NCBI GenBank assembly: GCA_028033615.1
Contig: JAOFDG010000015.1
Location: 1-38,251 of the forward strand
Length of the DNA stretch: 38,251 nucleotides
Source: Verrucomicrobiales bacterium
Lineage (GTDB): Bacteria; Verrucomicrobiota; Verrucomicrobiia; Verrucomicrobiales; DEV007
Direction of reading: 5' to 3'
The notes under the pieces were generated by a model that saw only the letters and a list, made by a program, of their open reading frames with translations, made no database searches and had not been told where the DNA came from. Shown here one piece after another: positions 1 through 38,251 of the stretch (positions within the stretch are counted from its first letter, which is position 1; the number at the start of each line of letters is the position of its first letter). A program made the position numbers and the translations under genes.

Positions 1-134
1 TTTAATTTTATCAAATTAAAGGCCATTTTTAGCCAAAAAAATGAATGGCAATCTTTAGTATTAAAATGGACCAGTGGCAACAGAAATTAGCTTAACTTTT
101 ATTTGTTATTTTATTTATGTGAAATTAATTGTAT

Positions 135-1913
135 CTAACTCCACATCAACGGTATAAGAAAAATAGATATTATCCATAATATTACTGTTAAGGGAACTCC
201 AACCTTAGTGAAATCAGTAAACTTGTATCCACCTGCCCCATAGATGTAAGTATTTGTCTGATAACCTATAGGAGTTGAAAAACTTGCACTTGCTGCAAAC
301 ATTACCGCGACTACTAGGGGTCTTGGATCAATTTCTAGTGTCTGAGCAACGGTAATTGCAACAGGAGTCAAAAGTGCAGCCACTGCATTATTACTTATAA
401 GTTCTGTAAGAACAGCAGTAACTAAATAAATCAGCGCTATCAATACATATTCATTTTTAAGGAATATTGCCGATCCCGTCAAATTATCTGTCAAGAACTG
501 TATCAATTCCACTTTTTGTAAAGCAGCCCCCAATCCTAACATCCCAAATATCATAAAAATAACCTTCCAATCTATTGAATCATAAGCCTCTGAGGGCTCC
601 AAACATCTGCTGAAAAGCGTAAACAATGCAGCTCCAAGCGCTAAAAATATTAATGGAGCAACCTTAAATGAAGCTAGTATCATAAATAAAATTAATGCCC
701 CTACTGCAAATGGGACTTTTGTCCTCCTTAATGGTCGACAATTAGATTGAGAGAGATTGATGAAATCTCGTTCTTGAGACAATGCACTAATTTTTTCTGG
801 AGCCCCCTCAACCAGAATAGTATCCCCAAATGCTAGCTTAACATTTTCAAATTTATCACGTAAATTTACACCCCGCCTATGCAAAGCCAGAATTATAACA
901 TCATAACGTTTTCTTAATTTTAATTCCTCTAGAGATTTTCCAACAAGTGAAGACCCTGGGCCTATAACCCCCTCTATCAATACTGCAGAGTTAGTTTGAA
1001 GTTCCTGAAGGCCATGTCGACTCTCAATGCCAATCTTAATACCTCCACTACCTCCGGCGTCAACAACCCCTTCAATTCTTGACTTAATTAATAACTGATC
1101 TCCCAACTCAAAGGAAACCTCAGAAATAGGAGAGTCTATTTTTTTACCTCTTCGGGAAACTTCAATAACCCTAAATTGTCGAATTTTTGAAAGAGAAGTA
1201 TCAGCCAACTTTTTACCAAGCAATTCAGAACTTTCACTTACAACCGCCGTAGTGAAAAACTCCTTATTTTGATTGGAATCGAAGAGAGTAGAAAGAGTCA
1301 CCCTGTCAGGTAATAACTTTCGACCTATGAACAACATGTAAAAAAATGTAACGATTACAAAAACAGCCCCTAACTTTGTAACCTCAAACATTCCGAATTC
1401 ATTTAGACCTGCGTCCTTTGCTATACCTGAAGCAACTAGGTTGGTAGATGTTCCAATTATCGTACATGTTCCACCAACAATAGCCGCATATGAAAGTGGA
1501 ATCAGAAACCGCGATGCCACCAAATCATGTTTTCTAGCCAACGCCAAAACTATAGGCATAAAAACAACCACTACTGGAGTATTGTTTACAAATGCTGATA
1601 GAACAGCAACGACCAACATTAAGACAAACAAAACTCGAAGCTCACGACTTCCCGCAATTTTTTCAAACCATTCCCCCAAAGCTTCAATTGTTCCAGTTCG
1701 CTCTAAAGCGGCACTAAGTACAAACATGCACGAAATGATTATCGGAGCAGGGTTTGAAAAAACCGCCAATGCAGTCTTTTCATCCAGAACACCTATTCCA
1801 ATAAGTAGAACAAATGCTCCCATAGCCACTAAATCCGGAGAAAACCATTCCTTAACAAAAGCTACAAAAACAAATATTAATAGAATACAGACAAAAATTT
1901 GATTAAAGTCCAT
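135..1913 (-). CDS. SLC13/DASS-family anion permease with RCK_C (TrkA-C) domains
   Basis: Predicted inner-membrane permease of the SLC13 (sodium:sulfate/dicarboxylate) family, 592 aa, a normal length for the subgroup with a regulatory insert. The N-terminal half holds about six membrane segments and the NNTP motif (residues 110-113). A soluble middle part, roughly 210-385, looks like two tandem RCK_C domains. The C-terminal half repeats the transporter fold with an SNNAVAALLTP stretch and a STPIGYQTN stretch typical of the family's second substrate/sodium site. Substrate cannot be read from sequence; sulfate or a dicarboxylate is likely. With two sulfatases in the window, handling of released sulfate is an attractive inference only. 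ATG start at 1913 follows no clear Shine-Dalgarno. It is divergent from cstA across 83 bp. Confidence 0.9.
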   Translation of the reverse strand: MDFNQIFVCILLIFVFVAFVKEWFSPDLVAMGAFVLLIGIGVLDEKTALAVFSNPAPIIISCMFVLSAALERTGTIEALGEWFEKIAGSRELRVLFVLMLVVAVLSAFVNNTPVVVVFMPIVLALARKHDLVASRFLIPLSYAAIVGGTCTIIGTSTNLVASGIAKDAGLNEFGMFEVTKLGAVFVIVTFFYMLFIGRKLLPDRVTLSTLFDSNQNKEFFTTAVVSESSELLGKKLADTSLSKIRQFRVIEVSRRGKKIDSPISEVSFELGDQLLIKSRIEGVVDAGGSGGIKIGIESRHGLQELQTNSAVLIEGVIGPGSSLVGKSLEELKLRKRYDVIILALHRRGVNLRDKFENVKLAFGDTILVEGAPEKISALSQERDFINLSQSNCRPLRRTKVPFAVGALILFMILASFKVAPLIFLALGAALFTLFSRCLEPSEAYDSIDWKVIFMIFGMLGLGAALQKVELIQFLTDNLTGSAIFLKNEYVLIALIYLVTAVLTELISNNAVAALLTPVAITVAQTLEIDPRPLVVAVMFAASASFSTPIGYQTNTYIYGAGGYKFTDFTKVGVPLTVILWIISIFLIPLMWS

Positions 1914-1960
1914 GATCTTAGTCCGTACAATAATAGTAAATATCTGTTAAAAGTTTATGT

Positions 1961-1983
1961 TATAATTCATAAGATATAATTCA
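1961..1983. promoter_or_regulatory. Direct repeat with two TATAAT boxes upstream of cstA
   Basis: TATAATTCA occurs twice, at 1961-1969 and 1975-1983, 14 bp start to start, just before the cstA ATG at 1997. Each copy contains a perfect TATAAT. This could be a pair of -10 elements or a tandem regulator site. No convincing -35 is visible, and the DNA is very A+T-rich, so chance occurrence is possible. Confidence 0.25.
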
Positions 1984-1996
1984 CAACCAATTTCGC

Positions 1997-3859
1997 ATGG
2001 TCACTTTACTGATTGCCTTAGGCTCTTTCATATTATATCTCGTAGCTTATCACACATACGGGAAGTTCCTTGGTCAAAAAATATTTCGTTTAGATTCCAA
2101 CGCTAAAGTACCCAGCACTGAACTTAAAGATGGCATAGACTACGTTCCAACAAAAAGGAATATCATTTTTGGACATCATTTTACGTCAATAGCTGGCACA
2201 GGGCCTATAGTTGGCCCAGCTCTAGCTGTTGTATGGGGGTGGCTGCCTGCACTTCTCTGGGTCATCTTTGGATCTATTTTAATTGGAGCAGTACATGACT
2301 TTGGCTCTCTAGTCATATCTATGCGTAACCGCGGACAGACTGTAGGCGATGTTGCTGGAAGAGTACTAGCCCCAAGAGCTCGACTGCTTTTTCTCTCAAT
2401 TTTATTTATGGCTTTAACAATAGTCTTAGCAATTTTTGGGCTCGTCATTGCCTCAGTTTTTAGAATGTACCCTTCAGCAATTTTTCCATGTATCATTCAA
2501 ATTCCCATTGCAATAACTATAGGAATTCTAATTCACAAAAAAGGAACGAATATTTTAATCCCATGTATTCTTGCTCTTCTTGCAATGTATCTAAGTGTTT
2601 ATTTTGGAAATTCAGGTATTTTGGACAAGTTCAATTCCACCCTATCTGAATGGAGCACAATAACTTGGGTAATCGTTTTACTTATATATTGTTACATTGC
2701 ATCCGTTCTACCTGTATGGACTTTACTACAGCCTAGAGATTTCATTAATAGTCTGCAGCTATTAAGCTCAATAGGCCTAGTACTTTTGGGGTTAATAGTT
2801 GCAGGTATTTGGGGAGTGAATTGTAATGACTCAGACTTGAGAACCAATCTCGAAATCATAGCACCTATTGCAAGGATCGGAGAAAACTCACCTGAAGGAG
2901 CTCCTTGGATATTCCCATTTCTTTTTATTACTATAGCTTGTGGAGCAATAAGTGGATTTCATTGCCTTGTCTCCAGTGGCACAACTTCAAAACAAATAAG
3001 TTCTGAAAAAGATGCTCAATTTATAGGATTTGGATCAATGCTTACTGAGGGGTTCCTTGCTGTTTTAGTCATTCTTGCATGCGTTGCTGGTTTAGGGTTA
3101 GGAACTAATTTCAACGGGGAGTTCTTCAAAGGAGAAGCAGCCTACAATGCTCGTTATGAGAGTTGGGGTGGAGCTGCGGGATTATCATCCAAAATCGGTG
3201 CTTTTGTTGATGGGGCTGCAAACTTCTTAAAAGCCTTAAGTATATCTGAGGCCTTCGCAGTTTCATTGATGGGTGTTTTTGTGGCTTCATTTGCAGCCAC
3301 AACACTTGATACTGCATGCCGTTTACAAAGATATGTCATTCAAGAATTAGCATCTACAATAAGAACAAAAAAAGATATTTTAATACCATTCAAGGATAAA
3401 CATAGTGCGACCATTCTTGCTATAACTCTTGCCTTTTTTGTTGCAGCGAGCCCTACTGCTGGAGCGGACTGGTCATGGCAAAATGCCGGGAAAGGTGGAT
3501 TGAATTTATGGCCTCTCTTTGGAGCAACGAATCAACTTCTTGGTGGGCTAGCTTTCTTAGTAATTCTATTTTGGATGAGACGACGAAATATTTCTTTATG
3601 GTTCGTGTCGATTCCAGCAATATTTATGCTCCTGTTACCGGCGCTAGCAATGAGCATTGAGCTATTTAAAGAAAACGGATGGATTGATAAGAAAAATTAT
3701 TTACTAGCAACTTTTGGATTCTCAACGCTATTACTCGAATTTTGGATGATAATAGAAGCGCTGTTAGCTTGGCCAAAGGTTAAGGGGCTTCTTGAAAACC
3801 CTCTGCCTGAAATTAATCCACCGGGTAGATCTGGCAAAGAGGGAGGCCGAAGCTGTTAG
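1997..3859 (+). CDS. cstA: Carbon starvation protein CstA family transporter
   Basis: Multi-spanning inner-membrane protein of the CstA family, 620 aa (E. coli CstA is about 700). The diagnostic N-terminal region is present: HHFTSIAGTGPIVGPA around residues 55-70, followed by a HDFG motif. The C-terminal LWPLFGATNQLLGG stretch is also typical. Family members import peptides or pyruvate during carbon limitation; which substrate applies here cannot be told. The short partner CstB/YjiX is not next door. The gene lies between a divergent SLC13 permease and a convergent sulfatase, and its last 4 bases overlap the sulfatase's end on the other strand. No regulator gene or CRP-like site is evident. 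Confidence 0.93.
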   Translation: MVTLLIALGSFILYLVAYHTYGKFLGQKIFRLDSNAKVPSTELKDGIDYVPTKRNIIFGHHFTSIAGTGPIVGPALAVVWGWLPALLWVIFGSILIGAVHDFGSLVISMRNRGQTVGDVAGRVLAPRARLLFLSILFMALTIVLAIFGLVIASVFRMYPSAIFPCIIQIPIAITIGILIHKKGTNILIPCILALLAMYLSVYFGNSGILDKFNSTLSEWSTITWVIVLLIYCYIASVLPVWTLLQPRDFINSLQLLSSIGLVLLGLIVAGIWGVNCNDSDLRTNLEIIAPIARIGENSPEGAPWIFPFLFITIACGAISGFHCLVSSGTTSKQISSEKDAQFIGFGSMLTEGFLAVLVILACVAGLGLGTNFNGEFFKGEAAYNARYESWGGAAGLSSKIGAFVDGAANFLKALSISEAFAVSLMGVFVASFAATTLDTACRLQRYVIQELASTIRTKKDILIPFKDKHSATILAITLAFFVAASPTAGADWSWQNAGKGGLNLWPLFGATNQLLGGLAFLVILFWMRRRNISLWFVSIPAIFMLLLPALAMSIELFKENGWIDKKNYLLATFGFSTLLLEFWMIIEALLAWPKVKGLLENPLPEINPPGRSGKEGGRSC

Positions 3860-5286
3860 CCTCTTTGTTTACTGATATAGCTTGGATTTAACTTCGGTAC
3901 TTTTGCTTTCGTTTCTTCAAGCCACCTGACCAGTTTCTTATCAAGTTCAACTACCTTATTAGGCATTTTTCCAGAAATGTCATTAGACTCTGAAAGATCA
4001 TTATTAAGATCAAACAATTCAAATGTCTTCCGATCGTACCTTTTTATTAGCTTCCATTTTCCATTCCTTATAATTGAATAGGGAACTACCTTTCCACGGT
4101 AGTGAGGAAAATGCCAAAACAACGATTCTCTTACAAATGTATTCTTACCTAGCACTAAAGGCATGAGGTCAAGCCCATCTATCAATTGTTGGTTTTCATA
4201 ATCCACTCCCGCCGCAGAACAAATCGTTGGGAAAATATCTATACTAGCGACTGGAGTGTTTAGAACTTTACCTTTAGAAATAACTTCAGGCCAAGTTATT
4301 ATAAATGGCACTCTAACCCCACCCTCATATGGATACCCTTTGCCTGATCTAAGTGGAAAATTATTAGTCACGCCCAACAAGCCTCCATTATCCGATGTGA
4401 AAATAATAACCGTCCTGTTTATAATTTTTTTTTCTTTAAGCAACTCAACTATTCTTCCAACAGCTTGATCAACACTTTCAACCATTGTCGCATATGCTGC
4501 ATTCCTTTGCTTTGTATTAACTGATTTTATCTTTTTTTTGTATTTTTCAAGTAAACTTGGCTTTGCCTGTATTGGTGTATGCACAGCATAGTTAGCAAAG
4601 TTAAGAAAAAATGGTTTTTTACTATTCCTTTTAATGAAACTCAAAGCCTCATCGCACTCACGATCAGTTAAGTACTGACCGTTTTTTTTCCCAGGCAAAC
4701 CATAAATTCCATTAAGTCTCTTATTGGTAAATGGGTCATAATAACTAGGAGGCTGCCCATAGTCACAACCTCCATAGTTTTCATCAAACCCTTGCTTTTC
4801 TGGATACCAATTATCAGCTCCCAGATGCCATTTACCTATGTGACATGTCTCATACTTTTTTTCTTTCAACTTCTCAGCGATGGTTATTTCATCAAGCTCC
4901 ATCCATAAAGCATTTTCAGGACATAACACTTTTTTATTACTAGAGCCAACCCATCCACTGGGATTCTTTTTGTTAGATGGAATCTTTCCTCCTTGAAACC
5001 TTGCTCTAATCCAATCAGTAACTCCTAGCCTTGCAGGATATCTACCAGTCATTATAGCAGCTCTAGTAGGTGAGCAAACTGCACAAACAGCATATGCATT
5101 TGTAAAACGAACACCACCACTAGCCAACTTGTCAATATTTGGAGTTTCGTAGATTTCGCTACCGTAACAGCCAAGATCTTTCCACCCAAGATCATCGACA
5201 TTAATTAATATAAAATTGGGTTGCTCTGAGGCAATTACATACCTAATTAGAGTCAAAAAAGCGAAAACTTTAATAAAAGATGACAT
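3856..5286 (-). CDS. Secreted arylsulfatase-type sulfatase (family S1)
   Basis: Formylglycine-dependent type I sulfatase, 476 aa, preceded by a signal peptide (residues 1-20). It would hydrolyse sulfate esters outside the cytoplasm, probably on sulfated polysaccharides. The activation motif CSPTR is at residues 71-75, so C71 is the predicted formylglycine. The metal ligands DD follow near residue 31, with HIGKWHLG in the middle and TSDNGG later, so the active site looks complete. No sulfatase-maturing enzyme is in the window, so activation must depend on a gene elsewhere. The 3' end overlaps that of cstA by 4 bp. The gene is divergent (111 bp) from an Nramp-fold transporter, possibly regulated together. 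The exact sulfated substrate is not readable. Confidence 0.93.
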   Translation of the reverse strand: MSSFIKVFAFLTLIRYVIASEQPNFILINVDDLGWKDLGCYGSEIYETPNIDKLASGGVRFTNAYAVCAVCSPTRAAIMTGRYPARLGVTDWIRARFQGGKIPSNKKNPSGWVGSSNKKVLCPENALWMELDEITIAEKLKEKKYETCHIGKWHLGADNWYPEKQGFDENYGGCDYGQPPSYYDPFTNKRLNGIYGLPGKKNGQYLTDRECDEALSFIKRNSKKPFFLNFANYAVHTPIQAKPSLLEKYKKKIKSVNTKQRNAAYATMVESVDQAVGRIVELLKEKKIINRTVIIFTSDNGGLLGVTNNFPLRSGKGYPYEGGVRVPFIITWPEVISKGKVLNTPVASIDIFPTICSAAGVDYENQQLIDGLDLMPLVLGKNTFVRESLFWHFPHYRGKVVPYSIIRNGKWKLIKRYDRKTFELFDLNNDLSESNDISGKMPNKVVELDKKLVRWLEETKAKVPKLNPSYISKQRG

Positions 5287-5397
5287 ATTTGTAGAGCATG
5301 CCTCTTCTGGTAATTTGAGTCAATTACTACAATCCAGCTTGTCATATGCCTCTAGATCTCATTATCTTTAAATTCTTAAATTAACTCACACTTATAA

Positions 5398-7074
5398 ATG
5401 ACCGAAAAAGAAGATACTCTAACAAAAGAAAAAGAACTACTTAGCTCTGTCGAAAATAAAGGAACCGGTGCAAAACTAAAGGCATACACTAAACTTTGTG
5501 GTCCAGGGTGGTTGCAAAGCGCTATAACTTTGGGAGGAGGTTCATTGATAGGTGCTCTATCATTAGGAGCAATTGGAGGAACAAAATTCATGTGGGTTCA
5601 GCCTCTAGCAATGGTTCTTGGTATCATAATGCTTAGTGCTATAGCGTATGTTACTCTCTCCACAGGCCAAAGACCTTTTAAGGCAATAAACAACCATGTT
5701 TCACCTGTCCTGGGCTGGGGTTGGCTAGGTGCAACTATGCTAGCAAATATTGTATGGTGCCTACCACAATTTAATCTAGCCTATGGTGCGATTGCCCAGA
5801 ATCTCGTTCCAGATCTACCAGATGCCGGAAAAGAGGGAAGCATGATCCCAATACTTATTGTCTCATTCTGTGTTTTAACCATCGCAACCTTCGTTGTCTT
5901 CTCATATGGCAAGGGCAGTAAGGGAGTTCTTTTATTTGAGAAAACACTAAAAGTCTTCGTTGGCCTCATCGTGCTCTCATTTATAGGAGTCATCATAAAG
6001 ATGTCTTTATCAGAGGATTCTCTTCTCGATTGGGGAGCAGTTCTCGCTGGTCTCATACCAGATTTCGGAGCCCTTTTTAAACCTTCAGAAAGCTTTCAAG
6101 CTGTCATCAATCAACTAGATCAAGAAAAAGCGACAGAATGGACAAATAAGATCGTTAGTAAACAGAGAGATTCAATCATCACTGCATTTGGCACGGCTGT
6201 CGGCATTAATATGACTTTTCTTCTACCTTATTCGATGCTTAGAAGAAAGTGGGGCAAAGAACATAGAGGACTAGCAATTTTTGACCTCTCAACTGGACTG
6301 TTTATTCCTTTTGTTATTGCAACAGGTTGCCTAGTCATTGCGACAGCAACACAATTTCATGCAAATCCTGATAACTATGTCTTCAGTAAGAGCTCTTCAA
6401 TCGTAGAAACTGCGAAGGGACAATTAGGTGAAAAAGCATTTAACGAATTAGGAAACGATAAAAAGAGCAAACTAAAGTCCATCTACATTGCAATGCCAAA
6501 AGAAAAGCGCGCTAATGCAGAATTGGAATTAATGACTGCAAGACCGAGCCAACTTGAATTGGCTAGTTCTTTAGAACCTTTAACCGGAAAAATTATCTCT
6601 CAATGGGTTTTTGGATTTGGTGTGCTTGCCATGGCTGTTTCAACAGTTGTCATCTTAATGTTAATTAATGGCTTTGCTATATGTGAGGCATTTGATCGGC
6701 CTGATGATGAAAAACTTCGAAGAATAGGATGCCTAATTGCAGGATGCATTGGCTTTTTTGGACCCATCGTATGGGGTAAGCTAAGTGCGTATCTTGTTAT
6801 TCCAACCTCTGTATTTGGATTCACACTTCTTCCTATTGCTTACATAACATTCCTGCTATTAATGAATTCGAAAAGCCTTCTTGGAGACAAAAAGCCAACA
6901 GGTAGTGCTAAATTAATATGGAATATTCTTATGGTTATAGCCACCCTAGTTGCCACTCTTGGAGCGAGCTGGGCGTCCTATGGAAAGATTGGATGGACAG
7001 GCCCAGGGCTAATCTTAGCGTTTGGAATTTTAGCTCTTATTTTTAGATCGAAGTCAACAAAGGCTACCGAGTAA
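5398..7074 (+). CDS. Nramp-fold transporter lacking the canonical metal site
   Basis: Polytopic membrane protein of 558 aa recognisable as Nramp (SLC11) related. The TM1 region GPGWLQSAITLGGGSLIG (35-52) aligns with the classical GPGFLVAVGYMDPGN segment. The metal-binding DPGN is replaced by GGGS (46-49). In the TM6 region (about 260-280) the usual MPH motif is LLP followed by YS. The Asp, Asn and Met side chains that bind manganese or iron in known Nramps are therefore absent. An insert of about 80 mostly polar residues (roughly 320-400) sits between later helices. Automatic annotation would say divalent metal transporter; the substrate is more likely different. It lies between a sulfatase and a DUF6807 gene, with a gap of only 2 bp to the latter. 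The ATG start gives a cytoplasmic tail of about 30 charged residues. Confidence 0.8.
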   Translation: MTEKEDTLTKEKELLSSVENKGTGAKLKAYTKLCGPGWLQSAITLGGGSLIGALSLGAIGGTKFMWVQPLAMVLGIIMLSAIAYVTLSTGQRPFKAINNHVSPVLGWGWLGATMLANIVWCLPQFNLAYGAIAQNLVPDLPDAGKEGSMIPILIVSFCVLTIATFVVFSYGKGSKGVLLFEKTLKVFVGLIVLSFIGVIIKMSLSEDSLLDWGAVLAGLIPDFGALFKPSESFQAVINQLDQEKATEWTNKIVSKQRDSIITAFGTAVGINMTFLLPYSMLRRKWGKEHRGLAIFDLSTGLFIPFVIATGCLVIATATQFHANPDNYVFSKSSSIVETAKGQLGEKAFNELGNDKKSKLKSIYIAMPKEKRANAELELMTARPSQLELASSLEPLTGKIISQWVFGFGVLAMAVSTVVILMLINGFAICEAFDRPDDEKLRRIGCLIAGCIGFFGPIVWGKLSAYLVIPTSVFGFTLLPIAYITFLLLMNSKSLLGDKKPTGSAKLIWNILMVIATLVATLGASWASYGKIGWTGPGLILAFGILALIFRSKSTKATE

Positions 7075-7076
7075 AT

Positions 7077-7985
7077 TTATTTAGCAAAATTTTTATATTG
7101 AGCGTTAAAAAATTCACGCTCTGCAAGGTTACCTTTACCAATAAGAAATTTATACCGAAGATTTATAGAATTATCTTTTGCTATTTTATCAACAAAATAA
7201 GCGCCGAACCTTCCGTAATCCCTATAGGCCGAATATACGTTTCCCTTAGGAATAGAAGGATGACTCATGTGTTGCACAAAATACGTTTCATCACCAATTG
7301 TAAAACTCTCAGCAACCCAAGGAATATCTTTGTCTTTTTTGGGATTTATACCCTCTTTATGAAACAAGTATTTGGCTGACTTATTTTTTGAGACTTCATT
7401 ACTCGGCCTAAACTGGCAACCTGCATGCTCTGGGTCTCCATTTAATTCGACCTCTGCATGAGGAGCTTTGAGGGTAGTTTTCAAGTCAACTTCCAAAAAG
7501 AGTCCTTTGTCTGATAAATTCCGAAAAACCTGAGTGCGTTCTTCCTCAATAAAAACTATTCCTTCAGAAGATATCCACTGAATGAGTATTGTTAAGCTTG
7601 CACTCTTTTCGTCTACTTTTGAGTCGATTATTTTTTTATATACCTGAACACACCCTTTCATGTGCCAAGAATCCACGCTCTTTCCTGAAAATCTGGTTTT
7701 CGACCATCCTAGGAATATTCCCCGATGATGAGTAAACGCACCTCCAGCACCTTTGGTGATTGGAGCCTTACCGTGTTTATCAAAAATATGTGTATATACT
7801 TTATAAGTTTCATGCTTCGACTCTGGAGTCGATTCGTCGTAAGCGGTCATTACCCTTGCAACGGTTTTACCATCATGTGTGATATCAATATGTTTTTTAC
7901 CTTCCTCCTTAATTTGAAACGCACCTTGGGCAATATTTAAAAGAGATAAAATCGAGGATATAACAAAAAGGTTTTTTAGATTCAT
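7077..7985 (-). CDS. DUF6807 (PmoA-like name) secreted protein
   Basis: Protein of 302 aa with a signal peptide (about residues 1-22, ending near AQG) and the fold signature of DUF6807. Family members in PVC bacteria are often labelled PmoA; they are unrelated to particulate methane monooxygenase. Typical elements are GGAFTHHRGIFLGW near residues 80-95, HAGCQFRP in the middle and YRDYGRFGAYF near the end. The paired histidines could bind a ligand or metal, but no reaction is established. The gene is the last of the six-gene minus-strand run, 16 bp after the WD40-heme gene, and its end is 2 bp from the end of the opposing transporter. A role in extracytoplasmic sugar processing is a guess from family context. 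Confidence 0.82.
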   Translation of the reverse strand: MNLKNLFVISSILSLLNIAQGAFQIKEEGKKHIDITHDGKTVARVMTAYDESTPESKHETYKVYTHIFDKHGKAPITKGAGGAFTHHRGIFLGWSKTRFSGKSVDSWHMKGCVQVYKKIIDSKVDEKSASLTILIQWISSEGIVFIEEERTQVFRNLSDKGLFLEVDLKTTLKAPHAEVELNGDPEHAGCQFRPSNEVSKNKSAKYLFHKEGINPKKDKDIPWVAESFTIGDETYFVQHMSHPSIPKGNVYSAYRDYGRFGAYFVDKIAKDNSINLRYKFLIGKGNLAEREFFNAQYKNFAK

Positions 7986-8001
7986 GATTATTTAATAGGT
8001 T

Positions 8002-10734
8002 TTACTGAAGTTTAAGAATTAGTTTACTGTCAGAGGCGGTCCATATACGTAAAACACTATCCTCTCCACCTGCTGCTATATGAGAACCATCATGACTCGC
8101 TCCAGAGACATGAATAAATGTATCTGAGCCAAGCAAAGGTTTATTGGAAAGCCTAACAGATTTATCTCCACTGCTCGAAAGCAAATTTCCGGTTAAACCC
8201 AAATAATCTATGGACCCTACTGCTTTTGAATGCCCTTTTACCGTTTCTTTTTGAGTCCCCTTTTCATAATCCCAAATTTTCACAACATTGTCTGCCCCTG
8301 CACTTGCAAGCAAAAACCCGTCAGCGCTCCAAGTAACATCAAGCACGTGATTAGTATGACCTTCAAAACTCTTTTGAAGGTCACCTCCATCAACTTTGAA
8401 AACCTTTACAAATCGATCCGTTGCAGAAGTGGCAATGGATTGACCCGATGGACTAAACACCAAACCTGAAATTGTATCACTATGCGAATCCACATTTGAT
8501 GAGACCAATTCACTAGTGCTGACATTCCAAACTTTCAGTTCACCACTTCTAGATGGAACTCCACCGCCGGTAGCTAAAAGTTTTCCATCGGGGCTAAAAC
8601 CTAAGGCATTAACTCGATCAATAATCGTTTTTGGATCATCTATATTTCCTATCATTCGGTCCATAACCCAGACATGCTCATTGTGAAGCCCTTTTAGCCA
8701 TTTATTACCGTTAACTAGGGAAAATTTATTCTCCTTTAAACCGATCAAATTAATTGAATCATCACCAATCTCTATAAAAGCAGAAGGCTTTCCACTTTCA
8801 ACTTCCCATGAATATATTATTCCATCATTTGATCCCGCAAATACTTGAGCTCCATCCTCAGAAAAAATAACACTCCCTAGTTGAGATTTAGATTCATCAA
8901 AAAGCTTGGCAGAAGCTATATGAATTTGAGTTGCATCAGCTAATTTCTTCTCAGCTTGAGCAAGTAATTGCTTTGTATTTTTATCTGCATCATTTGCTCT
9001 ATTAAGAAACCTTTCGGCTATTTCTCTGCTTCTTATAGCTTCTGTACTTTTCCGTTCAGCGTCTTTAAATTCTTTATCTTTTGCATTAGCCGCCTCTGTT
9101 GCTTTTTTTAATTGGTCTTGAGCAGCTTTAAGGTCTTCATCTTTTGCTTCCTCTTTGGTTTTGACATCAGCTTCAGCTTTGGTTTTTGCATCATTTGATG
9201 TTACGAGCTCAATTTTCTTTTTATCTAATTCAGCCTTTGCGTTCTTTTCAGCTTCTTTAGCTTTATCTAAGGCAACGGTATCATCCTTGATCTTTTTCTC
9301 AGATGTAGCGACTTGCTTCTTTCTTTCTTCAAGAACTTTAGCCGACATATTTTTTTTCTGTTCATCTGATTTTGCTTGTCTGTCGAGAATCCATTTATTG
9401 TTACTTTCAAACTTCAACTTTCCATCATTGATATTCCAAACTTTGATTTTTTCATTTCCTTCGACTGCGGCAATCAATTTAAAGTCATCAGTAATAGAAA
9501 TATCATTTATACCAGCTCCATTATTAATTTCTCTTGTTTTACTAATCTTAGTTCCTTCAACTCTCCAAAACTTGATGACGTTATCACTGCCAAATGAAAC
9601 AATTTCATTTCCACCACTGCCATATGCTTTTAATCGACTAACATTTTCGGAATGAGCTTTCATTTCACCGACAACTTTAAAACTATCATCTAAGGATAGA
9701 ATTTTAATCATTCCATCTGCGGTTCCTATGGCTACCAAATTTACATTTTCAATGTATTCAATAATTTGTGCCTGAAACTGTAAATTGGTAGAAACCTTGG
9801 GTTCTTTTTCATTGATATCCAAAAAAGCCAAAAAACCATCTGAACCTATAAAGGAATATGTGTTTTCACTGACAAAGGAAATGGATTTAATTTCCGAAGA
9901 ATGTTTATAAATCAATTGCAGTTGTTTCGTATCAGGACTGTAGAAATAAATTTCACCCTGTTCATTGCCATGAAGACTTTTGTTTGTCTTTTTATCAACA
10001 GCAAAAGAACTTTGATTTGACCCCTTTAATTCAAACTTAAATAATTCCTTAGGCGGTAATTTTTTCCAGAGTTTTACATTTCTAAAACCCGCTGAAGCAA
10101 GAGTACCTTGACTTGAAAAAGCCATACTCCCAACAATATCGATATGAGCAGAGGCTCCAAGCTTTTCAAGACTTGGATCAATAAGACGCCCCAAGTCTTT
10201 GCCACTGGGCAAATGATAAATATTAATATTATTTCCACGACCAGCCGCTGCAAATTGATTGTCTGGCGATATTGCTACAGAATATATGGCATTTACTTTG
10301 TCGCTCATTTTAGCAAAGTTAATTTTCTTATTTTCTGCACTAACTCCATCGTCTATCGCCCCCTGGTCTATCCATAACCTTAACAAACCTAATTCCTCAG
10401 GCGTTAAATTTGGTGCATTCGATTTGTTTTTAGGTGGAGGCATGAACGATTCCTCCTGATGCGCAGCTAATAAGAACACAAGACTTTCATCAGACTTTCC
10501 AGGAACTATGACATCAAATCCATCAGCACCTTCCATCATATAAGAAACACTTTCCAAGTTCAATTTACCTTTAGCCTTTGTCGAATTATGACATGCGATA
10601 CAACTCCTCTTAAAAACTGGCTCAATATCTTTTGCGTAACTAACTTTTCTAGATGAATCAATATCATCTATTGGCAAAGGTTCACCGAGAATAGTAGTAA
10701 CTGAAACCAAATAAATAATCGCGATGTATTTCAT
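8002..10734 (-). CDS. PSCyt1-type heme domain / WD40 propeller protein with coiled-coil insert
   Basis: Exported protein of 910 aa. A signal peptide (1-17) leads to a planctomycete-type cytochrome C domain with the heme motif CIACH at 45-49, continuing to about residue 125 (GLLRLWIDQGA). After this come WD40-like repeats from about 145 to 450, then a long Lys/Glu/Ala-rich coiled coil at about 455-615, then a second WD40 block to the C-terminus with clear units such as ATSATDRFVKVF and SAGADNVVKIWD. The heme motif suggests electron transfer and the propeller suggests scaffolding; neither is proven. It lies 17 bp after the PPC gene and 16 bp before the DUF6807 gene. The adjacent PPC protein also carries a coiled coil, so the two may bind each other. 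Confidence 0.88.
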   Translation of the reverse strand: MKYIAIIYLVSVTTILGEPLPIDDIDSSRKVSYAKDIEPVFKRSCIACHNSTKAKGKLNLESVSYMMEGADGFDVIVPGKSDESLVFLLAAHQEESFMPPPKNKSNAPNLTPEELGLLRLWIDQGAIDDGVSAENKKINFAKMSDKVNAIYSVAISPDNQFAAAGRGNNINIYHLPSGKDLGRLIDPSLEKLGASAHIDIVGSMAFSSQGTLASAGFRNVKLWKKLPPKELFKFELKGSNQSSFAVDKKTNKSLHGNEQGEIYFYSPDTKQLQLIYKHSSEIKSISFVSENTYSFIGSDGFLAFLDINEKEPKVSTNLQFQAQIIEYIENVNLVAIGTADGMIKILSLDDSFKVVGEMKAHSENVSRLKAYGSGGNEIVSFGSDNVIKFWRVEGTKISKTREINNGAGINDISITDDFKLIAAVEGNEKIKVWNINDGKLKFESNNKWILDRQAKSDEQKKNMSAKVLEERKKQVATSEKKIKDDTVALDKAKEAEKNAKAELDKKKIELVTSNDAKTKAEADVKTKEEAKDEDLKAAQDQLKKATEAANAKDKEFKDAERKSTEAIRSREIAERFLNRANDADKNTKQLLAQAEKKLADATQIHIASAKLFDESKSQLGSVIFSEDGAQVFAGSNDGIIYSWEVESGKPSAFIEIGDDSINLIGLKENKFSLVNGNKWLKGLHNEHVWVMDRMIGNIDDPKTIIDRVNALGFSPDGKLLATGGGVPSRSGELKVWNVSTSELVSSNVDSHSDTISGLVFSPSGQSIATSATDRFVKVFKVDGGDLQKSFEGHTNHVLDVTWSADGFLLASAGADNVVKIWDYEKGTQKETVKGHSKAVGSIDYLGLTGNLLSSSGDKSVRLSNKPLLGSDTFIHVSGASHDGSHIAAGGEDSVLRIWTASDSKLILKLQ

Positions 10735-10752
10735 TACCGGTTCTTTTAAATC

Positions 10753-13575
10753 TTAATTTTGAGGATCCTCCTGATCAATTTGATTATTATTTTCATCCTG
10801 CACCTGTTTATTTTCAATAACCTCAAATGAAACTGGAACCTTTTCCGCAAGCTCAATGCCATTAAATTTGATCTTACACGAAAGATCAAAATTTACTGAT
10901 CCAACTAGAGCCTGGTCTTCAATTTCAAATGGAATTTCCACGTTAGACTGATCTTTTGCACACACAGTCTCTGTCACTTTAATTCCCTTTAAACCCTCTG
11001 GAAATATTGGACTAAAACTAACTGCATCTGCAAAACCAAATAACCTTTGGACTTTCAGTTGAATCTTTCCTTTAGAACCTTTTTCAGTATTATCGGCTGA
11101 TGAAAATTCTAATTTTATTGGCGTCGAATTAATTTTGACTTTAACTGGCTTGGAATAAGAAACGAATTGAATATCCTTAGGTTTTGATCTTTCTGATGCC
11201 TTCTTTACATCCTCTGCACTTTTGTTATTCAGAGCCTCTGATTCCTTTAATTTGGAATTCGCCTCTTTAAGCATATCCTCAGATAATTTTAGAGATTCGG
11301 CGGCTTGCTCTATAATCTTGTTCTTTTGCTCCTCTGTTTCTTGAGAAGAAGCTTTGGATTGTTCCAAAATTTTCTTAGCCTCTTCAACCGCCTTTTTCAA
11401 CGGCTCAATTGATTTACGATTCGCCTCAAGAGCCTCTTTATTTTTTTTTGCTATCTCTTCAGCCTCGTTCAGTAAATGCAAATCCCTCCTATATCCTAAC
11501 TTTGTGGTCGCTTTAATTACAAATTGATGAATTCCCTCATTATATTTGTTGTTATCCTTATTATTTAATAATGGAATCACTAATTTATGTGCATCTTTAG
11601 TTTTTCCTTTATCAACTTGAATTTGTGGAGCCTTACCCATGCCAGGGAAATCTATTGGAAGAATTGTAACCTTATCCTTAATCTCTCCAGTAGATTCAAA
11701 TTTGACAGGAATTTCTAATGTCGCTCCAAGAGAACTTTCCCAGACTTTATCTTCAACGGGAATAACAGAGAGAGGAATCTTTTCTTTGATAGATGCAATC
11801 GTCATTACCGAACTGGTTCTTGAAACGACCCTCTCTTTATCAGCATCATTAACTGACCAATTAACTGCAACTGATTCGGCGTTTTTTGTAATTTTCTCAC
11901 CGTTGATTTCTGAATTTCCAATAACTTCAACATTCCCTACCCATTCAGAACTATGTTTCTTATTGTGAAAACTTAATGTGCAGCTGTTTTTGCCTTTAGA
12001 GATTGAAGCAGGTCTAACTTCAAAGAAATCAGGCAGTCCTTTTATACTAACGTCAATTTGACCATCATACCCATCTTTTCGAAGAGCAAATATTTCCAAT
12101 CTCCCTACTTGACCACTGCGCACAGCAAGTCCCCCTTTGATAATTTTCTTCCCTTTGTTGTTGTCCCCATCAGGTATTGGTACTGAGACAAACAATTCGT
12201 AATCAGGTTTGGGATTTCGAACAATCAGCCTAAATGGGAGATTAGTGGAAAAATTATCTTTTATAGATACTCGAGCAACGAAATCTGAGTCTGCCTTAAA
12301 TTTGAGGCTAGGATCCCTATGATTAGTGGGATATCTTCTTCCGCCAATATTTGAAGCTTGGTCATCTGCTTTACCCAAACTGGTAATAGTTTCTTTTCCC
12401 TCATTATCTGTTATGACCTTGTCAACTGATAGAATGGGATCGGTTGGGCTGTACAATCTATTAGAAACAACCTCAACAACATAATCATTGCCGGTTTTTA
12501 CATCAAAAGAAAACCAAGATTTTTTACCAGGATAAAATCTTCCACTCACTTCTCCTGGTGGATTGATCTTTTGCGCATCATTTGGAGTAGCGTTTGCCCC
12601 GTTTTCAATAAAATGTGAATAGTTTGAAAATGGAATAAATACCGAGTTGGATAATTCGAGACCTTCGCCAATTGAAAAGTTAAAACCTTTCATGCCAGCA
12701 TTAATTGGCTTAGTGGGGCCGAATCTTTGCCTTTCCATAACATCAGGAACATCAACATCCTTTTCAATCATTTCTAAGCCATCATCGCCAGAAGGGACTC
12801 CTCCAGGTAAATTTCTGCCAAATATTTGAAACTTTTGTTTTTCCCCTACGCGCACACTAGAGGGAAATACAAAATCTATTTGAGCTGCTTTACGAATCCT
12901 TACCCTGTACCAATAATCGTCGCCTCCGCGTGTGAGGAAATCTGATACTCGTAATATATATTCACCGGATTTCTGTGCCTTGAAATCAATCAAGGGGTCC
13001 CCTCCAATCGCTTCTCTGGACCTTCCGACCTCATTACCATTAGGGTCCTCAACCACTATTAAAGCATCCATTCGTGAGTTAATTCTCTCCGCAAAGCAAT
13101 CAACAAAAACTCTTTCATTTTCATTCAAAGAAAACTTAAAGAAATGCGCATTACCCTTTTGAATAAGACCGTTCAAAAACATAGAATGGTCGATAGGCAT
13201 TGCTTTATCTTTTGTAACAGCTTCATTTTGAACTGTAAGCTCCTCTAAATTAGAGACTAAAAAGCTTAAGGATGAAGTTGTCCCACTTTTACCACCATGC
13301 CTGAAGTCATAGATTCCTGGAGAAACTTCCTCATCAACAGAAACTTTAAACTTATTGCCCCCCAATGACTCACTCTTTATCCTTGAGTCCTCAAAAAAAA
13401 GTTTTCCAGATGGATCCAAATCTGAACCTTTGATAACAACCTCTATAGAGCTTCCTGCTTTGGAACCTAGAGGAAAAATAGAATCAATTCGAGGAACTGG
13501 AAGTTGAGCTTGCGAGCAAATAGAGAAAATGGCAAATAGGCATACAATCGCCCATAGAGAGGTTAATTCTTTCAT
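10753..13575 (-). CDS. Secreted PPC-domain / TIG-like protein with coiled coil
   Basis: Protein of 940 aa with a signal peptide (1-23, ending SQA). A TIG/IPT-like beta-sandwich follows at about 26-110 (PRIDSIFPLGSKAGSS). Next is a bacterial pre-peptidase C-terminal (PPC) domain at about 140-225 and a second PPC-like region around 340-440. Further beta-sandwich regions run to about 690. A charged coiled coil covers about 700-795, and another beta domain and a Gln/Asp/Asn-rich tail end the protein. No catalytic motif is visible. Such proteins commonly accompany DUF1549/DUF1501 genes in PVC bacteria and are probably structural or carbohydrate-binding partners (inference). It is 15 bp after the DUF1549 gene and 17 bp before the WD40 gene. 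Confidence 0.82.
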   Translation of the reverse strand: MKELTSLWAIVCLFAIFSICSQAQLPVPRIDSIFPLGSKAGSSIEVVIKGSDLDPSGKLFFEDSRIKSESLGGNKFKVSVDEEVSPGIYDFRHGGKSGTTSSLSFLVSNLEELTVQNEAVTKDKAMPIDHSMFLNGLIQKGNAHFFKFSLNENERVFVDCFAERINSRMDALIVVEDPNGNEVGRSREAIGGDPLIDFKAQKSGEYILRVSDFLTRGGDDYWYRVRIRKAAQIDFVFPSSVRVGEKQKFQIFGRNLPGGVPSGDDGLEMIEKDVDVPDVMERQRFGPTKPINAGMKGFNFSIGEGLELSNSVFIPFSNYSHFIENGANATPNDAQKINPPGEVSGRFYPGKKSWFSFDVKTGNDYVVEVVSNRLYSPTDPILSVDKVITDNEGKETITSLGKADDQASNIGGRRYPTNHRDPSLKFKADSDFVARVSIKDNFSTNLPFRLIVRNPKPDYELFVSVPIPDGDNNKGKKIIKGGLAVRSGQVGRLEIFALRKDGYDGQIDVSIKGLPDFFEVRPASISKGKNSCTLSFHNKKHSSEWVGNVEVIGNSEINGEKITKNAESVAVNWSVNDADKERVVSRTSSVMTIASIKEKIPLSVIPVEDKVWESSLGATLEIPVKFESTGEIKDKVTILPIDFPGMGKAPQIQVDKGKTKDAHKLVIPLLNNKDNNKYNEGIHQFVIKATTKLGYRRDLHLLNEAEEIAKKNKEALEANRKSIEPLKKAVEEAKKILEQSKASSQETEEQKNKIIEQAAESLKLSEDMLKEANSKLKESEALNNKSAEDVKKASERSKPKDIQFVSYSKPVKVKINSTPIKLEFSSADNTEKGSKGKIQLKVQRLFGFADAVSFSPIFPEGLKGIKVTETVCAKDQSNVEIPFEIEDQALVGSVNFDLSCKIKFNGIELAEKVPVSFEVIENKQVQDENNNQIDQEDPQN

Positions 13576-13590
13576 AAAATAAAACTCTCC

Positions 13591-16059
13591 TTAATGGTTA
13601 AAAAGGAATTCTTTAGTATTTAGTAGAGCCCACACAAGATCCTCATAAGCCATTTTCGTACTGTCCTCTTTTTTCTTGGCATCATTCTCAATCTGCTCGG
13701 TCTTCTTCTTAATGTAACCAATAGCTGTTTTCATTTCGTCATCTTTTGGATTACGTGAGAAAGCCAACTTATATAACTCGGTAATCTTATCTTCATTAAC
13801 TCGCTCTTTTTGGGAAGTGAGCTTTTGCGCATTACCACCCGTTCCTGACAACTTATCTTGAATGTTTTTTGAATTTAACAAATGAAGTGTTTGGGCAAGG
13901 CTTGCCCCTTGAGCTCTTTCGCATTCACAAGCGCTATCCATTTCTGGACGGCCAAAAACGGTCAAAAAATAGGAACTAGAATTATAGCTATCATCAGGTA
14001 ACGCTACAGCCCTAGTTCCAGGCAATTGACCGGCAAAACTGGTGGGCGAACCGGTCATCCGGTCAATTGAATCAAGTAAAACTTCAGCCGGAAGTCTCTT
14101 AGGATAGTAACGAGAATAATTTTGTCTGTCTCCAGCATTATGCTCATTAGGTATTGCGCTTAACTGATAAGTAGTCGAATTACATATTGTACGGATTAGA
14201 TCCTTAATATCGTAACCAGTACTGATAAATTGATTTGATAAAGTTTGAAGCAACTCAGGGTTAGTCGGTGGATTAGTAACTCTCATATCATCTTCTGGCT
14301 CAACTATCGCTCTGTTAAAGAAGTGCTTCCAATACCTATTGACTAACATAGGTGCAAAAAATGGATTTTTCTCATCTGTTATCCATGAAGCTAAATCGTC
14401 GCGAGGATCGTCTTCAGCCAAGATATCTAATTCATCTCCACCTAGAAGTGTTGGCTTAACATTTTGTCCAGTCTTGGGATTTTTTGCAGTTGCTAGACCG
14501 ACATTGTGAAACACTGCTTCTTCGCCAGGCATATCAGTTTTCTTTTTACCGATTCTGGAGAAGAAGGCCGAGAATCCATAATAGTCTTGCTGACTCCATT
14601 TCTCATAAGGGTGATGATGGCATTCTGCACATTGCAATCTAACCCCAAGGAGAACTTGAGCGGTATCCTGAAGCCTTTCTTTCTGATCAGTAACATTTCT
14701 AAACCAAGCTGTTGCAGGATTATGGGAAATTTCACCTCTTGCTGTCACTAGTTCAGCTACAAACTGATTATATGGTTTGTTAATATGAAAGCTTTGCCTA
14801 ATCCATTCATGAAAGGCTTGAGTCCCTCTTGTATAGGTGTCAGCCTTTCGCTTGTTTCGCAAAATGGAAGACCATTTATTTGCAAAAAACTCAGCGTAAT
14901 CAGTTGTGGACAACAAAGAATCTATCCATTCAGATCTCTTGTTTGGATTGTCACTGTTTAAATATTTATCTGTCTCCTCTAAGGTCGGCAATCTACCTGC
15001 TATATCAAGAGAAGTTCTTCTAAGAAAGGTTGAATCATCACATATTTCAGAAGTTGGAAGCCCTAGAGTTTTAAGTTTTGAAAAAACTTTTTCGTCAATA
15101 ATATTTTTAGCAATCGGGAAGGATTCTATCGGAATGCCAAGTGGAATTGTTGCTTGAAAAACAGACACCTGTTCTTGATATCTAATCATAACCGCCATGT
15201 CACCAGTTTCACCGACAGACATGGTCACTAGTCCATTTTGATCAACCTCACCCATTTCTTTTTGATTGGACTCATAGGTAGCAATACCAGTAATGTCTCT
15301 AACCGAACCATCACTATAATACGCAGTGACAGCTAGTTGTTGTTTTCCTCCAGGATCAACTATCCTTGAATCAGGAAAAACTGATATTTTCTGTAAAGTC
15401 GGATCATCAGGACTACCGTACGGCATCCCTTGTTCCATCCATCTGACAATCGCCTTATAATCCCAAGAGTCATGTTCAAAACGAGCACCTCCTCCATGAG
15501 GAAGATCTCCTGCACCTTTCCTTAATAACAAACTGTGTTTTGGTGCAGCTGGAAACAGTCTTCTACCTCTTGACTCTTTAACCAGATATTCAAAGTCTTC
15601 TGTAGGTTCAAAACCAAGAAGTGACAGTTTAAATCCATTTTGCCCTTCGGACTTTCCATGACAACCTCCACCATTACATCCATGCTTAGTAAAGAGAGGC
15701 ACGATTTCGTTAGGGAAATTAATTGGTTGGGGGGTTTCAAACCTTTCAACGACTAGATCCAGTTTACCTGCGAGGCCTTTATCATTAGTTACCGTGATAG
15801 TCACATCGCCATTACCAAGAGGTATCACCTTACCTGAATCTGAAATGGAAATGAGATTATCAGGAGATGAACTATAAACAACTTTTCTGGTCATATCTTG
15901 AAGATCAAAATTGTTAACTATAAGTTGTAAGTTCGCGTCAGGTCCTAAAAGTTTGGCCTTTTTACCCTCAGAGGAAACAGCGTATATACTTAATTCATTA
16001 GCAGCGAGATAGGATGTAGTTAGCAACATCCACATCAATATTTGAATTCCATATTTCAT
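13591..16059 (-). CDS. DUF1549/DUF1553 cytochrome-like protein with N-terminal Ig-like (BIG2) domain
   Basis: Exported protein of 822 aa. A signal peptide (1-20) is followed by an Ig-like BIG2 domain (about 25-105). A heme-like CNGGGCH motif (CX4CH, 128-134) comes next, and a second BIG2-like region lies near 225-305. DUF1549 then covers about 310-510 and includes a second motif, CAECH (477-481), within LGVRLQCAECHHHPYEKW. DUF1553 follows at about 560-820 with FNRAIVEPEDDMR and the typical LLNSKNIQ. The family is confined mainly to Planctomycetes and Verrucomicrobia and its reaction is unknown; two CXnCH motifs suggest a multiheme redox protein. The gene lies 14 bp downstream of the broken DUF1501 copy, consistent with the usual DUF1549-DUF1501 pairing. 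Confidence 0.92.
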   Translation of the reverse strand: MKYGIQILMWMLLTTSYLAANELSIYAVSSEGKKAKLLGPDANLQLIVNNFDLQDMTRKVVYSSSPDNLISISDSGKVIPLGNGDVTITVTNDKGLAGKLDLVVERFETPQPINFPNEIVPLFTKHGCNGGGCHGKSEGQNGFKLSLLGFEPTEDFEYLVKESRGRRLFPAAPKHSLLLRKGAGDLPHGGGARFEHDSWDYKAIVRWMEQGMPYGSPDDPTLQKISVFPDSRIVDPGGKQQLAVTAYYSDGSVRDITGIATYESNQKEMGEVDQNGLVTMSVGETGDMAVMIRYQEQVSVFQATIPLGIPIESFPIAKNIIDEKVFSKLKTLGLPTSEICDDSTFLRRTSLDIAGRLPTLEETDKYLNSDNPNKRSEWIDSLLSTTDYAEFFANKWSSILRNKRKADTYTRGTQAFHEWIRQSFHINKPYNQFVAELVTARGEISHNPATAWFRNVTDQKERLQDTAQVLLGVRLQCAECHHHPYEKWSQQDYYGFSAFFSRIGKKKTDMPGEEAVFHNVGLATAKNPKTGQNVKPTLLGGDELDILAEDDPRDDLASWITDEKNPFFAPMLVNRYWKHFFNRAIVEPEDDMRVTNPPTNPELLQTLSNQFISTGYDIKDLIRTICNSTTYQLSAIPNEHNAGDRQNYSRYYPKRLPAEVLLDSIDRMTGSPTSFAGQLPGTRAVALPDDSYNSSSYFLTVFGRPEMDSACECERAQGASLAQTLHLLNSKNIQDKLSGTGGNAQKLTSQKERVNEDKITELYKLAFSRNPKDDEMKTAIGYIKKKTEQIENDAKKKEDSTKMAYEDLVWALLNTKEFLFNH

Positions 16060-16357
16060 ATTAATCTTATCTTTTAAACTAATTCATTAATTGGGCTATG
16101 CCCTTCAACCAGATAACGAGGCCTCCCTCCGAGGTCCATAATCGTTGTCTGGGATGCATCAATTCCCAAATTATTATACATTGTAGCAAATATTTCACCG
16201 AAGTGAACAGGTCTTTCTTCTGCTTCTCCGCCCAATCGATCAGTGGAGCCTATGGCACCACCAACCTGCATTCCACCACCCGAAAGAAGTGCACAGGAAA
16301 CTTTTGGCCAATGGTCCCTACCAGCATTTTTATTTATTTTTGGACTCCTCCCAAATT

Positions 16358-16364
16358 CCCCCCC
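16358..16364. repeat. Seven-base poly-C/G tract at the frameshift
   Basis: Seven C's on the plus strand (G's in the coding strand of the DUF1501 gene). The intact reading needs six. This is the point where the DUF1501 frame breaks. Confidence 0.9.
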
Positions 16365-17321
16365 AAGCTACAACCGTAACATCATCAAGCATGCCCCTTT
16401 CCTCCAGGTCTGTTATTAATGCGTGATAAGCCTGATCAAAATCAGGCAGATTTTCTTTTGCCCTCTTAAAATTAGCGCCATGCCAATCCCAAAAACTATA
16501 ACTTAACGTAACAACCCTAGCACCGGCTTCCACTAATCGTCTAGCAGCTAAAAATTGCCTATTTACTCTCGGCGCTGCATCACCTTGAACCTTATCTGTT
16601 CCTGTACCGTACCTATCCAAGGTTTTTTGACTCTCTGAATCTACATTAAGAGCGTCAGCCAATTTGCTAGAAGTCAAAATATCAAAAGCCTGCTGATTAA
16701 GTCCGTCCATTCCCTTTAGACCTCCAGAAGAATCAACGTCTCGACGCAATCTATCAAAACTACTAAGTAAAGTTCGTCTGTCATTCAATCTATCTAAAGT
16801 AAGTCCATTTAGAGACATATCAGACAAACTATTCCCGTTAGGCTTGAAAGGATTTGCCGAAACCCCAAGAAAACTCGAATTACCAAAATTATAAGGCCTA
16901 TGTTTCATCTTGGGTGAAAGATTTACATAACCAGGAACACCACTCTCATTTCCTGATCGATGGTCTAAGTCACTAACAACTGATCCTATTTCGGGCCATC
17001 CGCCAGATGGAGCGTTATCATTATGCCTGCCAGTTAAACACTGATAACTATAATGTCGATCTTTAGCACCAACAACACTTCTAATAAAAACGCATTTGTC
17101 AGCAATACTCGCAATTTTAGGAAGATGCTCGCAAATATTTACACCCGGAACATTAGTTTTAATGGGTTTAAATTCCCCTCTTATCTCTGATGGAGCTTCA
17201 GTTTTAATTTCGTACATATCCTGATGAGGGGGGCCACCGGGCATATAAATCATTATTAATGATTTATTTGAACTCCCAATATTATTTTGGCGCTCAGCTA
17301 AAAGTAAATCAGGTAATGCAA

Positions 17322-17329
17322 CCCCCCCC
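17322..17329. repeat. Eight-base poly-C/G tract in the Tat leader of the broken DUF1501 gene
   Basis: Eight C's on the plus strand encode Met-Gly-Gly-Val (residues 30-33) in the hydrophobic part of the twin-arginine leader. The frame is intact here. It is a second slippage-prone tract in the same gene, in otherwise A+T-rich DNA. Confidence 0.9.
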
Positions 17330-17442
17330 ATAGCGAGACCACCAACACTCAAAAAATTTCTTCTCGTCATTCCATCGCAGAATGGATTTGATTGACGTTC
17401 TCCTAAGACAGTAAGCATTTAAAAACTTATTTTGAAATAACC

Positions 17443-18795
17443 CTAAATTAATTCCGGCATGGGTTCTACGCCTTGATCCACCAAATACCTAGGCCTTCCG
17501 TTTAAATCATTAATTGTAGCCTTGTTAATATCAATCCCAACACTGTGATATAAAGTTGCAAAAACTTCCTGAAAAGTCACAGGCCTATCATGCGCTTCTC
17601 CCCCATCTCTGGTTGTTGAACCAATAATTTGGCCTGTTCTCATTCCTCCTCCAGCTATCAATGCATTTGAAACTTTAGGCCAATGGTCTCTACCTCCATC
17701 CTTATTGATTACAGGAGTCCTACCAAACTCGCCCCAAACTATTACAGAAACATCATTTCCCATTCCTCTATCATGAATATCTTGAACGAGTGAAGAAACG
17801 CCCTGGTCAAGAAGTGGAAAATCCTCTCTCGCTCTCTTGAAATTACCTCCATGCCAATCCCAACGACTAAATCCAATTGTTACGCACCTAGCCCCAGCTT
17901 CAACTAACCTTCTAGCCATGAGAAATTGATCTAGCCTTTTCCATGGACCATCTGCTGTGAGCTTTTCAGTTCCCTTACCATATCTTTCAACAAGTTTTGG
18001 ATCCTCCTTTGTCAAATCAAAGGCTTCGGCCAGTCTGCTTGATGTTAGTACACCGTAGGCCTGTTTATTAAAATCATCCATACTTCCCATTATTCCAGAT
18101 GAATCAACATCTCTGCGAAAACAATCAACACTTTTAAGTAATTGCTGACGATCATCGAGACGCTCCAATGAAACTCCCTTTAATTTAATATCACCTGCTC
18201 CGCCACCCCGATTAGGAGTAAATGCGGCATGTGAGGGACCACAAAACCCAGTCTGACCTGGGTCCCCCCATTGATCATGGCCACACTTAGGCGACAACCC
18301 CACAAAAGGCGGGATAGCCTTGCTAGCTGGCCCTTGAAGATTTGACATCACTGATCCTATTGATGGCCATCCACCTGGTGGCGCATTTCTTGGAGATTTA
18401 CCAGTAAGACACTGCTGAGCATCATGACCACCATGAGCACCAACGATCGAATTGATAAATGTAAACTTATCGGCCATGCTAGCTATCTTTGGAAAAAGCT
18501 CACATATTTCGATCCCAGGAACATTAGTTTTCATGGAATTGAACTCACCTCGGATGTTTGATGGAGCATCCCTTTTAATATCCCACATATCCTGATGAGG
18601 TGGTCCACCCGCCAAGAAGATCATTATCACTGCCTTATGTCCAAGACCACCAGCATTCGAGGAGGAGCTCGATTCTGCAGAAAGTATTTGTGGAAGTGAA
18701 GCTCCACCAAGAGAGAGACCACCGACTTTTAAAAATCCTCTGCGAGAAATACCATCACAAAAACTTCCAGAATTCTCAGAATAAAGACTAAGCAT
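17443..18795 (-). CDS. DUF1501 Tat-exported protein
   Basis: Intact DUF1501 protein, 450 aa. A twin-arginine leader (SRRGFLK, 17-23, followed by [11 protein letters not shown]) predicts export of a folded protein. Characteristic elements are [13 protein letters not shown] near 60-72, [19 protein letters not shown] near 290-308, [23 protein letters not shown] and a final [10 protein letters not shown]. The fold is related to sulfatases/alkaline phosphatases, but the reaction is unknown; no sulfatase CXPSR motif is present. It is probably the first gene of the six-gene operon, with 139 bp upstream and 24 bp to the broken tandem copy. The two copies are clearly paralogous from the leader to the end. 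Confidence 0.92.
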
Positions 18796-18912
18796 AAAAT
18801 ATAATATTAATTAATAGTAATGATTGAATCCACCATACAGTAAATTACTTCATAAATGTTTACAATCTCTACACGATTTAAAAAAAACCAAATTTAAAAT
18901 TTATGCTCTATT

Positions 18913-18940
18913 AGTTAAAAGTTTTTAAATTTTTTTAACT
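18913..18940 (-). terminator. Possible weak hairpin terminator after the PGPGW gene
   Basis: AGTTAAAA (18913-18920) and TTTTAACT (18933-18940) are perfect 8-bp inverted arms with a 12-base loop, overlapping the stop codon of the PGPGW gene. The stem is almost all A/U, and no strong U tract follows in the minus-strand transcript, so termination would be weak. Confidence 0.2.
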
Positions 18941-19348
18941 CTTAGGAAAATTGAATGGTTCTACTGATTTTTTAGAACGAATCCAATTTAAAGCTTTTTG
19001 AACTTTGCTATTATAAATCATTTTTTTCTTCCATTGATTAACAAAAGCCAAATCAATCAAACACAAACCAATTAAAATCGTGATCATTCCCTGACCAGGA
19101 GTAAACAACAGTAATATTCCACAAATAGTAAGTAAAAACCCGAGTGCATTCTTCGCAATTCTAACGATAATCTTCTTTAGGCTTTTTGAATTACTTTTTG
19201 AAATAGAACTGACATTTATAAAATAATCCTCCGGCAGTCTGAGTATGACATATCTTAAAAGGAAAAGTGATAGAAAAAACAGAAAGATGGATACAATTCC
19301 CATCCAGTGAATAAGCTGATCATTATCTCTTATCCAATCAGAGAACAT
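18935..19348 (-). CDS. PGPGW-family small membrane protein
   Basis: Protein of 137 aa with an N-terminal membrane segment (about 15-36) and a hairpin of two closely spaced segments (about 65-82 and 88-105) around TPGQG (83-87). This resembles the PGPGW motif of the putative transmembrane family of that name. The C-terminal tail is basic and predicted cytoplasmic. No function is known for the family. The gene starts 9 bp after the PQQ-propeller gene and is probably cotranscribed with it. A 139-bp gap then separates it from the DUF1501 gene. Confidence 0.7.
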   Translation of the reverse strand: MFSDWIRDNDQLIHWMGIVSIFLFFLSLFLLRYVILRLPEDYFINVSSISKSNSKSLKKIIVRIAKNALGFLLTICGILLLFTPGQGMITILIGLCLIDLAFVNQWKKKMIYNSKVQKALNWIRSKKSVEPFNFPKS

Positions 19349-19357
19349 GAAAACAGA

Positions 19358-20671
19358 CTATCTTTCATTTTCTATCTTATAGATAGCCTTGTCAGTTCTT
19401 AGATAAATAGCTCCATCGGAAATCGCGACAGAAGACATTATTTTACCCTCAATTTTGTTTTCTGAGAGAATCTTAAACTTTTTACCTCCTTGAATGACAG
19501 TAGTAACGCCATCTTCATTATGAAAATAAATCTTTCCGTTGGCTATGAATGGTGCTGACCAATACTTACCGCTAGCGATCCTTTCACTCCAAACAAGTTC
19601 ACCTGTTTTAGAATCAAGACACGTCACCAACCCTCCCGAATCACCAACAAAATAAAGTAACCCGTCAGATAGTAAAGGTGATGGTGTATTTGGAACTCCC
19701 TTTTTATATCTCCAAACTATTTCAGGTGATTTTCCAGATGAAATTCCCAACATTTGAGATCGCATAAAACAAGTCGCAACATATATCATTCCCTCTCCAC
19801 TAACTGGCCTTGCTACATTAGAAAAACCTAGAACCTCATAATTAACTTTCCAATTTTCACTGCCAATCTTTGGATCGTAACTGTAAAGCCAATTAGCTCC
19901 AGCTGAAATTAGCTCATCTTTACCATTACGATTTATAATTATTGGGGTACTATAACCTTTCTTAAGTTGCGGATTTGAATTCATTTTACCGCTTCGTGGA
20001 GTCTTCCATTTAAGAGATCCATCAGTCTTATTAAGGGCTGCTACATATTGGACATCACTTCCATCCATGTGAAAAATAATTGAATCACCATAAGGAACCG
20101 GACAGCTTCCAGGACCATTTTCATGCATACATTGAAGTTCTAAGTTCTTCCAAAGCACTTTTCCGCTTTCAGTGTCCACGCATGCAGTGCCATAAGTCCC
20201 AAAATGACAATAAAGCCTTCCCTCTTCAATGATTGGTGTTGGCGATGCATAACTATTAAATCTGTGTACCCATTGCGGTTTATCGACACTAAAAAGTGAA
20301 ATGCTATGAATTACTTTGCCGCTTTTCTTATCTATACAAGTAGCATAAAACTTAGATGATTTTAATAAGGTTAAAGGCTGACTCCCAGTATTCTCCTTGA
20401 GTCTCTCCCTAGCCTCCTCTTCTGTAGCTAGAGATTCTTCAGCCGAGGTAAACCAAATCTGATCATTATAAATCACCGGCGATGACCATCCTCTACCCTT
20501 TGTCTCAACCCTCCAAGTTATATTCTTTTTTTCATTCCAAGATACTGCCAAATTGTCATAATGACTATGACCTTGCCCATTAGCACCTCTCCATTGGGTC
20601 CAATTAGAAGTTTCAGCAAAAGTTTTGATGTTTATCAAAAAAAATATTATACAGAAAGCTAGTCGACTCAT
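19358..20671 (-). CDS. Secreted PQQ-type beta-propeller protein (outer)
   Basis: PQQ-like propeller protein. I chose the ATG at 20671 (437 aa), which gives a clean signal peptide (MSRLAFCIIFFLINIKTFA) followed by WTQWRGANGQG; a GTG at 20695 would add eight residues before the leader. Repeated blades of the type G-x-x-YCHFGTYGTACVDTESGKVLW and GLLYFVGDSGGLVTCLDSKTGELVW are visible. There is no heme motif and no clear quinoprotein active site, so it is more likely a binding or scaffold propeller than a proven dehydrogenase. A second such protein is encoded at 33508-34719. The PGPGW gene follows after 9 bp. It is divergent from the second sulfatase. Confidence 0.86.
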   Translation of the reverse strand: MSRLAFCIIFFLINIKTFAETSNWTQWRGANGQGHSHYDNLAVSWNEKKNITWRVETKGRGWSSPVIYNDQIWFTSAEESLATEEEARERLKENTGSQPLTLLKSSKFYATCIDKKSGKVIHSISLFSVDKPQWVHRFNSYASPTPIIEEGRLYCHFGTYGTACVDTESGKVLWKNLELQCMHENGPGSCPVPYGDSIIFHMDGSDVQYVAALNKTDGSLKWKTPRSGKMNSNPQLKKGYSTPIIINRNGKDELISAGANWLYSYDPKIGSENWKVNYEVLGFSNVARPVSGEGMIYVATCFMRSQMLGISSGKSPEIVWRYKKGVPNTPSPLLSDGLLYFVGDSGGLVTCLDSKTGELVWSERIASGKYWSAPFIANGKIYFHNEDGVTTVIQGGKKFKILSENKIEGKIMSSVAISDGAIYLRTDKAIYKIENER

Positions 20672-20740
20672 TATTTTATTTAATATATCTATCACTGAAA
20701 ATAGTCGTTTATCAAAAATAAAACAATGATTTAAAAAGCC

Positions 20741-22084
20741 GTGCGTACTCTACTCAGAAAAATATTACCTATTCTCGTTATTACTCTCACATTGTGTTCT
20801 ATTTCTTCAGGAAACAGAAAGCCAAACATCATTATTATTCTAACTGATGATCAAGGCTCCATAGATGCGGGATGCTATGGTGCTAAAGACCTAGAAACAC
20901 CAAATATTGACAAGATTGCTGAACGCGGAATTCGCTTTACTCAATTTTATGCGGCTGCCCCTGTGTGCTCTCCATCAAGAGCGGGCCTTTTAACTGGTCG
21001 TTACCCTATCAATGCAAAAGTTCCAGGAAATACCACATCTATAAAAGGAAGACCAGGAATGCCGTCTGAACAAATCACAATCGCTGAACATTTTAAGAAT
21101 GCTGGTTATGCTACTGCTCACATAGGAAAATGGCATCTTGGATACATTCCTGAACACATGCCTAATGCGCAGGGATTTGATTATTCATTTGGGCACATGG
21201 GGGGATGCATTGATAATTATTCCCATTTTTTCTACTGGCAGGGCCCGAACAGGCACGATTTACATAGAAATGGGAAGGAAATTTTTGAAGATGGTAAGTT
21301 TTTTCCTGATCTAATGGTCGAAGAAGCATGTGATTTTATTAAAGCAAATCAAGCATCACCGTTCTTAATCTATTTTGCCCTGAACACGCCTCACTACCCT
21401 TATCAAGGAGACCATCATTGGTTAAATCATTACAAAGACGTAAAATACCCTCGTAATCTTTACAACGCTTTCGTTTCAACCCAAGATGCAAGAATTGGAA
21501 ATCTACTAAGATACATTGACGAGGTAGGACTTGAAAACGATACAATAATTGTATTCCAATCCGATCATGGTCACTCCACTGAAGAGAGAGCTCATTTTGG
21601 AGGAGGCAGCGCTGGAATATATCGTGGAGCCAAGTTTAGTCTATTTGAAGGAGGAATCAGAGTGCCGGCAATCATTTCATGGCCATCACAATTAGAAGAA
21701 AATAGAGAAATTCCAGAGATTGCTCATTCATGTGATTGGTTGCCAACATTAGCTGATCTTGCAGGAATAAAACTTATGAAAAATAAAATCGATGGTAAAA
21801 GCTTAGCTCCCATGATTAAATTTGAAAGTAAGTCCAGCCCTCACTCAACACTTCATTGGCAAGTAGGCACAGGGCCAAAAAAACAATGGGCAGTAAGGCA
21901 AGGGCCATGGAAATTAATTGGTAATGTGAGAGACTCTTCTAACCCAGCTAAAGTTGGAGCAGCCAAACCTACTAAATTATTTTTGTCCAACCTTATAAAA
22001 GATACTGAAGAAAAAACTAACTGGGCAGACGAGCATCCTGATATCGTAAAACGACTTCTCGAGGCTCATAAATCCCAGCTATAG
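20741..22084 (+). CDS. Secreted sulfatase (family S1), second copy
   Basis: Type I sulfatase of 447 aa, formylglycine-dependent, exported by a signal peptide (about 1-24). The activation motif CSPSR is at 76-80 (C76 predicted formylglycine). Metal ligands TDDQG (35-39), HIGKWHLG and QSDHGHS are present, so the enzyme looks active. The start is GTG at 20741; the nearest upstream ATG is followed at once by a stop, so GTG is the only reasonable choice. This protein differs substantially from the sulfatase at 3856-5286 and probably acts on another ester. Its stop is 5 bp from the end of the convergent propeller/heme gene. Confidence 0.92.
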   Translation: MRTLLRKILPILVITLTLCSISSGNRKPNIIIILTDDQGSIDAGCYGAKDLETPNIDKIAERGIRFTQFYAAAPVCSPSRAGLLTGRYPINAKVPGNTTSIKGRPGMPSEQITIAEHFKNAGYATAHIGKWHLGYIPEHMPNAQGFDYSFGHMGGCIDNYSHFFYWQGPNRHDLHRNGKEIFEDGKFFPDLMVEEACDFIKANQASPFLIYFALNTPHYPYQGDHHWLNHYKDVKYPRNLYNAFVSTQDARIGNLLRYIDEVGLENDTIIVFQSDHGHSTEERAHFGGGSAGIYRGAKFSLFEGGIRVPAIISWPSQLEENREIPEIAHSCDWLPTLADLAGIKLMKNKIDGKSLAPMIKFESKSSPHSTLHWQVGTGPKKQWAVRQGPWKLIGNVRDSSNPAKVGAAKPTKLFLSNLIKDTEEKTNWADEHPDIVKRLLEAHKSQL

Positions 22085-22089
22085 ATTCC

Positions 22090-25000
22090 TTAGAACCCAG
22101 TAACTAATTCTGCTACTCCCGGAGATCCATCAACATCAACAATCTCAATAAACAAATTGGATTCACGTACATCGGTATCGACAATAACGTAAATTTCTTG
22201 TCGCCCTTGACTAAAAGTAAATGAAGAATTTTTTTTAGCTTCTATCATTTCACCACCGGTTAAAAGCTGTAAACCTTTCGGATTTTTAAGTCGAATTCCT
22301 ATTTTACCAGCGACCGAGACTTCGATTTCAAACTTAGCAATGCTAAGTCTGTTGTTAAAACCATTGTTAATTCCCATCTCTGCAAGAGGCAATCCTCCGT
22401 CCACATAACTGTATACTGGCTTCCATGGTAAATTATTTTTTCCATTTAGAGTAAATTGAATTCCTTTAGTTTTGATTAGTCCACTAGTCCTAGAATCCTT
22501 TGGCAATACCCTCCATCGCCTAACCTGTCTTCCAGATGGCACTTTATATTCACCTTCTTTACCAAGGGCTGAAAGAAAACTCATGAGATCTATAAACTCA
22601 TCTTTACGAAGACTTGCTGTAAGACCTGGAGGCATTAAAGAAACTGGCGAAATCTCCTTTTTTTCAATCACACTAGTTTTTATATTTTTAAAAGAACCAT
22701 CAACCATTCTTAACACCAATTCACTGTCAGAGTCTCTGACAAGACCACCTGTAATTACCTCTCCTTGCTTTGTCGTAACGACTGTCGTGTGATAACCTTC
22801 TTTGATTTTTTTTGCAGGTTCTAACAAAGAATCAACAATATAATCAATCGGTGCACTTGATCCGAGGCTCACTAAATCTGGACCTATAGCACCTCCTGCC
22901 CCCGCTATTGCATGGCAACTCTGACACAAAAGTTGTGACCTGCGATATATTTCCTCACCTCTTTGAGAACTACCTTCAGATTTGACTAAATTCATCAATT
23001 CTCTCATTTCGCTATCACTAAGACCAGCTTGAACTGTTTGCAGTGAACCCGCCTTAGATAACTCCTGAATTAATTTCTTAGTTTCACCACCCGAGGCAAT
23101 AGTCATTCTTACGGCCTCTCCAGCTACATTAGTATTCATTTTTTTACCTGAAATTGCATCCGCCAAGAAATTAGGCCCATCCTTTCGCGTAAGAAAAAAT
23201 TCGAGGATCGTTTTAACCGGTTTAGGTGTTTTTGCTTTAGACATCAACTCAGAGGCATAAGCAGCTGACTGAAGTAAATTTGACCGAGCAATAGCAGTTA
23301 TTGCATGGGCTTTTGTTTCAACATTAGTCTCATTATCATCGATAATTTTTATTAGAGTCTTGCGACTCGATACGTCTCCTATTTCTCCAAGAGCAGTTAC
23401 AGCCAGAATACTTTTCTCATCATCATTCAGCCACTTTATAAGTATCGCTTTAACGCCCTCTATCTTCCATGTACCTGAAAGCATAGCTCCAGCTTCATTT
23501 CCACTCCTAACTAACTTTAGTAATTCCTGTTCCCTTTTTTGTGTCGGCTGAATACTTCTATCTTTAAAGACTCTAATTAATTCATTAAATACATGATTTC
23601 TATCTTCTTTTTCCCTACCCTCGACGAATGCAGAAGCATAGAGCAAATCAATGTCCTTAGAGTCACCCAAATCAGCATAAAGTGATGACAACTCTCTAAA
23701 TCCAGCACCTTTTAAATCTGTTGATGATAACGAACCAGCTAAAAGTTTCAAAGCCTCAGGTTCCTCTGAAGCTTTAAGAATAAATTGCAGCGCTTTGTGA
23801 CGCCCTTTAATTTTCAACTTGCCCTCTTCAAGTAAAGGAAGCCAAACGCTTTTCAGTTCTCTTGCAGCAAGCCAAAGGGCAAAATCAATATTTGAATCAA
23901 TCTCTTTATCAAATGCATCCATAATTAAATTAAATGCTTGAGCTGTACCTATATTGCGAAGAGTCGAAATAGCCTCAAGTCTAACTCTCGGATGATCATC
24001 ATTAATTGCACCACTTACTAAACTTAATGGAGCATTAAGTTCATCTTTCCAATGATAGACCACACGAACAGCAGCTGATCGAATTCTATGGTCTTTTGAA
24101 TTCAACAAAACTTTCAATAAACCCTCATTAACATGGTTTATTGCTTGATTTGCCCATAAAATCTCAAGCTTATCTTCGGCATCTAAATCATCTCTTCCTC
24201 CTAATCTTTTGAGCTCTGAGACAACTTCCGATCTTGGCCTTTGTCTCAGTTGCCTTTTGGCAAAATGTCTAGTAACTCCATCTGGAGACCGAAGATGTTC
24301 CACTACTGAAGCTGTCTGGGCATTTATCAATTTTGGAAATTTTGATAATTGCCGATCTTTATGGGTAACTCTCCATATTCGACCATGAACGTGATCCCTT
24401 CTTGGATCTCTAAAATCAACCTCCCCATGTTGAATGATAGGGTTGTACCAGTCGGCAATATAAAGAGCTCCGTCAGGACCTATTTTAACATCGATTGGCC
24501 GAAAAGATTTATGGTTTGTACGAATCAAATCTTTGGCCTGACGAGAAACAAATCCACTGCCACTATCGCTTATAATAAATCTGTTTACTCTGTGCCCTCT
24601 GAAATCATTAGTTATTAAATTACCCTGCCATGAATCTGGGAAGTGACTGGAATTAATAATTTCAAGTCCGCATTGTTTAGGTTGGCCCGGATTTAATCCA
24701 CGGAGTATTCTTTTTGCATTATATGCGGTAAAAAAAACACTACCCGGGAAAACATAATTAATTCCCTCTCCATAAGCTCCATCAGTAGCAAAACTTTGTC
24801 CATATCTATCAAAGATATGGCCCCAGCTATTAACAAAACCACGAGAGAAAACTTCCAACTTCCCAGTCTCAGGTCGATAATGCCAAATACCCCCAGCCAT
24901 AAGCCTCCTGACTCCATGAGGTGTTTCTACATGAGAGTGAATATAAATTGATTGATTGAAATACATCATCCCATCTGGAGCTCCTTTAAATGAATGAATA

Positions 25001-25503
25001 ATGTGGTGGGTGTCCTCAGTTCCAAACCCACTCAGAACAACCGTTCTTTTATCTTCCTTGAGATCTCCGTCTAGATCCTCCATGAAAAGTATTTCTGTAG
25101 AGTTTGCAACATAAACCCCACCATCTCCTGGCATTATACCAGTCGGGATTAATAAATTTTCGGCAAAAACCGAGGACTTATCAGCTACTCCATCACCATT
25201 TTTATCCTCCAATACTATAACTTGATCATCAGAACGTTGACCTGGTTTTATGTGCGGGTACAACCGACTACTAACAACCCAAAGACGTCCTTGCTCATCC
25301 CAATTCATTCCAATTGGTTTTGCCATCATTGGATCTGAAGCAAACAAATTAATTTCCAACCCCTCGTCTAATATGAAGGATTCCATCTGTTTCATCGGGT
25401 CAGGATCTGGAATCTCACTCTGCGAGAGATTTCTTTGGGAAAAAAGATTCAAAGTTTGCAAAACAAAAAGCAAACATAACAAAAAAAGCTTTTGAAAATT
25501 CAT
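22090..25503 (-). CDS. Membrane-bound-dehydrogenase propeller / HEAT / PVC-type heme c protein
   Basis: Exported protein of 1137 aa. A signal peptide (1-22) leads into a six-bladed-type propeller of the planctomycete membrane-bound dehydrogenase family (about 40-390, with DGALYIADWYNPIIQHGE near 350). HEAT-like helical repeats follow (about 400-840). The PVC-type heme domain begins near 845, with CQSCH at 860-864, IGPDLVSLGSS after it, and the axial-ligand candidate in SLMPPGLTASL further on. A C-terminal beta domain ends the protein. The order is that of glucose/sorbosone-dehydrogenase-like proteins of PVC bacteria, suggesting sugar or alcohol oxidation feeding electrons to a heme; the substrate is unknown. 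It lies 17 bp after the SGNH-like gene. Confidence 0.92.
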   Translation of the reverse strand: MNFQKLFLLCLLFVLQTLNLFSQRNLSQSEIPDPDPMKQMESFILDEGLEINLFASDPMMAKPIGMNWDEQGRLWVVSSRLYPHIKPGQRSDDQVIVLEDKNGDGVADKSSVFAENLLIPTGIMPGDGGVYVANSTEILFMEDLDGDLKEDKRTVVLSGFGTEDTHHIIHSFKGAPDGMMYFNQSIYIHSHVETPHGVRRLMAGGIWHYRPETGKLEVFSRGFVNSWGHIFDRYGQSFATDGAYGEGINYVFPGSVFFTAYNAKRILRGLNPGQPKQCGLEIINSSHFPDSWQGNLITNDFRGHRVNRFIISDSGSGFVSRQAKDLIRTNHKSFRPIDVKIGPDGALYIADWYNPIIQHGEVDFRDPRRDHVHGRIWRVTHKDRQLSKFPKLINAQTASVVEHLRSPDGVTRHFAKRQLRQRPRSEVVSELKRLGGRDDLDAEDKLEILWANQAINHVNEGLLKVLLNSKDHRIRSAAVRVVYHWKDELNAPLSLVSGAINDDHPRVRLEAISTLRNIGTAQAFNLIMDAFDKEIDSNIDFALWLAARELKSVWLPLLEEGKLKIKGRHKALQFILKASEEPEALKLLAGSLSSTDLKGAGFRELSSLYADLGDSKDIDLLYASAFVEGREKEDRNHVFNELIRVFKDRSIQPTQKREQELLKLVRSGNEAGAMLSGTWKIEGVKAILIKWLNDDEKSILAVTALGEIGDVSSRKTLIKIIDDNETNVETKAHAITAIARSNLLQSAAYASELMSKAKTPKPVKTILEFFLTRKDGPNFLADAISGKKMNTNVAGEAVRMTIASGGETKKLIQELSKAGSLQTVQAGLSDSEMRELMNLVKSEGSSQRGEEIYRRSQLLCQSCHAIAGAGGAIGPDLVSLGSSAPIDYIVDSLLEPAKKIKEGYHTTVVTTKQGEVITGGLVRDSDSELVLRMVDGSFKNIKTSVIEKKEISPVSLMPPGLTASLRKDEFIDLMSFLSALGKEGEYKVPSGRQVRRWRVLPKDSRTSGLIKTKGIQFTLNGKNNLPWKPVYSYVDGGLPLAEMGINNGFNNRLSIAKFEIEVSVAGKIGIRLKNPKGLQLLTGGEMIEAKKNSSFTFSQGRQEIYVIVDTDVRESNLFIEIVDVDGSPGVAELVTGF

Positions 25504-25520
25504 TTATCTAATTGTGAAGT

Positions 25521-26426
25521 TTAATTATCTTTGCCAAAACTATGGGCGAGATTATGTATTTCCCTTTCTTTCTCTTTTATTAAAGGGTCAAACATTAGAA
25601 TTTCTTTAGCATTATTACCCTGTTCGTGTTTCCTAAAACCGTGAAGGTACGTCTCATTCTGTGGACGCCATCGATTAAAGAACAAACGATTCTTTTTTAA
25701 GATTATTTGCCTTAATTTTTCTCTCTCAGAGTTTGAACCATCAACTTTATTCTTAAATCCCATAACCTCCATCATGACTGAAGCAACTTTTCGATAGCCT
25801 TGAGAAGTGAAGTGCACACCATTTAACGTTACTGGTGGAATTATTCTTGTTTTGCCTCCTCCTAGAGCAGAAAAAAGGTCGACATATTCGCATTCTTCCC
25901 TCAGGGCTATTTCTTTAATAACTTTATTGTACTTACTAAGCCTAGCATTTTGATAATTCATGTTTGGAAGAGGTGAACCAAGGTTCTCACACGGAGGAGG
26001 GCTAATCAGCGCAATTCTGGAACCAGCTCTGGATCTAATCATATCAATCATTTTTTTATATCCCTCCTGGAAACCATCAATTCCCTTTTCTCCCTCAAAA
26101 GCCGCGACTGATCCATAACAAATAATAACCATTGTTGGCTTAATGAAATCAATATGTTTACTCAATCTATCAAAACCTTCCTTAGGGGGACCAAAGTAAG
26201 ATCTTGCATGACAGTACACAGTATCACCACTCCAACCCAAGTTTCTGAAGGTTACTTTTTTGTCTGCTAAAGCAATTGATAAAAAAGTTTCAATATGACC
26301 AAAATTAACATCTCTTTCAATGAAAGTATTACCAAGTAACACAACCCTATCATTGGACTTAAATTCTATTCCTTTGGTAACTGGAGCGATAAGAAATGTG
26401 AGCAGTAAAAATAATTTAAACTTCAT
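25521..26426 (-). CDS. SGNH/GDSL-like secreted protein with altered catalytic blocks
   Basis: SGNH-hydrolase-fold protein, 301 aa from the ATG at 26426, which gives a proper signal peptide (about 1-19). An upstream ATG at 26477 would add 17 residues without benefit. Block I reads GNTFIE (32-37) instead of GDSxxx, so the nucleophile Ser is Thr. Block II NLGWSGDT (62-69) is intact. Block III reads YGSVAAF (104-110) without the usual Asn. The final block is NGVH (202-205) rather than DxxH. GNT and NGxH forms are, as I recall, common in the PVC subfamily that travels with propeller/heme proteins; the missing block III Asn seems less usual. Activity is uncertain. It is the first gene of a two-gene unit with the 1137-aa protein. 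Confidence 0.8.
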   Translation of the reverse strand: MKFKLFLLLTFLIAPVTKGIEFKSNDRVVLLGNTFIERDVNFGHIETFLSIALADKKVTFRNLGWSGDTVYCHARSYFGPPKEGFDRLSKHIDFIKPTMVIICYGSVAAFEGEKGIDGFQEGYKKMIDMIRSRAGSRIALISPPPCENLGSPLPNMNYQNARLSKYNKVIKEIALREECEYVDLFSALGGGKTRIIPPVTLNGVHFTSQGYRKVASVMMEVMGFKNKVDGSNSEREKLRQIILKKNRLFFNRWRPQNETYLHGFRKHEQGNNAKEILMFDPLIKEKEREIHNLAHSFGKDN

Positions 26427-26600
26427 AAAGCAGCGGTTATTAGTTTTTATATTATGCAATATCAACAATAAATGCATAAAGAGCTATGATAAAAGAAAAA
26501 CTTCTCCTCAACCATAAAGATATTCATACTAAAAGATAATCTCACTTTTTAATCTGAAAGCATAATTTATTATACATGAAAAAAATATTTCCAGACTAAT

Positions 26601-26676
26601 TATAATAAAAATCAGGATATAAATTAATGAGACAGACCCGAATGAATAAAAATTCAATTACCGTTAAAATTGAATT
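26601..26676 (+). promoter_or_regulatory. Putative promoter -10 and 9-bp inverted repeat before the amino-sugar operon
   Basis: A TATAAT box lies at 26601-26606. A perfect inverted repeat, AATTCAATT (26651-26659) and AATTGAATT (26668-26676) with an 8-base spacer, lies 18 bases before the NagB-like ATG. It could be an operator for an amino-sugar regulator or an mRNA hairpin near the ribosome site. No good -35 hexamer is visible and no regulator gene is nearby. Confidence 0.35.
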
Positions 26677-26694
26677 GAGTTGAGACCAAACGAA

Positions 26695-27435
26695 ATGCAT
26701 ATCCATATAGAAAAAACCAAGGAAGACCTTGGAAGAAAAGCCTCTACAATCGGGGCTGAAGCAATAAAAAAAGCTATTTCAGAAAATGGAATAGCCAATA
26801 TAATTTTGGCTACTGGAGCCTCTCAATTTGAAATGCTTCATAAACTTTCAAAGGAGACAGACATCAACTGGTCCAAGGTTAATGGATTCCATCTTGATGA
26901 ATACATTGGCATTCCAATAAGTCACCCAGCCTCATTTAGATTATATCTTTGGAAAAGATTTATCTCCCAACTACCAACTCCCATGAATTCATTCCATTTC
27001 ATTAACACCGAAGAAGACCCTCAAGGGGAATGTGAAAAAATTGGTGAAATTATCAGTTCATTAATCATCGATGTTGCTTTTATTGGCATTGGTGAAAATG
27101 CCCATGTCGCATTTAATGATCCCCCTGCCGATTTTAAAATTAGCGCCCCTTATATAATAGTGAATCTCGATGATGATTGTCGAAATCAACAATTAGGAGA
27201 GGGTTGGTTCAAAACTATCGAAGAAGTTCCAAAACAAGCAGTTTCCATGTCTGTTACTCAAATAATGAAGAGCCGAAAGATCATATGTAGTGTTCCTGAT
27301 GAGCGCAAAGCTAATGCTGTCAAAAATTCTTTAACCCATCCAGTTACACCAAATTACCCCGCATCAATTTTAAATGAACATAAAGACAGTCATCTCTTTT
27401 TAGACAAACAATCTAGTTCTCTCTTGAATAATTAA
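26695..27435 (+). CDS. nagB: Glucosamine-6-phosphate deaminase/isomerase-like protein (NagB-like)
   Basis: Member of the glucosamine-6-phosphate isomerase/6-phosphogluconolactonase family, 246 aa from the ATG at 26695 (a TTG at 26680 would add five residues). The expected reaction is glucosamine-6-phosphate to fructose-6-phosphate plus ammonia, in the cytoplasm. GASQ (41-44) fits the phosphate loop, LDEY (67-70) the region of E. coli D72, and GIGENAHVAFNDP (131-143) the catalytic loop. Against E. coli NagB, D141 is Asn (N135), H143 is kept (H137) and E148 is Asp (D142). The ENxH variant also occurs in other family members, so this may be a subfamily trait or a change of substrate. First gene of a four-gene operon; the next starts 11 bp downstream. 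Confidence 0.85.
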   Translation: MHIHIEKTKEDLGRKASTIGAEAIKKAISENGIANIILATGASQFEMLHKLSKETDINWSKVNGFHLDEYIGIPISHPASFRLYLWKRFISQLPTPMNSFHFINTEEDPQGECEKIGEIISSLIIDVAFIGIGENAHVAFNDPPADFKISAPYIIVNLDDDCRNQQLGEGWFKTIEEVPKQAVSMSVTQIMKSRKIICSVPDERKANAVKNSLTHPVTPNYPASILNEHKDSHLFLDKQSSSLLNN

Positions 27436-27446
27436 TTTAATACTAA

Positions 27447-28538
27447 ATGCATAATAAAAAAATAGGAATTGGATTTGTCGGAGCCGGATGGATGGGTTCA
27501 ACTTTAATTCAAAGAATCATTAAATCCGATGACACTGAACTTTTAGCACTACATCAAAGATCACAAAAAAGAGCCGAAGAAACCTTAAAAAATTTAGGTT
27601 TAGAAAAATCTATTTATACTGATAGTTACGATGATATCCTCTCTAATTCTAAAATTGATGCTGTGTTCATTTGCAGTCCGAACTCTTTACATGGTCAACA
27701 ATCAATCAAAGCATTAAAAGCAGGCAAACACATTTTTTGTGAAAAGCCATGCGCTACAAATTACGATGAATACTTAATGCAAATTAAGTTGGCAAAACAA
27801 AATCCTGATCTTGTTACTTATGTAAATTATCTTATGAATTTCGATTCAATGGAGAAGAGAATCTGTAATATGGCAAAAAATAATGAATTTGGTGAAATTA
27901 CTCAAATCCAAGTCAACTACAGACACCCTATCAATATTGAAGGTGACAAAAAATGGAAACTAAGCGCTGAAATTATGGGTGATGCAATTGGAATGGGCAT
28001 AATTCATTCCTTGTCGGTTATGCTCAATATCATGAAAGCGAACAATGCAAGACCAAAGACAGTCTACGCAACAAGAAACATTAACAACACTCGGGGATTT
28101 GAGATAGAACCAATCTATAACATCCTGATTAATTTTGATAATGGAAGCACTGGATTTTGTTTTGGTAATGTTGATGTCGCCAACGGATATGACGCTTATC
28201 ACAATATTCATGGCACGAAAGGCGGATTAATATTTGATAGTTATTTGCCGAGACCTCAGAAAGTTAGATTTTGGTCAGACTTAAAAACTGATGGAGCTTG
28301 GATCTCACCGCTCGACACTAAAAATTGCCCAGAAGAATTTCAATGGCCTAAAGATACAACAACACCAGATAGTGGTGATGTAGTTAACCACCAGACGGGA
28401 GCATGTGTTCGTCATTTCTTAGACTGCATCCATAATAAAACACAATCATTTCTTAGTTTTGAGAACTCCTCAATGACTGCCGATGTGGGATGGGCCGCCA
28501 TAAGGTCCTGTGAATCAGGAATACCCGAAATCATCTAA
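27447..28538 (+). CDS. Gfo/Idh/MocA-family NAD(P)-dependent oxidoreductase, cytoplasmic
   Basis: Oxidoreductase of 363 aa with an N-terminal Rossmann motif GFVGAGWMG (9-17) and the family's EKP signature (99-101, in HIFCEKPCATN). A C-terminal alpha/beta domain for substrate binding follows. No signal peptide, so it acts in the cytoplasm. Family members oxidise or epimerise sugars, inositols or sugar phosphates. Its position between NagB-like and NagA-like genes (11 bp before, 1 bp after with the preferred nagA start) points to an amino sugar or its phosphate as substrate (inference). Such an enzyme is not part of the classical GlcNAc pathway. Confidence 0.9.
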   Translation: MHNKKIGIGFVGAGWMGSTLIQRIIKSDDTELLALHQRSQKRAEETLKNLGLEKSIYTDSYDDILSNSKIDAVFICSPNSLHGQQSIKALKAGKHIFCEKPCATNYDEYLMQIKLAKQNPDLVTYVNYLMNFDSMEKRICNMAKNNEFGEITQIQVNYRHPINIEGDKKWKLSAEIMGDAIGMGIIHSLSVMLNIMKANNARPKTVYATRNINNTRGFEIEPIYNILINFDNGSTGFCFGNVDVANGYDAYHNIHGTKGGLIFDSYLPRPQKVRFWSDLKTDGAWISPLDTKNCPEEFQWPKDTTTPDSGDVVNHQTGACVRHFLDCIHNKTQSFLSFENSSMTADVGWAAIRSCESGIPEII

Positions 28539-28539
28539 C

Positions 28540-29448
28540 GTGAGTTTCTTCGACCTTCAGGTTAACGGTTATGCGGGAGCTGACTTTAACTCTAACTCAT
28601 TAACTGAGGAGTCCCTTCATCACGCATGCTTAGCTCTAAGTGAAGATGGAGTCGAACAAATACTGGCAACAATGATCACGGACTCAATTGATTTGATGTG
28701 TCAAAGAATAAGAACGATTAATAAATTCAGAAGCCTAAATCCGATATGTGAGAAAATGATCTCAGGGTTTCACATTGAAGGCCCTTTCTTAAATGAATCA
28801 CCGGGCTACATCGGAGCTCATCCATCAAGTTATGCAATAATGGGCAACATTGATGATACTAAACGGCTACTAGATTCTGCCAATGGACTCACAAAAATTG
28901 TCACATTAGCACCTGAAAGAGATCCTAATTACAAAGTAACATCAATGCTTAGTGGATTGGGAATTACTGTTTCCGCAGGCCACTGCAATCCAACCAAAGA
29001 GGAAATAGAAGGAGCAATCGATAATGGTTTAACCATGTTTACTCACCTCGGAAATGGATGCCCCATGACGCTGGATCGTCACGACAATATTATCCAAAGA
29101 ATATTAAATGTTAGTGATCGCATGTGGATAACTTTCATCGCCGATGGAGTTCATATACCTTTTTATACATTAAAAAATTATTTAAAAATCATCCCCCCAG
29201 AAAATGCCATTGCTGTTACGGACTCTATTTCAGCCGCACGGATGAAACCGGGAAAATACACTTTAGGAGATTGGGATATTCTTATTGGAAAAGACGGCAT
29301 AGCCATGTCACCAGACAGGTCCCATTTGATTGGGTCCACACTGACTGCGCCAAAAATTATAGATAATCTTAAAAATCATTTGAATATGAATGCTGCACAG
29401 ATAGAACAAATCACACAGACCAACCCACGTGCGGCTGTTCAATCCTAG
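28540..29448 (+). CDS. nagA: N-acetylglucosamine-6-phosphate deacetylase-like, N-terminally short
   Basis: Amidohydrolase of about 302 aa resembling NagA, expected to deacetylate an N-acetyl-hexosamine-6-phosphate. The first metal/catalytic features are kept: HIEGPF (78-83, E80 matching E. coli E131), SAGHCN (H148), THLGNG (H169), ADGVH (H205) and VTDS (D228). The protein begins at the barrel strand FFDLQVNGYAG; the amino-terminal part of the small beta domain found in 380-aa NagAs is absent. Two GTG starts exist: 28510 (overlapping the oxidoreductase by 29 bp) and 28540 (1 bp after its stop). I prefer 28540 for spacing, but either is possible. The transporter gene follows after 13 bp. Confidence 0.86.
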   Translation: MSFFDLQVNGYAGADFNSNSLTEESLHHACLALSEDGVEQILATMITDSIDLMCQRIRTINKFRSLNPICEKMISGFHIEGPFLNESPGYIGAHPSSYAIMGNIDDTKRLLDSANGLTKIVTLAPERDPNYKVTSMLSGLGITVSAGHCNPTKEEIEGAIDNGLTMFTHLGNGCPMTLDRHDNIIQRILNVSDRMWITFIADGVHIPFYTLKNYLKIIPPENAIAVTDSISAARMKPGKYTLGDWDILIGKDGIAMSPDRSHLIGSTLTAPKIIDNLKNHLNMNAAQIEQITQTNPRAAVQS

Positions 29449-29461
29449 AAAAATTTGATTA

Positions 29462-30706
29462 ATGAATAAGCGCCTTCAAAGCATTGGACCAGCTATCATC
29501 GTAGCGGCAGTTGTCTGCGGACCTGGGAGTATCCTTTCCGCATCAAAGACAGGTGCCGATTTCGGTTATTCAATGACATGGGTCATTGCACTAGCAGTAT
29601 TCTTAATGATCGGAAGCTCAGCTCTTTCTGCAAGGTTAGGGGTATTCATGGAAGGAACACCTTGTGACGAAATTGCAAAGAGCTTTGGCAGGGTTACCGC
29701 AATATTTGTTGGTTTGACAGTTTTCCTGATCGCTGCCGGATTTCAGACATCAAACAACATGGCTATTTTTAAAGCAATAGCTCCATACAGTGACAATCAT
29801 CACTCAGTATTTATACGGAATCACCTCCCAACCACGGCTTTAATTGCGCTAAATTCTTTTTTGTTATTAGTCGTTTACCGATCAAAATCTTTATACAGGC
29901 CAGTTGAAAAATTGATGAAAGTCTTAGTTGGACTCATGGTTATTGCTTTCATATTTAACTGCATCATCAGCAAACCTTCATTAATCGAGTCAATTAAAGG
30001 CCTCAAACCGAGCCTACCGGAAAATAAAGATCAATTATCTGTATTTGCACTTATCGCTACTACGTTCTCAATTGCTGGCGCCTTTTATCAAGCATACCTA
30101 GTGAGGGACCGTGGCTGGAGATCTAATAACGTCAAAGAAACTTTTGTAGATACAGTAATTGGTATCACAACTCTAGGCCTGATAACACTCGTCATAATGT
30201 TAACCGCCGCCTCTACATTGTCAGGAAAAGCCATCGAACTCGAAACTGTAACTGATGTGGCCATTCAAATGGAGAACCTTTTTGGAAGTTGGGCGGGCAT
30301 AATCTTCACTCTCGGGATTTTCGCTGGGGCCCTCAGTTCGTTTCTAATTAATGCAATGATTGGAGGACGTCTCCTTGCGGACGGTTTTGGGAAAGGAAAT
30401 AGAATCGATTCCAAATGGTCAAAGCACTGCACCGTATTGGCTTTGCTGGCAGGTCTCCTAGGAGCCTTTTTTGCTATTATAGATCCAGATTCAAAAAATA
30501 GTATAGACCCCATTATAATCGCACAAGCATCTACCATGTTGGGAGGGCCTACACTAGCATTAGCTCTTTTATTTTTAGGAATTAAAATCAATCAAAGAGA
30601 TCAACAAAAGCCACGAATATCTAAATGGATGCTGTGGTCAGTCACTATGGGTTTAATAGTGACACTCGTCCTCGCTTTTAAAACTTTTGGAAAGTTATTT
30701 GGTTAA
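29462..30706 (+). CDS. Nramp-fold transporter of the amino-sugar operon, metal ligands lost
   Basis: Polytopic inner-membrane protein of 414 aa with about 11 membrane segments and Nramp-type start GPAIIVAAVVCGPGSILSAS. The DPGN metal motif of TM1 is GPGS (20-23). In the TM6 region, ATTFSIAGAFYQAYLVRDRG, the MPH motif is gone. The Asp, Asn and Met ligands of true Nramps are thus all missing. As the last gene of the NagB-like/Gfo-Idh/NagA-like operon, 13 bp after the deacetylase, it most likely brings in an amino sugar or related organic solute (inference). A remaining metal or proton role cannot be excluded. No kinase or PTS component is in the operon, so phosphorylation must come from elsewhere. 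It is 101 bp from the convergent Gfo/Idh gene. Confidence 0.82.
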   Translation: MNKRLQSIGPAIIVAAVVCGPGSILSASKTGADFGYSMTWVIALAVFLMIGSSALSARLGVFMEGTPCDEIAKSFGRVTAIFVGLTVFLIAAGFQTSNNMAIFKAIAPYSDNHHSVFIRNHLPTTALIALNSFLLLVVYRSKSLYRPVEKLMKVLVGLMVIAFIFNCIISKPSLIESIKGLKPSLPENKDQLSVFALIATTFSIAGAFYQAYLVRDRGWRSNNVKETFVDTVIGITTLGLITLVIMLTAASTLSGKAIELETVTDVAIQMENLFGSWAGIIFTLGIFAGALSSFLINAMIGGRLLADGFGKGNRIDSKWSKHCTVLALLAGLLGAFFAIIDPDSKNSIDPIIIAQASTMLGGPTLALALLFLGIKINQRDQQKPRISKWMLWSVTMGLIVTLVLAFKTFGKLFG

Positions 30707-30807
30707 TAAACCTATCAGCCACTAAGTTAAAATACCGAAGAAGACTTTTAGAATTGAGGATTCGACGTTGGTTGGGGGCGATTCCCAAAACCTTTATTTC
30801 ACGAGAC

Positions 30808-32154
30808 TTAGATGATAGCCTTTGGCTTCCAACCTTCCCGATAATCCCTGCCAACCTGAAGATCTGCCTTCACATTGTTAGTAACCTTCAGCTTTTCAGT
30901 ATCCCAATCAAGTTTTTCTCCTGGGAAAAGTGTAGCAAGGCAACCAAGTAAAACGGTCTCAGTCAATGGGCCGGAGTAGTCTTCAAAGTTAGCTGAAGGT
31001 TTTTTACCACTAGCACCTCGAGCAGATTCAACGAATTCCATATAATGATCACGAGGCTCAAGCTTTGGATATTTCAACCCTTCAAATTTCTGCTTTGGAT
31101 ACAAAGTTGGTGTCGACATATGTGGCGCAAGTAATACTCCATCGGTGCCTATTATAATACTACCCTGGCTAGGTACTTTACCCCCAACAAGGTCAGCTAC
31201 TTCTTTTGGTGGCCTTGCATCACCGTCATACCACGTAACAGATACATTACCTTCTTGAGTGAATTGGGTTGAAGGGAAAACGTAATCAATATTGGCATTA
31301 ATCGCCCAATTATGCTCATTGGAAGCAGGACCATGTGAAACAACGGATAGAGGAGAAGTAAGGCCTAATGATCGATACCAACCACTAAAAATATGACACC
31401 CCATATCACCAAAAGTACCTGTACCAAAATCTCGTCTTTTACGCCAATTTCCTGGGTGATAATATCCAGATATATAGGGGCGTGATTTGGCAACACCTAA
31501 CCAAAGGTCCCAATCAAATCCCTCCGGAATTTCATCCTCTTTTTGAGGAACTGGCCCCATATCTCCCCACTTTTTACCTGAGAAAGAATGAACTCTTGTT
31601 ACTTTACCTATTGCTCCCTGCTGAACCAAACTAACAACTAACCTTTCCGTAAATGCAGACGATATCTGAATTCCCATCTGCGTCATTAGTTTCTTATTCT
31701 TTGCCATCTCTGACATTGCTCGACATTCCTTAATATTATGAGCCAAAGGCTTCTGCCCATAACAATGCTTTCCTAGGTCCATAGCAGCCAAACCTATAGG
31801 ACCATGCATATGATCAGGAGTTGAAACGTTAACAGAGTCAATATTCTTGTCCTCTTTTTCTAATAGCTCTCTCCAATCCTGATAAAATTTAGCTTTCGGA
31901 AAACGTTTCCTAATGCTTTCCGCTCTCTTTAAGTCAATATCTGCAACGGCCACTAAATCAAAATGTTTACTGCGTGCAAGGGACCCTACGTCAGCGCCCG
32001 CCATCCCATTTGCTCCGAAACTTGCATGCCTTAAACGTTCGCTAGGAGGATTAGCTCGAAGACCTGAAGCTATAAAGGGCATAGAAATAGCCGATATTGT
32101 TGTGCTTTTAATAAATTTTCGGCGAGAACTACTATTAGAGTTTGTTAGAGACAT
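30808..32154 (-). CDS. Tat-exported Gfo/Idh/MocA-family oxidoreductase
   Basis: Oxidoreductase of 448 aa with a twin-arginine leader (SRRKFIK, 10-16, followed by a short hydrophobic stretch), so it is probably exported already folded with its cofactor. The Rossmann part has FGANGMAGADVG (46-57), and the family's EKP site is QKP (134-136), the form usual in exported members. The C-terminal domain is long, with ATWxxDGD-like and DHYMEFVESARG elements. Exported Gfo/Idh proteins with tightly bound NAD(P) are thought to act on sugars, for example by oxidation or isomerisation. It is divergent (184 bp) from the HEAT/PQQ/FucU operon. This is a different subfamily from the cytoplasmic enzyme at 27447-28538. 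Confidence 0.9.
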   Translation of the reverse strand: MSLTNSNSSSRRKFIKSTTISAISMPFIASGLRANPPSERLRHASFGANGMAGADVGSLARSKHFDLVAVADIDLKRAESIRKRFPKAKFYQDWRELLEKEDKNIDSVNVSTPDHMHGPIGLAAMDLGKHCYGQKPLAHNIKECRAMSEMAKNKKLMTQMGIQISSAFTERLVVSLVQQGAIGKVTRVHSFSGKKWGDMGPVPQKEDEIPEGFDWDLWLGVAKSRPYISGYYHPGNWRKRRDFGTGTFGDMGCHIFSGWYRSLGLTSPLSVVSHGPASNEHNWAINANIDYVFPSTQFTQEGNVSVTWYDGDARPPKEVADLVGGKVPSQGSIIIGTDGVLLAPHMSTPTLYPKQKFEGLKYPKLEPRDHYMEFVESARGASGKKPSANFEDYSGPLTETVLLGCLATLFPGEKLDWDTEKLKVTNNVKADLQVGRDYREGWKPKAII

Positions 32155-32184
32155 ACTTTAATATTTACTAAGAACTCCAGCATT

Positions 32185-32306
32185 TCAAGACCGACATTAT
32201 TCTTGGGGTAATAAGAAAAAGGGCGGTACAATGGAATCGATGCTCTAAGTAAGCTGATGAATTTTATTCCAAATGCACTTAAAATATTAAATTCATGCGG
32301 TCTTGA
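32185..32306. promoter_or_regulatory. Split inverted repeat in divergent intergenic region
   Basis: TCAAGACCG (32185-32193) and CGGTCTTGA (32298-32306) are perfect 9-bp inverted arms 104 bp apart, between the exported Gfo/Idh gene and the divergent operon. The right arm overlaps a shorter inverted pair, TGCGGT (32296-32301) and ACCGCA (32318-32323). These may be operator half-sites; chance is not excluded. Confidence 0.25.
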
Positions 32307-32338
32307 TCTCTTTGGTAACCGCACATTACTATATTCCT

Positions 32339-33511
32339 ATGAAAAGTTTATTTGTGCTAATTACTTTAGCAATTAATTACCTTCCGTTACTTGCAAATCA
32401 AACTTCAACTTCGATAGAGACAATATTGGCCATTGGGCCCGAAGGTAAGGGTAACTCAAGAGCTTCTAAGGCATGGGAAGAATTAATAAACCAACCAGAT
32501 CAAAAAACGCTCATGTCAATTTTTGGTGCAATGAATGAAGCGGGACCAGTCGCATCGAACTGGCTTCGATCTGCTGCAGAAGTTGTATTTAAAAACCTGC
32601 AGGAAGACCAGAAGACATCAATCAATACACTAGGTGAATATTTTCTAGATAAAAAAAACTCATCACGAGCGAGGCGCTTTGCCTTTGAATTAATCAAGAG
32701 AAACGATCCTGAAGTAGCTGCTGAAATAATTCCAGGTCTCCTCAACGACCCAAGCCCCGAGCTTAGGCGAGATGCTATATCACTATTAATCAAGAAAGGG
32801 AAATCCTTGGAAGAAGAAGGAAAAAAAAACTCAGCTATTCTTATTTACCGTCAGGCTTTGAACTCCGCAATTGAAGCTAATCAAGTAAAGCCACTATCTG
32901 AGTCCCTTAAAAGGCTAGGAGCAAAAGTAGACCTTCCAAAACATTTTGGTTTTTTAATGCGTTGGCATTCGATTGGACCATTCGATAATACTAATCGCAA
33001 TGGCTTTGAAAAAGTTTACCCACCTGAAAATGAAATAAATTTAGAATCTGAATATGAAGGGAAAAGCCAAGCAGCACGTTGGAAGCAAATAGAAAGTTAT
33101 GACCCCTTCGGTAAAATTGATTTCAATAAGCCTCTAGGCCTACTTAAAGAAAGCGTAGCATACGCGTATACAGAATTTGAGTCAATTTCATCAAGAACAG
33201 CTGAACTTAGACTCGGGTGTAAGAACGCATGGAAAATTTGGGTTAATGGAGACTTTATTTTTGGTCGAGATGAATATCATAGGGGACAAAAAATTGACCA
33301 ATACAAAATGAATATCCAGTTAAAGAAAGGTAAAAATACTATATTAGTTAAAGCCTGTCAAAATGAACAAACCGAAGAATGGACCGTTCAGTGGGAATTT
33401 CAATTACGCATCTGCGATGAAAGCGGAGTCGCGATACTTGCTTCAAACAGAGAAGCCACTCCAGTCAAAGATCAATCAGAGCGACGCTCAAGAAGACCTA
33501 AAAAATCATGA
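32339..33511 (+). CDS. Secreted HEAT-repeat / beta-sandwich protein, function unknown
   Basis: Protein of 390 aa from the ATG at 32339, chosen because it gives a signal peptide (MKSLFVLITLAINYLPLLA); a TTG at 32303 would add twelve residues ahead of it. The N-terminal half (about 25-185) is helical and HEAT-like, with NDPSPELRRDAISLLIKKG. The C-terminal half (about 195-375) looks like a galactose-binding-type beta-sandwich: WHSIGPFDN, then a WKIWVNGDFIFGRDEY strand pair and KKGKNTILVKACQ, as seen in many PVC secreted proteins. A basic tail ends the protein. No catalytic motif is seen, and carbohydrate binding is an inference. Its stop overlaps the next start (ATGA), so the two are translationally coupled. 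Confidence 0.8.
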   Translation: MKSLFVLITLAINYLPLLANQTSTSIETILAIGPEGKGNSRASKAWEELINQPDQKTLMSIFGAMNEAGPVASNWLRSAAEVVFKNLQEDQKTSINTLGEYFLDKKNSSRARRFAFELIKRNDPEVAAEIIPGLLNDPSPELRRDAISLLIKKGKSLEEEGKKNSAILIYRQALNSAIEANQVKPLSESLKRLGAKVDLPKHFGFLMRWHSIGPFDNTNRNGFEKVYPPENEINLESEYEGKSQAARWKQIESYDPFGKIDFNKPLGLLKESVAYAYTEFESISSRTAELRLGCKNAWKIWVNGDFIFGRDEYHRGQKIDQYKMNIQLKKGKNTILVKACQNEQTEEWTVQWEFQLRICDESGVAILASNREATPVKDQSERRSRRPKKS

Positions 33512-34719
33512 TTACTACAAATAAAGTTTTAGCTTTCGTATCTGTATTATCTCTTAGCCAAATCGCAAGCGGTGAAGATTGGCTCCAATTCAGAGGAAAT
33601 GATCACCGAGGCATATCATTAAAATCAGAAACCCCAACAAATCTAAGTAAGAATAATATTGCATGGAAAATACCTCTACCAGGGAGGGGGTTATCAAGTC
33701 CAATTGTTATAGGAAACCGCGTTTTTCTCACAGCCTCCTCAACTGCAGATCAAAGTAGACTCCACGTAATTTGTGCTAACAAGGATAATGGTGAAATCGA
33801 GTGGGAGCGACAATTCTGGGCAACAGGGAGAACAATCTGCCATGAGAAGACTTGCGTGGCAGCTCCAACTCCAGTCAGCGATGGAAAAAACATTTATGCA
33901 TTATACTCAAGTAATGACCTTATCTGCTTAGACCTTGATGGTAACTTGAAGTGGATAAGAGGATTAATGCAAGACTACCCAAATGCAAGTAATAGCCTAG
34001 GACTCGCAAGCTCTCCCATTATTGTAGACGGAACTTTAATTGTTCAAATCGAAAATGATAGCGATTCCTTTGTGTCTGGCATTAATCTAAAAGATGGTTC
34101 AAATATATGGAAGCTCGCAAGAACGAAGAAGGCTAATTGGACCTCACCTATTAGACTTAATGATAAAGAAGTTGCGATTCAAGGAAGCGAAGGAATAACT
34201 TGCGTAAGTGCAAAGTCAGGAACCGTTCAGTGGAGCTTCAACGAAGGAGCTTCAACAATTCCATCCAGTGTGACGTCTGCTGATAGTGCAATATTGTATG
34301 TACCCTCAAATGGCATAACCGCAATTAAGCCAAGGAAAGATAATAACACTCCAGAGATTGTGTGGCAGGAATCTCAATTACGTCCCGGCACATCAAGCCC
34401 AATCATTGTAGGTGATAATATTTACATCATAAACAGAGCAGGAGTACTCAACGCCGCAAAAAAAGATACAGGTGAAAGATTGTGGAGACTTCGTCTTGAA
34501 GGACCCTTTAGCGGCTCCCCTGTTTCATCAAATGGCCACATTTATGTTGCCTCCGAAAGAAAAGGTGTATTCCAATCAATAGACATAAATGGAAAAGAAG
34601 GAATGCTACGTGGAAGCATAGAATTAGGAGAAACAATACTTGGCACTCCAGCCATTGCTAATAACTCAATATTCATTAGAAGCGATGGGCATTTATGGAA
34701 GATTTCAAATCCAAAATGA
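33508..34719 (+). CDS. Secreted PQQ-type beta-propeller protein
   Basis: PQQ-like propeller of 403 aa with a signal peptide (about 1-22, ending ASG) followed by WLQFRGNDHRGIS, the usual first blade of this family. Later blades such as GTLIVQIENDSDSFVSGINLKDGSNIWKL are recognisable, but quinone-binding residues are not evident. It is related in layout to the protein at 19358-20671. A role in exported sugar oxidation or as a scaffold is possible. The start overlaps the stop of the HEAT/beta-sandwich gene by 4 bp. The FucU gene follows after 40 bp, suggesting a link to fucose-containing glycans. Confidence 0.86.
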   Translation: MITTNKVLAFVSVLSLSQIASGEDWLQFRGNDHRGISLKSETPTNLSKNNIAWKIPLPGRGLSSPIVIGNRVFLTASSTADQSRLHVICANKDNGEIEWERQFWATGRTICHEKTCVAAPTPVSDGKNIYALYSSNDLICLDLDGNLKWIRGLMQDYPNASNSLGLASSPIIVDGTLIVQIENDSDSFVSGINLKDGSNIWKLARTKKANWTSPIRLNDKEVAIQGSEGITCVSAKSGTVQWSFNEGASTIPSSVTSADSAILYVPSNGITAIKPRKDNNTPEIVWQESQLRPGTSSPIIVGDNIYIINRAGVLNAAKKDTGERLWRLRLEGPFSGSPVSSNGHIYVASERKGVFQSIDINGKEGMLRGSIELGETILGTPAIANNSIFIRSDGHLWKISNPK

Positions 34720-34759
34720 TAAGCAAGTCATTGGATAGCGGTCTAAATTTAAAAGATAT

Positions 34760-35191
34760 ATGTTAATCGGCATATCTCCATTAATAAGTCCTGATTTACT
34801 AAAAACTCTATGCATGATGGGACACGGTGATGAAGTAGTTATTGCTGACGCACACTTCCCTTCTGAAAGCCTAGGCCCTCCTTGTCTTAGGGCAGACGGA
34901 TTGATAATTAATGACTTATTAAACGGAATAATGCCCTTATTTGCGCTGGATGAATTCGTCGAGAAACCTATTACAATGATGACTCCTGCCGAAGGCGATA
35001 AAGCAAATCCAGAAATCGAAAAAGGTTATTCACGCATTATTAAGAATTACTCAACTAAAGAAATCTCAATCGAGAAATTGGATCGTTTTGATTTTTACAA
35101 TAGGAGCCGGTCTGCTTTCGCAGTTGTCGCAACAGGGGATTGCGAAAAGTATGCTAACATTATTTTAAAAAAAGGAGTCACTCCCACCTAA
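34760..35191 (+). CDS. fucU: RbsD/FucU-family L-fucose mutarotase
   Basis: Protein of 143 aa, the usual length for FucU, with the family signature ISPLISPDLLKTLCMMGHGD near the start (catalytic His in MGHGDE) and DAHFPSES shortly after. It would interconvert alpha and beta anomers of fucose in the cytoplasm, or of another pyranose if closer to RbsD. The C-terminal FYNRSRSAFAVVATGD is also typical of FucU. No fucose isomerase, kinase or aldolase gene is in the window, so the rest of a fucose pathway must lie elsewhere. Its stop is 1 bp from the end of the convergent mnmE. Confidence 0.92.
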   Translation: MLIGISPLISPDLLKTLCMMGHGDEVVIADAHFPSESLGPPCLRADGLIINDLLNGIMPLFALDEFVEKPITMMTPAEGDKANPEIEKGYSRIIKNYSTKEISIEKLDRFDFYNRSRSAFAVVATGDCEKYANIILKKGVTPT

Positions 35192-35192
35192 T

Positions 35193-36542
35193 TCATTTAC
35201 CAATACAGAAGGTTCCAAAAATTTTTCCTAACAAATCCTCGACATCGGCTTTTCCTACAATTTCGCCCACAGAGTCAAGCGCGCACCTTAAGTCTACAGA
35301 AACAAACTCACTATCCACTCCCCCAGCTAGAGCGTCTTTGGCTTTAATCAATTCCTTTCGGGAAGTTTCTAGGCAAGCCCTATGTCTTGAATTCACTGCC
35401 ACTAGATCACTGCCAAAAGTGTCACCTCCAGTCATACAATGATCTACAAGAGCGTTAGCCAACTCATCAAGACCTGTTTCTTTTTCACATGAAACATTAA
35501 TACCTCCCAAGGATCTATAGGAGTCATGAATCCCCAAGTCATTCTTATTAATAACAAGAAGTCGGTCTAAACTTTCTAAGTTCTTTTGAATAAAATTATT
35601 CATTTCTACCAGTGGTTCAGATCCGTCTAAAACTAAAAGAACAAGGTCCGCTCTTTCGATCACCTTCTTTGCTCGGTCCACTCCCTCACCTTCGATTAGA
35701 TCATCTACATCTCTGATTCCGGCTGTATCTATTAAGCGAACAGGTATCCCTCTTATGTTAGCCATTTCTTCGATAGTATCTCGAGTCGTCCCAGCGATAT
35801 CGCTGACTATCGCCCTATCAAAGCCCAAGAGAACATTCATGAGACTAGATTTTCCAGCATTAGGAGGACCTGCAATTGCAACCAACAACCCTTCTCGAAG
35901 AATCCTCCCCTGCTCAGCGGTATCAATGAGCTGCTCTATCGATTTAATCAAATTGATTAATTTTTCAATAATTTTTTCAATGGCTTCAGGGGCAATGTCT
36001 TCCTCAGGAAAATCAATATATGCCTCTACATGCGCCAGAATATTTAATATTTCATTTTTTATATCCTCTACATGCTTCCCTAAACGTCCATCGAGTTGAG
36101 AATTCGCAGCTCGCATAGCTAGTGAGGTCCTAGCCGATATAAGGTCCATAACTGCTTCCGCCTGTGTTAAATCCATCTTACCATTTAAAAAGGATCTCTT
36201 TGAAAACTCACCAGGCTCAGCAGGCCTTGCTCCAGCTTCAATTACCACATCCAAAACAGCCTGCGTTACAAGCATTCCTCCATGGCAAGAAATTTCAACC
36301 GTATCTTCTCCTGTATAACTATTAGGGCCTCGAAAAAATGTAATAAGAACACCGTCTACCTTCTCCTGCTTATTGTTGACAATACTTCCAAAGTGCTGAC
36401 TCCTAGGAATCGTTGCCCAATTTAACTTATTTCCCTTAAAAATCTTTTCAGCAATCTGAAGCGATTCTGAACCCGAAATTCTAATGAGAGAAACCGCTCC
36501 TTGTCCGGGAGGACTAGCTATCGCTACTATTGTATCTTCCAC
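35193..36542 (-). CDS. mnmE: tRNA uridine-5-carboxymethylaminomethyl(34) synthesis GTPase MnmE
   Basis: MnmE/TrmE of 449 aa, the standard length. With MnmG it installs the carboxymethylaminomethyl group at the wobble uridine of certain tRNAs. The N-terminal tetrahydrofolate-binding domain covers about 1-120, then a helical domain. The GTPase inserted in it has GPPNAGKS (225-232), DIAGTTRD (248-255), DTAG (272-275) and NKND (332-335). The invariant C-terminal CIGK (446-449) is present, so the protein looks complete and active. It is the third gene of a minus-strand run with nadE and hisC, starting 14 bp after hisC. mnmG is not in the window. Confidence 0.97.
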   Translation of the reverse strand: MEDTIVAIASPPGQGAVSLIRISGSESLQIAEKIFKGNKLNWATIPRSQHFGSIVNNKQEKVDGVLITFFRGPNSYTGEDTVEISCHGGMLVTQAVLDVVIEAGARPAEPGEFSKRSFLNGKMDLTQAEAVMDLISARTSLAMRAANSQLDGRLGKHVEDIKNEILNILAHVEAYIDFPEEDIAPEAIEKIIEKLINLIKSIEQLIDTAEQGRILREGLLVAIAGPPNAGKSSLMNVLLGFDRAIVSDIAGTTRDTIEEMANIRGIPVRLIDTAGIRDVDDLIEGEGVDRAKKVIERADLVLLVLDGSEPLVEMNNFIQKNLESLDRLLVINKNDLGIHDSYRSLGGINVSCEKETGLDELANALVDHCMTGGDTFGSDLVAVNSRHRACLETSRKELIKAKDALAGGVDSEFVSVDLRCALDSVGEIVGKADVEDLLGKIFGTFCIGK

Positions 36543-36556
36543 AAAAACTCTTATCT

Positions 36557-37651
36557 TTAAGAATTAATTAATCTTAGTAGTTCTAAGAACTTTAAATTTT
36601 CTTCCATAGTCCCTATAGATACTCTTATCCACTCGGGAAGTTTGTATCCCCTCATAGCTCTTACGATAACTCCTTCGCTAAGCATCTTTTGAAATACTTC
36701 GTCACCATCACCAACCTTTAATAATACAAAATTTGCGTAACTTGGAACATACTCAATCCCCATCTTTTCAAATTCACTCTGGAAAAGGCTTCTCCCCTCA
36801 TCTGTTATCTTCTTAGTCTTATTTTGATGCTCATCATCATCTAGTGCAGCTAAAGCGGCCTCCTGAGCAATTAGATTAGCATTGAAAGGCTGTCTCGTTT
36901 TTTGGAGAATTGAAGACAATGATGGAGTCGTAATTCCATAACCAATTCTCAAACCTGCTAAACCTTGAATTTTTGAGAAAGTCCTCATTACAACCACATT
37001 CCGTCCCTCCTTAATAAACTTTAAAGTATCTGGGGGAGTGTCTAAAAACTCGTAATAGGCCTCGTCGAAAATTACAATTACATTTTCTGGAATACGTTCC
37101 ATGAACCTATCAATAGCCTCTTGGGTAACAAGTGTTCCTGTTGGGTTATTTGGGTTTGCAATAAATATTTGCTTCGTTCTTTCATTTATTGCATCCGCCA
37201 TAGCTTCAAGATCATGAACGAAGCCCGGGTCATTAACTTCTATTGTCTTTGCACCAAAAAGGGTTGCCATCAATTTATAAACAACAAAAGCATGATTTGC
37301 TACAATCACCTCATCACCAGGTTTCAAAAACGAATGCCCCAAGAACTCAATTATCTCATTCGATCCATTTCCAAGAATAATATTATCCATGGATAAGGAA
37401 AACTTTTCAGCAATAGCATTTCGTAACTTCCACCCACCTCCATCAGGGTAAACATGCACTTCACCAGCTAAAGACTGCATAACTTGAATAGCTTTTGGCG
37501 AAGGACCAAGAGGGTTCTCGTTTGATGCCAACTTAACGATATTCTCTGGCTCTAGACCAAGCTCTCGTGCTACATCATCAATAGGTTTACCTGGTTCATA
37601 CGGAACTAAGTCTCTGAGCTGAGGATTTGCAAATTCGCAAGGATCAATCAT
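36557..37651 (-). CDS. hisC: Histidinol-phosphate aminotransferase HisC
   Basis: PLP-dependent class I/II aminotransferase of 364 aa from the ATG at 37651. It converts imidazole-acetol phosphate and glutamate to histidinol phosphate in histidine synthesis. Signature parts are LASNENPLGPSPKA near the start, ANPNNPTGT, FDEAYYEF and TFSKIQGLAGLRIGYG, whose Lys (residue 227) should hold PLP. Other in-frame starts are ATG at 37666 and TTG at 37690. The TTG has an AAGG stretch at a plausible distance, so a longer protein of 377 aa is possible, but the ATG matches relatives' N-termini better. Aminotransferases of this group sometimes act on aromatic amino acids. It lies between nadE and mnmE. Confidence 0.93.
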   Translation of the reverse strand: MIDPCEFANPQLRDLVPYEPGKPIDDVARELGLEPENIVKLASNENPLGPSPKAIQVMQSLAGEVHVYPDGGGWKLRNAIAEKFSLSMDNIILGNGSNEIIEFLGHSFLKPGDEVIVANHAFVVYKLMATLFGAKTIEVNDPGFVHDLEAMADAINERTKQIFIANPNNPTGTLVTQEAIDRFMERIPENVIVIFDEAYYEFLDTPPDTLKFIKEGRNVVVMRTFSKIQGLAGLRIGYGITTPSLSSILQKTRQPFNANLIAQEAALAALDDDEHQNKTKKITDEGRSLFQSEFEKMGIEYVPSYANFVLLKVGDGDEVFQKMLSEGVIVRAMRGYKLPEWIRVSIGTMEENLKFLELLRLINS

Positions 37652-37695
37652 ACGAAAACCATTCATTCTATGAAGAGCTTGGTCAAGCAATGACC

Positions 37696-38251
37696 TTAAT
37701 CATTATATCGCTGAGCAATAGGAATTCTTCTACCGACACCAAAAGCCTTACCAGTCACCCTTAGCCCTGGCGCAGATTGCCATCTTTTCCATTCATTGGC
37801 ATCTACCCTTTTTGCAATCCATTTAACTATCTCTTCATCATATCCCTTTCCAATAATAGCCGAAACCCCCATAGATTGATCTATATAAAGATCTAGAATC
37901 TGATCTAATAATTCATACTCTGGAAGTGTATCCTGATCTTTTTGATCTGGTTTGAGTTCAGCGCTGGGAGCCTTTTCAATAGTGTTCCAAGGTATTATCT
38001 CCTCGTCACGATTTACCCATTTTGATAACTTATAAACTAACGTCTTTGGGAGATCACTAATTACAGCTAAACCTCCACACATATCTCCATAGATAGTGCA
38101 ATAACCTACAGCAAGCTCACTTTTATTACCTGTAGTCAGAAGTAAATGGCCTTTTTTGTTTGAAATAGACATTAGAAGAAGTCCTCTAATTCTAGCTTGC
38201 ATATTTTCTTCGGTAATGTCTTCGTCATCTTCTCTAAAAACCTCACTCAAG
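37696..38251 (-). CDS. nadE: Glutamine-dependent NAD+ synthetase, C-terminal part (cut by window edge)
   Basis: C-terminal 185 codons of a NAD synthetase; the frame stays open to the window edge, so the apparent TTG at 38250 is internal and the true start is beyond it. It makes NAD from deamido-NAD with ATP. Visible family features are [35 protein letters not shown] and [10 protein letters not shown], then the C-terminal end. [13 protein letters not shown] and [12 protein letters not shown] are typical of the ammonia-ligase domain, and the region fits the larger form with an N-terminal glutaminase domain, but that domain is outside the window. The stop is 5 bp upstream of the longest possible hisC start. 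Confidence 0.95.

Follow-up and report, generated by a model that had tools for sequence, protein, structure and literature searches.

What does a protein with the fold of the Nramp metal transporters carry when the residues known to bind the metal are gone and its gene closes an operon of amino-sugar-type enzymes? The question is raised by a gene in the 38,251-nucleotide stretch of Verrucomicrobiales DNA analysed here (contig JAOFDG010000015.1; the window), which belongs to an incomplete genome (1.65 Mb, 54% complete) whose closest named relatives are Verrucomicrobiales MAGs with Nramp proteins 85-97% identical to the window carrier. From the loss of all known metal-binding residues, together with the sugar-processing neighbours, the most likely role of this carrier is, with fair confidence, the import of a sugar-type organic solute and not of a divalent metal; that it transports at all, what it moves, in which direction and with which driving ion are all things that we infer. 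For the window itself, an amino sugar or an N-acetyl amino-sugar derivative is probably the solute, and is the leading case. The protein would act as an inner-membrane secondary carrier of the Nramp (LeuT-type) fold, and the NagB-like, Gfo/Idh and NagA-like enzymes co-transcribed with it would then use the imported solute (table 1).

Table 1. Operon, carrier motifs and flanking gene, in window coordinates.
Feature	Position	Strand	Basis or remark
NagB-like protein, aminosugar-phosphate deaminase/isomerase family	26680..27435	+	PF01182 E=1.2e-18; likely ATG start 26695
Gfo/Idh/MocA oxidoreductase	27447..28538	+	PF01408 E=8.1e-26
NagA-like deacetylase, short N-terminus, start codon uncertain	28510..29448	+	TIGR00221 E=8.5e-47
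Nramp-related carrier, GPGS clade, 414 aa	29462..30706	+	PF01566, AlphaFold model, DraNramp fold match
TM1 GPGS (residues 20-23), where canonical is DPGN	29519..29530	+	alignments; TM1 helix break in model
TM3 FQTSNN (residues 94-99)	29741..29758	+	Q95, N98 at canonical proton-path Asp, Glu positions
TM6 TTFSIA (residues 200-205), where canonical is ATVMPH	30059..30076	+	alignments; model helix break 202-203
TM8 NAMIGG (residues 297-302)	30350..30367	+	N297, G301, G302 invariant in aligned members
Gfo/Idh-type glycoside 3-dehydrogenase-like protein, convergent, twin-Arg-like start	30808..32154	-	PF01408 E=6.2e-16

The carrier is a member of the Nramp superfamily with a LeuT-type fold by both profile and structure. 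The ORF matches the PF01566 Nramp profile with E=3.8e-51 (174.7 bits, cut-off 29.8) and passes the NCBIfam model 'Nramp family divalent metal transporter' (76.5 bits, cut-off 50), so that an automatic label would be that of a metal transporter. Such mislabelling had been predicted in the initial annotation and, indeed, all annotated relatives from cultured organisms that were examined bear the NCBIfam name, and every one of the haloarchaeal and Neorhizobium carriers described below is annotated as a metal transporter. The AlphaFold2 model, the structural check that had been proposed, was built from 52 aligned relatives (mean pLDDT 89.5, pTM 0.89); its helices break at residues 19-20 (TM1) and 202-203 (TM6), and its top PDB match in Foldseek is DraNramp (8e60; TM 0.83, 20% identity), followed by EleNRMT and BfraNramp. 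With the canonical Nramp/SLC11/MntH proteins it shares the fold, the topology, the unwound TM1 and TM6 and PF01566 membership; it differs from them in the absence of DPGN, MPH and the TM3 proton acids, in its low identity to DraNramp, in its position in a separate clade and in its sugar-gene context.

The TM1 sequence of the carrier is VVCGPGSILSASKTGADFGY and that of TM6 is ATTFSIAGAFYQ. Alignments place G20 and S23 at the canonical Asp and Asn positions of TM1, and S203-I204-A205 at the M-P-H positions of TM6, which bears out the initial annotation on the two motif losses that it had listed. In the numbering of DraNramp, D56 and N59 correspond to G20 and S23; A227, M230, H232 and H237 to T200, S203, A205 and Q210; and E124, D131 and E134, in the proton path, to F88, Q95 and N98. 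The losses thus extend beyond that first list to A227, H237 and the three proton-path acids, and the aligned TM1/TM3/TM6 core retains not a single acidic residue. The replacement residues are near-invariant among members 31-87% identical to the window carrier: in 52 aligned PVC/Hydrogenedentota members, no variation is found at G20, G22 and S23, at F94, Q95, S97, N98 and N99 of TM3, or, from TM6 on, at T200, T201, S203, A205, A207, N297, G301 and G302. To judge from these sequences, the core looks like a new site under strong selection rather than an old site decaying. The central site between TM1, TM3, TM6 and TM8, which is the metal site in Nramps, would here be rebuilt with conserved uncharged polar residues (S23, Q95, N98, N99, T200, T201, S203 and N297), and would suit hydrogen bonds to a neutral polar molecule.

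The nearest solved relative by sequence is the Mg2+ transporter EleNRMT (7qia; E=1.3e-13), which has in common with the window carrier a (G/A)TT stretch in TM6 and the absence of the proton pathway. The NRMT motif consists of DxxG in TM1 and TxxA/T in TM6 (PMC8806188), whereas the window carrier has GxxS, without Asp, and TxxS; NRMTs retain the TM1 Asp (DAGG), while the GPGS clade has Gly and sugar operons. Those NRMT genes that were studied as M-box-regulated are located with Mg riboswitches (PMC4072509). That the window protein itself still imports divalent cations through a remodelled site (e.g. for a hydrated ion, as in NRMT), and so feeds operon metalloenzymes like NagA, appears improbable. 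Its PF01566 fold and its relation to EleNRMT would fit such a role, as would the case of Bacillus subtilis YcsG (MntG), which is encoded in a 5-oxoproline operon and has been argued to be a Mn importer, cellular Mn reportedly rising with it (PMC10448178); a place in an organic operon is thus compatible with metal transport. Ten other GPGS genomes are, furthermore, without a canonical-strength Nramp match, but PF01566 genes are lacking altogether from 101 of 145 Verrucomicrobiota genomes, and the missing canonical Nramp therefore tells little. Against metal import stand the core devoid of acidic residues, where NRMTs keep their TM1 Asp, and the operon partners other than nagA, most of which (Gfo/Idh, epimerase, DHDPS-like) belong to families not known as metal enzymes.

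GPGS is not a private mutation of the window gene, since it is present in every clade sequence covering TM1 except L057, which has GAGS. A scan of GTDB genomes yielded 68 loci with the clade core, at 29-97% identity to the window carrier, in Verrucomicrobiota, Planctomycetota, Hydrogenedentota and one contig that binning assigns to Caldiserica, as well as eight more remote Nramp-related loci whose motif is GAGD. Haloarchaeal proteins with GPGS, FQ(A/V)GN(N/T) and TTFSIAAA were found by tblastn of plasmids, as was a relative from Neorhizobium whose motif is GPGN; in IMG/VR viral contigs, no relative could be confirmed. In the tree (FastTree LG+gamma, SH-like supports), the PVC/Hydrogenedentota GPGS set of 58 tips has support 1.0 and forms one clade with the five haloarchaea (support 1.0), the canonical DPGN Nramps make up their own separate clade (support 1.0), and the placement of the Neorhizobium protein is weak (support 0.21). 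The near-invariant signature of the clade is GPGS, FQxxNN and TTFSxA. GPGS is one among several TM1 Gly motifs, as other Verrucomicrobiota Nramp-related proteins vary at this position (GTGS, GAGS, GGGS, GGSH and GASD). One locus, L005 (G224:C1 3238985-3243058), was rejected as a functional member, its gene having lost the N-terminus and acquired an internal stop; this decayed GPGS-type gene is flanked by a TIM-barrel isomerase and a sulfatase, the same as the intact L043, and its decay suggests a dispensable gene.

The tight operon described in the initial annotation holds by its coordinates, the carrier gene being the last and the next gene lying on the opposite strand. Loci of Verrucomicrobiales type conserve the gene order nagB-like, Gfo/Idh, nagA-like and Nramp: nagA is directly upstream of the carrier gene in nine of them (the window and L034-L041), nagB is found in six of the nine, two of the remaining three ending at a contig edge, and the convergent glycoside 3-dehydrogenase-like gene (284 bits against NF058561, under the cut-off of 750) is kept next to the operon. 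In a Phycisphaerae genome (L061), a nagB-like gene (8096-8926), a nagA-like gene (8923-9912) and a GPGS gene (from 9914) overlap or abut; its Nramp protein, 33-36% identical to the window carrier, nests among Phycisphaerales sequences (node support 0.999), and the linkage of nag genes and carrier thus occurs in two branches, because these loci and the Verrucomicrobiales ones fall in different parts of the tree. Many Planctomycetota loci run in the order Gfo/Idh, Nramp, NAD-epimerase-like, DHDPS-like and esterase-like hydrolase, an enolase-superfamily gene coming next in one locus with the epimerase-DHDPS-like-esterase set, and in other clade loci sulfatases and a TIM barrel of xylose-isomerase-like type are found. 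About one-third of the clade loci, chiefly of Hydrogenedentota type, are without a carbohydrate neighbour.

A same-strand carbohydrate gene within 400 bp was counted at 43 of 69 clade loci, at none of 22 canonical loci and at 2 of 18 other Nramp-related ones, the families counted having been picked out of the clade's own neighbourhoods and the control neighbourhoods being from Verrucomicrobiota only. Fisher tests give 4e-8 for the clade against the canonical loci and 1e-4 against the other Nramp-related ones, values that are too optimistic because the loci are related sequences; since length-based gene calling was unreliable in the high-GC control loci, tblastn searches of the DNA were used to score the context. 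The immediate neighbours (n=91) comprise 19 Gfo/Idh, 11 epimerase-like and 5 esterase-like genes. Overall, the phylogeny and neighbour table that the initial annotation had suggested return a single clade whose neighbours are mostly sugar-processing families, and metal-homeostasis families, which it had named as evidence to the contrary, are absent among the 25 commonest of the 62 neighbour families matched at clade loci. It is very unlikely that the carrier is a sensor or ion-leak protein, associated with these genes through gene-dense catabolic islands: Gfo/Idh and sulfatase genes are numerous in PVC genomes (Gfo/Idh genes are about 20 in the 1.65 Mb of the source genome) and some neighbours differ from member to member, as such an origin would have it, but the tight spacing and overlaps inside the operon recur in separate lineages and the core residues are strongly conserved.

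The haloarchaeal plasmids, looked at only after the bacterial neighbour pattern had emerged, have a Gfo/Idh gene no more than two genes from the carrier in five out of five cases, adjoining it in Natrononativus, Halalkaliarchaeum and Halomontanus and lying two genes off in Natronococcus and Haladaptatus; in several of these loci a sulfatase, a heparinase II/III or a sugar isomerase is close by. The gene of the Neorhizobium sister protein follows genes for a DHDPS-family protein and a LacI regulator, and a LysR regulator occupies its other flank.

Which solute the window carrier would import depends on how its partner enzymes are read. The NagA-like protein keeps the metal and catalytic residues and the equivalents of R227 and H251 of E. 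coli NagA, but scores 159.9 bits against TIGR00221, under the equivalog cut-off of 225.65. The NagB-like protein reaches 133.8 bits against TIGR00502 (equivalog cut-off 236.9), lacks R172, the substrate-phosphate Arg of E. coli NagB, LGEGWF standing in place of the NSRFF of classical NagB, and has Asp at the E148 position; the E. coli reference sequence used for this comparison agreed at the known catalytic positions. These changes possibly reflect a different substrate. Seven NagB-like proteins were compared, the Phycisphaerae one included, and all are near-identical in the variant region around R172 and E148. In the 54% of the genome searched, there is one copy each of the NagA-like and NagB-like genes; no kinase gene lies within the window operon, and two ROK-family genes are found elsewhere in the source genome. 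The PDB relatives of the operon Gfo/Idh protein are glucose-fructose oxidoreductase and inositol dehydrogenase. Given a NagB-like protein without R172 and with Asp for E148, next to a NagA-like protein with its residues kept, the amino sugar is a candidate only.

It is possible, although the less probable course, that the carrier takes up a sugar acid, a hydroxy acid or an amide, and that the nag-like enzymes of the window act on another substrate; this overlaps the main reading and puts in dispute the amino-sugar part alone. The altered NagB-like residues and the two sub-threshold equivalog scores would agree with it, as would the epimerase, DHDPS-like, enolase-superfamily and esterase genes of the sister operons, which typify sugar-acid routes, and the related GPGT proteins of Haloferax and Haloarcula, whose genes abut those for hydantoinase/oxoprolinase; however, nagB and nagA are joined to the carrier in two separate branches and the NagA-like protein retains its phosphate and catalytic residues. 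The amino sugar proposed as solute in the initial annotation fits the nagB/nagA-linked members only, the rest of the clade pointing to other sugars or sugar acids.

Uptake of an organic solute by such a fold has a precedent in Corynebacterium glutamicum PxpT, an Nramp-family protein whose deletion abolishes growth on 5-oxoproline (PMC13274462). PxpT and YcsG resemble the window carrier as Nramp-fold proteins inside an organic catabolic operon, and the YcsG model 9a52 matches the carrier model with TM 0.78 (Foldseek); their partners, however, are PxpABC, unlike the nagB-like, Gfo/Idh and nagA-like genes of the window. An organic substrate for the Nramp fold would thus not be a first, as PxpT/YcsG is a published candidate for 5-oxoproline uptake. 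Earlier, an Nramp outgroup had been suggested to link carriers of non-metal substrates with metal carriers (PMC4072509), and a 2026 preprint describes a highly diverse 'Nramp-related' set, paraphyletic to canonical Nramps, in which the motifs for metal and protons are missing, and names G-motif groups that are mostly uncharacterised (PMC12873925). The window carrier belongs to this class, being a PF01566 member without the canonical TM1, TM6 and TM3 residues, but, MntG aside, no substrate or neighbourhood is named there for the G-motif groups. The new substrate class suggested in the initial annotation was, therefore, anticipated in principle by PxpT/YcsG and the Nramp-related class; what appears undescribed in the open-licence literature searched is the cross-domain GPGS clade with its carbohydrate context, and no proposal of a sugar-type substrate for an Nramp was found there, as judged on titles and abstracts.

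In the tree, where the comparison with PxpT/YcsG is covered by GPGT proteins encoded next to hydantoinase/oxoprolinase genes, these proteins branch away from the GPGS clade. Two Nramp genes of Haloferax and Haloarcula, L157 5989-7206 (GPGT-type) and L159 4929-6137 (related), overlap by one base or abut such genes, and these proteins may be another candidate group of organic-substrate Nramps.

For the clade as a whole, we lean slightly towards a cross-domain family of carbohydrate importers on the Nramp fold, in PVC bacteria, Hydrogenedentota, haloarchaea and probably the proteobacterial sister, all annotated as metal transporters, in which the operon would set the sugar of each subclade: an amino sugar where nagBA is present, a sugar acid or keto-sugar where the operon is of the Gfo/Idh-epimerase-aldolase kind. 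If this holds, the Nramp fold carries carbohydrates besides metals. This would have a bearing on whether metal transport is the ancestral or a derived state in a family whose Nramp-related proteins a recent phylogeny makes paraphyletic to canonical Nramps (PMC12873925), and would correct a 'divalent metal transporter' label hiding a possible route of sugar uptake in marine Verrucomicrobiota, Planctomycetota and haloarchaea. Since cultured haloarchaea carry clade members on their plasmids, this reading is open to testing.

The window encodes a second, distant Nramp-related protein (5398-7074, + strand, 558 aa) with GGGS in TM1, whose gene lies beside a sulfatase gene and one for a DUF6807 protein. 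In L143, the gene of a comparable GGGS protein is followed directly downstream by Gfo/Idh and TIM-barrel genes, and two Nramp-related proteins of about 790 aa (L135 and L136), with GTGS in TM1 and a long C-terminal extension, have sulfatases nearby.
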